64,000 bases of DNA from Phormidesmis priestleyi Ana (GTDB lineage: Bacteria; Cyanobacteriota; Cyanobacteriia; Phormidesmidales; Phormidesmidaceae): the NCBI GenBank assembly GCA_001314865.1, contig LJZR01000024.1, positions 1-64,000 of the forward strand, in the 5' to 3' direction. Below are positions 1 through 64,000 of the stretch, piece by piece. The translations under genes and the position numbers were made by a program. Below the pieces are notes generated by a model. The model did not search any database. It saw nothing but the letters and a program-made list of their open reading frames with translations, and was not told the DNA's origin. How positions within the stretch are numbered: position 1 is the first letter of the stretch; each line of letters begins with the position of its first letter.

Positions 1-141
1 ATTGACAACGAAGCCGTCGTCGCCGCCACCAATGCCTACATAGTTGTAGCTAGGGGCTGTTTGAGCGAAAGCACCAAAAGGAACTGCGAGAAGCGCAGCG
101 GCAGCAAGACCCAGTGGAGCCCAAATACGAGAGAGTTTCAT
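1..141 (-). CDS. Secreted protein, N-terminal fragment (cut by window edge)
   Basis: The first 47 residues of a minus-strand gene are visible. They start at an ATG preceded by a GAGGA-type ribosome binding site. Residues 1-26 form a classical signal peptide: MKLSR, a hydrophobic stretch rich in Ala and Leu, then an AFA cleavage site followed by QTAPSYNY. The mature start (YVGIGGGDDGF) resembles the first strand of small cyanobacterial outer-membrane or periplasmic beta-barrel proteins, but that is inference from a few residues. The rest lies outside the window, so no function is assigned. Confidence 0.75.
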   Translation of the reverse strand, partial: MKLSRIWAPLGLAAAALLAVPFGAFAQTAPSYNYVGIGGGDDGFVVN

Positions 142-651
142 GGAATTATCCTCAAAAGGGGTTGGAATAACAACGCGAAAACGTTGAAGGAGTAATTTGG
201 AACTTCTGTGGCCTCTACGCTTTTCTTGTGGGCTCTCTTCTAGAGATTTCTAGCGGAAAGTTTCTAGGGCGCGACACTTAAAAAGGCAAGGTTGAGAAGG
301 GTGAGAAGAATGCGAAGTGAAAGTGTTGTTTGGGTTGAAACCGTTTGTTTCGTTTCGCATGTTTAAGTTGTATCTTTTGGAACCATTGCTTGCGCGAATG
401 GTATGGACACTTTGTCCGGGTGGACTAGCAAAATAATCCTTCTATGGACGTAAAACCGTTGTTTTTGAATGTGCCAGTTAAGCGGTATGGCTAATGAGAT
501 GCCGCTGAGCAGCCGGTTGAAAAAACGAATTTTTTTGGCTGTATGATGCTGTTTTTAGTGGCTAGAGAGGTACGGCGGCTGATAGGTTTATAGAGAAGTC
601 GATAAACCTATACAAGCGCACATATAAGCGCACATATATAAGAGATTTGCC
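142..651. other. Intergenic, divergent promoter region
   Basis: This 510-bp gap lies between two divergently transcribed genes, so it should hold both promoters. I see no plausible coding sequence. A short inverted repeat (CCATT/AATGG) lies near position 383-401, and a 12-bp direct repeat sits just before tag. No convincing regulator site was recognised. Confidence 0.5.
614..637. repeat. 12-bp tandem duplication before tag
   Basis: The unit AGCGCACATATA occurs twice in tandem, ending about 14 bases before the tag start codon. It is one of many short tandem duplications in this window. Confidence 0.7.
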
Positions 652-1284
652 ATGGATGGATTGGTACGAGGTTCGGATAACTGTGTGCGCTGCTGGTGGC
701 CTGGAGATAAAGCAGATTATTTGGCCTATCACGATGATGAGTGGGGCGTCCCTGTTGCCGATGACCATAAGCTATTTGAAAAGATTTGCCTGGAGGGATT
801 TCAGTCGGGACTCAGTTGGCTAACGATATTGCGTAAGCGGGAGAACTTTCGCGCCGCCTTTGATGGGTTTAATTTTGAGCGGGTAGCTGGCTATGGGCCA
901 ACAGCGGTAGACAAGCTGCTGCAAGATGCAGGAATTGTCCGCCACCGTCGCAAAATAGAGTCGGTGATTAATAATGCGCAGCGTGCCTGCGAGCTGACTG
1001 AAACGGTTGGTTCGCTGGCGGCTTACTTTTGGCAGTACGAACCGAGCGCAGATGCTAGGCCACAGAACATCGACTACCCAACGCTAGAAGGGCTGAGTAA
1101 AACTCCAGAGTCAATTGCGATGAGCAAGGACTTAAAAAAGCGCGGCTGGTCTTTTGTAGGGCCGACAACGGCCTACGCTTTTATGCAGTCAGTGGGTATA
1201 GTGAACGATCATATCGCGGGCTGTGAGTGGCGATCGCGCACTGAAGCCCGCCGTCAGCAGTTCTTGCGGCCCAGTTGCAAGTGA
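652..1284 (+). CDS. tag: DNA-3-methyladenine glycosylase I
   Basis: This cytosolic base-excision-repair enzyme removes 3-methyladenine from alkylated DNA. The 210-residue protein follows the E. coli Tag pattern throughout. It has RCWW near residue 13, YHDDEWGVP at 26-34, KICLEGFQSGLSW at 44-56, DAGIVRHRRKI around 92-102, KKRGWSFVGPTTAYAFMQ, and VNDHIAGC near the end. The four zinc ligands of Tag (Cys-His...His-Cys) match Cys14, His27 and the His and Cys of NDHIAGC. The family's conserved Glu in the LEG motif is present (Glu48). The gene is monocistronic and converges on the downstream PEP-CTERM gene. Confidence 0.93.
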   Translation: MDGLVRGSDNCVRCWWPGDKADYLAYHDDEWGVPVADDHKLFEKICLEGFQSGLSWLTILRKRENFRAAFDGFNFERVAGYGPTAVDKLLQDAGIVRHRRKIESVINNAQRACELTETVGSLAAYFWQYEPSADARPQNIDYPTLEGLSKTPESIAMSKDLKKRGWSFVGPTTAYAFMQSVGIVNDHIAGCEWRSRTEARRQQFLRPSCK

Positions 1285-1300
1285 GCAGGAAGCTATTTTA

Positions 1301-1333
1301 CGCTAGTGCTTTTTTGCGCTAGTGCTTTTTTTT
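1301..1333. repeat. Tandem repeat in the tag/PEP-CTERM convergent gap
   Basis: Two copies of a 15-17 bp unit, CGCTAGTGC plus a T run, lie between the two convergent stop codons. The second copy contains the stop codon of the PEP-CTERM gene. The T runs may aid termination on the plus strand, but no strong stem is present. Confidence 0.6.
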
Positions 1334-2146
1334 GAGTAGAGCGATCGCGCCTACTGTTAGCAATCCAACCACGCCTCCGGGCTCAGGTATAGAAGTCGGT
1401 GGTTCTGGCGTTGGTGTTGGGAATGGTATCGGCACCGGCTCAGGCTCAGGGATGGGCTCAGGTTCAGGGATGGGCTCAGGTTCAGGGATGGGCTCAGGTT
1501 CAGGGATGGGCTCAGGGGTAGGCAGACTTGGAACTGCGCCTACTGGTGTGAGCAAGTCATCAGGCAGCGTTGTGTTGAACGAAACATTGTCGATTAGAAA
1601 GCCGTAGATTCCATCATCGAACGGGAAAGCGGCGCCGGGAGTCGTATCTGCTGTCACAGTGACCTTTCTACCAGCCGCCGCAAAGCCAATCTTTTGAAAG
1701 CCGCCCTGTAAGTTAGAGGCCAAGACAAACTTCGCAGAATTACCAATATCATCAGCGACCGTATACTCCAGACCCTGGCTGACAGGCAGGCCATTAAAAA
1801 CATCCAAAAAGAAGTTTTGAATTGGGTTTTCAAACTCGATAGTCAGTGGGTTCTGTCGGGTGGGATTATTGGGAATACCCGCATTTGCGGTATTGTTTGC
1901 GGTGCCGTAAGCCGTTGATGGATTAGCGGGCGTATTGGTCGCATTAGTCAAAATAACGCCGCCGCTAAATCGGACATTGCCTACATTTGTAGTGATGTTT
2001 AAAGTTTGCGCATCGCCTGCAAACTCAAACGCGTTAGGCCCTAAAAACCCCTGATCGTCGAAGTTGATAACCGCCGCTAAAGACGGAACCCCGTATCCCA
2101 ATACAGAGACCACAGAGAAAATACTGATGAAGGAAGCCTTTTTCAT
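1319..2146 (-). CDS. PEP-CTERM sorting-domain protein with Pro-Glu repeats
   Basis: This 275-residue exported protein starts with a signal peptide (MKKASFISIFSVVSVLGYGVPSLAA). It ends in a PEP-CTERM sorting signal: SIPEPGG, a hydrophobic helix (VVGLLTVGAIALL) and the basic tail KKKH. PEP-CTERM proteins are recognised and processed by an exosortase at the membrane and are usually linked to the cell surface or exopolysaccharide. The middle (about residues 25-195) looks like a beta-rich surface domain without clear enzymatic motifs. Before the sorting signal lies a run of (EPIPEP)n repeats encoded by an 18-bp tandem array. No exosortase gene is in this window. Confidence 0.85.
   Translation of the reverse strand: MKKASFISIFSVVSVLGYGVPSLAAVINFDDQGFLGPNAFEFAGDAQTLNITTNVGNVRFSGGVILTNATNTPANPSTAYGTANNTANAGIPNNPTRQNPLTIEFENPIQNFFLDVFNGLPVSQGLEYTVADDIGNSAKFVLASNLQGGFQKIGFAAAGRKVTVTADTTPGAAFPFDDGIYGFLIDNVSFNTTLPDDLLTPVGAVPSLPTPEPIPEPEPIPEPEPIPEPEPIPEPEPVPIPFPTPTPEPPTSIPEPGGVVGLLTVGAIALLKKKH
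1437..1516. repeat. 18-bp tandem array inside the PEP-CTERM gene
   Basis: About 4.4 copies of an 18-bp unit (GGCTCAGGTTCAGGGATG on the plus strand) encode the Pro-Glu-rich spacer before the sorting signal. The unit length is a multiple of three, so copy number can change without frameshift. Confidence 0.85.
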
Positions 2147-2723
2147 AATTCTTTAATCTTCAGTTTCCTGGGGGGATTCCGTACTCATACTGAGATAACA
2201 TCTCAAAAATACTAGAAAAATACTAGTTTGGACAGCAAAAATAGGCACAATTGTGATTTTTGCTTCATATCAACTTTAGTAACTGAGAAAGTTAGCGTGA
2301 TCTATCGAGCACATACATCAAGTTTTCTAGGGCAATGCTGAATAGAACTTCACCCTTGAAAGATTCGGTCAGGATTTATAAATTTAAATTTATGTTTAGG
2401 TTTATTTGAGACCCATGCACTCAGATAGCTTCAGAGCATAAATTTGCAACCCATGAGTCAAAGAACCCAGGAGCCAAAGGACTCAAAGACCTTATAGACA
2501 TATGAGCTATATAGATAGATAGAGATAAGGCGCTCAGACAGTCTTTTAGAACACAAAATGTTGATTGCCCCCTTAACCCTGGTGTCACGATCAGCGAGAA
2601 TAGAAGCATTAACTTTTTCATAGCCCTTAGCTTAAAGCTTTAACCAGTCACCAACGGCGGCATACAAGGCGGCATACAAGGCATCGTGCTTTGAAAACTC
2701 AGTAACGTACAGGACATAGCTCA
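2147..2723. other. Intergenic, divergent promoter region
   Basis: This 577-bp AT-rich gap separates the PEP-CTERM gene from the transketolase-like gene and should hold both promoters. A 66-codon minus-strand frame at 2421-2621 begins with a signal-like stretch but has no family character, and I did not call it. A short duplication of GGCGGCATACAA lies near 2655-2681. Confidence 0.5.
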
Positions 2724-4652
2724 ATGACAGCAACCCAAGCTAAGCCCAAATCTACCTTTCCGATCGACCTAAGCGCCTATCAGCGCATCAAGCTTGATCC
2801 AGCCAACAGCCAGCTTACCGACGAGCAAAGATCGGCCCTTAAGGCCAACATTCAGCTCTGCCGAGAAGCGATTGTATTTTTTACCGCAACAGGCGGTGCT
2901 CGCGGCGTTGGTGGCCATACAGGCGGGCCTTATGACACAGTCCCTGAGGTGATGATTCTAGATGCGCTATTTAGAGGCAATCCCGACAAGTTTGTGCCCA
3001 CCTTTTTTGATGAGGCCGGTCATCGAGTAGGTACGCAGTATTTAATGGCTACTTTGAATGGCGATTTGCCAGCTGAGCAGCTCATGCAATACCGTGCCGC
3101 TGACTCCAAGCTTCCGGGTCATCCAGAACTGGGGCTAACACCTGGGGTGAAATTTAGCTCGGGCCGGCTCGGACATATGTGGCCATTTGTCAATGGTGTG
3201 GCGCTGGCGAATCCTGGTAAAACAACATTTTTATTGGGGTCTGACGGGGCGCAGCAGGAAGGTGATGACGCTGAAGCGGCTCGCTTAGCGGTAGCTCAAG
3301 GCATTAACGTTAAGCTCATCATTGATGACAACGACGTGACGATCGCAGGTCACCCTTCAGAGTATCTAGGCGGCTATAGCGTGCAGAAGACGCTAGAAGG
3401 CCATGGCTTAAAGGTGCTGGTTAACGATGGCGAAGATATTGACGCCCTATATGCCAATATTTGTGCGGCGATTAATGAAGATGGCCCGATTGCGGTGATT
3501 TGTAAGCGCCCAATGACCGTGGGGATTGATGGCCTAGAAGGCAGCACCCACGGCCACGATGTGATTCCGACCGACTTAGCGATTAAGTATCTTGAAAAGC
3601 ACGGTCGCCAAGCCGCTGCTGACTATCTTAAGAACATTGAGAAGCCTAAGCATAGCTATTCCTTTTTAGGATCTAGTGATGAAATGGGCTCCAACCGCAA
3701 TGTGTTTGGTCAGGCGGCGGTAGAAGTACTCGGTAGAATGAGTGACGCCGAGCGCAAGGAAAAAGTGCTGGTGGTTGACTGTGACCTAGAAGGGTCTTGC
3801 GGTTTGAATCACATTCACGAGGCATATCCCGAAATCTTTATCAGCGGCGGCATTATGGAGCGGGGCAACCTCTCTGCAGCTGCGGGCTTTGGCATGGTCG
3901 AAGGGAAGCAGGGTATTTTTGCGACCTTCAGCGCGTTTTTAGAGATGTGTATTTCTGAAATTACGATGGCGCGGCTGAATAAAGCCAACTTGCTGTGTCA
4001 CTTTTCCCACTCGGGTATTGATGACATGGCTGATAATACCTGCCACTTCGGTATTAACAATATGTTTGCCGACAATGGCCTAGACGATGGCTATGAGACT
4101 CGGCTGTATTTTCCTGCGGATGCCAATCAGATGAAGGCTTGTGTAGAGAAGGTCTTTCATCAGCCTGGTATTCGGTTCATTTTTTCGACTCGTGCCAAGG
4201 TGCCGATGCTTAATGGTGAAGACGGCAGCACGCTGTATGGTGACGGCTATGACTTTGTGCCTGGTAAGGACGATGTGGTGCGTGAAGGCAGTGATGGCTA
4301 CATCGTGAGCTTTGGTGATGGTCTGTACCGGGCGTTAGATGCGGTTGAGCGGTTGAAGCAGGAAGGCTTGAATATCGGCTTGATTAATAAATCTACGCTG
4401 AACGTTGTCGATGAGCAGATGCTAGAGAAGGTGGGTAAGTCGCCTTTAGTGATGGTGGTCGAGTCGTTTAATGAGAAGACTGGACTAGGGGCTCGCTACG
4501 GCACCTGGCTGCTAGAGCGTGGCTATACGCCTAAGTTTGCGCATGCGGGTACGCATGAAGAAGGCGGCGGCGGACTGTGGGAGCAGTTTTATCACCAAGG
4601 TTTAGATCCTGAGAGCATTATGCAAAAGGTGAAGAAGCTGGCGGGTAAGTAA
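2724..4652 (+). CDS. Transketolase-family, thiamine-diphosphate enzyme
   Basis: This 642-residue protein has the transketolase fold. The N-terminal ThDP-binding half contains GGHTGGPYDTVPE near residue 64 and a GSDGAQQEGDDAEAAR...DDNDVT diphosphate/Mg motif around 173-205. The middle pyrimidine domain contains GIMERGNLSAAAGFG and the FATFSAFLE stretch. A C-terminal transketolase domain has VESFNEKTGLGARYGTW. The expected role is transfer of two-carbon ketol units between sugar phosphates in the cytosol. The sequence differs from the classical Calvin-cycle transketolase I know (for example in the GSDG and DDND motifs), so it may be a paralogue with another substrate. A terminator follows it. 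Confidence 0.8.
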   Translation: MTATQAKPKSTFPIDLSAYQRIKLDPANSQLTDEQRSALKANIQLCREAIVFFTATGGARGVGGHTGGPYDTVPEVMILDALFRGNPDKFVPTFFDEAGHRVGTQYLMATLNGDLPAEQLMQYRAADSKLPGHPELGLTPGVKFSSGRLGHMWPFVNGVALANPGKTTFLLGSDGAQQEGDDAEAARLAVAQGINVKLIIDDNDVTIAGHPSEYLGGYSVQKTLEGHGLKVLVNDGEDIDALYANICAAINEDGPIAVICKRPMTVGIDGLEGSTHGHDVIPTDLAIKYLEKHGRQAAADYLKNIEKPKHSYSFLGSSDEMGSNRNVFGQAAVEVLGRMSDAERKEKVLVVDCDLEGSCGLNHIHEAYPEIFISGGIMERGNLSAAAGFGMVEGKQGIFATFSAFLEMCISEITMARLNKANLLCHFSHSGIDDMADNTCHFGINNMFADNGLDDGYETRLYFPADANQMKACVEKVFHQPGIRFIFSTRAKVPMLNGEDGSTLYGDGYDFVPGKDDVVREGSDGYIVSFGDGLYRALDAVERLKQEGLNIGLINKSTLNVVDEQMLEKVGKSPLVMVVESFNEKTGLGARYGTWLLERGYTPKFAHAGTHEEGGGGLWEQFYHQGLDPESIMQKVKKLAGK

Positions 4653-4966
4653 GGATGTTTCTCCCTCTTAGGTTAGGCATTGAAATGCTGACTTAGTGAC
4701 TTAGGGGTGTTTTATCAGCTCGCTCATGAATAAGGCTCTCTTGGCGTTGGCTGAGAGAGCTTTTGTTTGGGTAGGCGTTTGGGCGGGCGGTTTGGGTGGG
4801 CTTTTGTTTGGGTGGCGGCTAAGTGGCCAAAGCGATAGAAGTGAGGCTCGATCCGGAGGGGGTGTATGATCTTAAGTGGGCGCTGCGTGATTTTTGGGAG
4901 ATAGGTTCTTTTCTAGGAATGATTGCAAACCCTGATGCCTAGAGTTTTTTTTGGAGTAATCGCACC
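4653..4966. other. Intergenic between transketolase-like gene and trxA
   Basis: This 314-bp gap holds an intrinsic terminator near its start and then G/T-rich sequence (runs of TTTGGGTGGG type) before the trxA ribosome binding site (GGAG). No coding frame is apparent. Confidence 0.6.
4732..4765 (+). terminator. Intrinsic terminator after the transketolase-like gene
   Basis: The stem GCTCTC/GAGAGC is extended by flanking A-T pairs and has a loop of about 14 nt. It is followed directly by TTTTG. It lies 80 bp after the stop codon of the transketolase-like gene. Confidence 0.7.
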
Positions 4967-5287
4967 ATGGCCGCAGAATATATTGCAGACGAAGCCGCAT
5001 TTGATGCCTTAGTAAAAGACAATTCGGTGGTCGTTGTAGACTGTACGGCGAGCTGGTGTGGGCCTTGTAAGCTGGTGGCTCCGCTGATGGATCAGCTCTC
5101 AGATGAGTATGCAGGTAAGGCGACGGTTTCTAAGCTGGATTTGGATGCCAATAAGGCCGTTGCTAAACGATTTGGGATCAAGAGTATTCCGGCGGTGATG
5201 GTGTTTAAAAATGGCGAGCTCATGGATACCTTGGTAGGGGTGAAGCCGTATTCTATGTTCAGCGAAGCGGTGACTAGCTATTTGTAA
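4967..5287 (+). CDS. trxA: Thioredoxin
   Basis: This 106-residue single-domain thioredoxin is a dithiol reductant that acts in the cytosol and is itself reduced by a thioredoxin reductase. The redox site ASWCGPCK is at about residues 28-35. The cis-proline motif SIPAVMVFKNGE follows at about 74-85, and the usual FxxD-like core (LDLDANKAVAKRFGI) is present. The length matches classical TrxA. The start is set by a GGAG ribosome binding site about 10 nt before the ATG. It appears monocistronic. Which cyanobacterial thioredoxin subtype (m, x, y or another) it is cannot be decided by eye. Confidence 0.93.
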   Translation: MAAEYIADEAAFDALVKDNSVVVVDCTASWCGPCKLVAPLMDQLSDEYAGKATVSKLDLDANKAVAKRFGIKSIPAVMVFKNGELMDTLVGVKPYSMFSEAVTSYL

Positions 5288-5327
5288 GCTCGTTATTGGT
5301 CAGTTTGTTTAGCTTTTGATATCTGGC

Positions 5328-5447
5328 ATGCCCAATCCCAATAAGCCTGATCCCAATTTGATTAAGCTGTCGCCAGCGACTGTGTTTGCGATCGCATTTG
5401 CCGTCATCTTTATTCCGCTACTGCTGACGGGCTTTATTTCCCAGTAG
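5328..5447 (+). CDS. Small single-pass membrane protein (39 aa)
   Basis: An ATG 40 bp after trxA opens a 39-residue frame with a polar, Pro/Asn-rich N-terminus (MPNPNKPDPNLIKLSPA). One hydrophobic helix follows (TVFAIAFAVIFIPLLLTGF), then ISQ and a stop. Cyanobacteria carry many such one-helix proteins, often linked to photosynthetic or respiratory complexes, but I do not recognise this one. There is no strong ribosome binding site, and an HIP1-like octamer lies within the helix codons. It could be translated from the trxA transcript. Confidence 0.45.
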   Translation: MPNPNKPDPNLIKLSPATVFAIAFAVIFIPLLLTGFISQ

Positions 5448-5794
5448 CGCGATCGCAACTTTATCCGCAACATTATCTGGAATTGATCGGTCTGGCGTTG
5501 TATTCAGAACCGGCCCAACTGGGATGCTTAAGACGCTGATTGATTTCTGATGTATCTCTGATGTGTCAAAGGGTCGTCAGCGTCGCTCAGGTTGGGTAAA
5601 GTAGGTTCGTTTAGTTCTATCAAAATTCTTTTGTTAGTTTGCGAGCGCTAGTAACCGGTCACAGGTGCTTTCACGTAATCTCACGTGAGAGCATATCCTC
5701 ATGGCCTCTCGCGCCCTCTTAACCAATTTGCGGTCTTTTTGCGGTCTTGTCTTTTTGCGGTCTTGTCTTTTTGCGGTCTTAAGGAGTCTTTAGT
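5448..5794. other. Intergenic upstream of glmS
   Basis: This 347-bp gap contains CACGTGA-centred inverted sequence near 5680-5690 and a 16-bp tandem array directly before the glmS ribosome binding site (AAGGAG). I see no riboswitch- or glmS-ribozyme-like core. Confidence 0.5.
5728..5780. repeat. 16-bp tandem array in the glmS leader
   Basis: About 3.3 copies of TGCGGTCTTGTCTTTT end two bases before the AAGGAG ribosome binding site of glmS. They lie in the predicted 5' untranslated region, where copy number could affect expression. Confidence 0.8.
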
Positions 5795-7696
5795 ATGTGC
5801 GGAATCGTTGGATACATTGGTACTCAAGCTGCCAGCAGTATTTTGATCGAAGGTCTTAAAACGCTAGAGTACCGAGGTTACGATTCGGCTGGGGTCGCGA
5901 CCATTAGCGAAGGCCAATTGCAGCGAACGCGGGCGAAGGGCAAGCTCAAAAACTTGCAGGTAAAGCTCGAAGGCTTAGAAGATCCGGCTCGCTTGGGTAT
6001 TGGCCATACGCGCTGGGCGACCCATGGCAAGCCCGAAGAGCACAATGCGCATCCGCATACTGATACCAAAGAGCGGATCGCGGTGGTGCAAAATGGCATT
6101 ATTGAAAACTATCGCGAGCTGCGCGAAGAACTCAAAGCCAAGGGGCATGAGTTTCGCTCAGATACCGATACTGAAGTGATTCCCCACTTAATTGCGGAGT
6201 ATTTAGAAAATCCGACAGGTGATGCGGTGCTCACCGAACAGTCCCGACTGCTGGAAGCGGCGCGACATGCGATGACCCGTTTGGAAGGGGCCTTTGCGAT
6301 CGCGCTCATTTCGCTCGACTTTCCCGATGAACTCATCGTTGTGCGTCAGCAGGCCCCGCTGGTCATTGGCTTTGGTCAGGGCGAGTTTTTCTGTGCTTCT
6401 GACACGCCTGCGATTATGCCCTATACGCAAGCCGTGCTGACGCTAGAGAATGGTGAAATTGCTCGGCTGACGCCCTTAGGTGCTGAAGTATACGACTTTA
6501 CCGGCCATCGCCTGAAAAAGTATCCGCAAACCCTGAACTGGAACCCCATCATGGTGGAAAAGCAGGGCTTTAAGCACTTTATGCTCAAGGAAATTTATGA
6601 GCAGCCAGGCGTCGTACGCACTTGCCTAGAAACCTATTTAGATACGGCCTGGGACACTCAAAGCAGCCATTCTCCGATTAAGTTGAATCTGCCTGATGCA
6701 CTGTTAGACGACTTGCAGCATGTTCAAATTTTGGCCTGTGGCACCAGCTGGCACGCTAGCCTAGTCGGTAAATATTTGCTCGAACAAGTGTCCGGCATTC
6801 CGACTGTGGTGCAGTATGCCTCTGAGTTTCGCTATGCGCCTGCGCCGCTGATGCCCCATACGCTGACCATCGGTGTCACCCAGTCAGGGGAGACGGCTGA
6901 TACGCTGGCCGCGCTTGATATGGAGCAGCAGCGCCGCAGCAAAAGCGGTAATGCCGACTATTCACCGCGCATGTTGGGCATTACCAATCGCGCAGACAGT
7001 TCATTGAGCCGTCTGGTGCCTCACATTGTCGATACTAAAGCGGGTCTAGAAATTGGCGTAGCTGCGACCAAAACATTTGTCGCTCAGCTAATGGCGTTTT
7101 ACTTTTTGTCTTTAGATTTGGCTTACCGACGCCAGGCGATTTCGCTTGAGCGGCTAGCCGAAATTATTGAAGGGTTGCGGCAGCTGCCTGCTCAGCTAGA
7201 GTTGGTGCTAGAAAGTCAGGAGCGCTATGTAGAGGAGCTTTCTCATGACTTTTCGGAGACGCGAGACTTTATCTTTATCGGTCGTGGTATTAACTATCCA
7301 ATTGCCTTAGAAGGCGCGCTGAAGCTGAAGGAAATTAGCTACATCCATGCAGAAGGCTATCCGGCAGGGGAAATGAAGCATGGGCCGATTGCGCTGCTAG
7401 ATGAAAAAGTGCCGGTTGTAGCGATCGCAACCAAAGGCACCGTTTACGAAAAAGTGCTCTCCAATGCGCAAGAAGCCAAAGCCCGCGATGCCCGGCTCAT
7501 TGGCGTAGTACCCATGAATGATCCAGATGCAGAAGAAACCTTTGATGCACTGCTGCCTGTCCCCAACGTAGACGAGCTGCTTTCACCAATTTTAACGGTG
7601 GTTCCTTTACAGCTGCTTTCGTACCACATTGCAGCGCGGCGGGGCTTAGATGTCGATCAGCCTAGAAACCTGGCGAAGTCAGTCACGGTAGAGTAG
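5795..7696 (+). CDS. glmS: Glutamine--fructose-6-phosphate aminotransferase
   Basis: GlmS makes glucosamine-6-phosphate from fructose-6-phosphate and glutamine, the first committed step to UDP-GlcNAc for peptidoglycan and lipid A. The 633-residue protein begins MCGIVGYIG, so Cys is exposed as the N-terminal nucleophile after Met removal. The class-II amidotransferase domain covers about residues 1-220 (GIGHTRWATHGKP, QNGIIENYRELR, SDTDTEVI). Two sugar-isomerase (SIS) domains follow (ACGTSWHASL...TQSGETADT, and FIGRGINYPIALEGALKLKEISY...AEGYPAGEMKHGPIAL). The C-terminus PRNLAKSVTVE is the usual family end. AAGGAG precedes the ATG. Confidence 0.97.
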   Translation: MCGIVGYIGTQAASSILIEGLKTLEYRGYDSAGVATISEGQLQRTRAKGKLKNLQVKLEGLEDPARLGIGHTRWATHGKPEEHNAHPHTDTKERIAVVQNGIIENYRELREELKAKGHEFRSDTDTEVIPHLIAEYLENPTGDAVLTEQSRLLEAARHAMTRLEGAFAIALISLDFPDELIVVRQQAPLVIGFGQGEFFCASDTPAIMPYTQAVLTLENGEIARLTPLGAEVYDFTGHRLKKYPQTLNWNPIMVEKQGFKHFMLKEIYEQPGVVRTCLETYLDTAWDTQSSHSPIKLNLPDALLDDLQHVQILACGTSWHASLVGKYLLEQVSGIPTVVQYASEFRYAPAPLMPHTLTIGVTQSGETADTLAALDMEQQRRSKSGNADYSPRMLGITNRADSSLSRLVPHIVDTKAGLEIGVAATKTFVAQLMAFYFLSLDLAYRRQAISLERLAEIIEGLRQLPAQLELVLESQERYVEELSHDFSETRDFIFIGRGINYPIALEGALKLKEISYIHAEGYPAGEMKHGPIALLDEKVPVVAIATKGTVYEKVLSNAQEAKARDARLIGVVPMNDPDAEETFDALLPVPNVDELLSPILTVVPLQLLSYHIAARRGLDVDQPRNLAKSVTVE

Positions 7697-7718
7697 CTGA
7701 ACCCCATCTCGGCACCCC

Positions 7719-7754
7719 ATCTCTTGAGCGCATCTCTTGAGCGAATCTCTTGAG
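7719..7754. repeat. 13-bp tandem repeat after glmS
   Basis: About 2.8 copies of ATCTCTTGAGCG plus one base lie just after the glmS stop codon, directly before a long hairpin. Confidence 0.75.
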
Positions 7755-7759
7755 TTAAG

Positions 7760-7810
7760 CCCTGAGAAGATAGCATCTTGTTTGTATCCTAAAATACAAA
7801 ATTCTCAGGG
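7760..7810 (+). other. Long imperfect hairpin between glmS and a small secreted ORF
   Basis: The outer arms CCCTGAGAA (7760-7768) and TTCTCAGGG (7802-7810) are perfectly complementary. They enclose a second perfect stem, TTTGTAT/ATACAAA, with a 6-nt loop. No T run follows on the plus strand. It could be a 3'UTR processing or stability element of glmS mRNA, or a leader element for the next small gene. The function is not known. Confidence 0.5.
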
Positions 7811-7942
7811 TTATCTAATGGAACTCTGACTTCTCCTTCAGTTTAAATTCAGCCCTAGTTAAGGCGTGGCGCTCATTCTAATAAGTATCGAACCCAAGCG
7901 GTTTCGCACTGCAACGTTTTTACTTTTTAGGAGATTCCTCTC

Positions 7943-8101
7943 ATGAAACGCCTTATTTTGTCTGTCTCATTGGTTACGCTAGGTCTTGCATCAATCTCTC
8001 CTGCCGTCTTGGCGGGCCAAGCTTCTACCCCAGGGCAAATTTCAGATGCCGCAACGGTTATTGATTTGGTGCGCTATAACCGAGATGTTCGAGGTAAATA
8101 A
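7943..8101 (+). CDS. Small secreted protein (52 aa)
   Basis: An ATG with a good ribosome binding site (TTAGGAGA, 8 nt upstream) opens a 52-residue frame. Residues 1-24 are a signal peptide (MKRLILSVSLVTLGLASISPAVLA). The mature part is short: GQASTPGQISDAATVIDLVRYNRDVRGK. A strong terminator follows about 80 bp later, so this is a short independent or glmS-linked transcript. I do not recognise the family. It may belong to the small exported proteins common in cyanobacteria, but a role would be a guess. Confidence 0.6.
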   Translation: MKRLILSVSLVTLGLASISPAVLAGQASTPGQISDAATVIDLVRYNRDVRGK

Positions 8102-8179
8102 AATAGCAAATTTCAACTTCTTTGACCTCATTGGTCATCTCATGTTTTTGGTAACACTTAACACATAGATAACGCATAG

Positions 8180-8216
8180 AATGCCGAGGCCCATTGTGTG
8201 TGCCTCGGCATTTTTT
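8180..8216 (+). terminator. Intrinsic terminator after the small secreted ORF
   Basis: The stem AATGCCGAGGC/GCCTCGGCATT (11 bp, perfect) with an 11-nt loop is followed by six T residues. It ends the plus-strand transcript before the convergent nagA. Confidence 0.9.
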
Positions 8217-8285
8217 AGTAAAGTCATTCTTTTTTCTTCTAGCGTTCGATTGCTTGTGCGATCGCCTGATCTCCTCATCGCCTGC

Positions 8286-9518
8286 TTAGGATGAAGCTTC
8301 TCGGGAATCTAAAAGTCTCTCCCATAGGAGAGTATTTGTTTCATCTTGACGCCAACGTAGGAGCTGCGCGCTATTACTGCCCACAGCTAACCCAGGCATC
8401 CCAAGGGCTTGCCGGGGTGCCAATGTGACGAGTGCGATCGCTTCTTCCACAGAACAAATTTCCCACTTCACCAAATTTACCGCGCCCTGGATCAGCGGCA
8501 GCGTCGTGCCCGACAAAGTGCCATCGGCCAACCGGGCCGTGCCATTGACAACTTCAATTTCTCGGCTGTCCCAGGCATAGTTGCCATCGGGCAAACCCAG
8601 CGGCGAAAGCGCATCGCTCACCAAAAACAATCCGCCCATCACAGCATGCGGACTGCCTCGGCCAATGCGAACCAACAAATCTAGCATGGTGCGGCAAATA
8701 TGCTCTCCATCGGCAATAAACCCGCAAAAAACGTGAGGATGCGTGAGCGCTGCGCCCAACAATCCAGGCTCGCGATGGTGCAGGCTAGGCATCGCATTAA
8801 AGGCATGGGTAACCATACTAGCGCCCTGATCAAAGGCTTGATTGGCCTGCTTGGCGGTCGCGAGTGAATGGCCCAGGCTGACAGTAATATTGCGATCGCA
8901 CAGCCACCGAATGATCTTTTCGCCCTCCAAACCCACCGCAATCTCAGGCGCAAGCGTGATGATGCGAACCGTTTGGGCAAAGTTGTTGATGGTTGCTTTT
9001 ACATTCTCAAAAGTCAGCGACTGTAAATACTCTAAAGGATGCGCGCCCAGCTTTGCCTTGTTTAAGAACGGTCCTTCTAAATGAATGCCTAGAATTTTGG
9101 CAGATTGGGCAGATTTGTTGTTTCTTTGATCGTTTTGTTGCTGTTGAAACTCACTAATCGCCGCCAAGCTCCCTTGAAAATTTTCGATAGAAGTCGTCAC
9201 CAGCGTCGGACAAAACGCATCGACCCCCTGCTGCCAAAGCAGTTCGCAAATCGCCTGTAGCTGCTCAAAATCGCTGTGCCTCACATCCGGAAAAGCCAGC
9301 CCTAACGCCCCGTTAATCTGTAAGTCTACGGCCCCTAAGGTCACCCAGTCGCCTGCGACATCTATCATCATCGCTTCAGGTAACCTAGCTTCAGGCAAGG
9401 TAGCAATATCTTCATCGACTGCTTCAATTGCCGTTACCCAAGCCTCTTCTATCACAATCTGATACAGGCCAGCCCGATACGGCAACCTGGCGTTAAGAAT
9501 AACAGTACTATCAGACAT
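8286..9518 (-). CDS. nagA: N-acetylglucosamine-6-phosphate deacetylase
   Basis: NagA removes acetate from GlcNAc-6-phosphate in the cytosol, feeding recycled amino sugar back to glucosamine-6-phosphate. The 410-residue protein shows the amidohydrolase signature: GAVDLQINGA near residue 60, HLEGPFLN around 147 (metal-binding Glu), SLGHSLA and THAFNAMPSLHHREPGLLG (metal and substrate histidines), and LVSDALSPLG with the catalytic Asp. It converges with the glmS-side transcript and diverges from purE with only 35 bp between start codons. Together with glmS it places synthesis and salvage of amino sugars side by side, although on different strands. Confidence 0.92.
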   Translation of the reverse strand: MSDSTVILNARLPYRAGLYQIVIEEAWVTAIEAVDEDIATLPEARLPEAMMIDVAGDWVTLGAVDLQINGALGLAFPDVRHSDFEQLQAICELLWQQGVDAFCPTLVTTSIENFQGSLAAISEFQQQQNDQRNNKSAQSAKILGIHLEGPFLNKAKLGAHPLEYLQSLTFENVKATINNFAQTVRIITLAPEIAVGLEGEKIIRWLCDRNITVSLGHSLATAKQANQAFDQGASMVTHAFNAMPSLHHREPGLLGAALTHPHVFCGFIADGEHICRTMLDLLVRIGRGSPHAVMGGLFLVSDALSPLGLPDGNYAWDSREIEVVNGTARLADGTLSGTTLPLIQGAVNLVKWEICSVEEAIALVTLAPRQALGMPGLAVGSNSAQLLRWRQDETNTLLWERLLDSREASS

Positions 9519-9553
9519 GAATCCTATACATGCGTAAGAGATATCCCTAGGCT

Positions 9554-10099
9554 ATGACTACTTTACAGGCAGGCACATCGGCAGAGGTTGGCATTGTGAT
9601 GGGCAGCGACTCTGACCTGCCGACCATGATAGATGCGATCGCAATTTGCGAAGAATTCAACATTGCTCACGAAGTTGCCATCGTATCGGCTCACCGCACC
9701 CCGCATCGAATGGTCACCTACGCTGAAACAGCGCACACCCGAGGGCTCAAAGTTATTATTGCAGGTGCAGGCGGTGCGGCGCATTTACCCGGCATGGTCG
9801 CCGCCCTCTCTCCCTTGCCCGTCATCGGCGTCCCTGTAAAAACCAGCACCCTATCCGGCATAGATTCTCTATATTCCATTGTGCAAATGCCGAGCGGCAT
9901 CCCGGTCGCTACTGTAGCCATTGGCAATGCCAAAAATGCCGGATTGCTCGCCGTGCAAATGCTCGCTGCTCATCATCCGGAGCTGCAAGCACAAGTACTG
10001 GCCTACCGGCAACAGCTCAAAACAATGGTCAACGACAAGCAAAATCAGCTCGCAGCACTAGGTGCCCGTCAGTACCTCAAGCACATGATTAATCCCTAA
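9554..10099 (+). CDS. purE: N5-carboxyaminoimidazole ribonucleotide mutase
   Basis: Class I PurE converts N5-CAIR to CAIR in purine synthesis in the cytosol. The 181-residue protein has the family motifs in order: [10 protein letters not shown] near residue 17, SAHRTPHRM around 45-53, [13 protein letters not shown] near 70-82, and [22 protein letters not shown] with the following [11 protein letters not shown]. It starts 35 bp from the divergent nagA start, so its promoter must lie within or overlap that short gap and the nagA 5' end. Confidence 0.95.
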
Positions 10100-10634
10100 A
10101 CTTCAACCCAATGAGATCAGAATAAAGATCATCATGAAAATTTACACAAAATAAAAAAATCAAATAAACAATATCAGCAAATATTTTTTACGTGCGACAT
10201 CCCTTAAAGAGTTTGTAAATACTCAAAACCCTTCAAGGTGCTTATGAAAACCCTCTAAATATCCGTAGATTGACCGTTTCTACAGAATCCGACGATCGAT
10301 AGCGCTCCAAATCAAAAAAAAGTGGTGTTTTGGCACAATGCGTAAGGAAACAAGTCAAGTAGAAATCAAGACGCTTTGTAAAGTTTTTCTAAAACTTGTT
10401 CAAAAAAGAAACGCCAAGGGTACGTCCTTATCAATCAAAAGTATCAGCCGACACAGAATGACTGACTGAGACTTGGTGGAATAGGCACCATCAGTTTGAC
10501 AGGTACATGCGTGGGAAAGCCCAATTGATAGCGCAGCCAAAAGCCGGCTGGTTATAGCTACCTCAATGGCAGCCCCATACGGCCCCAGATTACTGTCTGA
10601 CTAAAATTGCGTTAGGAATGCCAGAGACTAAAAA
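10100..10634. other. Long upstream region of the ammonium transporter
   Basis: This 535-bp gap is AT-rich in its first 400 bp and becomes GC-richer from about 10470. No credible ORF is seen. I searched by eye for the NtcA box (GTA-N8-TAC) and found only a one-mismatch form near 10440 (GTA-N8-CAC). The last 165 bases can form several small hairpins and may be a structured leader. Confidence 0.5.
10470..10600 (+). promoter_or_regulatory. Possible structured 5' leader of the ammonium transporter mRNA
   Basis: Within this stretch TGGTG/CACCA (near 10474-10491) and CAGCC/GGCTG (10534-10550) form compact stems. The second may be extended by TAGC/GCTA. It does not match the cyanobacterial glutamine riboswitch consensus as I remember it. 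This is a candidate only. Confidence 0.3.
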
Positions 10635-12119
10635 ATGTCTAACTTTACACTCGAAACAAAAAAGCAGAACAGGCGCGTATCCTCGCCCTGGGACGCAAAT
10701 GTTCCTCCGTTTACAGAAATGGCTAAGCGTGCAATAGGTCGCACGTTTGGTCATAAATATGCATGGGGTTGGCTAGCCTGCATCCCCTTGTCTTTTGTGA
10801 TTGTGGCTACGTGGGGATTTGCAGCTCACGCTCAAGACGAAGTAGCTGCTGCTGATGTGCAAATAATCTTAGATAACATCTGGATTGTGGTTGCCTCTAT
10901 CCTCGTCATCTTTATGAACGCGGGTTTTGGCATGTTAGAGACTGGCTTTTGCCGTCAAAAAAATGCCGTCAACATTCTCACTAAAAACCTCATTGTGTTT
11001 GCGCTGGCAACCGTTTCTTTCTGGGCTTTGGGCTATGCCTTAGCCTTTGGGTCTGGGAACGGCTTCTTTGGGTTTACGGGTTTCTTTTTAGCCGGTTCTG
11101 AGCCAGATACCCTCATTGATGGGCTAACGCTAACTGTTCCCGTGTTCTTCTTGTTCCAGGCGGCTTTCGCCGGAACTGCGGCCACTATCGTATCGGGTGC
11201 GGTTGCTGAGCGAGTTAAGTTCTCCAGCTTCATTATCTTCAGCGTTTTGCTCACGGCTATTTCTTACCCCATCACAGCTCACTGGGTCTGGGGCGGCGGC
11301 TGGCTCTCGGCAATGACTTTCCTGGGTGAAGGTGTTGGCTTTAGCGACTTTGCTGGGTCTACTGTGGTTCACTCTGTCGGCGGTTGGGCGGCTCTCATGG
11401 GCGCAATCTTCCTTGGGCCTCGCATTGGCAAGTACCAAAACGGCGGTGTTAATGCCATTCCTGGCCACAACATGAGCATTGCAACCTTGGGTTGCCTCAT
11501 TCTATGGATCGGTTGGTTTGGTTTTAACCCTGGTTCTGAGCTAGCAGCTAGCTTGAATGTTCCTCAAATTGCATTGGTGACTAACCTGGCAGCAGCGGCA
11601 GGCGGTATCGCAGCAACGTTTACGGCTTGGGCGCTCAGCGGCAAGCCTGACTTGTCTATGGTCATCAATGGTATCTTGGCTGGCTTGGTCGGCATTACCG
11701 CAGGTTGCGGCGGCATTGGCTACTGGGGTGCGATTATTGTCGGTGGTATTGCCGGTGTGCTCGTAGTCTTTTCTGTTGGCTTCTTCGACAGCATTAAAAT
11801 TGACGACCCGGTTGGTGCAACCTCTGTTCACTTAGTCTGTGGTATTTGGGGTACCTTGGCTGTTGGCCTGTTCCACAAAGATCTAGGTCTTTTCTTTGGC
11901 CATGGCATCACTCAGCTCATCGCTCAAATTATTGGTATTGTAGCGATTGGCCTATTCACCGTGATTTTAACCTCGGTGCTATGGGTGGTCATCAAGTCTC
12001 TGGTTGGCTTGCGAGTCTCTTCTGAAGAAGAGCTCAAGGGCTTAGACATTGGCGAGCATGGCATGGAAGCTTACAGTGGTTTCCTTAAGGACACTAGCGA
12101 TATGGGCGGCATTATCTAG
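10635..12119 (+). CDS. amt1: Ammonium transporter (Amt/Rh family)
   Basis: This 494-residue polytopic channel brings ammonium across the plasma membrane. An N-terminal segment (about residues 45-66) acts as a signal sequence or extra helix ([22 protein letters not shown]). Eleven transmembrane helices follow. Characteristic stretches are [53 protein letters not shown] (first pore His region), [20 protein letters not shown], and [24 protein letters not shown] (second pore His region). In cyanobacteria amt1 is normally under NtcA nitrogen control. Here no clear NtcA box was found. A strong terminator follows, and no GlnK gene is adjacent. Confidence 0.95.
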
Positions 12120-12187
12120 GCGTTTCGTTATCTAGGTTTTGCTAGATGAGCGAATGCGAATAACGCCACATTTTGTGTAACATTTTT

Positions 12188-12219
12188 AGAGGCTTAGCAT
12201 GCTAAGCCTCTAATTTTTT
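12188..12219 (+). terminator. Intrinsic terminator after amt1
   Basis: A perfect 24-bp palindrome (AGAGGCTTAGCA and its complement) is followed by AATTTTTTG. It lies 69 bp after the amt1 stop codon. Confidence 0.9.
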
Positions 12220-12480
12220 GTTTTGCCTTTTGTTTTACCTTTTGTTTTACCTTTTGTTTTACCTTTAGTTAACTTCTTGCCTGTGACCCCTAGGCTGGCT
12301 GTTATTCTAACGATACTTATTAAGACACTATAAAAATCTCAACTTTAAAAATCCCATCTAAAAAAATCTCAATTCCAAGCAATTAAAAGTTATTAAAAGC
12401 CCAACTGGCTGCTGCTGAGGGGCTATTGAAAAACTGTTTTCCCTATAGGCTCGTCATAGCGCTAGGACCGCAAACTTCAC
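12220..12480. other. Intergenic between amt1 terminator and histidine kinase
   Basis: This stretch holds a T-rich 12-bp tandem array, then AT-rich sequence leading to the kinase start. No coding frame or clear regulatory site was recognised. Confidence 0.5.
12226..12265. repeat. 12-bp tandem array after amt1
   Basis: Three full copies of CCTTTTGTTTTA plus a partial fourth immediately follow the terminator T run. Confidence 0.8.
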
Positions 12481-14616
12481 ATGGGTAATCCAGCTTCCAT
12501 CGTGGAAGAACTGTTTGAGGCGCTGCCGACGCTACGGTCTCAAATGTATTTCAAGACGTCGCTGACCGCGCTCTCCCACGCGATGGAAGATCAGGTGCTG
12601 GCCGGGGCAGATCAGCCACCGCTGATTATTGCGAGTTTTCAGCAAGAACGGTTTTACCGTCAAGAGGCTCATCGCTATGAGCGGATTGGTCAGCTGAGCG
12701 ATCAGGTCTATGTGCTTTCAGCCGCAGAAACCAAGTTTAGTGAAACCGTAGATGGCTACGAGAAAATTAGTTTTGACAGTGAAGATGCCCTGACCGAAGA
12801 ATGGCATCTGGTGGTGGTGGGCAAGCATTACAGCGCTGCGCTCATTTGTCGGGAGCATTCTGGGCGGGATGCCCACAAAGCGGTGGCTCACCCATCCATG
12901 CCGCCTGCTTCTCCGCTACATTTGGATCAAACTCGGCGGTTCGAGGGGATTTGGACATTGAACCGGCAGGTGAGCGTGCGCGCGGCTGATGCGTTGCTGA
13001 GCCGTATTCAGGTATATCGCCCTGATCTAGCCGAGAAGATTGGTTGTGCTCGGGCTAAATATATTCCTGATGTGTTTGATGCTGAGCTAGCGGTTGAGAG
13101 CGATCCGTTTGCACAGCGGTTGATTACTTACTTGCAGGCGGGGCAGTATAAGCAGCTAAAAGCGTACCGAGCGATCGCGATTCAAGAGCAGCGAGCCCGG
13201 TTGCTTAACTCTATTACGGCAGCGATTCGTCAGTCGCTAAACCCGGATGAGATTTTTGCGATCGCCACTCAAGAGCTCGGCAGCGTACTCAATGTAGGCC
13301 GCTGTATTATCTACCGCAGTGACGCTAGCGATACCGCTGCCACCATTCACCACGAATACCGTCAGCCCAACTTCAACTCATTAGCGGGCAAGCCCTGGCC
13401 GCTCAAAAACAATCCCCTATACCAGTGGGTAAAAAAGCACCAGGCAACCCTAGCCATAGATGATGTGACTGAAGAGGCGATCTCCGAAGTCAGTCTGAAC
13501 AGTGTCCGCAAGCGCCTACAGCGCTGGCAAATTCGCAGTTGTCTGCTGGTGCCTCTCGTCCATAAAAATCGTCTGCTTGGCATGGTCGAGCTGCATTTAG
13601 ACGACGCCAATTGCCGACATTGGGACGACGAAGATGTGATGCTCGCCGAGGCGATCGCCAACCAGCTTAGCGTTGCTCTCATCCAAGCCGAAGCCTACGC
13701 CAATTTGGAAGACCTCAACCAGCAGCTGGCCGACCTAGAGCGCACCCGCAGCAACCTTATCGCCATCACGGGCCACGAACTGCGCACACCGCTTTCTACC
13801 ATTCGCGTTTGCCTAGAGAGCCTCTTGTCCGAGCCCGATATGGACGATGCCATGCGCCAAATCATGCTCGACACAGCCATGACCGATGCCGAACGAATGC
13901 GCAAGCTCGTGCAGGACTTTCTCACCCTCTCCCGCTTAGAGAGCCGTCGTGTGGAGTGGAATTTAGAATCCTTGTCTCTCCAGGAATGCGTAGACCTTGC
14001 CCTGAGCAGTTTGCGCTGGCAAAACTCGTCTGATTTAGCGCCTGCTATGCAAATAGAAACCGATTTGAGCGAGGATTTGCCTTTTGTCCGAGCCGATGGC
14101 GAATGGATTGTAGAAGTGTTGTCTAAGCTTTTGGACAACGCCTGCAAGTTTACAGAAGCCAACGGCCAAGTCACGATTAGCGCTAAGGTGATCGACAACA
14201 AGCAGGTGGAAGTTGTGGTGAGCGACACGGGCAGAGGGATTGAGCGCGATCGCCTAGAGACCGTCTTTGAGCGGTTCTACCAAGAAGAAGGCGCCCTCCG
14301 TCGCTCGGTCGGTGGCACGGGTCTAGGTCTGGCCATTTGTCAGCAAATTATCGAAGGCTTAAACGGCGAAATATGGGCGACTTCCGGTGGTAAAGACCAG
14401 GGCACTCAAATTCACTTCACGCTGCCTACGGTCAGCAATACGGCTCAGTATGGTTCTGGTAAAGATTCTGGCAAAGACGCCAGTCAACGCGTTGGCGCCT
14501 CAGCAAAAGCGATTGGCTCTCAGGTGCGATCGCCCAAGCCTTCTGCCAAGCCCTCTTCCAAGCCCTCTTCCAAGCCCTCTTCCAAGTCCTCTGTCAAAAC
14601 CGGTAAAAATCGGTAG
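12481..14616 (+). CDS. Sensor histidine kinase, DICT-GAF-HisKA-HATPase
   Basis: This 711-residue soluble kinase has no transmembrane helix. Residues 1-about 170 resemble the DICT sensory domain found in cyanobacterial signalling proteins. A GAF domain follows at about 240-400 (LNSITAAIRQSLNPDEIFAIA ... LLVPLVHKNRLLGMVELH ... AIANQLSVAL). The HisKA H-box is ITGHELRTPLS, with the phosphoacceptor His near residue 433. The HATPase_c domain has the N-box DNACKFTEA, G1 DTGRGIE, F-box FERFY and G2 GGTGLGLA. A low-complexity Ser/Pro/Lys tail from a 12-bp repeat ends the protein. No response regulator is adjacent, so it is an orphan kinase with unknown signal. Confidence 0.88.
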   Translation: MGNPASIVEELFEALPTLRSQMYFKTSLTALSHAMEDQVLAGADQPPLIIASFQQERFYRQEAHRYERIGQLSDQVYVLSAAETKFSETVDGYEKISFDSEDALTEEWHLVVVGKHYSAALICREHSGRDAHKAVAHPSMPPASPLHLDQTRRFEGIWTLNRQVSVRAADALLSRIQVYRPDLAEKIGCARAKYIPDVFDAELAVESDPFAQRLITYLQAGQYKQLKAYRAIAIQEQRARLLNSITAAIRQSLNPDEIFAIATQELGSVLNVGRCIIYRSDASDTAATIHHEYRQPNFNSLAGKPWPLKNNPLYQWVKKHQATLAIDDVTEEAISEVSLNSVRKRLQRWQIRSCLLVPLVHKNRLLGMVELHLDDANCRHWDDEDVMLAEAIANQLSVALIQAEAYANLEDLNQQLADLERTRSNLIAITGHELRTPLSTIRVCLESLLSEPDMDDAMRQIMLDTAMTDAERMRKLVQDFLTLSRLESRRVEWNLESLSLQECVDLALSSLRWQNSSDLAPAMQIETDLSEDLPFVRADGEWIVEVLSKLLDNACKFTEANGQVTISAKVIDNKQVEVVVSDTGRGIERDRLETVFERFYQEEGALRRSVGGTGLGLAICQQIIEGLNGEIWATSGGKDQGTQIHFTLPTVSNTAQYGSGKDSGKDASQRVGASAKAIGSQVRSPKPSAKPSSKPSSKPSSKSSVKTGKNR
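14536..14595. repeat. 12-bp tandem array encoding the kinase tail
   Basis: Five copies of AAGCCCTCTTCC (first and last diverged) encode KPSS-type repeats at the C-terminus of the histidine kinase, after the complete ATPase domain. Confidence 0.85.
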
Positions 14617-14740
14617 AAGCCTTACCTGCTGACGACGTAGCGTTTTGCTAACGAACTGTTACGCTTCGTATCAGGCTTGTAAAAGTGACCATGAAGCAAT
14701 GATACGATCCCAGTCAGCTAAGCTTGAGAGAGATTCATTC

Positions 14741-15169
14741 ATGGCAGAAAGTCTGACTGGTACAATGCCAAAATTTGGAGGCAGCACCGGCGGCCTCCTA
14801 ACTAAGGCCTTTGTTGAAGAAAAATACGCGATTACTTGGACTTCTCCTAAGGAGCAAGTTTTTGAAATGCCCACGGGTGGCGCTGCCACAATGAACGAAG
14901 GGGAGAACCTGCTTTACTTATCTCGTAAGGAGCAGTGCTTGGCGCTGAGCCGTCAGCTCAAAACTAAGTTCAAACCCAAAATTACAGACTACAAAATTTA
15001 CCGAGTGCTGCCCAGCGGCGAAACCACCTATTTGCATCCTGCTGATGGTGTCGTGCCTGAAAAGGTTAATGAAGGCCGTGGCTACAGCGGTAAAAAGGAG
15101 CGTCGCATTGGCGAAAATCCTGATCCAGCAACTATCAAGTTCAGTGGCAAAGAGCCTTTTGAAGTCTAA
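14741..15169 (+). CDS. psaD: Photosystem I reaction-centre subunit II
   Basis: PsaD is the stromal-side extrinsic subunit of photosystem I that docks ferredoxin and stabilises PsaC. The 142-residue protein begins [20 protein letters not shown] and contains [22 protein letters not shown] split over residues 29-50, [50 protein letters not shown] and the end [10 protein letters not shown], all typical of the family. The frame is open 96 bp further upstream, but the ATG chosen gives the canonical N-terminus and follows an AGAGAGA ribosome binding site. A strong terminator follows, so the transcript is monocistronic. Confidence 0.97.
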
Positions 15170-15512
15170 AACCTTGTGTTTAAGATTCTGTTCTTTCAGC
15201 TCTTTTGGGCATGTGCCTACAATCTTTGATCAATCTTTGATCAATATTTTGCCTAAGACATTTGCCTAAAAAATTTGCCTAAAACAACTGACAAAAGCCA
15301 ACCTGCATAGCAAAAATAAACTCAGCCAAAAGGGTAGCTATTTAGCTGCCTTTTTTTTTGAGATATGTTTTTGAGATATGTATTTGTTGGAATCTGTGTT
15401 TGGGGCCGTAATTGTTTTGGGCCGTAATTGTTCTGGTTTAGCGCTTTGATTCGCCCTTACAATAAGTTTCTATCTACCTACCTTTGTGACCGCTGACTGC
15501 GCAATTGACGCC
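15170..15512. other. Intergenic psaD-trpE
   Basis: The gap holds short direct repeats (TCTTTGATCAA twice near 15220; TTTGCCTAA forms near 15251-15290; GGGCCGTAATTGTT twice near 15403-15430) and the psaD terminator. The duplicated GGGCCGTAATTGTT lies roughly 85-110 bp before trpE and could be a regulator site or a chance duplication. Confidence 0.5.
15331..15359 (+). terminator. Intrinsic terminator after psaD
   Basis: The stem GGTAGCT/AGCTGCC (one G-T pair) with loop ATTT is flanked by A residues on the left and nine T residues on the right. Confidence 0.85.
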
Positions 15513-17045
15513 ATGATCTTCCCCGACTTTAAGACGTTCTGCGACCTGGCAAAACAGGGAAACTTTGTGCCGGTATACCAAGAGTGGGTTGCCGATCTCG
15601 ACACGCCTGTTTCTGCCTGGTACAAGGTTTGTGCTGGTCAACCCTACAGCTTTTTGTTGGAGTCGGTAGAGAGTGGTGAAACATTGGGTCGCTATAGCTT
15701 TTTAGGCTGCGATCCGCTGTGGGTTTTAGAGTCTAAAGGGGCAGTTACCACCCAGCGTTTTCGAGATAGAACTACCCAGTCGCACGAAGGTAATCCGTTT
15801 GATATTTTGCAGCGCTGCCTAGCGCCGCTCAAGCCGGTGCTATTGCCGCAGCTCCCCCCTGGTATTGGCGGACTGTTTGGCTTTTGGGGCTATGAACTCA
15901 TTGAGTGGATTGAGCCCACGGTGACGACTTACCCGCGCAGTGACGATGATTTGCCCGATGGGCTATGGATGCAGATGGATAATCTGCTGATTTTTGATCA
16001 GGTGAAGCGCAAGGTATGGGCGATCGCATACGCCGACCTCCGCGATCCAGCCGTTGATTGGCAGACTGCTTATAATCAGGCCTGCGATCGCGTTCATAAC
16101 CTCGTTTCTAAGCTTCGCCTGCCTTTAAACGCAAAAGATACCCTGCTTGCCTGGACCTCTCCCGAGGCGAGTACCGCCCCACCTCTGGCCTATACCAGCA
16201 ACCGCACCCCCGAAGAATTTTGCGCCTGTGTAGACAAAGCCAAGGCTCATATTCGAGCGGGCGACATTTTTCAAGTGGTTGTCTCTCAGCGGCTCCAAGC
16301 CACCTACAGCGGTGACCCGTTCGACCTGTACCGCTCACTGCGCTTGGTCAACCCCTCTCCCTATATGTGCTACTTCAACTTCAACGGCTGGCAGCTCATT
16401 GGCTCTAGTCCTGAAGTGATGGTCAAAGCCACCCGCACCGGGCCAGATACCCCCATGGAAGCCACGCTCCGCCCGATTGCAGGCACCCGCCCCCGAGGCA
16501 AAACGCCCGCTGAAGATGCGGAATACGCCGCCGATCTACTCGCTGACCCTAAAGAAGTTGCCGAGCATGTCATGCTAGTGGATCTCGGTCGCAATGACTT
16601 GGGCCGCGTTTGCAGTAGTGGCACCGTTGTGGTTAACCAGCTTATGGTGATCGAAAACTACTCCCATGTGATGCATATTGTTAGCAATGTTGTGGGCGAT
16701 CTGGCCCCCGACAAAAACGCCTGGGACTTGCTTACTGCCAGCTTCCCAGCCGGTACGGTCAGCGGCGCACCCAAAATCCGTGCCATGCAAATTATTCATG
16801 AACTAGAGCGCGATCGCCGAGGCCCCTACTCCGGTGTCTACGGCTACTACGACTTCGAGGGGCAGCTCAACAGCGCTATCACCATTCGTACAATGGTCGT
16901 CCGGTCCGCTGAGGATGGTAGCCAAACCATCCAAGTTCAAGCAGGTGCAGGACTCGTCGCAGACTCTGTCCCAGAGAGTGAATATCAGGAAACCCTTAAC
17001 AAAGCAAAGGGAATGCTCGAAGCAGTGCGCTGCTTAAAAGGATAA
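15513..17045 (+). CDS. trpE: Anthranilate synthase component I
   Basis: TrpE makes anthranilate from chorismate with ammonia from TrpG, the first step of tryptophan synthesis. From the ATG chosen the protein has 510 residues and starts MIFPDFKTFCDLAKQGNFVPVYQEW, the usual cyanobacterial N-terminus shown here in two parts (MIFPDFKTF and NFVPVYQEW). A GTG 27 bp upstream in frame is an alternative. The LLES motif of the tryptophan feedback site is intact. Chorismate-binding motifs follow: GDIFQVVVSQR, IGSSPEVMV, PIAGTRPRG, HVMLVDLGRNDLGRV and FPAGTVSGAPKIRAM. No trpG or other trp gene is adjacent. Confidence 0.94.
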   Translation: MIFPDFKTFCDLAKQGNFVPVYQEWVADLDTPVSAWYKVCAGQPYSFLLESVESGETLGRYSFLGCDPLWVLESKGAVTTQRFRDRTTQSHEGNPFDILQRCLAPLKPVLLPQLPPGIGGLFGFWGYELIEWIEPTVTTYPRSDDDLPDGLWMQMDNLLIFDQVKRKVWAIAYADLRDPAVDWQTAYNQACDRVHNLVSKLRLPLNAKDTLLAWTSPEASTAPPLAYTSNRTPEEFCACVDKAKAHIRAGDIFQVVVSQRLQATYSGDPFDLYRSLRLVNPSPYMCYFNFNGWQLIGSSPEVMVKATRTGPDTPMEATLRPIAGTRPRGKTPAEDAEYAADLLADPKEVAEHVMLVDLGRNDLGRVCSSGTVVVNQLMVIENYSHVMHIVSNVVGDLAPDKNAWDLLTASFPAGTVSGAPKIRAMQIIHELERDRRGPYSGVYGYYDFEGQLNSAITIRTMVVRSAEDGSQTIQVQAGAGLVADSVPESEYQETLNKAKGMLEAVRCLKG

Positions 17046-17160
17046 AAATCTTTCACTCACGTTATAAGATTTGCTCTTGATTCTTTATGCAGTGGGTGTT
17101 GTAGAGCAGGTGTATGGTGAGGATAGTTTCCTGGCTTCCGCTGCGTCTTATGGCCGTGTT

Positions 17161-18261
17161 TTATGGCTTTAATGATTGTTGTTTTATCGCTTCAATAATC
17201 TGACCGTTTGCCTTTGGAAATGGATACTGATCAATTTCGTCAAGGGCGACCCATTTTACTTCGTCGCATTCAATCGGCTGAGGCTCGCCGCTGAGGTGCT
17301 TACAGTTGAACACATTGAGCGTGACTTTGAAGTGCGTATAGGCATGTTCAATGGTAATGAGGCGGCTGCCTACCTCAATGTCAATGCCGAGTTCTTCCTT
17401 TATTTCTCGACTCACGCAGTCTTCTACGCTTTCATCCGGCTCAATTTTGCCACCCGGAAATTCCCAAAGCCCACCGAGTAAGCCTTCTTGCTTACGTCGG
17501 TCGATGAGAATTTTGCCATGGTCGTCGGTGATCACCGCGACGCCAATTTGCTTGTGGGGAATGGGCTTACGAGGTTCTGTCATGGGAAAGTCGGTGACTA
17601 CATTCTGATTGTACGCTGTGCAGTGGCTTTGCCATGGGCACAGGAGGCAGTCCGGACGATGGCGAGTGCAAAGGGTTGCACCTAAGTCCATAATTGCTTG
17701 GTTAAAGTCGCGCGGCTGCGCTGGATCAATGAGCTGCTCGGAGAGGTGCCATAGCGTGGTTATCCCCTTGTTGGGTGGAACAGGTAGCGCGACAATACGA
17801 GCGAATACTCGTTTTACGTTGCCATCTAGTATGGGCGTCGGTAGGTTAAACGCGGCGCTAAGGATGCCGCCTGCGGTGGTGCGTCCGATGCCTTTGAGCG
17901 CGATCGCTGCTGCCACGCTCGTTGGAAACTCACCTCCATACTCATTCACTAGCTGCTGAGCCGCCTGATGCAGGTTTCGCGCCCTGGCATAGTAGCCCAG
18001 TCCTTCCCAAGCCTTCAGCACTGTCTGCTGGTCAGCGCCAGCCAATGCCTGCACCGTAGGGAACCTTCGCAACCATCGCCCATAATATGGAATAACCGTT
18101 TTTACCTGAGTTTGCTGAAGCATAATCTCTGAGATCCAAATCGCGTAGGGATCTTGGGTTCGTCTCCAGGGTAGGTCGCGGCCCTGGTCGGCATACCAGC
18201 TCAGCAGCAGCGCTCTAAGATTTTTGATTTTCTCTTTATTTAGAACAACGCTTTCACCCAT
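17161..18261 (-). CDS. mutY: A/G-specific adenine glycosylase
   Basis: MutY removes adenine mispaired with 8-oxoguanine. The chosen start (MGESVVLNKEK) gives 366 residues; the frame stays open upstream to a TTG at 18357 and an ATG at 18348. I prefer 18261 because a perfect palindrome sits directly upstream. The HhH glycosylase domain shows ISEIMLQQTQV (catalytic Glu), KGIGRTTAGGI and ILDGNVKRV (catalytic Asp). The iron-sulfur loop C-x6-C-x2-C-x5-C is intact. The C-terminal domain carries a complete Nudix box (GGKIEPDESVEDCVSREI and KEELGI), not the eroded form of E. coli MutY. Confidence 0.93.
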   Translation of the reverse strand: MGESVVLNKEKIKNLRALLLSWYADQGRDLPWRRTQDPYAIWISEIMLQQTQVKTVIPYYGRWLRRFPTVQALAGADQQTVLKAWEGLGYYARARNLHQAAQQLVNEYGGEFPTSVAAAIALKGIGRTTAGGILSAAFNLPTPILDGNVKRVFARIVALPVPPNKGITTLWHLSEQLIDPAQPRDFNQAIMDLGATLCTRHRPDCLLCPWQSHCTAYNQNVVTDFPMTEPRKPIPHKQIGVAVITDDHGKILIDRRKQEGLLGGLWEFPGGKIEPDESVEDCVSREIKEELGIDIEVGSRLITIEHAYTHFKVTLNVFNCKHLSGEPQPIECDEVKWVALDEIDQYPFPKANGQIIEAIKQQSLKP

Positions 18262-18267
18262 AACAAA

Positions 18268-18293
18268 GCTCGACAGAGAAATCTCTGTCGAGC
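18268..18293. promoter_or_regulatory. Perfect 26-bp palindrome before mutY
   Basis: The arms GCTCGACAGAGA and TCTCTGTCGAGC are exact complements separated by AA. The element ends 6 bp before the preferred mutY ATG on the minus strand. It has no T run, so a terminator is unlikely. It could be an operator for a dimeric regulator or an mRNA hairpin covering the ribosome binding site. Confidence 0.6.
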
Positions 18294-18410
18294 CTGGAGC
18301 AGCGCCTGAAAAAATATCCGAACCAGCGCTTGAAAAAGCCTTCGCCATCACTAACAACTATGCTGAAGCGTTCTTATGCCTAAAAAGGCTCATACCTAAC
18401 CGTTCTTATG

Positions 18411-18480
18411 CTTAGCCAGACGCTTAGCCAGATGCTTAGCCAGACGCTTAGTCAGACGCTTAGTCAGACGCTTAGCCAGC
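18411..18480. repeat. 12-bp tandem array between mutY and DUF760 genes
   Basis: Nearly six copies of CTTAGCCAGACG (with C/T variants) fill the gap down to the stop codon of the DUF760 gene. Confidence 0.9.
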
Positions 18481-18482
18481 AA

Positions 18483-18848
18483 TCAGTCATTGAATGACTC
18501 TAATGAATCACTAGACTGGTCATCAAAGATAGAATCTGAAAACTGTTCCTCAAAGGCTAAGCGCTGTTCGGCACCGCGTAGGAAATAGCCGCTCATCATG
18601 GCAGAGGCTAGCAATCGTCCTAGATTTTCGCGATTAGTGGTAACGGTTACGTCAAACCCGTGCGCAGGAAGGCCGCCTAGTAAACCCATGACATTGTGCT
18701 CAATCACCTGCATCACTTCATGAGAAGCCGGACGCGATAGCTGGGTAACAGTCTCAGGATCCATCGTTTTGACATAGCCGAGCAGGGTGTTATCCTTTGC
18801 AGACTTCGATTCCATAAATTCTGGTAATTTTCCGGTTACATCATCCAT
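18483..18848 (-). CDS. DUF760 family protein
   Basis: This 121-residue protein matches the DUF760 family, which is confined to cyanobacteria and chloroplasts. The core reads LLGYVKTMDPETVTQLSRPAS (two parts: LLGYVKTMDPE and TQLSRPAS), then EVMQVIEHNVMGLLGGLP and NRENLGRLLASAMMSGYFLRGAEQRL, with an acidic C-terminal tail. Plant members are reported as UV-B-induced proteins; the molecular function is unknown. An AGG about 10 nt before the ATG supports the start. It lies upstream of mutY on the same strand, separated by the tandem array. Confidence 0.85.
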   Translation of the reverse strand: MDDVTGKLPEFMESKSAKDNTLLGYVKTMDPETVTQLSRPASHEVMQVIEHNVMGLLGGLPAHGFDVTVTTNRENLGRLLASAMMSGYFLRGAEQRLAFEEQFSDSIFDDQSSDSLESFND

Positions 18849-19073
18849 GCTAGTACCTATCTAAAAATGATAGAACGCGATTCTACGGGATTCGCTCTTG
18901 AGGTTATGTTTGCTTGCTTTTTGGCTTGCTTTTCTGGCTTGCTTTGTAGCTCTACTGTAACAACCTGGCTTGAGTCTATCTATGGGTGAAACCGAATGAA
19001 AACCGAACCATAATCCAAAAGGAATTCAGAGGCATTTTTCACCAATGAATGAGGCCTACCCAGTGAATGAGGT
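18849..19073. other. Intergenic between DUF760 and ferredoxin genes
   Basis: 225 bp with no coding frame. Short duplications such as GAATGAGGCCTACC/GAATGAGGTCTACC lie near 19045-19080, next to the ferredoxin stop codon. Confidence 0.5.
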
Positions 19074-19406
19074 CTACCAAGTCGGATCGCTTAGTAGATT
19101 CACTTCTATTTGGCTCACGCCGCTAGGAACGGTTTCCAAACAGGCTAAAACTGGTTCTGCGGTGTTTTCTGCGGTGTTTTCTGCTGCGTTTTCTGCTGCG
19201 GCAGCTAGATTGCTAGATGTTTCGATCATACAGGCGTGACAAGCACCTGCCATGCAGCCGGTTGCAATTTGGACGCCAGCTCTGGCTGCAACATCTAGCC
19301 AAGATTCTCCGGATGTTGCCATAACAGTAACATCGTCGGGCAAAAAACGAATTTTAACCGTCGCCGTTGATACTGTCTGTGCATTCGTCAAAGTCATGAT
19401 CTGCAT
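19074..19406 (-). CDS. 2Fe-2S ferredoxin-like protein
   Basis: This 110-residue soluble protein has a plant-type [2Fe-2S] pattern. The motif GCMAGACHAC gives C-x4-C-x2-C, and a fourth Cys lies in VLACLETV, about 34 residues later. The N-terminal beta strands (VKIRFLPDDVTVMATSGESWLDVAARAGVQIATG, seen as VKIRFLPDD and DVAARAGVQI) fit the ferredoxin fold. Between the third and fourth Cys is an Ala/Glu/Asn repeat (AAENTAEN) from a 12-bp tandem array, an unusual insertion. It probably carries electrons to an unknown partner. It may start three codons later at MTLTNAQ. The DUF2470 gene lies 71 bp upstream on the same strand. Confidence 0.85.
   Translation of the reverse strand: MQIMTLTNAQTVSTATVKIRFLPDDVTVMATSGESWLDVAARAGVQIATGCMAGACHACMIETSSNLAAAAENAAENTAENTAEPVLACLETVPSGVSQIEVNLLSDPTW
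19155..19202. repeat. 12-bp tandem array inside the ferredoxin gene
   Basis: Four copies of TTCTGCGGTGTT-type units (plus strand) encode the AENTAEN repeat between the iron-sulfur cysteines. Confidence 0.85.
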
Positions 19407-19477
19407 TCAGCAGTCTAAATTTTTGTCGCTATTTTTTCTTTCGCTATCTCATTATACGAATTATGCGCATTGTATCG

Positions 19478-19753
19478 TTAAGCCTTGAGCATGGCTACCA
19501 GCGTATGATGAGCGTCAGCAGCATCTTGTAGCTCGTGGTCAAAGGCCACTCGCACTGGCATTGTTGCCCCCTCGACTTCTGCCTGTAGATCCATGCCTTG
19601 GCTGTCAATGGATGTCAGGGTTGCACTCGTGGCTGTTTGCTGGTTGCCATAGCGCTGGGCGTAGGTGAGTACCGCCTCTGCGTGGTCTCGGTTCATATGC
19701 TTGCAGATGCGATCGCTTACCTGAGCTGTAATTTTTTCTGACTTGTCTGACAT
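19478..19753 (-). CDS. DUF2470 domain protein
   Basis: This 91-residue protein consists of a single DUF2470-type domain, the module also found at the C-terminus of HugZ-like heme-utilisation proteins. Typical features are ICKHMNRDHAEAVLTYAQRYG near residues 17-37 (seen as CKHMNRDHAEAVL), TLTSIDSQGMDLQAEVEG, and the C-terminal HTLVAMLKA helix. The conserved His-Met-Asn-x-Asp-His motif could bind heme or metal, which is inference from the family. The ferredoxin gene follows 71 bp downstream on the same strand, so the two may be co-transcribed and could form a small redox/heme unit. Confidence 0.8.
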   Translation of the reverse strand: MSDKSEKITAQVSDRICKHMNRDHAEAVLTYAQRYGNQQTATSATLTSIDSQGMDLQAEVEGATMPVRVAFDHELQDAADAHHTLVAMLKA

Positions 19754-19873
19754 GAGTCCGCTTTCCCACTACAATTCCAGCAGTCGCTCAGATTGTTTGA
19801 CGCTCTGAGTTAGTCTATCTCTGCGCCTTTCTATCTCTGAGCTTTTTCATCATAGATAATATCGTCTTTTTTC

Positions 19874-20326
19874 ATGCCTGCTAGCGCTCTTCCTCCGTTG
19901 CCTGCTTTGCCTATTTCCTCACCCCTTTCCTCGCCCCCTCCTCACCCCTGGCCGACTGGTTACATGTTTGAGAGTCCTGGCGCACATTTAACCTACCGTG
20001 TGATTGGCCCCTGCTGCCGCCTGTACGATCGAGAGCAGCTCCCTTGGCCCTGCTGCCGTATTCAATGGCACAGCAAAGAGCCGAGCTGGCGGCGAATTGG
20101 CCCTCGGTTGATTGCTGATTTGGCAACGCGCCAGCATCCTTCCTACTGTGTCGAAATTGTGGGGCAAAGCTACCGCAGTGATCCGCTGGTGATGACGCTT
20201 TATACCGTGAAATTTTCGGCTGAGCTGAAAAACTGGTGGCACACCAAACGGATGAAAAAAGGGCCAGAAGCTAAAAACCCAGACATCAACCAAGCAACTT
20301 TGCCCACTTGGGCGGTGTCTTGTTAA
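19874..20326 (+). CDS. Hypothetical protein, Trp/Cys-containing, 150 aa
   Basis: The start ATG opens a protein with a Pro/Ser-rich N-terminus (residues 1-28), then a folded-looking part: YMFESPGAHLTYRVIGPCCRLYDREQLPWPCCRIQW, seen here as LTYRVIGPCCRLYD and LPWPCCRIQW. It ends with a basic KNWWHTKRMKKGPEAK segment. Two Cys-Cys pairs stand out. I do not recognise the family. It converges with the pentapeptide-repeat gene, leaving 10 bp between stop codons. Codon use looks like its neighbours, which supports a real gene. Confidence 0.6.
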   Translation: MPASALPPLPALPISSPLSSPPPHPWPTGYMFESPGAHLTYRVIGPCCRLYDREQLPWPCCRIQWHSKEPSWRRIGPRLIADLATRQHPSYCVEIVGQSYRSDPLVMTLYTVKFSAELKNWWHTKRMKKGPEAKNPDINQATLPTWAVSC

Positions 20327-20336
20327 AACTTAATGG

Positions 20337-20951
20337 CTAAAACTTATAGTCAATTTCTGGGGGTACAGCGACTTCGCAGCCTTCCCGATATTGGGTGCCC
20401 GACCAGGTGATGGCACCGCATAAGCTGCTGGCAACAGAAAAGTCTGCATTGTGAAATAGGGTGTCGCGCATATTGGCGTTGTCTAGCACGGCGCCAGAAA
20501 AGTTGGCGTCGTTAATGTAGGACTCACGCAGATCTGTGGCGATCATTGAGGCATTGGTTAGGTCGGTGTGGTCAAAAATGGCGTAGCGCAAATCGGCCCC
20601 GTCGAACACGGTGTTGCGAGCACTGGTGTAGCCTAGGTTGACGTCAATGAGGTTAGCGTCTGTCAGTTGGGCACCGTCCAAATTGGCATAGTAAAAGTTA
20701 GCGCCTTCAAGGTCGGCCCCCGTGAGGTCGGCCCCGGAGAGATCGAGCCTTCGTAGGTCGGCTTCGTGGAGGTCGCAGCCGGGGCAGGCATTGTCTCGAA
20801 TGAGTCTTTCGATGGCTTCTTCATCGGCTGCGATCGCCCGACTAGGGACGGCCAATCCGAGGCTGGTCGCACCCAGCATAAGTGTGACGACCGCGAAAGC
20901 GACCCTCCGGTGATCGCAGTTACGAATCAAATGGATTATCTCTGTATACAT
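20337..20951 (-). CDS. Exported pentapeptide-repeat protein
   Basis: From the ATG chosen the protein has 204 residues; the frame extends 10 codons further to a TTG. Residues 1-40 form a long signal peptide (YTEIIHLIRN, then VAFAVVTLMLGATSLGLAV and SRAIAA). The cyanobacterial signature ACPGCDLHEADL follows. About 20 pentapeptide repeats of A(D/N)LxG type then cover about residues 60-180 and should form a right-handed quadrilateral beta-helix in the thylakoid lumen or periplasm. A C-terminal region with two Cys (SLCGAIT, REGCEV) may form a disulfide. The function is unknown, as for most members of this family. Confidence 0.85.
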   Translation of the reverse strand: MYTEIIHLIRNCDHRRVAFAVVTLMLGATSLGLAVPSRAIAADEEAIERLIRDNACPGCDLHEADLRRLDLSGADLTGADLEGANFYYANLDGAQLTDANLIDVNLGYTSARNTVFDGADLRYAIFDHTDLTNASMIATDLRESYINDANFSGAVLDNANMRDTLFHNADFSVASSLCGAITWSGTQYREGCEVAVPPEIDYKF

Positions 20952-21354
20952 GACAAGGGGCGAGCTCCAAGCTTTTCTCAAGGTATCGGTTTTCTCAAGG
21001 TGTCAGACTTTCATATGGTGTCAGATGCACGAGGAAGGTGGCAAGCGATAGCACATATGCTAGCGAACTGTTCACACATTATTAACCGAAGATTGCCCCT
21101 CTCCGGCCCCGGAGAACTCGATAATCCTACTAACGCGCTCTCACACAGTCGTTTTACGGATGCAGTCAAGCCTTGTTTTGAGGTAATTTAGCTGGCCCTA
21201 CGGGTAATCTGGGACTGGCAAAATTAAGAAAAATTGAATCGTTCGCGAAATCTACACATTTCCGGTTCAGTTAATCGTCTCTTGAGCAAAAACCATATCG
21301 GGTGCGCATCGCATAGATGCGATCGCCCACATCGCGAAATCTACTATTTAGGAC
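20952..21354. other. Divergent promoter region with repeats
   Basis: This 403-bp gap separates the pentapeptide-repeat gene from the DUF3747/SLH gene. The 13-bp sequence TCGCGAAATCTAC occurs twice in direct orientation (21243 and 21332). A 16-bp palindrome ATCGCAT-AG-ATGCGAT (21308-21323) lies about 31 bp before the SLH gene start. No ORF is supported. Confidence 0.5.
21308..21323. promoter_or_regulatory. 16-bp palindrome before the DUF3747/SLH gene
   Basis: The arms ATCGCAT and ATGCGAT are exact complements with an AG centre, overlapping an HIP1-like GCGATCGC. It may be an operator or a leader hairpin; chance enrichment through HIP1 cannot be excluded. Confidence 0.35.
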
Positions 21355-22731
21355 ATGCAGAAGAAAATGAAATCACTCCGTCTTACGATTGCCGCGCTAG
21401 CAACGGCTGCGATCGCCATCACTGCCAGCAACGTTCCCTCCGTACTGGCTCAGGGCACACCCACGGCTGACCCTGCCGATACCGAAATGACTATGCCTGC
21501 CGCACCGGCCCAAGGCAACATGGTAGAGAGCGACGCGACCTCTCAGCCAAACTCTAGCCTATTCGGGGCTCAAGAAACCTCTCAAGATCCCTATATCCTG
21601 GTGGCTCAGCCTACTAGCCGACTCGGTGGCAGGCAGCGCTACGGCCTCATGATTATTGAGCAGAAAAGATCCGAGCCGCTCTGCTACAGCACCACCGGTT
21701 CTAACCCCACCCAGGTCAATATCCTGCTACTCAACTTTGACTTTAGCGGTATCTGCGGTAAGAGCACCGACACCAACGGCTACATTGTCCGGGTGAACGG
21801 TCAAGACATCGCCTACGATCCCACCATTGAAGAAAAAGACGGCGTGCTGGTGATGTATGGCATGCCTCGGCGCTCGGCAGGTAGCGATGCTCGGCCCATC
21901 ATCATTGGCCAAACCGATGGAATTGCTGCCAACGGCTTTACCAAAATCACCATGAGACCAGGCTGGCGCTTAACCCGCCAAACCTATACCGGTAACGTTA
22001 CCGGTCGAACCTACCTCACTAACGATTCCACCCTGGCTCAGCTCGTTCAGCAGTCAGGTGGTGACGTGATTGCTCAGCCGCCCACCACCCCCACTACGCC
22101 GCCTACTACCCCAATTACGCCGCCCACTACCCCGACTACGCCGCCGACGGCCAATCGCTTTCCTGATATCAGCGGCGATATCTACGCCAATGCCATTAAC
22201 CGTGCGGTTCAGCTTGGCTTTATCTCTGGCTTTGCCGAAGACAACACCTTTAGACCCAAAGCTTCACTCAGTCGTGAGCAGCTAGTTTCTATCGTCATTG
22301 ATGGGCTGGAAATACCTAACCGCCCCGCAGTGACCGCCAATCCTTATCCCGATGTGCCCACCACTCGTTGGAGCGCCCCTAAAATTCAGCTAGCCAGAGA
22401 TCTCGGTCTGGTCAGCGGTTATGGGGACGGAACCTTTAAGCCAACCCAGCCAGTGACTCGGGCTGAGCTGCTCGCTGTAATGCGTCGCGCCGCCGAGTAC
22501 AAAAATCAGGTGACTCAGCTGGTATCTAACCAGCCTGGCCGTACCTTTAGCGACACGCAGGGTCACTGGGCAAATAGCTTGATTAGCAATATGTCTGAGT
22601 ACTGTGGCATTGCAACGCCGCTGAATGAATCGGGCAATGCCTTTTTCCCCAACCAAACGGCCCAACGCAACTATGCCGCAGCGGCGATGGTTCGATTGCT
22701 TGATTGCTCGCAGACGACTGCCGGACAGTAA
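21355..22731 (+). CDS. DUF3747 / S-layer-homology surface protein
   Basis: This 458-residue exported protein has a signal peptide (MKSLRLTIAALATAAIAITA and a VLA-Q cleavage site; the ATG at 21367 is an alternative start). Residues about 80-235 form a DUF3747-type domain (YGLMIIEQKRSEPLCYS, LLLNFDFSGICGKSTDTNGY, WRLTRQTYTGNVTGRTYLT). A Pro/Thr spacer follows ((TTPTTPP)n). Two clear SLH modules come next (FPDISGDIYANAINRAVQLG, and YPDVPTTRWSAPKIQLARDLG with YGDGTFKPTQPVTRAELL), then a third divergent one. SLH modules bind peptidoglycan-linked polysaccharide, so the protein is probably anchored to the envelope. A strong terminator follows. Confidence 0.85.
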   Translation: MQKKMKSLRLTIAALATAAIAITASNVPSVLAQGTPTADPADTEMTMPAAPAQGNMVESDATSQPNSSLFGAQETSQDPYILVAQPTSRLGGRQRYGLMIIEQKRSEPLCYSTTGSNPTQVNILLLNFDFSGICGKSTDTNGYIVRVNGQDIAYDPTIEEKDGVLVMYGMPRRSAGSDARPIIIGQTDGIAANGFTKITMRPGWRLTRQTYTGNVTGRTYLTNDSTLAQLVQQSGGDVIAQPPTTPTTPPTTPITPPTTPTTPPTANRFPDISGDIYANAINRAVQLGFISGFAEDNTFRPKASLSREQLVSIVIDGLEIPNRPAVTANPYPDVPTTRWSAPKIQLARDLGLVSGYGDGTFKPTQPVTRAELLAVMRRAAEYKNQVTQLVSNQPGRTFSDTQGHWANSLISNMSEYCGIATPLNESGNAFFPNQTAQRNYAAAAMVRLLDCSQTTAGQ

Positions 22732-22777
22732 GTTGCGACTGCATAATTTTTGAGGAGAGATCGTGCGTTAACATCGT

Positions 22778-22812
22778 CCCCGACTGGCTTTTGAGTCAGT
22801 CGGGGATTTTTT
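22778..22812 (+). terminator. Intrinsic terminator after the DUF3747/SLH gene
   Basis: The stem CCCCGACTG/CAGTCGGGG (9 bp, perfect) with a 10-nt loop is followed by ATTTTTT. Confidence 0.9.
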
Positions 22813-22867
22813 GCTTTTGTAACTGGCTGCCTTTTTAATGGACGCTCTGATTGGGGCTCCTAACGCG

Positions 22868-23770
22868 CTATTTAGACCCGCGTAACAGGCCATAGCGAAT
22901 GAGGCCGCGACTAAATCCGGTGGTCATAAGGGCGATCGCAGCGGTTCCTCGAATGGTTTCTGTTCCCGCCTGAAAAATCCCGGCAATCACCTTGGGATCT
23001 AGTGCCGAGTTCACCACGTCCTGCCAAAAAAACTCAACCTGCTGTGACCAGTCGGCCATGGCCAAATGGGTGAAGCCGACATTGGCCGCGATATCGCCAT
23101 AGTCACCAAGCGAAATAACGTAGGGTAAGTGATACAGCTGATACAGCCGGTCTAGATGCAGCTTTTCGTCATTGGTAAGCGGCCCTGCCAAGTTGTCAAC
23201 TTCACGATGACACCAAGTCGCCATCAAAAATGTGCCTCCTGGCTTAAGCTGTCGGTAGCATTCCTGCAAAAAGCCTTGCTTGTCGGGCATGTGCTCGCCG
23301 CTCTCCATTGACCAAATAAAGTCAAAAGAGTTATCGGGAAAAGGTGTTGCCAGCGCATCAGTGACCTGAAACTGCACCGCAGACGCATCAGCATCTGCAA
23401 AATCTTCAAACGCATGCAAGGCAATGCCTTGTTCAGCAGCTCTTTCACTTGCTCGTTCTGCCTGAACTGGGCTCAGCGTAATGCCCACTGCCTTGGCCTG
23501 ATACTTGTCGGCTAGGTAAAGGGTACTGCCGCCAATGCCACAGCCCACATCCAAAATGGTGTCGGCTGCGCTCACTTGTGACCATCTGAGCAGTTCTTCT
23601 ATTAAGTCGATTTGGGCCTGTCGCCGGTTTTTGCGGTGCCTGCCGCTGATGCCATAGTAGCCATGGTGCATGTGCTCGCCCCAGGTTCGCTCCCACAGCC
23701 GCGAAGACTCATCGTAAAACCGCTGAATTTTTTGGGTGAAGGTTCCCTCAGTTGCCGTGCTCGTAGACAT
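22868..23770 (-). CDS. Tocopherol O-methyltransferase-like SAM methyltransferase
   Basis: This 300-residue class I SAM-dependent methyltransferase is closest in pattern to cyanobacterial gamma-tocopherol methyltransferase, which makes alpha-tocopherol in membranes. The N-terminus IQRFYDESSRLWERTWGEHMHHGYYG (two parts: IQRFYDESSRLW and WGEHMHHGYYG) is typical of the group. The SAM motif I is ILDVGCGIGGSTLYLA near residue 92. Later motifs are FIWSMESGEHMPDK and LKPGGTFLMATWCHRE. The C-terminal helix (ALMTTGFSRGLIRYGLL) fits the tocopherol/sarcosine-type branch. Related quinone or sterol methyltransferases cannot be excluded. Confidence 0.8.
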   Translation of the reverse strand: MSTSTATEGTFTQKIQRFYDESSRLWERTWGEHMHHGYYGISGRHRKNRRQAQIDLIEELLRWSQVSAADTILDVGCGIGGSTLYLADKYQAKAVGITLSPVQAERASERAAEQGIALHAFEDFADADASAVQFQVTDALATPFPDNSFDFIWSMESGEHMPDKQGFLQECYRQLKPGGTFLMATWCHREVDNLAGPLTNDEKLHLDRLYQLYHLPYVISLGDYGDIAANVGFTHLAMADWSQQVEFFWQDVVNSALDPKVIAGIFQAGTETIRGTAAIALMTTGFSRGLIRYGLLRGSK

Positions 23771-23884
23771 GTATTGTTTATATTTCTCATATACCGTGGC
23801 CTTAGTGTAAGAAACTTAGGCGCTGATCGCTTGCGGCGTTAGGTGTCTTAATGGAAGATTAGGTATTCGCGGTAGGTAACCCCT

Positions 23885-25219
23885 ATGACCGTTTCTCGAA
23901 CAGTTTGCATTGGCTTTTTGGCTCTGATTGCAGTGGGCACGCTGCTTTTAATGCTGCCGATTTCGGTGGCTAGCGGTGAGTGGAACAACCTGCTGACGGC
24001 ATTGTTTACGGCGACATCGGCAGTATGCGTGACAGGGCTGATTGTTGTAGATACCGGAACGTACTTTTCCTCGTTTGGTCAGGGGGTGGTGCTCACCTTG
24101 ATTCAGCTAGGAGGCTTGGGCTATATGGCGGCGACGACACTGCTGCTACTGCTCATTGGCAGGCGCTTGGGGCTAAAAGACCGGCTGGCGATTCAGCAGG
24201 CAATGGAAACTTCTGAGCTCGCTAACGTGAAGATGCTGCTGATATCAATTGTTTCAATGGTGATGATATTTGAGCTAACGGGTGCGTTTTGCTTGATGCC
24301 AACATTCAGAGAAGATTTTGGCCTAGGCCGGTCGTTGTGGCTCTCTATTTTTCACAGCATTAGTGCCTTTAATAATGCAGGTTTTAGCTTGTTTTCGGAC
24401 TCTTTGGTGGGGTATGCCGGAAACTGGTGGTTAATGGCGGTGATTTCGGCGCTGATTATTATTGGTGGAATTGGCTATCAGGTGATTATGGAGGCGTTGA
24501 TGTGGCTGCGCGATCGCCTTCGTGGTAAGAAATCTCGCAGTGTGTTCTCCCTTCACTTTAAGATTGTCACTAGCACCACGTTCGTTCTGTTGATTTTAGG
24601 CACAATCGCTTTTTTACTCATTGAATTTGACAATCCAGAAACGCTGGCTAATAGAGACTTTGGCACCAAAGTGTTGCTAGCGGGCTTTCAGTCGGTAGTC
24701 ATGCGCACCGCTGGGTTTAATTCTATCGATATTGGTGCGATGGAAACTAGCTCATTGTTTATGGCGATCGCCCTAATGTTTGTCGGCGCAAGCCCCGGCA
24801 GTACCGGGGGTGGCATCAAAACCACTACCCTACGAATTCTCTTAGTTTCTACCTATGCTGCCCTACGGGGTAAAGAAGAGGTCAATAGCTATCAGCGACA
24901 AATCCCTCTACCTCGAGTGCTCAAGGCGATCTCTGTGGTGTTTGCTTCAGCCATTAGCGTCGTAATTATCATCATTTGTATTTCTCTTAGTGACCCCAAT
25001 CTCTCTTTCATTGGTATCTTGTTCGAGGCCGTTTCAGCCTTTGCCACGGTCGGTGTGTCTATTGGCGTCACTACCGACCTTTCGGTGCTAGGGCAAATAT
25101 TCATCATCATTGCGATGTATATAGGCCGCGTCGGTATTTTGCTGCTAATGTCTGCCCTCATTGGCGATCCTCGCCCCACTGCTATCCACTACCCTGAGGA
25201 AGATTTACTAACGGGCTGA
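23885..25219 (+). CDS. ktrB: KtrB/TrkH-type K+ or Na+ transporter subunit
   Basis: This 444-residue membrane protein has four repeated membrane-pore-membrane units. The pore-loop signatures are visible in order: ATSAVCVTGLIV, SAFNNAGFSLF, RTAGFNSIDIG and FATVGVSIG, each with the filter Gly. It moves K+ (with Na+) across the plasma membrane and in KtrABE systems matters for osmotic shock. The regulatory RCK subunit KtrA is not adjacent; in other cyanobacteria the ktr genes are dispersed, so this is not alarming. A shared terminator separates it from the convergent heme oxygenase gene. Confidence 0.88.
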   Translation: MTVSRTVCIGFLALIAVGTLLLMLPISVASGEWNNLLTALFTATSAVCVTGLIVVDTGTYFSSFGQGVVLTLIQLGGLGYMAATTLLLLLIGRRLGLKDRLAIQQAMETSELANVKMLLISIVSMVMIFELTGAFCLMPTFREDFGLGRSLWLSIFHSISAFNNAGFSLFSDSLVGYAGNWWLMAVISALIIIGGIGYQVIMEALMWLRDRLRGKKSRSVFSLHFKIVTSTTFVLLILGTIAFLLIEFDNPETLANRDFGTKVLLAGFQSVVMRTAGFNSIDIGAMETSSLFMAIALMFVGASPGSTGGGIKTTTLRILLVSTYAALRGKEEVNSYQRQIPLPRVLKAISVVFASAISVVIIIICISLSDPNLSFIGILFEAVSAFATVGVSIGVTTDLSVLGQIFIIIAMYIGRVGILLLMSALIGDPRPTAIHYPEEDLLTG

Positions 25220-25329
25220 TACTATGTGTCTGTTACTTTGCTTAGACGCTTTTCTTAGAACATTAACCTTTTTCTTAGGGCATTAACCTCGTGGGCTGAA
25301 ATCGTTAGAGGACGACCTTTTAAAACAAA

Positions 25330-25364
25330 AAAGAGGATCTCACACAACAGAAATCCTCTTTATT
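25330..25364. terminator. Bidirectional terminator between ktrB and ho1
   Basis: The stem AAAGAGGAT/ATCCTCTTT (9 bp, perfect) is flanked by A runs on the left and T-rich sequence on the right. It can therefore end transcripts from both sides. Confidence 0.85.
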
Positions 25365-25451
25365 ATTAATGAGCTTTTACTATCAATGAACTATCTATTA
25401 ACGAACTATCAATCTGCCTATCAATGAGCGCAATGTTGATGAACGCCAGAT

Positions 25452-25484
25452 CTAACCTTCAGCTAACCTTCGTCTAACCTTCAG
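25452..25484. repeat. 11-bp tandem array overlapping the ho1 stop
   Basis: Three copies of CTAACCTTCAG/CTAACCTTCGT run into the last codons of heme oxygenase; the third copy contains its stop codon. Confidence 0.8.
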
Positions 25485-26190
25485 TTGCTAGCTCTGTGCT
25501 GCCTCGACGACGCCCGCCTGTGAGGCTGTTAAACAGCATTACACCAATCGCTTTCACCAGGTTTCCTTCCAGTTCTTGGAAAAGCTCCATGTTAATACCA
25601 AAAGCATCATTGGCCTCTTCTACAATCGCCTCGGCAGTGGCATCATCAACCGGTGCTTCACTTAAAGACGCGCGATACTGATTCTTAAATGCTTTCTCAT
25701 CTGGAATTGTTGGAAACTCATAAAAGGCCACGCCATCGCTACCCGTGAGGTTCATTGCCCGCTGAGAAATTCCCTTCAGGATTTGTCCACCTGAGAGGTC
25801 GCCTAGGTAGCGAGTGTAAGAATGACCCACTAGCAGCTCAGGCTGAGTTGCCGAAATCTCCCGAATGCGATCAACGTACCTTTTGCCACCCTTGGAAAGG
25901 ACAATTTGCTCTTTCCAATTAGGGCCGTAGTAAAATGCCAAATCTTGCTCAAGGCTGACTTTGCGGTTGAGTTCAGGAAAGTACACCTTAGAAACAATGG
26001 GATGATCTTTGTGCTTTTCTAACTCTTCTTCCATGGCGCAGTAAATGAAGTAAAAGTTACCCACTAGCTTGCGGTATGACTTTTTCTCTACCACACCACG
26101 CAAAAAGCATCGCACAAACCCGACGTTTTCTGCCATAGTGTGAGCTTTTTTAGTGCCCTCACGGAGCTGAGTCGCTAAATTATTGCTCAT
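25474..26190 (-). CDS. ho1: Heme oxygenase
   Basis: The enzyme opens heme to biliverdin IXalpha, CO and iron using ferredoxin electrons, feeding phycobilin synthesis for phycobilisomes and phytochromes. The 238-residue protein has LREGTKKAHTMAENVGFVR near the N-terminus with the proximal His17. FLRGVVEKKSYRKLVGNFYFIYCAMEEEL follows, and the distal-side helix appears as HSYTRYLGDLSGGQILKGI (conserved Gly-Asp-Leu-Ser-Gly-Gly). The length equals cyanobacterial HO1. The C-terminal residues beyond about 225 come partly from a tandem array. No phycobilin reductase gene is adjacent. Confidence 0.96.
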   Translation of the reverse strand: MSNNLATQLREGTKKAHTMAENVGFVRCFLRGVVEKKSYRKLVGNFYFIYCAMEEELEKHKDHPIVSKVYFPELNRKVSLEQDLAFYYGPNWKEQIVLSKGGKRYVDRIREISATQPELLVGHSYTRYLGDLSGGQILKGISQRAMNLTGSDGVAFYEFPTIPDEKAFKNQYRASLSEAPVDDATAEAIVEEANDAFGINMELFQELEGNLVKAIGVMLFNSLTGGRRRGSTELATEG

Positions 26191-26382
26191 GTTTTTAAGG
26201 TGTCTCTCAATAGGTGTTGCTAAGTGTCGCTAGATATCGCTCGACGTCGCTAGGTTGCATCAGTCCCTAAGACTAAAGCTTAGAGGGGTAGCTATACCTA
26301 GAGAAAGATTTCGCAACATTTTTTCACGTTGTTACTCAGCAAATTAGAGGCTGGGTTTAGCTGCCTGGTTTAGCTGCCTGGT

Positions 26383-28320
26383 TTAGATGTCTAGGTCAGT
26401 CATATTTAACCGGGGGCCATGAGTTTCAATGAATTCACGACGGGGTGCGACGCGATCGCCCATCAGCACTGTAAAGATTCGATCAGCCTCAGCGGCATCC
26501 TCAATCTCAATTTTTTTGAGCGTTCTACTCTCTGGATTCATGGTGGTATCCCACAGCTGCTGAGGCATCATTTCCCCTAATCCCTTAAATCGCTGAATGT
26601 TGTATTTAGCGTTTTCCGGTAAGGCGGCAATGCCCTCTTGCAATTCGCGCTCGCTGTAGCAATAGGTGTGGTTTTTACCGCGCTCTAGCTTATACAGCGG
26701 CGGGCAGGCAATGTAAATGTAGCCTTGATCCACGAGGTCTCGCTGATAGCGGTAGAAGAAGGTCAGCAGCAAGGTGCGAATGTGAGATCCATCTACATCC
26801 GCGTCTGTCATGAGGCAAATGCGGTGATAGCGCAGGTTGGCTGGGTCAAACTCCTCGCCTTTAATGCCGAGGCCCAAGGCAGTAATCAGCGACTGCACTT
26901 CGTTGTTTTTGTAAATTTTAGCGTCGTCGGTTTTTTCAATGTTGAGAATTTTACCCCGCAGAGGCAAGATGGCCTGAAACCGGCGATCGCGCCCTTGCTT
27001 GGCACTGCCGCCTGCCGAATCGCCTTCTACAATAAAAATCTCCGACTCAGCAGGATCACGAGAGCTACAGTCCGACAGCTTACCTGGCAGCGTAGAAGAC
27101 TCTAGCACCGATTTACGTCGTACGAGGTCACGCGCTTTCTTCGCCGCTTCAGCGGCATTAAATGCCTGAATGGCTTTTTCTAAAATGGCATCGGCCACCC
27201 CTGGGTTAAAGTCCAGGTACTCGGTCAGCGCTTCGCCCACCAAAGAATCTACAATGCCACGGACTTCAGTATTGCCTAACTTAGTTTTGGTTTGTCCCTC
27301 AAACTCTGGATCGGGCACCTTGACCGAAACTACCGCTGTGAGGCCTTCGCGAATGTTCTCCCCGGCCATGTTCGACTCCCCGTCTTTGCGCTTTTTGCGC
27401 TTACGGGCGATCACATTCATGGTGCGGGTGAGCACTGCCTTTAGGCCCTCTAGATGCGTACCCCCGTCAATCGTGCGAATATTGTTGGCAAAGCCCATCA
27501 GCGTGTCAGAGTAGGCATCGCTGCACCACTGCAACGCGGCCTCTACCTGAACGCCGTTTTTCTCTGAATTGACATAGATAACGTCTGGATGCAGCGCTTC
27601 TTTGTCATTGTTGATGTATTCGACGTACTCTTTAATGCCGCCTTCATAGCAAAAGCGAGATTCGCGAGGCTGCTTAATATTGAGCAGTTCTAAACGATAG
27701 TCGGTAAAGGTAATGTCAATGCCTGCGTTTAAGTAGGCTAGCTCTCTGAGTCGGCGAGCAATGGTGTCGTAGTCAAACTCAGTGGTGTGAGTAAAAATGG
27801 TCGCATCCGGTTTAAAGATGACCTGTGTTCCTGTTTTACTGCTGCCCTTTTCGGTTTTCAATGTGCCAATGGGATTACCCTGCTCAAAACGCTGGGTATG
27901 TACCTTACCCTCACGCCACACAGTGACTTCAACCCACTCTGAGAGCGCGTTGACGACCGAAACGCCTACGCCATGCAGACCCCCCGAAACCTTGTAGCCG
28001 CTGTCGCCGCCAAACTTACCTCCGGCATGCAGTACCGTCAGTACGGTCTCTAATGCCGACTTACCCGTTGTAGGGTGAATATCGGTCGGAATGCCGCGGC
28101 CATCGTCGGTGACCGTCACAGAGCCGTCAGCATTGAGTGCGGCCGTAATATGCTTACAGTGACCGGCTAAGGCTTCATCGACCGAGTTGTCAATAACTTC
28201 GTAAACCAGGTGGTGCAGGCCGCGTGGGCCCGTACTGCCGATGTACATTCCCGGACGCTTCCGAACAGGCTCAAGCCCTTCTAAAACTTGAATCTGCTGA
28301 GCACCGTAGTCATTCGCCAT
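26383..28320 (-). CDS. gyrB: DNA gyrase subunit B
   Basis: GyrB supplies the ATPase and part of the DNA-binding centre of gyrase, which introduces negative supercoils. The 645-residue protein has the GHKL ATPase motifs [35 protein letters not shown] and [16 protein letters not shown]. The transducer region precedes the TOPRIM domain ([22 protein letters not shown] split as [40 protein letters not shown] split as [15 protein letters not shown]). The C-terminus [16 protein letters not shown] is the usual end. It is monocistronic and diverges from miaA. Confidence 0.97.
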
Positions 28321-28770
28321 ACATGTTCTCCTGGGTCAGTTCTCCTAAGTTCATCTGTAAGTTCATCGGTTAGGTCAAGTGAAAGCCCACTTGTTAGGTC
28401 AAGCTTGTTAGGTCAAGTGGAACCGCCCTAATGTTGAACCTTTGCGGATATTGAGCTCTATGATTAGAGCCTCTATGAGCAGATTATTGAGGGCTACTAT
28501 TAAGCTCTACAAAGGCGTTTTACAACGATGAAATGATATTGTGCCTATGAATTTTAGCACAAAGGCATTAAAAGCGATTTTAGAGCAGTCTGAGCGCATG
28601 TCTAAAAACGGGATGATAGTCCCTATTTTGATACCCTTTTATTTAGACATTGTGGAATGCTGATTTTGCCATTCAATCTGAATAATGACAAGTCGCCTCT
28701 ATATTATTAGGGGGTTATTTGGATTTTTTACGTCCGAACCGCTAAAAAATAGTTCTTTTGTACTATATCT
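28321..28770. other. Divergent promoter region gyrB/miaA
   Basis: This 450-bp gap contains three copies of GTTAGGTCAAG (28370-28420) near gyrB, then AT-rich sequence. A duplicated TTGTACTATA straddles the miaA start. No ORF is supported. Confidence 0.5.
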
Positions 28771-29790
28771 TTGTACTATATTAAGCCACATTTGATCGTT
28801 ATTGCTGGGCCAACTGCTTCAGGGAAGTCTGGATTGGCCATGGCGATCGCGCATCATTTAAACATCTACTATTCACAAGTCAATCCTCCTGCCAATCTTT
28901 CCGTCAATTCTCTGGAATTTTCTGCGCATAGGCTTAGCGCTGCCTCCGTCATTCTCAGCGCTGACTCTCGGCAGGTTTACCGCGAGTTCGATATTGGGAC
29001 TGCCAAGCCATCAGAATCAGACCAGCAAGCAGTTCCCCACCGGCTGGTCGATATTTGCGAGCCTACTGAAACGCTAACGGTCGCTGACTATCAGCAGCAG
29101 GCTCAAGGTGCGATCGCTCAAGTTCACCAGGCGGGTAATCAGTTCTTGTTGTTAGTGGGCGGTACGGGGCTCTACCTCAACGCCATTGTCAAAGGGCTAA
29201 AGATACCTAAAGTAGCGCCTTGTGCTGAGTTGCGATCACAGCTCACTCAGCTCGGTCAGTCTCATTGCTACGATTTGCTGCGACAGGTAGATCCTCAAGC
29301 TATTCAGCGGATTCATCCCAACGATCAAATCCGTACGCTCAGAGCGCTAGAAGTTTTTTATGTGACGGGCCAGCCTATTTCGAGCCAGCAGGGTGAAAAT
29401 CCGCCGCACTATCCGATTCTATATATAGGACTGGCTTGTGAGGCTGAAGCATTGCGATCGCGCATTGTCACTCGAACCCATCAAATGGTCGAAGCGGGCT
29501 TTATGGATGAAGTGGCCGACTTAATCCGTAAATACGGTGCAGATTTACCGCTGTTAAAAACCTTGGGCTATGCCGAAATGCAGCAGCACCTCAATGGAGA
29601 GCTGTCTTTGGCTCAGGCGATAGATCTGACAGTGCAACACACCTGTCAGTTTGCCAAGCGCCAGCGCACCTGGTTTCGGAAAGAGCCGAGTATTCAATGG
29701 TTTCATGCTGACTCCTCAGACCTAGTGGCTCAGGTCTGGGCTCAGGTCAACCGGTTTATTCAATCTAATGATCTTTTGGCCAAATCATGA
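28771..29790 (+). CDS. miaA: tRNA dimethylallyltransferase
   Basis: MiaA adds a dimethylallyl group to A37 of tRNAs reading UNN codons. The P-loop GPTASGKSGLA lies at residues 13-23. The SADSRQVYREFDIGTAKP motif follows, then RLVDICEPTETLTVADYQ, LLVGGTGLYLNAIVKG and the C-terminal CQFAKRQRTWFRKE. About 28 extra residues sit between the P-loop helix and SADSRQVY, an unusual insertion. No ATG exists in frame between the upstream stop and the P-loop, so the start is taken as TTG at 28771 (next candidate TTG 28792). It converges with ccmO, 31 bp away. Confidence 0.9.
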   Translation: MYYIKPHLIVIAGPTASGKSGLAMAIAHHLNIYYSQVNPPANLSVNSLEFSAHRLSAASVILSADSRQVYREFDIGTAKPSESDQQAVPHRLVDICEPTETLTVADYQQQAQGAIAQVHQAGNQFLLLVGGTGLYLNAIVKGLKIPKVAPCAELRSQLTQLGQSHCYDLLRQVDPQAIQRIHPNDQIRTLRALEVFYVTGQPISSQQGENPPHYPILYIGLACEAEALRSRIVTRTHQMVEAGFMDEVADLIRKYGADLPLLKTLGYAEMQQHLNGELSLAQAIDLTVQHTCQFAKRQRTWFRKEPSIQWFHADSSDLVAQVWAQVNRFIQSNDLLAKS

Positions 29791-29821
29791 GATTGAGTAG
29801 ATTGAATTTTAGATTCAATCG

Positions 29822-30655
29822 TCAGAGCTCTTCAGTTTCTAACTCTTTAATTGGGATGGCGAGTTCTTTTTTCTCGGCGGGGTTAAACTCGGGCGATCGC
29901 GCCGGAATCAACTCCTTCTGTCTTTCAGGCTGCTGCTCTATTTGTATTTCTTGCCCGTCTGGCTGCCTTTCCTCTAGTTTCAGCGGCAGTCTAACCGGCT
30001 GCTTCTCTTCCTCAACCAAAGTCTTCGGCAGGCTGCGCTCCAACTCGCCTAGCGGACGCGGAATCACCATCACCGAATTAAGCTCGCCAATCCGCTCAGC
30101 CTCGTTCATTCCCGCCTCTACCGCAATCACCACGTTAGACAGCGAACCCTGAATAATAATCGTGCACAGCCCTTCCCCAATTGTTTCATGAGAAAGCAGC
30201 GTCACCTCCGCCGACTTGGTCATGGCATCGGCTGCGCCTACCATGGCTGGAAAGCCTCGGGTCTCTAGCAGCCCAATTGCGCTGCCGCCCATCGACTGGC
30301 CTACCCCTTCTAGGGCTTCTAGGCGAGTATTAATTGGCAATACCGCCTCTAAATTCGCCATCGGTCGCGGAATCATACTCGCTGATACAAACTGTCCAAA
30401 TTGCTTAGCCGTTTGCTCGCCCGCATGAACGGCCATTCGCACATCGGCAACGCCACCTCGGACAATCGCCGTGCAGTGCCCACCGCCCGTTTTTTCGTAG
30501 CCAACCAAAAACACATTAGCCGACTTCATCATGGCGTCAGCGGTGCCAATAATGGCCGGAAAGCTTGTTGTAGAAACCATTCCCAGCGCCGTATCGTACA
30601 GCCAGTTTCGGGCGGTAACGGTCGGTTTACGAAGGGGAGTGGCATCTGAGTGCAT
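29822..30655 (-). CDS. ccmO: Carboxysome shell protein with two BMC domains
   Basis: CcmO is a tandem-BMC shell protein of the beta-carboxysome, thought to form trimers within the facets. Two BMC domains are visible: residues about 23-100 (ALGMVSTTSFPAIIGTADAM, seen as TTSFPAIIGTADAM, and VSASMIPRPMANLE) and about 124-205 (AIGLLETRGFPAMVGAADAM, seen as LETRGFPAMVGAADAM, and VMVIPRPLGELE). A long Glu/Gln-rich charged tail of about 70 residues follows and is not part of the fold. It is the last gene of the ccm operon, 110 bp after ccmN. GAGG precedes the ATG. Confidence 0.93.
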   Translation of the reverse strand: MHSDATPLRKPTVTARNWLYDTALGMVSTTSFPAIIGTADAMMKSANVFLVGYEKTGGGHCTAIVRGGVADVRMAVHAGEQTAKQFGQFVSASMIPRPMANLEAVLPINTRLEALEGVGQSMGGSAIGLLETRGFPAMVGAADAMTKSAEVTLLSHETIGEGLCTIIIQGSLSNVVIAVEAGMNEAERIGELNSVMVIPRPLGELERSLPKTLVEEEKQPVRLPLKLEERQPDGQEIQIEQQPERQKELIPARSPEFNPAEKKELAIPIKELETEEL

Positions 30656-30765
30656 AACAAGCCTCTTAAAAATGCTCAGCGCTGCAAGTGAGTAAAACGC
30701 ATAACAAACAAAACCAGCTTTAGGCCATCGTTCTAAGCCTTAGTTTTAGGCCTGAGTTCTAGCCT

Positions 30766-31473
30766 TCAGCTACTAGAATCGTCATCCAAAGGCTGTCGGT
30801 GGGGAAACAGCGTCGAAATCAGCTGAGATATTTGATTTCGGCCATACACCCTATCGTAACCATTAGACTCGTAGCCATTAGACACCGTCATGGACGAGCC
30901 ACCCAAGGGCGATGCGCCCAACGATGATGCGCCCAACGATGATGCGCTGTTAGCGCCACCGTTTTGCGAAGCATTATACGTATAGTTTGATTGTACGCCA
31001 TTTGTTTGGCTGTTTGGCTGATATGTATTTTGGCTATTGTGGCCGTTATTTGGATTAAACACGGCACTCGGAGCCTGATAAACATTGCTATGGGAAGATG
31101 CTGAAGCGCCGTTTTGAGTGACAGCTACCTCGCTCCCAATCAGGCTGTCGGGCGGCAGTATTGCTTCGGCTGCTACCGTTGGGTTAATGAGCGTAGTGCC
31201 AGCGCTAATGCAGGCATTTTCCCCAACCCGGCCGTTGCCGATGACCAATACGTTAGCGCCTAAGCTAGCGCCTGACTCAAGAGTCAGCACACCCTTGCGA
31301 GATTGAACGCAAACCCCTGCTGCCAAGCACACGCCTGCGCTTACCACAATTCGACTGCCGCTAGCGGCTTGTAAGACAACACCCGGTGCGATCGCTGCTG
31401 TGGCATCTATGGTGACATCACCCACTACACAGTAGTGGGTGCTCGACACTAAGCGAGGTGCCCGCTGAGACAT
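30766..31473 (-). CDS. ccmN: Carboxysome assembly protein CcmN
   Basis: CcmN bridges the CcmM-Rubisco core and the shell. The chosen ATG gives 235 residues (MSQRAPRLVSSTHYCVVGDV); a TTG at 31503 in the same frame is less likely. Left-handed beta-helix hexapeptides fill about residues 14-115 (VTIDATAAIAPGVVL, GASLGANVLVIG). A long Ser/Asn/Gly linker follows, with an SLGA repeat. The C-terminal amphipathic encapsulation peptide VYGRNQISQLISTLFPHRQ (19 residues) is intact and should bind shell protein CcmK2. It lies 3 to 33 bp after ccmM, depending on start. Confidence 0.92.
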   Translation of the reverse strand: MSQRAPRLVSSTHYCVVGDVTIDATAAIAPGVVLQAASGSRIVVSAGVCLAAGVCVQSRKGVLTLESGASLGANVLVIGNGRVGENACISAGTTLINPTVAAEAILPPDSLIGSEVAVTQNGASASSHSNVYQAPSAVFNPNNGHNSQNTYQPNSQTNGVQSNYTYNASQNGGANSASSLGASSLGASPLGGSSMTVSNGYESNGYDRVYGRNQISQLISTLFPHRQPLDDDSSS

Positions 31474-31506
31474 AACGTTTGGACTCTTAAAACGTGAGCG
31501 CAAAAA

Positions 31507-33756
31507 CTAGGGACGCTGAATCGTGGTTTCTAATACCCGTCGCTTAGCAACCGGGTCCACCCCAACCAACCGAACATAGTCACCTGGGTGCTGAGCGAGT
31601 TGCTGGCCCAATGCCGAAATAGCTTCTGCTGGGCGACGGGCCTCAATCGCTGGCCCGGTTTGCCAAATGCCGCTGCGGAAGCGACGCTTGTCGGCAAATT
31701 CAACCGCAATCCGACAGCCCTGATTAACCAGCTGAGTAACCTGATTCATCACCTCTGAGTCAACTGCGCCGTTGCCGTTATTACCGCCTGGGTTGCCATA
31801 GCCGCCGTTGCTGCTACCGTGGCTATTGCCATAGCCACTGCCGCCGCTGTTGCGACCCGACTTTAAAAACGCCGGATCGTCGTAATGAGGAGGATTAGCA
31901 TTGATCGGATCGGGGTGGCCCTGACGGCTGTTTGAGCCAGTGCTCTGGATATTTCCGGCCTGATTTGGTTTTTGAACCGTCGTCGCAGACCCTCTCGTTT
32001 TCATCGCCTTATTGATGCTAAACACGCGAACGTACTTGTCGGTATTTTGGCTCAAGAAATTTTGCAGCTGGCTTACTGATTGTACCGAAGGTGCAGTCTG
32101 CCAGATACCACTACGGTAGCGACGAGCATCGGCAGTTTCAATACCCAGTTGGCCGCCTTGGCTAAGAATGCTATGAACCGCCTGTGATACTTCACTGTTG
32201 TTGTTGCCACTGCTCGTTGGGCTAGACCCCGCGCTTGCGTAACCGCCTTGGCCACTGCTGCTTTGACCATAAGCATTGCCAACAGCACTCGCCTTACTAG
32301 GGGAAATGTCAATGGGCTTGCCGTCAGCTCTTTGAATCGTTTTATTTGCTGTGCGGCGCTTCGCTTTCGGATCAATGCCAAACATTCGAACATATTCGCC
32401 GCTGTGCTCATTTAAGCAATGCTGCAAGCGAGAGATTACTTCCTGCTCGTTCGGTGAGCTAATTGGCGAGCAGCTTTTCCAAACGTTACTGCGATAGTGG
32501 CGGGCATCGGCATGCTCGGTTCCGATGATATGTCCGCTGCGCAGCAGGTTACGAACTTCCTGAAGAATGTCTGCGCCCATGCCTTGGGTACTGCTGTTGC
32601 TAGCATCACTATAGCCAGCCCGACTAGAGGCTCCATAGCTCGCACTGCCGCTACCGACTGTGCTTGATTGACTGTTAGGCGCAGGCTGGTCTCCAGGTCT
32701 CTGAACCGTAGTCATGCCGACGCGACGCTTGACCGCAGGATCAATCCCAAACATCCGAACATATTCGCCGCTATGCTCTGCAAGGCAACGCTCTAGTGCT
32801 TCAAAAACCGCCTGCTCTCGGGTGTCTTTAATGGGGGTGCAGGTTTCCCAGACGCCGCTACGGTACCGGCGCTGATCGGCATGTTCCATACCAATGCGGT
32901 AGCCTTGGCTTAAGTGCTGGCGTACCTGCTGAACGATTTCTGGGGACAGTCTTTGGGCTTGCATGTGTTCTCCTTCAGTAGCGTAAGACGATTGACGAGT
33001 GGTGGGTCGAGTGGCTGATTGAGTGGCTGATTGAGCGGATTGCGCTGAGGTGAAAGATGATCGGCTATGGATCGGGATAAGTTTTGAGCGAGTGCTTCTG
33101 CTAGGACCAGAGGCATTAGGGCCAGAGCTGGAAGCCTTACCTATGGTCTTATTAAATGGCTTACTAAGGGTCGTACCGACGATTTCTTGGGCTAATTCAA
33201 AATCTTCAGGGCGAACCTTAGGGAGCTGATCGGCTTGATGCTGAGAGGTAATGATGCTGCCTGAAGGCACACATCTACCGGGGGGGATTTCGACATCTTG
33301 TATGAGCGTATGCATCATAACGACGCAGCCATCACCAATGCGAGCGTTAAAGACGGTTGATCTAAAGCCGATAAAGCAGCCCTCGCCAATAAAGGCAGGG
33401 CTGTGAATGATAGATTTATGCGAGACTACGGTGCGATCGCCCACCCATACCGAGGTATGACCGTGCGTATGGTAACCACTCTGTGTGTAGCCACTCGGCG
33501 TCACCACCTGAGCGCCCGCAATGCCCTCAACGATGACACCCGGCAGCAGTAAGCAGCCTTCTCCAACCACGACAGAAGCGCCAGACTCAGCAGTCACTGC
33601 TGTTCCGGGCGCTATTACAACCCCTGCACCGACACGAACTTCGCCCTCTATAAAAGAGAACTCATGCACATCGGCAGAAGCATGAACGCTTGGATTTGCG
33701 GGTAAGCTCAACCGTGGAATCGCGGGAGCCGCTGCTTGGGCGACCATGGGCCCCAT
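31507..33756 (-). CDS. ccmM: Carboxysome scaffold protein CcmM, gamma-CA domain plus four SSUL modules
   Basis: CcmM (749 residues) clusters Rubisco in the beta-carboxysome. The gamma-carbonic-anhydrase-like domain spans about residues 15-200 (SFIEGEVRVGAGVVIAPG, VVSHKSIIHSPAFIGEGC, FIGFRSTVFNARIGDGC), keeping the metal-site His pattern. After it there is no Cys pair of the kind needed for the disulfide in active CcmM domains, so catalysis is doubtful. Four RbcS-like modules follow, starting near residues 268, 392, 517 and 660 (GMEHADQRRYRSGVW, GTEHADARHYRSNVW, GIETADARRYRSGIW, AVEFADKRRFRSGIW). An internal Shine-Dalgarno and ATG before module 1 predict a short isoform. Confidence 0.96.
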   Translation of the reverse strand: MGPMVAQAAAPAIPRLSLPANPSVHASADVHEFSFIEGEVRVGAGVVIAPGTAVTAESGASVVVGEGCLLLPGVIVEGIAGAQVVTPSGYTQSGYHTHGHTSVWVGDRTVVSHKSIIHSPAFIGEGCFIGFRSTVFNARIGDGCVVMMHTLIQDVEIPPGRCVPSGSIITSQHQADQLPKVRPEDFELAQEIVGTTLSKPFNKTIGKASSSGPNASGPSRSTRSKLIPIHSRSSFTSAQSAQSATQSATRPTTRQSSYATEGEHMQAQRLSPEIVQQVRQHLSQGYRIGMEHADQRRYRSGVWETCTPIKDTREQAVFEALERCLAEHSGEYVRMFGIDPAVKRRVGMTTVQRPGDQPAPNSQSSTVGSGSASYGASSRAGYSDASNSSTQGMGADILQEVRNLLRSGHIIGTEHADARHYRSNVWKSCSPISSPNEQEVISRLQHCLNEHSGEYVRMFGIDPKAKRRTANKTIQRADGKPIDISPSKASAVGNAYGQSSSGQGGYASAGSSPTSSGNNNSEVSQAVHSILSQGGQLGIETADARRYRSGIWQTAPSVQSVSQLQNFLSQNTDKYVRVFSINKAMKTRGSATTVQKPNQAGNIQSTGSNSRQGHPDPINANPPHYDDPAFLKSGRNSGGSGYGNSHGSSNGGYGNPGGNNGNGAVDSEVMNQVTQLVNQGCRIAVEFADKRRFRSGIWQTGPAIEARRPAEAISALGQQLAQHPGDYVRLVGVDPVAKRRVLETTIQRP
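32962..32975 (-). promoter_or_regulatory. Internal Shine-Dalgarno and start for short CcmM
   Basis: On the coding strand AAGGAG is followed by AACAC and then ATG (start at 32964), in frame with ccmM. This ATG lies just before the first SSUL module, so it would make a 485-residue protein with all four Rubisco-binding modules and no gamma-CA domain. This is the arrangement that makes the M35 isoform in Synechococcus elongatus. Confidence 0.85.
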
Positions 33757-33844
33757 TGCCTCACCTTAAATTTTTTAATCTGACTGCTATTTATCTACGG
33801 ACTATCTGAAGGACGCTGTTTATACAGCTGGCTAAAGCTGCCTG

Positions 33845-34147
33845 TCAGCTAAAGTCTTCTCGCTTGTCGTAGAGCAGGCCAGAGTCGAGGCTAACGGTGT
33901 CAATAATTGCAATAATTGCAGCATCAACAGGTTTATTCTCATATCTTTGCTGCTGTCTGGCCGCACTTCCTCGGCTAACTAGCACCCACTCTCCAATGCC
34001 TGCTCCGACAACATCGGCAGCGACTTCGTATTCGTTTTGGAGGTCACCTGACTCTTCAATTAATTGAACGAGCAGCAGCTTGACCCCCATTAAACTATCG
34101 TCTTTAACCGTGCTGACGACTGTTCCTCTGACTTTTGCTAGGCGCAC
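33845..34147 (-). CDS. ccmL: Carboxysome vertex protein CcmL
   Basis: CcmL forms the pentamers that close the icosahedral vertices of the beta-carboxysome shell. The 100-residue protein starts with GTG and reads RLAKVRGTVVSTVKDDSLMG, then LLLVQLIEESG, EYEVAADVVGAGIGEWVLV and SRGSAARQ, all classic for the CcmL/EutN fold, ending with an IIAIIDTVSLDSG strand. It lies 88 bp before ccmM and 47 bp after ccmK1 in the operon. The GTG start matches the usual N-terminus, with GAGGG upstream. Confidence 0.96.
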   Translation of the reverse strand: MRLAKVRGTVVSTVKDDSLMGVKLLLVQLIEESGDLQNEYEVAADVVGAGIGEWVLVSRGSAARQQQRYENKPVDAAIIAIIDTVSLDSGLLYDKREDFS

Positions 34148-34194
34148 AGAGCTTGTTTCCCTCTATTGATTTGCCCATTAAAATTCATTAGAAC

Positions 34195-34533
34195 TTATCT
34201 ACCGTAAGGGCGAATACCGCTGACGCTTTCACGGAACTGCTCAACCGCTTCGGTGTAGCGAATCGGCAACACGAACTCTAGGTTTTCGTGAGGACGCGCA
34301 ATAATGTGCGTAGAAAGTACCTGACCGCCGTTTACGCGCTTCACGTTTTCCACGCCAGCGGCTACAGAAGCCTGTACTTCTGAAACATCGCCGCGAACGA
34401 TTACGGTGACGCGCCCGCTACCAATTTTCTCATAACCAACTAGGGTTACACGAGCTGCTTTAACCATCGCATCAGCCGCTTCAACGACTGCGGGGAAACC
34501 CAAAGTTTCCACCATGCCGACTGCAATTGCCAT
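34195..34533 (-). CDS. ccmK1: Carboxysome shell protein CcmK1
   Basis: This single-BMC hexamer builds the carboxysome facets. The 112-residue protein reads [20 protein letters not shown], then [19 protein letters not shown] with the pore-lining region around KIGSGR, and [15 protein letters not shown]. It carries the extended C-terminus [11 protein letters not shown] that distinguishes CcmK1 from CcmK2. TTTAGGA precedes the ATG. It is the second gene of the operon, 129 bp after ccmK2, and nearly identical to it over the BMC core, which suggests an old tandem duplication kept by concerted evolution. Confidence 0.95.
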
Positions 34534-34662
34534 ACTTTTTTCCTAAAAAAACAAGAACCAAAAACAAATTGTCTTTATGGGCCACCTCACAATGACCCAA
34601 CAGCGATCTTAGCGACATTAGCGCACGCAATAGCTGTGCAAAATTGCCGCACAAAAATTAAA

Positions 34663-34971
34663 TTATGAGCGGAATTGCTCAACCGCCTCGGTGTAGCGAA
34701 TCGGCAGCACAAACTCCAGGTTTTCGTGGGGGCGCGCAATGATGTGAGTAGAGAGCACTTCACCGCCATTAACTCGCTTGACCGACTCAACTCCTGCCGA
34801 GACAGAAGCTTGAACCTCAGAAACGTCACCACGAACGATTACCGTTACGCGCCCGCTTCCGATTTTTTCATAACCCACTAGGGTCACGCGAGCCGCTTTA
34901 ACCATGGCGTCAGCCGCTTCAACTACTGCGGGGAAACCCTTTGTTTCAATCATTCCAACAGCAATAGGCAT
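34663..34971 (-). CDS. ccmK2: Carboxysome shell protein CcmK2
   Basis: This is the first gene of the ccm operon and the major facet hexamer. The 102-residue BMC protein starts [20 protein letters not shown] and has the same pore region (KIGSGR) and [20 protein letters not shown] as CcmK1, but ends at QFRS, the typical short CcmK2 C-terminus. A strong AAGGAG lies 10 nt before the ATG. The operon promoter should lie in the 800-bp region upstream, which is shared with the divergent NDH-1MS' locus. Confidence 0.95.
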
Positions 34972-35771
34972 TAGTCGAAATCTCCTTCAAATAAAAAGCT
35001 CTTGAGTTAGGATCAGGTCCAATTTCTGAATAGAATTGCCCAAGCTGAGTAGGTCCTGCTTTGGCTTTGGAGATCTCTGGAAATCTCTACAACGTAATGC
35101 CCTAATAGCGCATATTTATGTAGTTAGAAAAACCAGCTATTTCTATACCCGAATATTCTTCGAGCAAGATTAATTCCTTAGTTATTTCAACGAGTGAATG
35201 TCGAATCAATTTCTAAGTTAATTATCTAAGAAAATGGCCTCAAAAATCTTTCTCAGACGAGCCTGTATAACTCCTGCGTCATAACTCAGAATAAAGTGAC
35301 GTTGCCCCTTTGACAATATAAGCCGTAATGATTGTTGCTAATAGTGAGCATTATTAAAGCTTATGCGGGGATCTTTGACTTTTGTGTTTAAAAGTTAAGT
35401 TGTGCATGCGTTGGGTGTGTGCTGGTTGGGTGCTTGTTATTTGCTATTCAGGCGGTTTAGATGAGCGATCGCGCAGCTCACAAAGCAGCTCACAAAGCAG
35501 TGACCTTAAAGTCATTCCCCATAAAGATCCCCGCTAAAGCGCCTAGCCGTACAAGCGATCCGCAAGCGATCCATTGGTCAGGTAATATAAACAAACCTAA
35601 TCTCATACCCAAGGCGGACTCAAAGCGTCAAAATTCAAGGCAAATTTACTTTGCTTTCCCCTCGTTAAGAATAGTCGCTTGTCGATTTTGTAGTCTTCGC
35701 AAAATAGACGTCACCGCAACCGACTGAGCCATTTTTTTGATTGATTTTTAAAAAATTCTGAAGTGCTAGTA
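34972..35771. promoter_or_regulatory. Divergent control region of ccm and ndhF4 operons
   Basis: This 800-bp AT-rich region should hold promoters for both CO2-concentrating operons. I looked for the NdhR/CcmR half sites (TCAATG...ATCAAT) and saw only isolated ATCAAT-like words near 35210. An 88-codon plus-strand frame at 35461-35727 is basic, has no family character and no ribosome binding site, and is not called. Confidence 0.5.
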
Positions 35772-37604
35772 ATGCAGTTTCTCATTCAGTGGAGTTGGTT
35801 GATCCCGATGTACGGGCTCGTAGGTGCGCTCCTTGCGCTACCCTGGGCAACTCGGCTAATTCGCCGGACGGGCCCTCGGCCAGCCATGTATATCAACGTT
35901 TTGATGACGGCGCTGGCCTCTCTGCATGGGTTGCTGCTCATGCAGGCTATTTGGAATACCGGCACTCAGGTGGTGAGTTTTGAATGGCTGAGTGTCGCAG
36001 GGCTCAATCTGTCAGCCTCTTTGGATCTCTCAGCAGTAAACCTCATCTTTTTGGAGTTGACCGTGGGGCTGAGTCTGCTGGCCCAGGTATTTGCTATGGG
36101 TTATCTGGAAAAAGACTGGGCGCTGGCCAGATTTTTTGCGCTGATGGGCTTTTTTGAAGGCGCAATTAGCGGCGTGATTCTTAGCAGTTCCCTATTCTCT
36201 AGCTATTTTTTGCTGGAGATGCTAACCCTTTCTACTTACTTAATTGTTGGCTTTTGGTATGCTCAACCGTTGGTAATTACAGCCGCTCGCGATGCTTTTT
36301 TGACCAAGCGAGTCGGCGATGTGCTGCTATTTATGGGCCTTATTGCGCTGAGTACCTATGCGGGCTCGCTGCGTTTTGACGATCTCTATAACTGGGTTAA
36401 AAATGCCGAGATCACACCGTTAGCAGCAACGCTAACCGGGCTTGCGCTGATTGCTGGCCCCACCGGGAAGTGCGCTCAATTCCCTTTGCACCTGTGGCTA
36501 GACGAGGCGATGGAAGGGCCTAGCCCCGCCTCTATTTTAAGAAATTCGGTCGTTGTGACCTGCGGCGCTTATGTGCTGATAAAGCTTCAGCCCGTGGTGG
36601 TCATTTCGCCGATTACGCTGGATGTGTTGATTGCGATCGGGGCCATTACAGCCGTGGGTGCATCGTTTGTTTCACTGGCCCAAATCGACTTTAAGCGAAC
36701 ATTTTCATATTCTACAAGTGCTTACATTGGCTTGGTGTTTATTGCGGTGGGTACTGAGTGGCCGGGTGTGGCCTTTATGCTGCTCTTTACGCATGCACTC
36801 GGCAAGGCGCTGATTTTTATGAGCGTAGGTTCGATCATTTATTCGACGAATAATCAGGACTTAACAGAGCTGGGCGGTCTTTGGTCACGCATGCCCGCGA
36901 CAACGATTGCCTACCTCACTGGGTCACTCGGCTTAACAGGCATCCTGCCCTTTGGCTGCTTTTGGGCGTTTTGCCTGGGTATTGAGTTTTTGTGGCAGGA
37001 GCATCCGCTGCTGGTCGGCGTGTTTTTGCTGGTGAATTTTGTCACGGTGCTGAATTTGGTGCGAGTGTATCGGCTGGTGTTTTTGGGTCAGCCGCAGCCT
37101 AAGACGCATCGTACGCCTGAAGTGGGTTGGTTGATGGCGGTGCCTATGGTGACCCTCTCAACAATTGTTTTGCTTGTACCTGGAATTATGTGGCGGATGG
37201 CGTTGCTGCCGCCTTTGGCGTATTTTAACCTGGCCGCGATCGCTGTTTTGGTCGGCTCTGGTGTTTTGGGTTTGGCAGTGGGTTGGTACTTGCCGCTTAA
37301 CCGGGCTTGGTCTCGCTCTAGCATGATGTGGCTGCGCGTATTGCAAGACTGGCTTGGTAACGACTTTTATACCGAGAAGCTCTATGAAGGCACGGTTGTA
37401 AGGTTGGTGTCTCGGCTGTCGGCGTTGAGCAATTGGCTGGATCGCTATGTGATTGACGGCGCGGTGAATTTTGTAGGTGCGGCGTCTTTACTGAGTGGAG
37501 AGGGCTTAAAGTATAGTGCGTCGGGGCGATCTCAAAACTACATTCTGACGATTATGTTAGGCGTCGGCCTAGTGGCACTGATGACCACCTGGAAGATGTG
37601 GTAA
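35772..37604 (+). CDS. ndhF4: NDH-1MS' subunit NdhF4
   Basis: NdhF4 is the NuoL/ND5-like proton-pumping subunit of the constitutive low-affinity CO2-uptake NDH-1 complex on thylakoids. The ATG chosen gives 610 residues; a GTG three codons upstream is possible. The N-terminus has the NdhF4-type IRRTGPRPAMYINVLMTALA (20 residues). Antiporter-like helices follow with conserved charged residues (KRVGDVLLFMG, GPTGKCAQFPLHLWLDEAMEGP split as PTGKCAQFPLHLWLDEAM, ALGKALIFM). The C-terminal lateral region is shorter than in respiratory NdhF1. It is followed by ndhD4 (152 bp) and cupB. Confidence 0.92.
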   Translation: MQFLIQWSWLIPMYGLVGALLALPWATRLIRRTGPRPAMYINVLMTALASLHGLLLMQAIWNTGTQVVSFEWLSVAGLNLSASLDLSAVNLIFLELTVGLSLLAQVFAMGYLEKDWALARFFALMGFFEGAISGVILSSSLFSSYFLLEMLTLSTYLIVGFWYAQPLVITAARDAFLTKRVGDVLLFMGLIALSTYAGSLRFDDLYNWVKNAEITPLAATLTGLALIAGPTGKCAQFPLHLWLDEAMEGPSPASILRNSVVVTCGAYVLIKLQPVVVISPITLDVLIAIGAITAVGASFVSLAQIDFKRTFSYSTSAYIGLVFIAVGTEWPGVAFMLLFTHALGKALIFMSVGSIIYSTNNQDLTELGGLWSRMPATTIAYLTGSLGLTGILPFGCFWAFCLGIEFLWQEHPLLVGVFLLVNFVTVLNLVRVYRLVFLGQPQPKTHRTPEVGWLMAVPMVTLSTIVLLVPGIMWRMALLPPLAYFNLAAIAVLVGSGVLGLAVGWYLPLNRAWSRSSMMWLRVLQDWLGNDFYTEKLYEGTVVRLVSRLSALSNWLDRYVIDGAVNFVGAASLLSGEGLKYSASGRSQNYILTIMLGVGLVALMTTWKMW

Positions 37605-37672
37605 AGGGCGCTGAAGCCCGCAGGATATCAGGTAAAGCGAATCTGTAAGGAAAAGGGCTAAGGGTAAAGCGC

Positions 37673-37715
37673 CCAGAGAGAAAGAGGCCAGAGAGAAAGA
37701 GGCCAGAGATAAGGA
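37673..37715. repeat. 15-bp tandem array between ndhF4 and ndhD4
   Basis: About 2.7 copies of CCAGAGAGAAAGAGG fill the middle of the 152-bp gap, before the GTG start of ndhD4. Confidence 0.8.
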
Positions 37716-37756
37716 GATAAAGGCCAGTGTGGTCAGGATTTAAGGATAAATAAACC

Positions 37757-39289
37757 GTGTTACTAAGTTCGCTACTGTTAATTCCGGCTTTGGGCGCTTT
37801 AATTATTAGCCTGTGGCCGAGCCAGCTAGAGCCTCGTCAGGCCCGGTTAGGGTCGCTGATTACGCTGAGCATAGCGCTGACGCTGTCACTTTACTTGGCC
37901 AGTCAGTTTGATATTAGCAATCCTGGCTTTCAGTTTGCTGAGCAGATAAACTGGCTGGAGCCGCTCGGCCTCACCTATAGCTTGGCCGTAGATGGCATCG
38001 CGTTGCCGCTGGTGATCATCAACAGTTTGCTGAGCTTGGTTTCGGTATACATCAGCGGCGAGGTTAAGCGACCTCGGCTGTACTATGTCATGCTGCTGCT
38101 CATCTCTAGTGCGGTATCGGGTGCCTTTTTGGCCCACAATCTGATGCTGTTCTTTATTTTTTATGAGTTAGAGCTAATTCCGCTATATCTGCTGATTGCG
38201 ATTTGGGGCGGGGCGAGGCGAGGCTATGCGGCCACCAAATTTTTAATTTACACAGCCTTTTCTGGAATTTTGATTCTAGGCGCGTTTTTGGGTCTAGGGT
38301 TGCTGTCGGGTACTGGCAGTTTTGACTATGATCCGGCGCTCGCTCAGACCCTGACCATGGCTCAGCAGACGGTGCTCATGGGTGCTTTGCTGGTAGGCTT
38401 TGGCATTAAAATTCCGCTGGTTCCCTTTCATACCTGGTTGCCTGATGCCCATGTAGAGGCTTCTACGCCTGTGTCGGTACTATTGGCGGGGGTGCTACTT
38501 AAGCTGGGCACCTATGGGATTTTAAGATTTTGCGTTGGGCTTTTTCCCGATGCCTGGCTTCAGCTTTCGCCCTGGCTTGCCTGGTGGGCGGTGGTGAGCG
38601 TGCTGTACGGATCGCTAGCGGCGATCGCCCAGACCGATATGAAAAAGATGGTGGCCTACAGCTCGGTGGGGCATATGGGCTATATTTTGCTCGCTGCTGC
38701 TGCTGCCACGCCTTTGAGCATTTTGGGCACCGAAATGCAGATGGTGAGCCATGGTTTAATTTCAGCGCTGATGTTTTTGCTGGTGGGCATCGTGCATAAA
38801 AAAGCGGGAACTCGCGATCTCACCATTTTGAGTGGACTCATGGCTCCCGAGCGAGGGCTGCCTTTTGTGGGTTCGGTGATGATTCTCGGCGCGATGGCCA
38901 GTGCTGGGATTCCTGGTATGGTGGGCTTTATTTCAGAATTTATTGTGTTTCGGGGTAGCTTTGAGCAGTATGCTCCCCAAACGCTATTGTGTATGGTGGG
39001 CTCCGGACTGACGGCAGTATACTTTTTGCTAATGATCAATCGGGTGTTTTTTGGCCGACTCAATGTATCGTTGCCTCAACTGGGTACGCCAGTAGATACG
39101 CTCATTTCTGGCGTAAAGTGGCGCGATCGCCTACCGGCGTTGGCCCTGGTATTGTTGATTTTTGCCTTTGGTTTACAGCCAGAGTGGATGACTCGCTGGA
39201 TGGAATCGACCACGACAACCTTTGTTAGCACTGCCCAGCAAGTGGCTGTCCAATCAGGTGAAAAACCCCAGATGAACAACGCACTATGA
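37757..39289 (+). CDS. ndhD4: NDH-1MS' subunit NdhD4
   Basis: NdhD4 is the NuoM/ND4-like membrane subunit of the CO2-uptake complex. The 510-residue protein starts with GTG and has about 14 helices. Conserved elements are LVIINSLLSLVSVYISGEVK, FFIFYELELIPLYLLIAIWGG (with the key Glu in YELELIPLYL), KIPLVPFHTWLPDAHVEAST (20 residues) and the TM5/TM7-type Lys and His residues. IAQTDMKKMVAYSSVGHMG follows. The NuoM-type proton channel residues are intact. It overlaps cupB by four bases (ATGA), so the two are translationally coupled. Confidence 0.93.
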   Translation: MLLSSLLLIPALGALIISLWPSQLEPRQARLGSLITLSIALTLSLYLASQFDISNPGFQFAEQINWLEPLGLTYSLAVDGIALPLVIINSLLSLVSVYISGEVKRPRLYYVMLLLISSAVSGAFLAHNLMLFFIFYELELIPLYLLIAIWGGARRGYAATKFLIYTAFSGILILGAFLGLGLLSGTGSFDYDPALAQTLTMAQQTVLMGALLVGFGIKIPLVPFHTWLPDAHVEASTPVSVLLAGVLLKLGTYGILRFCVGLFPDAWLQLSPWLAWWAVVSVLYGSLAAIAQTDMKKMVAYSSVGHMGYILLAAAAATPLSILGTEMQMVSHGLISALMFLLVGIVHKKAGTRDLTILSGLMAPERGLPFVGSVMILGAMASAGIPGMVGFISEFIVFRGSFEQYAPQTLLCMVGSGLTAVYFLLMINRVFFGRLNVSLPQLGTPVDTLISGVKWRDRLPALALVLLIFAFGLQPEWMTRWMESTTTTFVSTAQQVAVQSGEKPQMNNAL

Positions 39290-40455
39290 CCAAAACATCT
39301 TCTGAGACGAAAGCACCTTCTAAGACCCTTTTCAAAGCCGCGCCCGTTTATTCTTCATCGGACTATATTGATCGCTTAGTGGCTGGGGAGACGCTGCTCC
39401 CCGAAACGCCCGAAAACCTCAAAGAAGTAGTAGGTGTGTTAGATGCCTATGGCATTGTGCTAGATGCCTATTCGATTAACCTTAACTATATTGCCGAGCA
39501 TCAGTTTTTGAAACTGGTGCCTATTTTTAAATACTTTAACGGTGAGATTACGCCCCAGAAGATTCTCAAACATCTGTGGCATGATCGCATCAACTATGAA
39601 TATGCCGAGTATGTCATGCGAACGATGATGTGGCACGGTGGCGGTGGTCTTGAGACTTATTTGGATTCAGATGACTTTTGGGCTTGCTGTAGTCCTGCCA
39701 TTCAAGCCAAGATTCGTTTGAATCCTATATTGCGATCGCTCAACGCAACGTTTCCTAATTTTTTGCCCGAACAGGTTCGTCAGCTTTGCTACTACTCAGG
39801 ACTAGGCCAGTTTTGGCGCGTCATGAGCGATGCCTTTATGTATTTGGCTCGCTCGTATAACCAGGGCAAAATCAAGTCGCTAGCAGAGGTTGTGGCGCTC
39901 GTAAAATCAGAACTCGTTGCCAATGCTACTCAGCCCATTACCTATTCAGTAGAGATTGGTGGCACTCAGTACGACATTATTCCTGAGTCGGTCGGACTCA
40001 CTTTTTTACCTGATACGGCGGTGCCCTACGTAGAAACCATATTTTTAAGAGGCGCGCCGTTTTTTGGCACGGTGTCTTATAACGCTCAAGCCCAGCAAGT
40101 CCCTATTGACCAGGCCCAGTTTGCTTATGGTGCGCTCTTTGCTGACCCGCTTCCTATTGGCGGTGCGGGCATTCCACCCACACTCCTGATGCAGGACATG
40201 CGTCACTATGTTCCTGATTACCTACGAGAGATTTACCAACGTTCCAAGCGCGGTCAGGATGACATTCGCGTGCAGCTTGGCCAGAGTTTTCAAAAGTCAA
40301 TGTTTTGCGTCACTGAGGCCGCTGTGCGAGGCATGATGCCCTACGCTCCTGATACCGAAGACCCTAAAGAGCAGGTGCTCAACCGGGACTACCTAAGCGG
40401 TTGGATGAAAAGGCTATCCGAGTCTCGTTTAGACGTGGTGCAAATTAAAGACTAG
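39286..40455 (+). CDS. cupB: CO2 hydration protein CupB
   Basis: CupB (ChpX) is the peripheral subunit that gives NDH-1MS' its carbonic-anhydrase-like activity, converting CO2 to bicarbonate at the cost of photosynthetic electron flow. The 389-residue protein shows the family's conserved core: LNYIAEHQFLKLVPIFKYFNG, seen as EHQFLKLVPIFKYFNG; HDRINYEYAEYVMRTMMWHGG (MRTMMWHGGGGLETYL); GQFWRVMSDAFMYLA; and ALFADPLPIGGAGIPPTLLMQDMRHYVP, seen as PLPIGGAGIPPTLL. His and Cys residues near MMWHG and WACCSP could be zinc ligands. The start codon overlaps the ndhD4 stop. Confidence 0.93.
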   Translation: MTKTSSETKAPSKTLFKAAPVYSSSDYIDRLVAGETLLPETPENLKEVVGVLDAYGIVLDAYSINLNYIAEHQFLKLVPIFKYFNGEITPQKILKHLWHDRINYEYAEYVMRTMMWHGGGGLETYLDSDDFWACCSPAIQAKIRLNPILRSLNATFPNFLPEQVRQLCYYSGLGQFWRVMSDAFMYLARSYNQGKIKSLAEVVALVKSELVANATQPITYSVEIGGTQYDIIPESVGLTFLPDTAVPYVETIFLRGAPFFGTVSYNAQAQQVPIDQAQFAYGALFADPLPIGGAGIPPTLLMQDMRHYVPDYLREIYQRSKRGQDDIRVQLGQSFQKSMFCVTEAAVRGMMPYAPDTEDPKEQVLNRDYLSGWMKRLSESRLDVVQIKD

Positions 40456-40468
40456 ATATCATATCTAT

Positions 40469-40516
40469 CCTGATAACTCGCCTGATAACTCGCCTGATAA
40501 CTCGCCTGATAACTCG
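40469..40516. repeat. 12-bp tandem array after cupB
   Basis: Four perfect copies of CCTGATAACTCG lie between the cupB stop codon and a terminator-like hairpin. Confidence 0.9.
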
Positions 40517-40517
40517 A

Positions 40518-40546
40518 TAGCCTTGCAAAGGATCTCTGCAAGGCTA
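40518..40546 (+). terminator. Hairpin after the ndhF4-ndhD4-cupB operon
   Basis: The stem TAGCCTTGCA/TGCAAGGCTA (10 bp, perfect) with a 9-nt loop follows the cupB gene. No T run follows, so it may be a Rho-independent terminator of poor quality or a 3' stability hairpin. Confidence 0.6.
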
Positions 40547-40576
40547 TATGTAAAGGTATATGCAACAATTCAGCGC

Positions 40577-40795
40577 TTAGCCCAACCGTTTGTGCATCCA
40601 CTCCGGCGAATGTGCCGAATTGCGATGCTGAGACCGAGATGCAATCCACTGATCACGAGGCGCTGCTGTCCAGAGCTGAGGGGATGCTAGGGCCTCTCTA
40701 GATTCTTGTGCATGCTTTTTCGATACGCCATAGAAGCCTACTGCTAAGAAGGTAATGGGCGAGGTAACTATAACCGCGATCGCTAATCCAATCAT
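40577..40795 (-). CDS. Small membrane protein (72 aa), tentative
   Basis: A 72-residue frame opens with one hydrophobic helix (MIGLAIAVIVTSPITFLAVGFYGV) followed by a soluble Ser/His/Arg-rich tail (KKHAQESREALASPQLWTAA). The topology is plausible for a one-pass membrane protein and the helix start is natural. The ribosome binding site is weak (GAGTG) and I do not recognise the family. It lies between cupB and the SLH/hydrolase gene, on the strand opposite to cupB. Confidence 0.4.
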   Translation of the reverse strand: MIGLAIAVIVTSPITFLAVGFYGVSKKHAQESREALASPQLWTAAPRDQWIASRSQHRNSAHSPEWMHKRLG

Positions 40796-41110
40796 TTACT
40801 ACACTCAGACGTTTGGATACATAGCGTACCCAAATTTACTCAGTGATTAGGTTTATATGAAGTTGGGCGGTTCAGGTGTAACAAATTGCATAAAATACTT
40901 TAAACAATTTACGTTGCTAAATGCCTTAGTACCCCTTTATTTTTGGGCAACGCTCGCTTCTGAAGAGAACCCTTGGTCCTGAGCCTTGGTCCTGAGCCTT
41001 GGTTCTGAGTCTTGATTCTGAGCCTTGGTTCTGAGCCTTGATTCTGAGCCTTGGTTTTGAGGAAGAACGCAGCAAAAACTACAAAATGCCCGGTCTATAA
41101 AATGCCTAGC
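40796..41110. other. Intergenic with a long tandem array
   Basis: This 315-bp gap is dominated by a seven-copy 13-bp array and then by three AAAATGCC-containing duplications near 41080-41120 that run into the hydrolase stop region. No ORF is supported. Confidence 0.6.
40971..41061. repeat. 13-bp tandem array, seven copies
   Basis: Seven contiguous copies of CCTTGGTTCTGAG with C/T and G/A variants. This has the most copies of any array in the window. It lies about 50 bp downstream of the minus-strand hydrolase stop codon. Confidence 0.93.
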
Positions 41111-42964
41111 CTACAAAATGCCGAGTACTGTGCGACGAATAATTTCCGTCACAGCAGCAGACATCAGGGCGTCTACATATCGTGCTTCGGCATTGGCCTC
41201 GCTGACATCTTGCGCCGCAATGAGTGTGAGGCAAAGGGTGTGACGCTGGTAGGCAGCGGTGGGGTCGGGTGCGCCTGTGACGGCAAGGCTACGCGGCAGG
41301 CTGAACTGAGCGAGGGCGCAGTAGGTGAGTTCGGTGCGATCGCGACTATCGCTGCGGCCAAATCCGCTTTTAGAAATGACCACGGGCGATCGCACCCATT
41401 CCGTCAAACCCAATGTTTCAATCGCGACATCGATATACCTAGCCGTGTCCATCGCCATGGCCTTGATAATACTGGCAAGTCCCCGCGTTTGCAGATCGGG
41501 AATTCGTGAGCTAGCCGGAAGCTGCCAATGCCAACCGGCCATAGACAGTAGCCGGGTCAAATCGTAGGTAGACATCAGGTTTTCGCCGTTATGCGTAACC
41601 CGAGACGCCTTCAGTACAACCTGGTTAAACTGCGCACTCCATAGCTCTGGGTACTGAATAAAGGGCACCTCACCGTAGCGCCCCCGAAAAGAAAGCGACT
41701 GATTGCCTGTCATCTGCCGGGTCCATTTCTCTAATCGTTCGGGCGTCTCAAAATTTTTGAACATGACCGCTAGCGAGTTAGAGGTCGCAATGCGATTGTC
41801 GTAGGTCATAATGCCGCTGGCCAACTCCTCAAACGAGTAGCCGCTGGATTGACCTGTGCTACCGGCAGCGCGGACTCTGCACTGGCTTAAGTCCAAACTG
41901 GGAATTGCTCGATTCGCCTGGGCTGCGACGTTCAGCAGCGGAATAAACTTGGTCGAACTCCACATTTGGCGATCGCTCAATGCATCACGCCCTAGCCAGC
42001 GACCCTGCAACTTGCCTTCCTGCATGGTCGAAAGACACACACAGCCCGACAAAATATCTGCTGGTAAAAAGTCTAAGCCGTTCTCATCGACAAAAAATAA
42101 ATCGCCTGTTTTGGGATAAACCGCAGTGTTGGTCGCAGCCACAGTGCCGAGCTGCCTCGCCGGTTTTAGTGGGGCGGCAATGTCCTCTGGTTGCTGCAAT
42201 CGCTGCGCAAACTGGTTAATGTCTTTGCGGTAGGGCGACTTTGAAACGCCCAAATCGAGAAATGCCAGGTTACTTTGATCAAATCCTGCTTCTGCTTGCA
42301 GCATCCGATTGAAAACCAGATCTGTGTTTTGGGCAGCCTCCAGCGCTGGGTGGGTGGAGGCCAGTTCGGCGGTCGGAATATCCAATGCGCGGCATAGTAA
42401 AGATGCGATCTCACCTCGGGTGACCGGCTGATTGGGCCTCAATAAACGGGGCTGGTCAATTTGTTCGAGCAGCTGACGTCTGAGAGCCGCTGCGATCGCG
42501 CCTTTACCATAGGCTGGAATCTGGTCGGCATCACTAAAGTACTGCGCAATCAGAGCCATTTCCGAGGCCACGCTCGCGGTTGGCGAAGCCGGTTCGTCTA
42601 AAATGTTCATCTCCACGCCCCGAGTGGCCTCTAGCCCTTTGATTAAAACCACCACGGCCTGCAACCGGGAGATCGCCTGCTTGGGGCGAAAAGTCCCATT
42701 TTCGTAGCCCCCAAATAGGCCATGCCGAGTTGCCCAATGGATTGCTTCAGAGGCCCAATATTCCTTCGGCACATCTCTAAAGGTTTGCGGTGACTTCTGC
42801 TCACTCAGCTCGGTAAATACCTTCGGCATCATCGCGGCAAACTCAGCGCGAGTTACGGTAGAGAGCGGACGAAAGGTCCCTTTCGGATAGCCGTTGACGA
42901 TCTGACGCTGAGCCAACGCCACAATGCACTCACGAGCCCAGTGGTTTGCAATATCAGAAAACAT
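41111..42964 (-). CDS. SLH-domain protein with serine beta-lactamase/PBP-like domain, no signal peptide
   Basis: Residues 1-190 of this 617-residue protein are three SLH modules (FSDIANHWARECIVALAQRQ, RDVPKEYWASEAIHWATRHG, and a third near YFSDADQIPAYGKGAIAAAL). The C-terminal domain has penicillin-binding-protein motifs: SSTK with Ser336/Lys339, SNS near 395 and KSG (SKSGFG) near 530. It could be a peptidoglycan peptidase or esterase anchored to the wall. The first SLH module begins at residue 2 and a stop lies in frame shortly upstream, so there is no signal peptide. AGGAA precedes the ATG. Export by an unusual route, or a cytosolic role, must be considered. Confidence 0.75.
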   Translation of the reverse strand: MFSDIANHWARECIVALAQRQIVNGYPKGTFRPLSTVTRAEFAAMMPKVFTELSEQKSPQTFRDVPKEYWASEAIHWATRHGLFGGYENGTFRPKQAISRLQAVVVLIKGLEATRGVEMNILDEPASPTASVASEMALIAQYFSDADQIPAYGKGAIAAALRRQLLEQIDQPRLLRPNQPVTRGEIASLLCRALDIPTAELASTHPALEAAQNTDLVFNRMLQAEAGFDQSNLAFLDLGVSKSPYRKDINQFAQRLQQPEDIAAPLKPARQLGTVAATNTAVYPKTGDLFFVDENGLDFLPADILSGCVCLSTMQEGKLQGRWLGRDALSDRQMWSSTKFIPLLNVAAQANRAIPSLDLSQCRVRAAGSTGQSSGYSFEELASGIMTYDNRIATSNSLAVMFKNFETPERLEKWTRQMTGNQSLSFRGRYGEVPFIQYPELWSAQFNQVVLKASRVTHNGENLMSTYDLTRLLSMAGWHWQLPASSRIPDLQTRGLASIIKAMAMDTARYIDVAIETLGLTEWVRSPVVISKSGFGRSDSRDRTELTYCALAQFSLPRSLAVTGAPDPTAAYQRHTLCLTLIAAQDVSEANAEARYVDALMSAAVTEIIRRTVLGIL

Positions 42965-43201
42965 ATGATCTATTCCTATCTACCTGACTCTGATACGGCA
43001 CTCTATCTCTCATACAGCACTCTGCGTATAAATATGCATACAGCGCTCTGCGTATAAATATGCATACAGCACTCTATGATCGTCTGCCGTAGCTACCGTA
43101 ACGACGGCTCAACATAAACATTGCAACATAAACATTGCAACGAACACCGACGGAATCAAAAAATTGTCGTAGGCTCGAAGAAGATATTTTTTCAGAAATT
43201 T
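42965..43201. other. Divergent control region of the hydrolase and copper ATPase genes
   Basis: The gap contains a 26-bp tandem array (43011-43078) and a 14-bp duplication (GCAACATAAACATT type, near 43111-43139). No CopY/CsoR-like palindrome was recognised. The frame of the ATPase is open back to a TTG at 43121. Confidence 0.5.
43011..43078. repeat. 26-bp tandem array
   Basis: About 2.6 copies of a 26-bp unit (CATACAGCACTCTGCGTATA plus AATATG) lie upstream of the copper ATPase gene and the divergent hydrolase gene, where they could influence both promoters. Confidence 0.85.
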
Positions 43202-45820
43202 ATGACCCCGCTCGCGCCGCCCGCTCAAGCTAAAAAGGCTTCCAAGGCTTCCAATACACCTTCCAACACAACCCAGCTGGCTGAGGATCGTCTCAACCAC
43301 TCCCCTGCTGTCACCTGCGTGCTAGATGTAGAAGGCATGATGTGCGCTGGCTGCGTGAGCATTGTAGAAAAAAAATTGGCTCGGTGCGAAGGGGTGACTT
43401 CGGCGACGGTGAACCTAGTGACGGAGATCGCTGCGGTAACCTGCGATCCTTATGCCGATGCGCAGGCGATCGCCCAAAAAGCCGCGCAGGTGCTTACCGA
43501 CGCAGGCTACCCTAGCCAAGTCAGAACCGCCGCCGATAGCCGCGATAACCCGATGGCCGCAGAGGCCGATTGGCTGGTTCGACAGCAGCAGTCACAACAG
43601 CATCAGACCCGACAGCTGGCGGTGGCCCTGTGTTTGCTGGTCTTTTCTGTAATTGGGCATTTGCAGCATTTTAACTGGGTGCAGGGGATTGCCATTCCGG
43701 TACTGAGCACCTTGTGGTTTCACGGCATATTAGCCACGCTTACTCTGCTATTTCCCGCTCGCAAAATTTTGATTGAAGGCTGGCAGGGCGCTCGTCGTGG
43801 TGCGCCTAATATGAACACACTGGTGAGTTTGGGGGCAATGAGTGCTTATACAACCAGTCTGGTGGCTTTTTTGTTTCCGGCGCTGGGGTGGGAGTGCTTT
43901 TTTGATGAGCCGGTGATGCTGCTGAGCTTTATTTTGCTGGGTCGCACGTTAGAGCAACGGGCTCGATTTCAGGCAGCTGGATCGCTGCGATCGCTCATTG
44001 CCCTTCAGCCAACCCTGGCTCGCCTAATTCCACCGCCCACTGAAGATCTCTCCGCAGATTCTTCAGCAGACTCTTCAGCCAATCTTTCAGACTCGCCCAA
44101 GTCAGGAACGCCGCTATTGCCGGTTGAAACGGGCGTCCAAATTCCGGCCAATCAAGTTCAGGTCGGTGAATGGCTCCGGGTTTTGCCTAGCGAAAAAATT
44201 CCGGTAGACGGTGTGATTGCGGCGGGTCAAACCACCCTAGACGAATCTATGCTGACGGGCGAGTCAATGCCTGTGGTTAAGCGACCCGGCGATGAAGTCG
44301 TAGCCGGTAGCCTCAACCAGTCGGGGGTCATTACCTTACAGGTATCGCGTACAGGGTTAGACACTACCCTGGCCAAAATGATCCGGCTGGTAGAGACTGC
44401 CCAGTCTCGCAAGGCGCCAATTCAGAGTTTGGCTGACCTGATTTCTGGCTACTTTACCTACGGCATTTTGACCTGCTCAGTGCTGACTTTGGGCTTTTGG
44501 TATTGGGTTGGTGTGCCGCTATGGCCAGAGGTCGCCGCTTCTGCATTGGGCCATTTGCATCACGGGGTTGCCTCAGGCACTGCTGAGGGGATGGCTGAGC
44601 CGATGCTGTCTTCTTCTGTGCGGCTGTTGGTGAGCCTTAAATTGGCGATCGCAGTTGTAGTTGTTGCCTGTCCTTGTGCCCTGGGCCTAGCAACGCCGAC
44701 TGCAATTTTAGTCGGATCGGGCATTGGCGCGCAGCAAGGGTTACTGATTCGCGGTGGTGATATTTTAGAAGCGACTCGGGGGCTAGATACGATTGTGTTT
44801 GACAAAACTGGGACGCTCACCACCGGTCATCCTCAGCTCACCGATTGCGTGTCACTAGGGTCTATGCACTCCCCAGATCAGCTATTGCAGATAGCCGCTA
44901 CCGTAGAGAGCGGCACTCGTCACCCGTTGGGTATTGCGATTCAGCAAGCGGCAGATGAGCAAGGAATAGCGCTGTTATCGGCTAGCAACTTTAAAACGGA
45001 AGCTGGCTACGGCATTGCTGCACAGCTCGTCTTGGAACAATCCGGTAAAGAGACCTTTTATTTGGGCAACCGCGCTTGGATGGAGAAAAACGGCTGTGAT
45101 ATTGATGAGGCCGCTCAGCAGATTGCCCTCGATTTGGCGAAGTCTGGGAAAACCAGCGTTTTTGTGGCACGAGCCAATCAGACAGTGCAGCGCGCGCAGA
45201 CGAACTCTCTAGAAGTTTCAGCCGTCGGCCCTAGCGTCATCGGGCTAATGGGTGTTGCCGATACGCTCAGAGAAGATGCCGCCAGTACTGTTGAGAAGCT
45301 GCGATCGCTCAACCTCACTGTTCACCTTTTAAGTGGCGACAGCGACGCGGTTGCAACCGCCGTTGCCCAGCAGTTGGGCCTTTCGCCCGATCAGACCCAG
45401 GCCGAAGTGGCACCCCAAGCAAAAGTTGATGCGATCGCCGCTCTGCAAAAAGCGGGGCATCGGGTTGGATTTGTCGGCGATGGCATTAATGACGCTCCGG
45501 CACTCGCCCAGGCAGATGTGGGTATTGCGCTAGGATCGGGCACAGAAGTTGCCATGGAAACCGCAGATATTGTCCTAATGCGCGATGCGCTTTCTGATGT
45601 TGTTGCTGCGATCGCGCTAAGCCGCGCCACCTTTAACAAAATTCGTCAAAACTTAGTTTGGGCCTTTGCCTACAACCTGATATGCATTCCGCTAGCTGCC
45701 GGTGTGTTTTTACCCGCCTTTGGGCTATCTCTCAATCCTGGGTTTGCTGGCGGGCTAATGGCGCTCAGCTCCGTCAGCGTAGTGCTCAATTCGCTGCTAC
45801 TCAAAGCCCGCTTTCAGTAA
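43202..45820 (+). CDS. Copper-transporting P1B-type ATPase
   Basis: From the ATG chosen the protein has 872 residues. It starts with a low-complexity segment and one heavy-metal domain ([17 protein letters not shown], Cys-x2-Cys). Eight membrane helices carry the ion motif CPCALG. The catalytic parts are [16 protein letters not shown] (phosphorylated Asp), HPLG and [28 protein letters not shown] and [12 protein letters not shown] match the Cu(I) subgroup. In cyanobacteria CtaA imports copper and PacS loads thylakoids; I cannot tell which this is. A Ser/Asp-rich insertion ([13 protein letters not shown]) sits in the actuator region. No copper chaperone or regulator gene is adjacent. Confidence 0.93.
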
Positions 45821-45847
45821 AGAACCCCACAAGTCCAGCATAAAAAA

Positions 45848-45876
45848 GCCCAGCTTGTCGTTTAAGACGGCTGGGC
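45848..45876 (-). terminator. Intrinsic terminator after the Crp-family gene
   Basis: The stem GCCCAGC/GCTGGGC with an inner GTC/GAC is followed on the minus strand by TTTTTT. It lies 114 bp after the minus-strand regulator and may also serve the convergent ATPase gene. Confidence 0.85.
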
Positions 45877-45990
45877 CAAAATATAAAACTTTAAACATAA
45901 AAGCAGAACAATAGTGCGATCGCCTAATCCCCTGGCTAGAAAACGATAACTATGATGACCCTATAGAAAGTCATTAAATAATCTAACAAG

Positions 45991-46743
45991 CTAACCTGGA
46001 TTCTGCTGTTTCCAGCCAGTTTCTTTAGAGATACAAATTAAGCCTTCACCATAGTTCTGAATCATGCCGCCTTGGCGTAGCTTGCCCATTAGGCGAGTGA
46101 CCGTGACCCGAGTCGAGCCAATCGCGCTGCCGATTTGAGCGTGAGTCAAGGGAAAAGGCAAATAGTAACCTTGCTCGCACTGCTCGCCATGCTCATCAAT
46201 CAGCAAAGTCAAAAAGCCGAGTAGCCGGTCAATAGTGCGGCGCTGTCCCAAAGTGCTCAGCCATAGCAGCTTACGCTGGTGCTGACGACGAAAAGCATCC
46301 AAAACTTCCTTCTGAAAATGGGGCCAAGTATCCAGATCGTTCCAATACAGCCAAATGACCGTTGTTTGGTCTACATGGGCAAAGCTTTGCAACGTAAAAG
46401 GTGGCTGTGCAACTACCTCAAAAGGCTGCCCTGCGCCAACAAAACCCAGAAACGCCTCTTCAGCCGCCACCAATGGCATCCGAGTTGTGCTGCTGTTCTT
46501 CTTTAAGGTCGCGCTTACCTGCGCATTACCCAGCAACCGGACCGAGCCCTTTTGAACGAGGTAAAGCAATCCTGGCCTAGCTGGAATTTTTTCATCCTTA
46601 TTAAATGTTCGGCAGCGATAATGCTCACTTGCCCAGTCAGAAATACGCTGCCACGCCAAGAACGGGCGCGAGTTGTCCGGATGAGGGGGAGAAGACATAT
46701 TAGCAATACTAGAATTGAGTTTAACCGTTGTCGATAATGTCAT
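45991..46743 (-). CDS. Crp/Fnr-family transcription regulator
   Basis: This 250-residue protein has an N-terminal cupin-like sensor domain and a C-terminal winged helix. The segment LYLVQKGSVRLLG and the FLGFVGAGQPFEVV, HVDQTTVIWLYWNDLD blocks are typical of a cyanobacterial Crp subfamily that lacks the Arg-containing phosphate-binding cassette of true cAMP receptors, so cyclic nucleotide binding is unlikely. The HTH reads LTHAQIGSAIGSTRVTVTRLM with the recognition helix STRVTVTR. The FRRQHQRKLLWLSTLGQRRT dimerisation helix precedes it. It is not NtcA. The target genes are unknown. Confidence 0.85.
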   Translation of the reverse strand: MTLSTTVKLNSSIANMSSPPHPDNSRPFLAWQRISDWASEHYRCRTFNKDEKIPARPGLLYLVQKGSVRLLGNAQVSATLKKNSSTTRMPLVAAEEAFLGFVGAGQPFEVVAQPPFTLQSFAHVDQTTVIWLYWNDLDTWPHFQKEVLDAFRRQHQRKLLWLSTLGQRRTIDRLLGFLTLLIDEHGEQCEQGYYLPFPLTHAQIGSAIGSTRVTVTRLMGKLRQGGMIQNYGEGLICISKETGWKQQNPG

Positions 46744-47177
46744 CTAACTGAATGAATAATTGCATAACTTTGAGTACAAAGCAGACGGGACATCAGAAGA
46801 AACGAAAAACTTCCGTACAAACACGTAATAATTGGCTTATCTCTGCTGTCAGATAGAAACTATCTAGATGTGTGTTTTCACGCAGTCGCTAATTAAAGAG
46901 GCTAGTCATTGACTAGTTCCTGCATAGCCACACCGTATTAACCCAGCAACGGTATATACAGTCATTAAACACAGCAAGTCGAATGCATTAGTACATTAAT
47001 ATAAATTGATTGATTTTGAATGACTAAATTCCCTTCTTTACAACTACTTCAGCATTTATTCGCATTTACCCAGAGAGTAGATGAAGAAATAAGATAATAC
47101 CCTGGTGAAATCCACACTATTTTCTCTTTTAAGGTGCTTTAGATTGCCTAGCTTATTTTCAGTGACGCAGTAACCTA
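46744..47177. other. Divergent promoter region Crp-family/DALR genes
   Basis: 434 bp, AT-rich. A near-perfect palindrome CTAGTCATTGACTAG lies near 46901-46915, which may be a regulator site. I see no ORF. Confidence 0.5.
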
Positions 47178-48278
47178 GTGACATTCCTATCTCTCAAAGA
47201 AATTTTGCTTTATGGGCTGAGCTGGGCCTCTAATTGCGATTGTGAAGATGCAGATGGCAACTTTATCAACTGTTTACATACTGTTCCGACTCCGGCCCAT
47301 CGTCAGTCGGCCAATCCTTTGCCAAACAGGCCTTACCGTCTAGGCAACGGGCGCATAATCTCGCTTCAAAAAAAACATCATTCAAATGATGTGCTGTATG
47401 TTTCGGCTATTCCTCAGCAGCTGCTAGCTAATTATCATTTAGCTGATTCGTTAGTGACGCCTAAAAATAAGGAAAAAAACCTCAAACAAGTCACTGAGAA
47501 AACTGTCAAAAAATTAAAAAAAAGCAGTTTTGCATTAATGAATAGTGAGCCAGATCACAAAGGATGGAATGCTCAGTTACTTACTCAACTGTGGGCAGAG
47601 TTCCAGATAGAAACTAACCAATCTGGATGGATTTCTTTTCAGCTTTCTAACCGAGGAATCCAGCTCTGGTTGCAACAAATGCAGCTGCTTTCGCATACCT
47701 GCCAACTGTTCGCTCAATCACCCTACGGCTCGTCAAAAAATACACCTGCTGTCAGGCCGCATCCGGCTGCTACCTCTCATCATCAGCCGGATGCGGGAGG
47801 GAAAATAGAAGCACTGCTCTGGTCGGCACAATACGCCCATGCGCGCTGCTGCGTGCTGCTGCGTCTTTTATCCCCAATTCGGTTGGCATCGCTTCAATCT
47901 TTACAAGCTGACGCTTCTGCTCAAATCCCGCCTTCGGCATTGGGGTCTATAGGCTTGGGAACCTCGCCAACGATCGCCCAGTTGGTTCATGGGCTGATAG
48001 AAATTGCAGACGATATGTTTTGGATTCCTTATCAGTGGCCAACGAAACAATATTCTTTGCTTTTGAAGGGCTCAGTTCGTCTGGCTCAACTGTTTGAGCG
48101 ATTTTATGCAGCTGATGTCAGTGGCTTTGGGTCGTTGCTTCAATCGCCCACGCAGTTACCACCCTTAGCCGTGGACTATCCTTTTGTCTCTGTTTTTGGC
48201 CTGCTTACGGTAACCAGAAACTTGCTGAGAGTCTTACTCAATGAGCACTTAGCGGCTGATGCTCCCTGTGAGTTATGA
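47178..48278 (+). CDS. Stand-alone DALR anticodon-binding domain protein
   Basis: The 366-residue protein starts with GTG, the only start codon after an upstream stop. Its C-terminal part (about residues 205-366) reads like the all-helical DALR domain of arginyl-tRNA synthetase: LLWSAQYAHARCCVLLRLLS, LIEIADDMFWIPYQW, LAQLFERFYAADVSG and VTRNLLRVLLNEHL. No synthetase catalytic core (HIGH/KMSKS) is present. The N-terminus has clustered Cys (NCDCEDADGNFINC) and a PYRLGNGRIISLQKKHH segment that may bind nucleic acid. Such stand-alone DALR proteins occur in cyanobacteria, with unknown role, perhaps tRNA-Arg binding. A terminator follows. Confidence 0.75.
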   Translation: MTFLSLKEILLYGLSWASNCDCEDADGNFINCLHTVPTPAHRQSANPLPNRPYRLGNGRIISLQKKHHSNDVLYVSAIPQQLLANYHLADSLVTPKNKEKNLKQVTEKTVKKLKKSSFALMNSEPDHKGWNAQLLTQLWAEFQIETNQSGWISFQLSNRGIQLWLQQMQLLSHTCQLFAQSPYGSSKNTPAVRPHPAATSHHQPDAGGKIEALLWSAQYAHARCCVLLRLLSPIRLASLQSLQADASAQIPPSALGSIGLGTSPTIAQLVHGLIEIADDMFWIPYQWPTKQYSLLLKGSVRLAQLFERFYAADVSGFGSLLQSPTQLPPLAVDYPFVSVFGLLTVTRNLLRVLLNEHLAADAPCEL

Positions 48279-48657
48279 GGCGCGATGTGGACTAGGCAAA
48301 AACTGCTCGTTGCTAGAGTGTGCCAATACTAAGGAGAGTCCACATAAGGTGACAAAGTTAAGTCTATCCGCTATATTTAGGGAGTGTGAGGAGCGAACCA
48401 GTAAAGGCACCGAGACGAAACACGGCCAGTCGTCGGTGCCTTTTCTGATTTTAAATAGGCTGTGCCTCCTGGTTTTTTTTGATTCTTGATTTTGCGAGTG
48501 TCTCTTCGCAAGTGTTTCTTCTCTTTGTAAGGCACCTAGTAAGGCACGTGAGAAGCCAATTTAGAATCCTGTTAGCTCAAGTCATTACACTTTTATTCTG
48601 GCAACTTGTTCTGGCAACTCCCTAGTGATTGCCACCCTTCGTGTTAGCCTAAGCGCT
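48279..48657. other. Intergenic between DALR and CDF genes
   Basis: This gap holds a strong terminator and then T-rich sequence. A 76-codon plus-strand frame overlapping the DALR stop crosses the terminator stem and is not a credible gene. Confidence 0.6.
48404..48446 (+). terminator. Intrinsic terminator after the DALR gene
   Basis: The stem AAGGCACCGA/TCGGTGCCTT (10 bp, perfect) with a 19-nt loop that can pair internally (GACG/CGTC-like) is followed by TTCTGATTTT. It lies about 125 bp after the DALR stop. Confidence 0.85.
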
Positions 48658-49581
48658 ATGAATGGAAGCGGCTATCAGCGGCGAGTGAGCTATCGTCTGC
48701 TGCTAATGATATTGTGGGCGACGCTGCTAGCGTTTGTGATTGAGCTAAGCGCAGGATGGGCGAGCCACTCCTTGTGCTTACTGGCCGAATCTATCCATAC
48801 GCTGATTGATGTATTTAGTGCGGTGCTGAGTCTGGTGGCGGTGGCCTCTCCTCAGCGCACGCTGGGTAAAGAAATTTGGGGCTATGGTCGCGGTGAGGCT
48901 ACAGGGGCACTGATTTTGTCGGCGGTGTTGGGGTTCGCCGGTATTTCTATCTTTATCCTTGCGCTGAGCGAGCTCAATATGGCTGTGTTTGAAACGACGC
49001 GCGGCGTGTTTCAAGTTCAGGTGACGGGCTCGTTGATATTGCTAGTGGGGAGCATTATGGTGCTGACTTTGCTGGTGACGGGTGTGGCAGCGTATCAAAG
49101 TCAGCGAATTAATAGCGTGGCACTGCAACTCGCCACGCAGCATATTTTAAAAGATGCCTGGTTAAGCGCTCTGGTGCTGTGTGGGATCATCGCAATTGGC
49201 CAAGGGTATCGATGGATAGATCCTGCTTTGTCGCTGGTGGTCGTGGCAATGTCGGTACGGAGTTTGTGGCAGGTGTTGTGCCAACAGTTGCCAATGCTGC
49301 TAACGCCGACTGCGATCGCGCCTGAAGCGATCGCTCATATTGCCTGCCAGATAGAAGGCGTGACACGCTGTACGCGCATTTTGTCGCGAGGCATGGTGGG
49401 CCGTCAGGTGTGGATCGAGCTACACTTGGCGCTACATCCGGAGTTTATGGTCATTGCTCAAAGCATCGGTGAGCGAGTGGAAAAGTCGCTACGCGACCAC
49501 TACGGCCCTGTACGCGCTCAAATCTGGTTAGATACCCTCCCAGAAAGTAAGCAGTCTCGTCGGCAGACCCAAAAAAAATAG
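48658..49581 (+). CDS. Cation diffusion facilitator family transporter
   Basis: This CDF protein should export divalent metal (Zn, Co, Mn or Fe) in exchange for protons. The ATG chosen gives 307 residues; a GTG 33 bp upstream is in frame. Six helices are visible. The TM2 metal site reads SLCLLAESIHTLIDVFSAVL (His-x3-Asp) and the TM5 site HILKDAWLSALVL (His-x3-Asp). A His-x3-Asp pattern in both helices fits a Zn-type site, but the metal cannot be fixed from this. The C-terminal cytosolic ferredoxin-like domain has EGVTRCTRILSRGMVG. It converges with chorismate lyase, 3 bp between stop codons. Confidence 0.85.
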   Translation: MNGSGYQRRVSYRLLLMILWATLLAFVIELSAGWASHSLCLLAESIHTLIDVFSAVLSLVAVASPQRTLGKEIWGYGRGEATGALILSAVLGFAGISIFILALSELNMAVFETTRGVFQVQVTGSLILLVGSIMVLTLLVTGVAAYQSQRINSVALQLATQHILKDAWLSALVLCGIIAIGQGYRWIDPALSLVVVAMSVRSLWQVLCQQLPMLLTPTAIAPEAIAHIACQIEGVTRCTRILSRGMVGRQVWIELHLALHPEFMVIAQSIGERVEKSLRDHYGPVRAQIWLDTLPESKQSRRQTQKK

Positions 49582-49584
49582 CGC

Positions 49585-50196
49585 TCAACGCTGCGCTCCC
49601 ATCGGCCCCAAATAGCGAATCAGGTAAGGGGAAAACACTTCGTAAATCAGCGTGAGCGGCTTGCCGTGATGCCAAAACAAGTAATGCCGTCCCCAAAAAG
49701 GCCCTTTTTGTTCAAAGGCATCTTCCAGCACCTGGGAATGCCCAAAATAGATACCCTGAATATCTCGGTAAAGTTCGGTGCGCAGCTGGGCTAGGCTGGC
49801 CCAAACCGGCAGCGACCGATTGGCTAAATACTCATCGACATGGCTCTCTTCCCACCAAGAGGTTGCATAGGCTAACCGCTGCCCGCTCGCAGTGCGCAGC
49901 CACACCTGACGGCGTAAGTGCGGCCCTGGCACTTTTTCAATTTGGGCCGGGGCGCGATCGCCCTGTTTGCCCACAGGCGACATATCAATGACATCCACCT
50001 CAGTGGGCTCGCGAGTGAGCAACTGCAAATGCCGGGTGGGTGACCCATCGCCCAACATCAGAATTTGCCAAGCCGGAGAAAGCTGATCGTGAGGCAATCC
50101 TGCTTCTACAACAGATCTATCACCTTGCCACAGCGGTGTTAGGGCGTGCCAATGATTGTGTTCAGCCGCAGAAATAGTGGGAGAAGCTAAGGTCAA
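49585..50196 (-). CDS. Chorismate lyase (4-hydroxybenzoate synthesis)
   Basis: This 203-residue protein matches the cyanobacterial chorismate lyase family (DUF98-type, Synechocystis Sll1797-like). The enzyme splits chorismate to pyruvate and 4-hydroxybenzoate, the ring precursor of plastoquinone. Typical stretches are WQILMLGDGSPTRHLQLLT, EPTEVDVIDMS, LRRQVWLRTASGQRLAYATS, SHVDEYLANRSLPVWASLA and YFGHSQVLEDAFEQKGPFWG, ending with EVFSPYLIRYLGPMG. The best start is a TTG at 50196, since no ATG lies in frame near it and the N-terminus fits. It shares chorismate with trpE elsewhere in the window. Confidence 0.9.
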   Translation of the reverse strand: MTLASPTISAAEHNHWHALTPLWQGDRSVVEAGLPHDQLSPAWQILMLGDGSPTRHLQLLTREPTEVDVIDMSPVGKQGDRAPAQIEKVPGPHLRRQVWLRTASGQRLAYATSWWEESHVDEYLANRSLPVWASLAQLRTELYRDIQGIYFGHSQVLEDAFEQKGPFWGRHYLFWHHGKPLTLIYEVFSPYLIRYLGPMGAQR

Positions 50197-50248
50197 AACG
50201 GGAGCAGGTAGAATTTTACAAAAGTTTACGTATTTTTCATCATAGCAA

Positions 50249-50293
50249 AAAGCCCCATATAGTCGCTTTATAAGCGGGACTACACAGGGCTTT
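50249..50293 (-). terminator. Terminator after tRNA-Leu (minus strand)
   Basis: The outer stem AAAGCCC/GGGCTTT encloses a second stem (AGTC...GACT with GCTTTATAAGC). On the minus strand TTTTTGC follows. It sits about 53 bp after the 3' end of tRNA-Leu and before the chorismate lyase start. A small extra hairpin AGACCC/GGGTCT lies between. Confidence 0.75.
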
Positions 50294-50345
50294 GGTCGTA
50301 GACCCTTTACGCAGCGGGTCTTTACGTATCAGGCATTAATACAAT

Positions 50346-50426
50346 GCGGATGGCGAGACTCGAACTCGCAAGGCGTGAGCCACACGCCCCTCAAGCGTGC
50401 GTGTCTACCAATTCCACCACATCCGC
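50346..50426 (-). tRNA. tRNA-Leu (anticodon GAG)
   Basis: On the minus strand the acceptor stem GCGGATG pairs with CATCCGC. The D-arm contains GTGGAATTGGTAGACAC, typical of tRNA-Leu. The anticodon stem CACGC/GCGTG closes the loop TTGAGGG, giving anticodon GAG. A class II long variable arm (TGGCTCACGCCTT) follows, then the T-arm GCGAG-TTCGAGT-CTCGC. The CCA end is not encoded. Length 81 nt. Confidence 0.97.
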
Positions 50427-50545
50427 AAAACTGTATCGGTTAATAACAATACGACATAACGTGCCATTTATGAAAGGGGAGGAATAACCCTGCATGATAC
50501 GATCATCATCTTAACAACTGCGCTAAAAACGTTGCTGGCTGCCAG

Positions 50546-51901
50546 ATGAGTTTTTCTAAAATTTTAATTGCTAACCGTGGCGAGATCGCGCTGCGAATTA
50601 TCCGCTCCTGTGAGGAAATGGGTATTGCGACTGTCGCGGTGCATTCCACCGTTGATCGAAGCGCCCTCCATGTGCAGCTAGCAGATGAGGCAGTTTGCAT
50701 AGGTGAGGCCTCTAGCAGTAAAAGCTATTTGAACATTCCTAATATTATTGCTGCTGCCCTAACCCGAGGCGCAACCGCCATTCATCCGGGGTATGGCTTT
50801 TTGGCCGAAAATGCTCGTTTTGCAGAGATTTGCGCAGACCATAACCTGACTTTTATTGGCCCCACTCCCCACGCCATGCGGGCCATGGGCGACAAATCGA
50901 CTGCAAAGGCAACCATGCAGCGAGTAAAAGTGCCCACCGTGCCAGGTAGCGAAGGGCTACTCGCAAATCCAGAAGAAGCCGCCAAGCTCGCTGAGCAGAT
51001 TGGCTATCCAGTGATTATCAAAGCGACCGCAGGCGGTGGCGGTCGGGGGATGCGGCTAGTGCGAGATCCCTCAGAGCTGAGCAAAATGTTTATGGCAGCT
51101 CAAGGCGAGGCCGAGGCGTCTTTTGGTAATCCCGGTGTTTATTTAGAAAAGTTTGTTGAGAACCCACGCCATATTGAGTTTCAAATTTTGGCTGATAGAC
51201 ACGGCAATGTCGTGCATTTGGGAGAGCGTGACTGCTCTATTCAACGTCGCCATCAAAAGCTGCTAGAAGAAGCGCCGAGTGCGGTACTCAATAGTGATTT
51301 ACGTCAGCAGATGGGTGAGGCAGCCGTAAGAGCAGCTCAGTCCATCAACTATGTGGGTGCTGGCACCGTTGAGTTTTTGGTGGATCACAGTGGCAAATTT
51401 TACTTTATGGAGATGAACACCCGCATTCAGGTTGAGCACCCCGTAACAGAAATGATTACTGGGATCGACTTAATCGCTGAGCAGATTAGAGTGGCTCAGG
51501 GCGATCGCCTTCCGTTTACCCAAGACGACATTGTGTTGCGCGGTCACTCGATAGAGTGCCGCATTAATGCTGAAGACCCTGAGCATAATTTTCGCCCCAA
51601 CCCAGGTCGCATTAGCGGCTATCTGGCACCAGGCGGTTTGGGGGTGCGTATGGACTCCCATGTATACACTGACTACGAAATTCCGCCCTACTACGATTCG
51701 CTCATTGGCAAGTTGATTGTATGGGCGCCCAACCGAGAAACAGCTATCAGCCGCATGAAGCGAGCGCTTCGCGAATGTGCGATTACGGGCCTACCCACTA
51801 CAATTGGCTTTCACCAAAAAGTGCTAGAAAACCCTCTGTTCTTAAAAGGTGAGGTCTATACAGACTTTGTTGCCAAGATGATGGAGCAAGGCAATCTATA
51901 G
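50546..51901 (+). CDS. accC: Biotin carboxylase subunit of acetyl-CoA carboxylase
   Basis: AccC carboxylates the biotin of BCCP with bicarbonate and ATP, the first half of malonyl-CoA formation for fatty acids. The 451-residue protein has the full set of motifs: [35 protein letters not shown], the ATP-grasp glycine loop [43 protein letters not shown] (20 residues), [20 protein letters not shown] and the RVEHPVTE-like QVEHPVTEM. The C-terminal domain has ECRINAEDP and [12 protein letters not shown]. The length equals E. coli AccC, so it is not fused to BCCP. accB is not adjacent. Confidence 0.97.
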
Positions 51902-52037
51902 AATAATCTTTGGCTGATTCCACTGAATAGAGGTATCAATGGGCCGAGCCGGTGGGTTGATCTATTGGGTTGAGCCAGTGGGTCGAGCCGGCAAATCTAG
52001 TCAAATCGCTGATTTCGCTGCTTGGAAATTCGCGGAT

Positions 52038-52415
52038 CTAGCTGACTCGACAAGCGGTAACCAGCTCATCTTCAGTAAATGTGACTCTATACAGCTCGAC
52101 TAAAGCTGCGCCTTCGACAGTGTTTGCCAAACTAACGAGTCGGTTCAGCAAGCGGCGGGAGGACACAACGCCAGTCAAAATTACAACGCAGCCACGCTGA
52201 CGAACCTTAAGCTGTGCGACTTCATCACCAAAATGCTGCTGAAAACAGCGCGCAACTCGCTTAGCAAGCCCGTTGTAGTCGTACTCACCGCCAACGCCGA
52301 TACGCTCTGGCGGGCTATTTCTAAACCTTTTGAGGTTAGAGTCTGTCGCAACCGAGCCAAATGACTTGCCTACGGCTGGAATTAGCACTACTGAAGATTC
52401 ACCCAACACACCCAT
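52038..52415 (-). CDS. BON-like small protein
   Basis: This 125-residue protein has no signal peptide. After a variable N-terminus (residues 1-40) the sequence YDYNGLAKRVARCFQQHFG, VRQRGCVVILTGVVSSRRLL, NRLVSLANTVEGAALVELYR (split here) has the alpha-beta-beta-alpha-beta pattern and central G-x-V-x-L-T-G-x-V of BON domains, which often bind phospholipid or act as small regulatory modules. The assignment rests on pattern only. GGGAGCC precedes the ATG. It lies alone between accC and an empty 538-bp region. Confidence 0.6.
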   Translation of the reverse strand: MGVLGESSVVLIPAVGKSFGSVATDSNLKRFRNSPPERIGVGGEYDYNGLAKRVARCFQQHFGDEVAQLKVRQRGCVVILTGVVSSRRLLNRLVSLANTVEGAALVELYRVTFTEDELVTACRVS

Positions 52416-52953
52416 TTTTCTAGGCTCCCTTACGTCAAACTACTGGCATCAAACTGTTTCTTGGTATCAGACATCACAATATCTATGGCGCCAATCGCAC
52501 CCGATTTTGGCTAGCTTTCTACTCTCAATTTTGCTATCAACTTTGCTGTCAATCTTGCCGTTATTAGGGTTTTGTATATGCATGGACTGTATTGACAAGG
52601 CTACCGTTAAACCCTACGTATCTTCATAGAGAAATAAGTAGGATTTTAGTGAGTCTTTACAAGAACTTATGCAGCAGGGCTGTGCCTTTCTGCACCTGAG
52701 CTCCATTTGCGAATGTTTCTCTTTATATAATTGACAAAGATTGTATAAATAATATAGGGAAAATTGCGTATATTCTGATACTAGCTGCGTGTATTTTCCC
52801 CAAAATCCGTACTTTTGCTGAAAATAGGCGTGACCAGGAACAATATTTGACACTTATTATAAAAATACAATAAAGCTTTTTACATGAGTGGCTATAGGTA
52901 GACAGGTTACTGAACTGGCTGTTCTGTGAAATCCTCTTTTGGAGGAGATGTCG
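52416..52953. other. Intergenic region, nothing recognised
   Basis: 538 bp, AT-rich. A 79-codon minus-strand frame (52614-52853) is Tyr/Cys/Lys-rich with no family character and I consider it chance. No RNA gene or strong hairpin is seen. Confidence 0.5.
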
Positions 52954-53436
52954 CTATTCGTGCTTGTGTAGTAATGCGACTGTATAGGCTGCTATGCCTT
53001 CTTCTCGGCCTAGGGGCCCTAGCTTTTCGTGGGTGGTGGCTTTGATGCCAATTTGGGTGGGTTCTATTTGTAAGGTGGTGGCTAGGCGATCGCGCATTGC
53101 TTGAATATGAGGCTTAAGCTTGGGCCGCTCGGCAATTACAACGCTATCGATATTGCTAATTGCCCAGCCGCGTTCGGTCACGAGCTGATAAACCTGCGCT
53201 AGCAGTAGCTGGCTGTCGGCTCCGGCCCACTGGGGATCGCTAGGCGGAAAGTACAGCCCAATATCGCCCAGGCTAAGAGCCCCGAGCAGGGCGTCCATAA
53301 TGGCATGTGTAAGAGCGTCGGCGTCGCTATGACCCAACAGCCCTTTTTCGTGGGGAATGTCGATGCCGCCAAGAATCAGCCTGCGACCGGCGGCCAGCTG
53401 GTGAATATCGTAGCCATTGCCAATGCGGATGTTCAT
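52954..53436 (-). CDS. ispF: 2-C-methyl-D-erythritol 2,4-cyclodiphosphate synthase
   Basis: IspF closes the cyclodiphosphate ring in the MEP isoprenoid pathway, which supplies carotenoids, chlorophyll phytyl chains and quinones. The 160-residue protein has the metal-binding GYDIHQL (Asp-x-His), the conserved [29 protein letters not shown] and the C-terminal [21 protein letters not shown] signatures. The length matches the family. It lies 26 bp after trmD on the same strand and is probably co-transcribed with it. The pairing with trmD has no obvious metabolic logic. Confidence 0.97.
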
Positions 53437-53460
53437 AAGGTTTCTGCGGGTTGATCTGGG

Positions 53461-53540
53461 GATTAATCTGGGGATTGATCGGGGGATTGCTTGGGGGATT
53501 GATCGGGAAATTGATCGGGGGACTGATCGGGCGATTGATT
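53461..53540. repeat. 12-bp tandem array encoding the TrmD tail
   Basis: About six copies of a GGGGGATTGATC-type unit (plus strand) encode the C-terminal QSPDQSPD repeats of TrmD and end at its stop codon. Confidence 0.88.
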
Positions 53541-54242
53541 AGACTGCTGCCACTGCTGGAATAGATCGGGGCGTCGCTGCTGGGTTCGGTTTATTTGCTG
53601 TTGTTTGCGCCATTGAGCGATCGCACCATGGTCGCCCGACATCAGTACTTTAGGCACGGTCCATTCTCGAAACTCCGCAGGCCGGGTGTACTGCGGATAG
53701 TCTAGCAGCGGCGTTTCGAAGCTTTCATATTTAAGCGAGTCGGTTTTGCCGACCGTACCCGGTAGGAGCCGAACCACACCGTTAATCAGCGTCAGCGCCG
53801 GAATTTCTCCCCCGGTCAGAACAAAGTCTCCAAGAGAGACTTCTCGGCTCACCAAGTTCAGCACTCGCTCATCAACCCCTTCGTAATGCCCACAAATTAG
53901 CACTAGCTGGTCGTAGTCACTCGCGAGCGTTTTGAACAGGGGCTGATCCATGGTTTGCCCCTGCGGTGTCATTAAAATAATCTCGCGCCGAGGTCGCTGC
54001 GGCAAGGATTCAATCGCGGCAAAAATGGGCTCTGGCTTCATCACCATGCCTACCCCACCCCCGTAGGGAATGTCATCTACCTTGTGGTGTTTGTCTGTCG
54101 TAAAATCGCGCGGGTTGGTAATGTGTACCGAGGCGATTTGCCGGTTAAGGGCACGGCCTATGAGCCCTGAGCTAAGGGGAGAGGTGAAAAAATCGGGAAA
54201 CAGGCTAACGATATCGAAGCGCAGCGGATCAGAAGAATCCAT
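53463..54242 (-). CDS. trmD: tRNA (guanine-N1)-methyltransferase, with a repeat tail
   Basis: TrmD methylates G37 of tRNAs with a G36 anticodon end and prevents +1 frameshifting. The 259-residue protein starts [20 protein letters not shown] and has the trefoil-knot SAM site: [54 protein letters not shown] and the substrate loop [10 protein letters not shown]. The catalytic core ends near residue 235. Beyond it lies a tail of QSPD repeats from a 12-bp array, not part of the family fold. Its substrate class includes the tRNA-Leu(GAG) encoded here (G36 followed by G37). ispF follows in the same operon. Confidence 0.96.
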
Positions 54243-54404
54243 AAGAGGGAAAGCGGGAAATGCTCAGCAGTTGAGATGCTTAGCATACATAAGACTCTCC
54301 AGGATAATACACCAGGATAATGCACGGTCTTCTTCCGTCCTTTCCGTTCTATTGTCTTCTGGTGCCTTTTGATATCTTCTAGGGCCTGTGTCTCTTGGGT
54401 GTAT

Positions 54405-55490
54405 TTATCGATCTACGAGCTGAAGCGAGAGGGCTCGAATGCGATTGGACAGATCGCTCTGTACTTGCTTTCGATCCAGTGCGATCGCAATCTCCATGGC
54501 CCGCTGAAATGACTCAAAAGCCGCTGTGAGATCGCCGTTTTCTTCATATATTTCGCCCATGGTGCGCAGCGTGACCAGCCGTTGCCACTCGTCCCCCGTG
54601 CTGACGGTTAAAGCAATGCGATCGCGTAGATAGGCGATGAGTTCGCTCGGCACACCCTGATTGCGATAAATGGCAATTAAGCCGTCTAGCGCTCTGAGCT
54701 GAATGTAAGGCTCGTTATGATCTTGAGCTAATGATAAGGCGAGTCGATAGGCACCAATGGCTTCTCGGGTTCGGCCCATCGCCAGGTATACATCGCCCAG
54801 GTTATTGTCGGTATTGGCCTGGCCTACATAGTCACGGGCGCGGGCGCGGTAGTTGGCGGCTACTTCGTAGTATTTGCGGGCGTCATTAAGCTGGCCATTG
54901 GCAACGGCAATTAGTCCTAAATTAGACAGTGAGAGGCCAATTCCACTCTCACTGTCCACATCTTGCGCGACGGTAAGCGCTTCGGCAAAGGCCGCTTGTG
55001 CAGTCGCCAAATCACCTTCTTGAAGCCTCAGCGTGCCCAGGTTGTTAAAGGCTAAAATTTGATCGCTAAAGTTGTTATTGCTATGGGCGATCGCCAGCTG
55101 CCTACGTACTACGCGTTCTGCATCGTCATAGCGGCCTAGCTCGCTGTATACCTTAACAAGCTGCTCATAAGCTGCGCCCATACCGGCGAAGTCGCCTAGC
55201 AAGTGATAGGCGTTGGCTGCTTCGTTCAGGGCTGTAATGGCTTGAGCATGATTGCCCGAATTTAGTTTGGCCTGACCCACTAGCAAGAACTGATCGGCGA
55301 CATTTCGCTGCGATCGCACTGTTTGCTGAGGCGGTTGGTGCAGTTGCTCGGTCAAACTGGGTGCAGCGACTGCGGATAATCCTAGGCCAACGCTCCAAAG
55401 GGCTGCAAGGCAGACTGTCTGAGATAGGCGGTGAGACAGACCCTGTGACCTCTGAGCATGCAAATATGCGTACAAATGAAAATGACTCAT
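54405..55490 (-). CDS. Exported TPR-repeat protein
   Basis: This 361-residue protein has a signal peptide (basic N-terminus, then VCLAALWSVGLGLSAVAA). At least six tetratricopeptide repeats follow over about residues 65-350 (for example ALNEAANAYHLLGDFAGMGA, AFNNLGTLRLQEGDLATAQA, TDNNLGDVYLAMGRTREAIG). TPR solenoids bind peptides or proteins; the compartment should be the periplasm or thylakoid lumen. GAGGAATTACTC before the ATG is a good ribosome binding site. The sigma-like gene lies 216 bp upstream on the same strand, which may mean shared transcription. No partner is identified. Confidence 0.85.
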   Translation of the reverse strand: MSHFHLYAYLHAQRSQGLSHRLSQTVCLAALWSVGLGLSAVAAPSLTEQLHQPPQQTVRSQRNVADQFLLVGQAKLNSGNHAQAITALNEAANAYHLLGDFAGMGAAYEQLVKVYSELGRYDDAERVVRRQLAIAHSNNNFSDQILAFNNLGTLRLQEGDLATAQAAFAEALTVAQDVDSESGIGLSLSNLGLIAVANGQLNDARKYYEVAANYRARARDYVGQANTDNNLGDVYLAMGRTREAIGAYRLALSLAQDHNEPYIQLRALDGLIAIYRNQGVPSELIAYLRDRIALTVSTGDEWQRLVTLRTMGEIYEENGDLTAAFESFQRAMEIAIALDRKQVQSDLSNRIRALSLQLVDR

Positions 55491-55706
55491 GAGTAATTCC
55501 TCGCGCAGCCCTGATGATGCGGCCTAATAATGTGGCCTTTTTCGTCAGCCGATTACCCGATAAGATACCCAGTTCAGTTGATAGGCGAATCAATCCCGCT
55601 GTGAGTTGCCTATCTTGTGGTATTGAGCGAGAGGCCTCAAGGAAGAGGCCTTGCGTGAGCGAGAGTCTTTAAATCGCCTCGTCAAATTCAGGGTGCCTCG
55701 TCAAAT

Positions 55707-56558
55707 TCAGGGCGCCTCGTCAAACTCAATAGTCATTAGACCTGGCATTGCGGATGAACCGTGATGGCCTCTGACTGAGACCGTTGCCGGATTGACGGCC
55801 AAATCAACTGCCGGATTGATTGGCTGGTTGACCAGTTGGTTAGCTGACGGCGCTAGCAAGGGTGTTCGCTGCTCTAAGTAGATGGCTCGAATATCGTCAG
55901 GAATGGCGCGCTCCAATGCCTGATAAGCCCTTCCTAGCTCACTTCTAACCGTACTGGGTGAAATTTGTTCTCCCTCTGCCTGTAGGTAGGCGGCAATGCG
56001 GGTGTCGCTCCAGGCGAAGGTCTGAGCCATGAGGATAATCAGCCGATGCTGAGGCTGTAGATTCTCTAATGCGCGCTCGGTGTAGCACCATAGAGGTGGC
56101 GGCGCATCTGTGAGCGAATAGTGAATAGACTCCACATCCGGCATTACAGCCTGGTTGATATGAGCTGCTGTGAGGCTAATCAGCCAGCCTTGCAGCGAGA
56201 ATTCAGCGTTCGTACTTTCGGTAGCCTTACTCGTCGCGCCATTTGTGGAATCTGAGGCTTCAGAGGCAGAGGGCGTATTGGGCCGAGAATTTGCCTTAAA
56301 GGGGGTAAGGTCAATGCCCCCTAGCTCATTGAGAATGTGCCGCCAGGTGAGTGCAAATAAGTAGTCGGCCTGAACGGGCGATCGCGCTGAATGCCGAATG
56401 AGTGAATACACCACTGGGCTATACCGGCAAAAAAGCGCCGTGAAATATTTCCCGTCCATAGGCGACTTTTGCATACTATCTATCAGGTCGTAGTCACTGA
56501 GGTGAATGAGTGACTTGACCAAGCTGCGATCGCATTCAGGAAAGTTAGGAATTTGCAC
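55707..56558 (-). CDS. Sigma-70-like (ECF-type) regulatory protein
   Basis: This 283-residue protein starts with GTG (MQIPNFPECDRSLVKSL) and belongs to a cyanobacterial group of small sigma-70-like proteins. A region-2-like helical part (YFTALFCRYSPVVYSLIRHS, ADYLFALTWRHILNELGG) precedes a region-4-like part (ENLQPQHRLIILMAQTFAWS, DTRIAAYLQAEGEQISPSTV, RSELGRAYQALERAIPDDI). A Ser/Thr/Asn-rich insertion sits between them and a variable tail follows. It may direct RNA polymerase to a small regulon or act as a sigma-like co-regulator. No anti-sigma factor is adjacent; the TPR gene downstream is the only neighbour on this strand. Confidence 0.75.
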   Translation of the reverse strand: MQIPNFPECDRSLVKSLIHLSDYDLIDSMQKSPMDGKYFTALFCRYSPVVYSLIRHSARSPVQADYLFALTWRHILNELGGIDLTPFKANSRPNTPSASEASDSTNGATSKATESTNAEFSLQGWLISLTAAHINQAVMPDVESIHYSLTDAPPPLWCYTERALENLQPQHRLIILMAQTFAWSDTRIAAYLQAEGEQISPSTVRSELGRAYQALERAIPDDIRAIYLEQRTPLLAPSANQLVNQPINPAVDLAVNPATVSVRGHHGSSAMPGLMTIEFDEAP

Positions 56559-57074
56559 AGGATTTCAGCGACGTTCGGGTAAAGGAGATATCAAGTAAAT
56601 GAAATAGAAGCTGTTGGCAAATGATAGAGAGATTGAGGGCAACTACTTAAAGTTTATTAATCAGGTTTTGTTAATCTAACGCTTATCAGCTTGCCCATAT
56701 CTCACCCATGACATCGTATCAACGCTAAATTAGCATTGAATATGCACTTAGCGTCGAGTGCATCCCTTTGTTTTATCGGTGTTTCATCGGTGTTTCATCC
56801 TTGGGGTTTAGTCCTCTGGGTGTAACCAAATTCTGCAAATGCCATGATTCTTGCCATGATTCTCAAGTGAGATTGGTAAACTTGAGATTGGTAAACTATT
56901 AAAGGGATGCCGATGGGATGCCAACTCCTGTGTAGACTCTACTGCATATAAAGTTGTGCATATTAAAGTTGTGCATATAAGGTTGCGCACTCATGGCGCA
57001 TTGATGGCCCATTCCTTTGCCTCTCTATCAATTCCGATTTTGATTCCGACTTTTACCCATTTCCCGTTACCCCG
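56559..57074. other. Divergent promoter region of sigma-like and VOC genes
   Basis: 516 bp with several short direct duplications (ATCGGTGTTTC twice near 56776-56798; TTGCCATGATTC near 56840; TTGAGATTGGTAAAC near 56881-56900; GTTGTGCATAT near 56952-56980). No ORF or clear regulator site; a 60-codon minus-strand frame is built of these duplications. Confidence 0.5.
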
Positions 57075-57656
57075 ATGAGTCTAAACACACTGCTACTCGC
57101 CAGTATTTTTCAGGGTCTTCCTTTAGATGCGTTGGTTTCCACTCAAGGCATTATGGTGATGCTGCTAGTGGCTTATGCTGGTGCGATGTGGGCGTTTTTG
57201 AGCAGTGCGCCTAAGGTTCATACTGTAATGGTGTCCGACTTGGATACGGCTCGGCGCTTTTATGAAGGCATGCTGAGTTTGTCGGCGGCAGATGTACCTT
57301 TGCACTACTACTACAACTATGAGCAAACGTTGGGTACAGCAAGCATTGATCCGATGTTTGGGGCGTCGCTAGGAAGCTCTGCTTTGGGCGGTGCTAGCAG
57401 CAGTGCCTATGGACTGCCAGACGGGCTATGGTATCAACTCAAGAAAAATACGCAGCTGCATGTGATTGGTGGGGCTAGCCTGGGTAATCGTAACCGGCAG
57501 CGCCATGTATGCTTTGACCATGCTTGTTTAGAATATTTGCTAATGCAGGTGCAAACTCGGGGGATTCGTCACAAGCTGAGACGCGATCGCCCATTGAACT
57601 TCCTTGTTAAAGACTTTGAAGGCGAAGTGATTGAGATGGCGGAAGTCGAAAACTAG
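57075..57656 (+). CDS. Membrane-anchored glyoxalase/VOC-like protein
   Basis: The 193-residue protein has one N-terminal transmembrane helix (about residues 23-43, VMLLVAYAGAMWAFL). A vicinal-oxygen-chelate fold follows: VHTVMVSDLDTARRFYEGML at about 48-67 is the first beta-alpha unit, and VCFDHACLEYLLMQVQTRGI with FLVKDFEGEVIEMAEV forms the last. The His, Asp and Glu residues could form a metal site, but the pattern is incomplete compared with glyoxalase I, so the activity is unknown. The Gly/Ser/Ala loop (GASLGSSALGGASSS) is an insertion. It is followed by two tandem arrays and lgt. Confidence 0.75.
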   Translation: MSLNTLLLASIFQGLPLDALVSTQGIMVMLLVAYAGAMWAFLSSAPKVHTVMVSDLDTARRFYEGMLSLSAADVPLHYYYNYEQTLGTASIDPMFGASLGSSALGGASSSAYGLPDGLWYQLKKNTQLHVIGGASLGNRNRQRHVCFDHACLEYLLMQVQTRGIRHKLRRDRPLNFLVKDFEGEVIEMAEVEN

Positions 57657-57689
57657 GACTGACGTAAGCGCCTTAGCCGCGATCTCAAT

Positions 57690-57741
57690 CATTCACTGAT
57701 GTCATTCACTGATGTCATTCACTGATGTCATTCACTGATGT
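57690..57741. repeat. 13-bp tandem array before lgt
   Basis: Four perfect copies of CATTCACTGATGT lie in the gap between the VOC gene and lgt. Confidence 0.93.
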
Positions 57742-57780
57742 AAAATCACTGGCACAATAGGACAGTAATCACTCATTTAG

Positions 57781-57840
57781 CAAAGCGCTAAGCAAAGCGC
57801 TAAGCAAAGCGCTAAGCAAAGTCCTAAGCAAGACCCTAAA
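57781..57840. repeat. 12-bp tandem array before lgt
   Basis: Five copies of CAAAGCGCTAAG (last two diverged) end about 30 bp before the lgt start and lie in its probable leader. Confidence 0.93.
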
Positions 57841-57869
57841 TGAGTTCATCTTAAGTGCAGATATTTCTC

Positions 57870-58823
57870 ATGAACGGTATATTGCCGCTTCTGCCATCTA
57901 TCCCTCCTTTTTTGGCTGACGCTAGTTTGAAGATTATTTCAAACCCTGCTTTAAGCCCCGTTTTAGGCAAGTTCCAGTCTCCTGGGCCTGAAATTGTGAG
58001 CATCGGGCCCATTACGCTGCGATGGTATGGACTACTGATTGCCTCGGCCGTACTCATCGGTGTTGTGCTCTCTCAGTCCCTAGCTAAAAAGCGCGGAATA
58101 GACCCTGAAAAAGTAGGTGACATGGTGATATGGCTTATCATTGTCGCGATTCCCTGTGCCCGACTTTACTACGTTATTTTTGAATGGCCTAGTTATGCTG
58201 CTCGCCCTGGAGACATTCTGGCCATTTGGAAGGGCGGCATTGCGATTCACGGCGCAGTGTTAGGCGGTACGCTGGCTGCTTGGGTGTATGCCAAGCTCAA
58301 TCGGCTCTCCTTTTGGCAGCTGAGCGACATTATTGCGCCGCCGCTCATTTTAGGGCAGGCCATTGGCCGCTGGGGCAACTTTTTTAATTCCGAAGCGTTT
58401 GGGGCGCCCACCGACCTGCCCTGGAAACTTTATATTCCGCTGGCAAATCGGCCTGCTGGATATCGCGAATTTGAGTATTTTCATCCGACTTTTTTATATG
58501 AGTCGCTTTGGAACATTGGGGTGTTTGCCTTGCTGCTGACGCTGTTTTTCTGGGGACAAAAGCAGAACCAGAGAAATCCAGGCCGAATCAGGGCAGGCAC
58601 GTTGTTTTTAGTTTATTTGATTGCTTACAGCGCAGGTCGGTTATGGATTGAAGGACTGCGGACTGACAGTTTGATGATAGGCCCTTTCCGAATCGCGCAG
58701 CTAGTTAGCCTCGCTGGGATTGCTTTGGGTTGGGTTGGCATTATTTGGACGTATGGTTTGGGTAAGCGACTGCCCGATACGGTAGAACCGCCTCCCAAGA
58801 ATAGCGAATGTATCCGACGATGA
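57870..58823 (+). CDS. lgt: Prolipoprotein diacylglyceryl transferase
   Basis: Lgt transfers diacylglycerol from phosphatidylglycerol to the lipobox Cys of prelipoproteins in the plasma membrane. The ATG chosen gives 317 residues; a GTG five codons upstream is possible, and neither has a clear ribosome binding site. Seven helices are expected. Family motifs are [39 protein letters not shown] (essential His) and the Lgt signature [17 protein letters not shown], with [14 protein letters not shown] and [14 protein letters not shown] after it. The C-terminal tail after residue 305 is polar and unremarkable. Confidence 0.95.
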
Positions 58824-59252
58824 CGATGTAACCTTCTACGGCAACCTCTACGGCTTCCTTTCTGGTCAATGCAGAGGCTAGTGTAGAGGCCACCAGTGTA
58901 AGGGCCAGGGCAGAAGTCAGAAGAAAATAGAAAAATAGATAAGAAAAAGCCCCTTGGGTCTTACGACCTTTGGGGCTCGGAATCAGGGTGCATCTACATA
59001 CCAAGATGCAGTATTTCTCTGACATATCCTGAGATTTACAGAGGGCTTTATTTACTCTTCAAACAATTGAGAGTGATAGTAGTGAGTTGATGAACATTGG
59101 AACTCAATAGCGGATTGAGTGAGTGAGTTTAATGTTCTTTCAGTTATTTGTTTGCGTCCTATTTGCGTTCTATTTGAGTTGGTCTTTGTAATTGTTTTTG
59201 TGTGAGGCCGATGCCTCTAGTATATTTTTGAACTTTGTTACGTAAGGTTTTC
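58824..59252. other. Intergenic between lgt and cobM, contains a minus-strand RNA candidate
   Basis: 429 bp without a plus-strand gene. It has a strong minus-strand terminator with a second hairpin upstream of it, described separately. The rest before cobM is AT-rich promoter-like sequence. A minus-strand 94-codon frame across the terminator is not credible. Confidence 0.6.
58943..59035 (-). ncRNA. Candidate small RNA with two hairpins and an intrinsic terminator
   Basis: Read on the minus strand, a 7-bp hairpin (TGCATCT/AGATGCA, plus coordinates 58989-59010) is followed by an unpaired CCCTGATTCCG and then a terminator. The terminator has outer stem AGCCCC/GGGGCT, inner AGGT/ACC-type pairs, and is followed by TTTTTC (58943-58977). 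No minus-strand protein gene lies upstream, because cobM starts on the other strand. The terminator therefore needs its own transcript. The 5' end and promoter are guessed; TATGTC near 59020 is a possible -10. No known cyanobacterial sRNA family was matched. Confidence 0.5.
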
Positions 59253-60164
59253 ATGGATTTTGATTCACCGTCTGCGAGTCTGGGCTCAGCTGCTAAAGCT
59301 TCGATTTTGCCAGCTGTTTATATTGTTGGTGCAGGCCCCGGTGACCCGGAGTTGTTGACAGTAAAAGCACTCAAACTCATACAACAAGCAGATGTTTTGG
59401 TGTATGCCAATTCGCTTGTTCCTCAGCAAATTCTCTTAGCCATGCGACCCGATGCAGAAAAAATAGCAACGGCTAACATGACCTTAGAAGCCATTGTGCC
59501 GCTGATGATTGATCGCGTGCGTGCTGGCAAGTCTGTAGTGCGTTTGCATTCGGGTGATCCGAGTTTATATAGTGCGATTCACGAGCAAATGCTGCGTTTG
59601 AGCGAGGCTGATGTGCCGTTTGAGGTGGTTCCGGGGATTAGCGCCTTTCAAGCTGCTGCTGCCAAGCTCAAGGTTGAGCTGACGGTTCCGGCTCAGGTGC
59701 AGAGTATTATTTTGGCTCGTATTGGCGGGCGTACCCAGGTGCCTAAGACGGAGGAACTGGCTGGGCTTGCTGCCCATAAAGCGAGTCTTTGTTTGTATTT
59801 GAGTGCTCGCCATGTAAAGGAGTCGCAGGCTCAGCTGATGATGCACTATTCACCGCAAACGCCTGTGGCTATTTGCTTTAGAGTGGGATGGCCAGATGAG
59901 CAAATTTGGGTGGTGCCGCTAGAAAAAATGGCTGAGGTTAGCGAGGCTGAAAACTTGGTTCGAACGACGCTCTATATTGTGTCACCGGCGTTGGCTGGGG
60001 CAATGGAGGGAGTACAAAAGACAGATACCCAAACAGAGATCGAAACGGTAAGATCGCGCCTTTATAACCCGACGCATGACCATTTGTTTCGACCTAATGC
60101 CAAAAGGCCCAAAGAAGGGCCAGAAGAGTCCGTTGAAAAAGAACAGGAGAGGGCAAAGCGATGA
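59253..60164 (+). CDS. cobM: Precorrin-4 C11-methyltransferase
   Basis: CobM adds the C-11 methyl group in cobalamin (pseudocobalamin) ring synthesis. The ATG chosen (AAGG upstream) gives 303 residues; a TTG six codons earlier is in frame. The tetrapyrrole methylase fold shows VYIVGAGPGDPELLTVKALK near residue 21, VYANSLVPQQIL, VRLHSGDPSLYSAIHEQML, VVPGISAFQAAAAKLKVELT (20 residues), and later LYLSARHVKE and TPVAICFRVGWPDE. The C-terminal 50 residues are polar and extended. It overlaps the next gene by four bases (ATGA), so the two are coupled. No other cob gene is in the window. Confidence 0.92.
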   Translation: MDFDSPSASLGSAAKASILPAVYIVGAGPGDPELLTVKALKLIQQADVLVYANSLVPQQILLAMRPDAEKIATANMTLEAIVPLMIDRVRAGKSVVRLHSGDPSLYSAIHEQMLRLSEADVPFEVVPGISAFQAAAAKLKVELTVPAQVQSIILARIGGRTQVPKTEELAGLAAHKASLCLYLSARHVKESQAQLMMHYSPQTPVAICFRVGWPDEQIWVVPLEKMAEVSEAENLVRTTLYIVSPALAGAMEGVQKTDTQTEIETVRSRLYNPTHDHLFRPNAKRPKEGPEESVEKEQERAKR

Positions 60165-60676
60165 GTTATTTGGTGGCTGTGTTGAGCGATCGCATCAAAG
60201 CTGAAGAAGCTTACACTGCTTTAGAAGATGCCAACATTAAAATGGATAATGTGGAGATTTTAGGCAGAGGCTTTAAGTCAGCCGATGAGTATGGTTTGAT
60301 TGACCCGACAGAAGAAGCCTGGAAGCAGATTAAACGGCTGGCCTTAGGCACCATTCCCTTTGGTTTTGCCGGTGGTTTTGCTTTCAATGCCATTACTGGA
60401 CTCGATACTTTTCCCTGGGCGGGCGTAGTGGGCAACCAGATTATTGGTGGTTTTCTAGGTGCGATCGCCGGAGCCATGGGCAGCTTTTTCATTGGCGGCG
60501 GCGTCGGTGCGGGCCTGGGCGGTGGCGATGCGCTCTCATACCGCAATCGCCTCAATGCCGGTAAGTATTTGGTTGTGGTTAAAGGCTCTGAAGGTCTTAT
60601 CTCTCAGGCGAGCCGAGTCATTCGTCCGCTGCGGCCCGAAAACATTCAGGGCTACACCGAGCCCGGTGCTTATTAG
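60161..60676 (+). CDS. Glycine-rich two-helix membrane protein, unknown
   Basis: This 171-residue protein begins with a ferredoxin-like regulatory-type domain (SYLVAVLSDRIKAEEAYTAL, EDANIKMDNVEILGRGFKSA) of the kind seen in small stress proteins. It continues into a Gly/Ala-rich hydrophobic region (about residues 65-128) that can form two helices (GTIPFGFAGGFAFNAITG, GGFLGAIAGAMGSFFIGGGV), and returns to a soluble C-terminal strand (YLVVVKGSEGLI, RVIRPLRPENIQGY). The layout resembles DUF1269/general-stress-type proteins, but I do not name a family. Translational coupling to cobM by ATGA overlap suggests joint expression, though a functional link is not evident. Confidence 0.75.
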   Translation: MSYLVAVLSDRIKAEEAYTALEDANIKMDNVEILGRGFKSADEYGLIDPTEEAWKQIKRLALGTIPFGFAGGFAFNAITGLDTFPWAGVVGNQIIGGFLGAIAGAMGSFFIGGGVGAGLGGGDALSYRNRLNAGKYLVVVKGSEGLISQASRVIRPLRPENIQGYTEPGAY

Positions 60677-60690
60677 CAGCTTTAATCCCT

Positions 60691-60720
60691 CTTCTACACC
60701 CTTCTACACCCTTCTACACC
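60691..60720. repeat. 10-bp tandem array
   Basis: Three perfect copies of CTTCTACACC follow the stop codon of the cobM-coupled membrane protein gene. Confidence 0.88.
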
Positions 60721-60821
60721 TTGATTATTGCTTGTTATTTCCGTGGGTTGGCAATTAATTGCCTGTTAATTACCCATCAAGTCATTCCCAGTCGTTACCC
60801 TAGTTCCCTCCAAAGTCATCT

Positions 60822-63008
60822 ATGAGTGCTGTTTCTTTGCCCGCTAACCCCTCTGCTGAGCCGACTATCAATCCGTTACTGATCGGCAAGGGACTGCCGC
60901 CTTTCAGCGAAATTAAGCCAGAGCATGTGGTTCCTGGTATTGAGCATCTGCTTAAATTGCTCGCGCAAGATCTGGAGGCCTTAGAGTTGCAGCTCGCCGA
61001 CAAATCCGAATCTGCCATTAGCTGGTCGAACTTGATCGACCCCCTGACAGAGATTACCGAGCGGCTAGGCTGGAGCTGGGGCATTATTGGCCACTTAATG
61101 GGAGTTAAAAACAGTCCTGAGCTGCGAGCCGCTTACGAAAGTGTGCAACCTGCGCTGGTTCAGTTTGCGAATCAAATTAGCCAGAGCCAGGTGATTTACC
61201 GCGCCTTGCAGCAGCTAAAATCAGGCCCGAGTTGGGATGACTTGGTGCCAGCTCAGCAGCGAATTATAGAAGCCGCCCTGCGAGATGCTCAGCTCTCGGG
61301 CGTAGGTCTCACCGGAGAAGCCAAGGTTAAATTTAATGAAATTCAGCAGGCGTTGGCTGAGCTGTCTACTCAGTTTTCTAACCATGTGTTGGATGCCACA
61401 AAAGCCTTTAGCATGACGCTCACGGAGCCAGATGAAGTGGCAGGCTTGCCGCCTAGCTTGCTCAGCTTAACGGCTCAAGCGGCGCGTGAAGCCGGTGAAA
61501 GTGAGGCCACGCCTGAATCAGGCCCCTGGAGAATCACGCTAGATATGCCTGTTTATACGCCTTTTTTGCGGCATGCTCAGCGTCGTGACCTCAGAGAAAA
61601 GCTGTACCGCGCCTTTATCACTCGTGCTTCGTCAGGTGAGTTAGACAATAGCCCGCTAATTGAGCAAATTTTGGCGCTGCGCCAACAGCAAAGCCGCCTG
61701 CTAGGCTTTGAAAACTATGCTGAGCTGAGCTTGGCCCGTAAAATGGCACCGTCAGTATCGGCAGTAGAATCGCTCATGGAAGAGCTGCGAGTGGCGAGCT
61801 ATGACGGGGCTACTCGTGAGCTGGCCGATCTCCATGCGTTTGCGCAGCAGCATGCGCTTGCGCAGCAGTCGGACGTAGCCACTGCAGAAACTACAGAAAC
61901 TAAAGAGATTAAACAATGGGATGTGCCTTTTTGGGCGGAGCGGATGCGGGAGGTGCAGTTTGACCTGAATGACGAGGCGCTGCGGCCCTACTTTCCTTTG
62001 CCTAAAGTTTTAGAGGGTTTGTTTGGTTTGGCTGAGCGGCTGTTTGGCATTGTCATTTCATCGGCGGACGGGCAGGCGCCAGTGTGGCACCCCGATGTGC
62101 AGTATTTTCAGGTAGCTGATGCCGAAAGCCAAGAAACGATCGCTCACTTTTATTTAGATCCATTTAGTCGCCCGGCAGAGAAGCGAGGTGGCGCTTGGAT
62201 GGATGAATGTATTGTGCGCGCTAAAGTGCGTGACGCTGGTGATGAAGCCTCGGTGCGCTTGCCGGTTGCTTACCTGGTATGCAATCAGTCGCCGCCGGTA
62301 GGCGATCAGCCCAGCCTGATGACCTTTCGCGAGGTAGAAACGCTGTTTCATGAGTTTGGTCATGGTTTGCAGCATATGCTGACGCGTGTGGACTATCCGG
62401 GTGCGGCGGGCATTAACAATGTGGAGTGGGATGCGGTAGAGCTGCCCAGTCAGTTTATGGAGAACTGGTGCTACGACCGCGACACGTTGTTTGGCATGGC
62501 TAAGCACTATCAAACGGGCGAGCCATTGCCCGAGGCCGATTATCAAAAGTTGCTAGCGGCGCGGCACTTTATGACGGGGAACGCGATTTTGCGGCAGGTG
62601 AATTTTGGCTGGTTAGATATTGCGCTGCATTCGCAGTATCAGCCGGGTGAACCGGGCGGAGCTTCGGTGGCAGAAATTCGCGATCGCATTGCCGAAAAAA
62701 CGACCCTCATGGAGCCTCTAAGCGAAGACGCCTTTCTGTGTAGCTTTGGTCATATCTTTGCAGGTGGCTACGCGGCTGGCTACTACAGCTACTTTTGGGC
62801 GGAAGTACTAAGCGCTGATGCCTTCTCAGCCTTTGAAGAGGTGGGGCTAGAGAATAAACCTGCCGTGACGAGTACTGGCCGGCGCTTTCGAGACACGGTA
62901 CTGGCTTTAGGCGGTAGCCGCCATCCGATGGAGGTATTTAAAGCCTTTAGAGGACGTGAGCCTAGTACAGAAGCCCTGCTACGCCATCGGGGGCTGGTGG
63001 CCGCATAA
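60822..63008 (+). CDS. prlC: M3-family zinc oligopeptidase (oligopeptidase A type)
   Basis: This 728-residue cytosolic metallopeptidase degrades short peptides, including cleaved signal peptides. The zinc motif TLFHEFGHGLQHML near residue 507 (His-Glu-x2-His) is intact, and the downstream zinc Glu region is NNVEWDAVELPSQFMENW. Other family markers are NPLLIGKGLPPFSEIKPEHV at the N-terminus, FHEFGHG itself, and the substrate-tyrosine loop GGYAAGYYSYFWAEVLSADAF. The length equals E. coli OpdA (PrlC). It is preceded by a tandem array and appears monocistronic. Confidence 0.94.
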   Translation: MSAVSLPANPSAEPTINPLLIGKGLPPFSEIKPEHVVPGIEHLLKLLAQDLEALELQLADKSESAISWSNLIDPLTEITERLGWSWGIIGHLMGVKNSPELRAAYESVQPALVQFANQISQSQVIYRALQQLKSGPSWDDLVPAQQRIIEAALRDAQLSGVGLTGEAKVKFNEIQQALAELSTQFSNHVLDATKAFSMTLTEPDEVAGLPPSLLSLTAQAAREAGESEATPESGPWRITLDMPVYTPFLRHAQRRDLREKLYRAFITRASSGELDNSPLIEQILALRQQQSRLLGFENYAELSLARKMAPSVSAVESLMEELRVASYDGATRELADLHAFAQQHALAQQSDVATAETTETKEIKQWDVPFWAERMREVQFDLNDEALRPYFPLPKVLEGLFGLAERLFGIVISSADGQAPVWHPDVQYFQVADAESQETIAHFYLDPFSRPAEKRGGAWMDECIVRAKVRDAGDEASVRLPVAYLVCNQSPPVGDQPSLMTFREVETLFHEFGHGLQHMLTRVDYPGAAGINNVEWDAVELPSQFMENWCYDRDTLFGMAKHYQTGEPLPEADYQKLLAARHFMTGNAILRQVNFGWLDIALHSQYQPGEPGGASVAEIRDRIAEKTTLMEPLSEDAFLCSFGHIFAGGYAAGYYSYFWAEVLSADAFSAFEEVGLENKPAVTSTGRRFRDTVLALGGSRHPMEVFKAFRGREPSTEALLRHRGLVAA

Positions 63009-63030
63009 AGCGATGACGAACTAAATAAAG

Positions 63031-63219
63031 ATGACTTTAAAAGCAGTTAGAGAATGTCTGTCGGACAGGTTTTTCTGGCTGCTTTTTTCTGGCTGCTTTT
63101 TTTGGCTGCTTTTTTTGGCTGCTTTTGGTATGGGCTACTGGTTATCTCAACAAGTAATGCATCCAACGATGGCTATAGCTGACCCAAAAAGCTGTTGCAG
63201 TTTCAATCGTCACGATTGA
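63031..63219 (+). CDS. Possible small membrane protein (62 aa), doubtful
   Basis: The frame starts 22 bp after prlC. It encodes a Phe/Trp/Leu-rich hydrophobic stretch produced by a 14-bp tandem array (FFWLLFSGCFFWLLFLAAFG), then a short polar tail with a Cys-Cys pair. The repeat is not a multiple of three, so the repeated protein pattern shifts between copies. No strong ribosome binding site. It could be a real one-helix protein or chance. Confidence 0.25.
   Translation: MTLKAVRECLSDRFFWLLFSGCFFWLLFLAAFGMGYWLSQQVMHPTMAIADPKSCCSFNRHD
63071..63127. repeat. 14-15 bp tandem array after prlC
   Basis: Four copies of a GGCTGC-plus-T-run unit (GGCTGCTTTTTTCT type). The long T runs might also help end the prlC transcript. 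Confidence 0.85.
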
Positions 63220-63809
63220 TTTATTTTAGTGATGCTCTTAAATAACGCGATCGCTTGCTCGGGTGGCGTAGATTATGGGCTATTGATATGGTTCATAAAT
63301 AGCCAATCACCTTTTTTATAGCGGGAAAAAGCATGAAAAGAACATTGCTATTCAAAAGAATCCAATTTTTATAAAGTCTAAATAATTGGCATGCTACGAA
63401 AGAGAAGTCAGGCAAAGTCATATTTTCAGGCAAGTTCGTTTGAAGACCCAAAACAAAAGAATGCGGTCTGCTGAACTTATGCATTCTTGAAATCGTGTTT
63501 TTACGGAATCACATATTGACAGAGCTTGATACGTTTCTAAGGTAGGCAAATCTCTTTTTGTAGCCTTATACATTATTTGCCTCTCATGCTGACGTCTTTT
63601 TTGTGTGTTGGATAGTTACGACCCTCTGAGGCCAAGGTCTGTAGGTTTTTAACGCTTAGAATTCTCTAGGACTTTCTATGACTTTATACGGTATGGCTTT
63701 ATATATCTTTTCGTAGCTCGCTTTTTTGTAAGCTTGGCATTTTTGCAGCAACTCCCTTTGCCTTTGTTATTGAATTTGTTATTGAATTTGAGACCTTTTA
63801 GCTAAAACT
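63220..63809. other. Intergenic region, nothing recognised
   Basis: 590 bp, AT-rich. I see no convincing gene, RNA or strong hairpin. Short duplications (TTTGTTATTGAATTTG near 63763-63790) lie just before the last gene. Confidence 0.5.
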
Positions 63810-64000
63810 ATGAAAGCGGTTATGACACAACTTCTTGCTTCGCCTCCCTTGGGAACTGTCACCATTTGGCGAGACGCTAGCAGACACCATGAGGAAGGCC
63901 CAACACTAACTCCATTAATGTCTGTATTAGAGGAGCATGGCTACTCGGTTAACGTTTTAAAAACAGAGAGTGAGGTTTTACAGGCTGTTTTAGAAAGTGT
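63810..64000 (+). CDS. Start of an unidentified gene (cut by window edge)
   Basis: An ATG opens a frame that stays open to the window end, giving 63 residues plus two bases. It reads MKAVMTQLLASPPLGTVTIW, then RDASRHHEEGPTLTPLMSVL and EEHGYSVNVLKTESEVLQAV. A second ATG four codons on is possible. The HGYSVNVLKTESEVLQAVLE pattern resembles the beta-alpha units of a receiver or flavodoxin-like domain, but too little is visible to name it. It begins after a 590-bp empty region, so it probably has its own promoter. Confidence 0.65.
   Translation, partial: MKAVMTQLLASPPLGTVTIWRDASRHHEEGPTLTPLMSVLEEHGYSVNVLKTESEVLQAVLES

Follow-up and report, generated by a model that had tools for sequence, protein, structure and literature searches.

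NsiR1 of Nostoc sp. PCC 7120 is an sRNA of about 60 nt with the core UAGAUGCACCCUGAU (Rfam consensus), a 3' terminator hairpin and several siblings per genome. In Nostoc, an array of NsiR1 copies lies antisense before hetF (PMC8406250), and the promoters carry the DIF1 motif (TCCGGA) at -35 (PMC6133370); the function of NsiR1 and its DIF1 promoter are described in PMC9045159, PMC6133370 and PMC7377430. According to PMC9045159, NsiR1.1 is antisense to the hetF leader, and NsiR1.4 lowers the expression of alr3234 by pairing with its translation initiation region. An NsiR1-like RNA is also known in Limnospira, which has no heterocysts: RNA162 of L. indica PCC 8005 (57 nt) is said there to "resemble" NsiR1 (PMC8400943), so occurrence outside heterocyst formers is not new as such. 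Yfr1, likewise a short sRNA, has a conserved stretch that is presumably unpaired (PMC4734099).

The stretch analyzed here (the window) comprises 64,000 nt of a contig of Phormidesmis priestleyi Ana. Its predicted sRNA gene shares the core, the approximate length, the 3' terminator hairpin and the presence of siblings with Nostoc NsiR1. However, it is a single copy beside cobM rather than an array before hetF, the host is of the Leptolyngbya type, DIF1 is degraded, the terminator stem is interrupted and hetF is not a predicted target. On the minus strand of the gap between lgt and cobM, a perfect 7-bp inverted repeat (TGCATCT-(8 nt)-AGATGCA, 59010-58989) was followed by a short spacer and an intrinsic terminator with the stem GAGCCCC...GGGGCTT (58978-58972 with 58953-58947) and then TTTTTCTT (58948-58941). 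The gene name cobM is our reading of a tetrapyrrole methylase match (PF00590). The features, in window coordinates, are as follows.

57855 to 58823, plus strand: lgt, prolipoprotein diacylglyceryl transferase (PF01790, E 7.5e-82)
58941 to 58999, minus strand: predicted NsiR1-family sRNA gene (RF02399, 32 bits, model positions 1-60 of 60)
58941 to 58978, minus strand: intrinsic terminator (stem 58972-58978 with 58947-58953, T-run 58941-58948)
58980 to 58995, minus strand: core AGATGCACCCTGATTC, likely the pairing seed, in a 5' region predicted to be unpaired (from conservation and folds)
59004 to 59010, minus strand: 5' arm of the first hairpin, probable -10 region (from its position relative to the inferred NsiR1 start)
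59046 to 59063, minus strand: conserved direct repeat TTTGAAG-N4-AATAAAG upstream of the sRNA, with a period of 11 and possibly a site for a regulator (7/7 genus genomes)
59071 to 59094, strand not assigned: second genus-conserved block (genus alignment)
59253 to 60164, plus strand: cobM, precorrin-4 methyltransferase type (PF00590, E 3e-53)

A single minus-strand ORF of at least 40 aa covered the feature (58741-59025, 94 aa). Its matches in congeners were limited to two stretches, residues 2-27 over the RNA core and, weakly, residues 76-94 near or within lgt, indicating that this ORF is probably a chance one. The region 58943-59035 folded at -33.7 kcal/mol; of 200 shuffled versions, which averaged -21.2 (z -3.8), one did equally well. 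The sequence, the ORF list and the fold thus confirmed what the first-pass annotation had reported, namely a minus-strand terminator and a perfect 7-bp hairpin with no minus-strand gene upstream. A pattern scan of 57500-60500 did not list this terminator, probably due to the AAA/CAA interruption of its stem, and found no sigma-70-like promoter on the minus strand; it gave four terminator-like sites, all on the plus strand, against 3.4 expected from shuffles, one of them being the 7-bp repeat. The block at 59071-59094 lies between the sRNA and cobM and could serve either.

A relaxed-threshold local scan matched the feature to RF02399 (NsiR1) over the whole model with 32 bits and an E-value of 1.4e-4 (4.6e-4 in the whole-genome scan), short of the gathering score of 39 bits. 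Score alone was weak evidence, because RF02399 matches at E<=1 occurred in 10 of 14 control genomes, none of them above the cut-off. Low scores also arise by chance; membership was settled by orthology. Blastn of the region matched 20 of 58 genomes, including the window's own and all six congeners, and each congener had its copy between lgt and cobM (with lgt truncated at the end of the contig in G005), giving an antisense sRNA in this gap in 7/7 genus genomes searched. The syntenic copy of Leptolyngbya sp. BC1307 (G003; NZ_NRTA01000009.1) reached 46 bits, above gathering. RF02399 was above gathering in 19 of 20 tested sources, that is, the BC1307 ortholog and 18 other cobM-side copies; the 20 included 19 of the 68 cobM loci found positive below, the remaining source being a gatB-side copy (L086). 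As in NsiR1, an intrinsic terminator comes after the core (U)AGAUGCACCCUGAU in the window copy, which adjoins cobM instead of forming an array upstream of and antisense to hetF. Judged by score and orthology together, the feature is almost certainly an NsiR1-family sRNA gene. The earlier guess of a base-pairing sRNA gained support from the family match, the synteny in 7/7 genus genomes and the compensatory changes in the terminator described below. The likeness to Yfr1 suggested with it was not borne out: Yfr1 was absent among the four Rfam matches at E<=10 in 58830-59250, and the window sRNA differs from it in sequence and in family. At the gathering threshold, the sole Rfam match in the whole window was a tRNA-Leu (gag) at 50345-50426.

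The 16-nt core AGATGCACCCTGATTC was identical in 7/7 genus copies found by whole-region blastn, while its surroundings varied. It was also identical in 26/26 aligned copies of the window's family, which had been chosen by exact match to the first 15 letters of the core; non-genus copies were found via the core, so its constancy there is partly a matter of selection. When folded from the inferred start, all 26 copies formed the 3' terminator hairpin and 22 left the core wholly unpaired. Among 22 distinct copies, 8 of 11 terminator pairs showed a change on both sides, a value reached in 13 of 500 shuffles, and 19 both-side cells were counted compared with 8.7 in shuffles (0/500 as high). In this alignment 81.0% of the cells were paired (covariation score 0.356), the other 19% being unpaired partly because of differing stem lengths; the same structure slid by +1 came close behind, with 74.4% paired and a score of 0.329. 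When the alignment was restricted to the genus, every cell of the terminator stem paired and both-side changes were seen at 2 of its 6 pairs. Compensatory changes in relatives, whose absence the first-pass annotation had named, together with the lack of a transcript, as refuting its reading, were present in the terminator stem and missing from the first hairpin (0/7 pairs; five invariant, two broken in some genus genomes).

DIF1 was exact at the expected place in 148 of 219 non-genus copies and carried one mismatch in another 59; at least three of the 219 (L105, L111, L112) are chance matches within coding sequence. Where present, it mostly began 38-40 nt before AGATG (141/143). Exact DIF1 was found in 0/7 genus copies and a one-mismatch form in 2/7, and the window counterpart, TCAGGA, has one mismatch and is shifted by about 2 nt; the comparison indicates that the exact motif is lost in the window's genus. 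In its place the genus copies share GCATCTTGGTATGTAG, with some changes. Further upstream, 7/7 genus genomes carry the period-11 direct repeat TTTGAAGAGTAAATAAAG, and a looser form was matched in 10 listed non-genus copies; an 11-bp period is typical of OmpR/PhoB-type regulators. DIF1 is a promoter feature outside the RNA, and its location at -35 together with the 38-40 nt spacing predicts that the RNA begins around position 58997, at about GTAGATG, within the loop of the first hairpin. From there to the T-run near 58941, the predicted RNA would measure about 55 nt, shorter than the 70-110 nt given in the first-pass annotation.

A longer RNA starting near 59020, of about 80-95 nt and with two stem-loops, would account for the perfect repeat in the window, for the retention of GCATCT in its 5' arm in 6/7 genus copies and for the very stable fold that includes it. 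However, the seven pairs of this hairpin lack compensatory change and two are broken within the genus, the 5' arm was found in 0/219 other copies, and the DIF1 spacing of relatives puts the start inside the loop, making the longer RNA unlikely. Relative to the inferred start, the 5' arm lies at about -13 to -7, so that it probably forms part of the promoter, as its -10 region, rather than of the RNA, and the 3' arm belongs to the conserved NsiR1 5' end. The layout of hairpin, single strand and terminator proposed in the first-pass annotation is for these reasons probably wrong. It is far less probable still that the site is a mere bidirectional terminator of lgt or a degenerate NsiR1 remnant. 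The scan did call the 7-bp repeat a weak plus-strand terminator, at chance level, and the window copy scores below three siblings of its own genome, but the core is kept intact amid varying surroundings, the T-run lies 3' of the stem on the minus strand and the terminator stem has compensatory changes.

Of 87 testable cobM loci, 68 had the NsiR1 core upstream and in antisense orientation (one mismatch allowed, up to 1.5 kb upstream; 1 of 88 loci was dropped at a contig edge), compared with 1/87 for a reversed-motif control. It was never in sense orientation, and none lay inside cobM or downstream within the examined stretch. By group, it occurred in 25/31 loci of the window's family, 15/26 of other families of the class and 28/30 of f32, f34, f38 and f22; these rates are biased, since two sets were taken best match first and one was pre-selected by NsiR1 hits. 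The first two sets were the best 30 of 50 and the best 30 of 55 matching genomes (2 shared), favouring window-like cobM, and the third consisted of 30/30 genomes hand-picked for NsiR1 hits, mostly Nostoc-like (f32, f34, f38, f22). In one genome (L079:6142-7480, MAG MO_188.B28), the gap from lgt to cobM holds six NsiR1 copies in tandem, an arrangement like the Nostoc hetF array. A guanidine-I riboswitch lies near cobM in two genomes of the window's family (L130:2362-2501, L134:1339-1444). NsiR8 (171 nt) and NsiR9 (122 nt), considered as the Nostoc cobM-side RNA, were rejected as too long (PMC4734099). No mention of a cobM seat of NsiR1 was found in the literature searched, which did not cover the original NsiR1 description (J Mol Biol 2010), and no report of nitrogen stress-induced RNA in Leptolyngbya was found.

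A rival reading is that the RNA works in cis, as an antisense RNA or a terminator against lgt to cobM read-through, as nsiR1.1 on the hetF leader. All 68 positive loci have the core antisense to cobM, and 23 of them have no lgt in the examined stretch of up to 1.5 kb, which is not the same as having none (G022 has its lgt a little further out, on the far side of six copies in tandem). The gaps between lgt and cobM, measured between tblastn matches rather than gene ends, were 20, 75, 84 and 276 nt in four pairs without the core and 150-642 nt in 45 pairs with it, which also speaks for cis action. Against it, the distance from the nearest copy to cobM varied widely (about 66-515 nt), the core recurs at unrelated loci of the window's genome, which a cis role would not need, and in genus g3 (L076, L083) a copy lies near cobM's downstream neighbour although the 8 kb examined there gave no match to cobM. 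Cis action is on balance doubtful, and action in trans, drawn from the Nostoc analogy, appears somewhat favoured.

RF02399 at E<=1 was matched at seven places in the window's own genome. Three copies were above the cut-off, two in tandem on C123 and one on C53; the window copy came next, and the match on C45 was weak (25.5 bits) yet carried the exact core. The exact 13-mer occurred at six places, five of them outside called ORFs (C21, which is the window copy, C45, C53 and C123 twice). The sixth, on C9, was rejected because it runs antisense within a 301-aa ORF and no terminator was seen after it, and the RF02399 matches on C68 and C128 (27 and 26 bits) were set aside as chance, being at none of the six 13-mer places. 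The tandem pair lies beside an SBP_bac_5 solute-binding protein gene (L084:9575-9723). Another sibling precedes a D-Ala-D-Ala ligase gene and shares its direction (L085:8739), and a same-core sibling follows gatB (L086:8549; C45:137546, plus strand). The promoter region of the latter has the palindrome GAGGGGTTCCGCCCCTC, which resembles HetR sites, described as GGGN5CCC (PMC7377430), and a similar one was seen in G036 (L019), suggesting that the gatB-side sibling may be HetR-controlled. The upstream sequences of the own-genome copies look like three types of promoter: one resembling DIF1, one whose palindrome resembles HetR sites, and that of the window copy, which has the period-11 repeat.

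A hetF-like protein and a HetR_C match are encoded in the window's genome and in three congeners, and the core was within 1.5 kb of hetF in 0/4 of these genus loci. In f32 genomes, copies lay antisense before hetF in 7/8 loci, and RF02399 matches of the eighth lie beyond the stretch examined; this array suggests that f32 is the Nostoc family. The core at hetF was present in the f38 locus, absent in the f34 locus and found once each in 11 of 19 testable loci of other families (f3, f15, f17, f18, f20, f24, f25, f28), in a hand-picked sample that excluded one locus having 267 bases upstream. As other families have the core at both hetF and cobM, both seats exist outside Nostoc-like families. From its kinship to Leptolyngbya, the window's genus is presumed to lack heterocysts. 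Among four genus genomes tested, nifK was found in the window's genome and G001 and was not detected in G003 and G006, both of which keep the sRNA. Across the class, RF02399 at E<=0.01 was matched in 218 of 388 genomes, 201 above the cut-off, compared with 2/14 control genomes and none above the cut-off.

Our best explanation, to which we give a probability of about 0.8, is an NsiR1-family sRNA gene on the cobM side. The single-copy gene stands divergently upstream of cobM; RNA polymerase would start near 58997 on the minus strand and stop at the terminator near 58941, and the product, about 55 nt long, would have an unpaired stretch (GUAGAUGCACCCUGAUUC) at its 5' end and the terminator hairpin at its 3' end. 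This predicted gene is likely transcribed. In trans, the C-rich 5' end would pair with translation initiation regions, like NsiR1.4 on alr3234 in Nostoc. As a trans target in the genus, hetF was rejected, since duplex energies were no better than those of shuffles (fraction as good 0.08-0.71) for the leaders of the window's genome, G003 and G006 with four seeds from the window genome's copies, in a calculation that had no positive control. A fourth hetF leader (L110, G001) went unscored for want of a match to the start-codon anchor. A further 42 ORFs of the window were scored for pairing without shuffles, and no target is claimed from them.

Most of the literature examined presents NsiR1 as an sRNA specific to heterocysts whose genes lie before hetF. 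The conserved cobM seat, in Nostoc-like families, in Leptolyngbya-type genomes and in the two congeners with undetected nifK, suggests a role beyond heterocysts. Tentatively, the cobM-side gene may occupy an old, class-wide seat that preceded heterocysts and is independent of nitrogen fixation; the hetF arrays of Nostoc might then have arisen later, when a general regulator of filaments or nutrient stress expanded, and the copy at cobM could tie B12 synthesis to its regulon, in cis or by shared control. The cobM seat gives a defined locus at which the role of NsiR1 can be tested.
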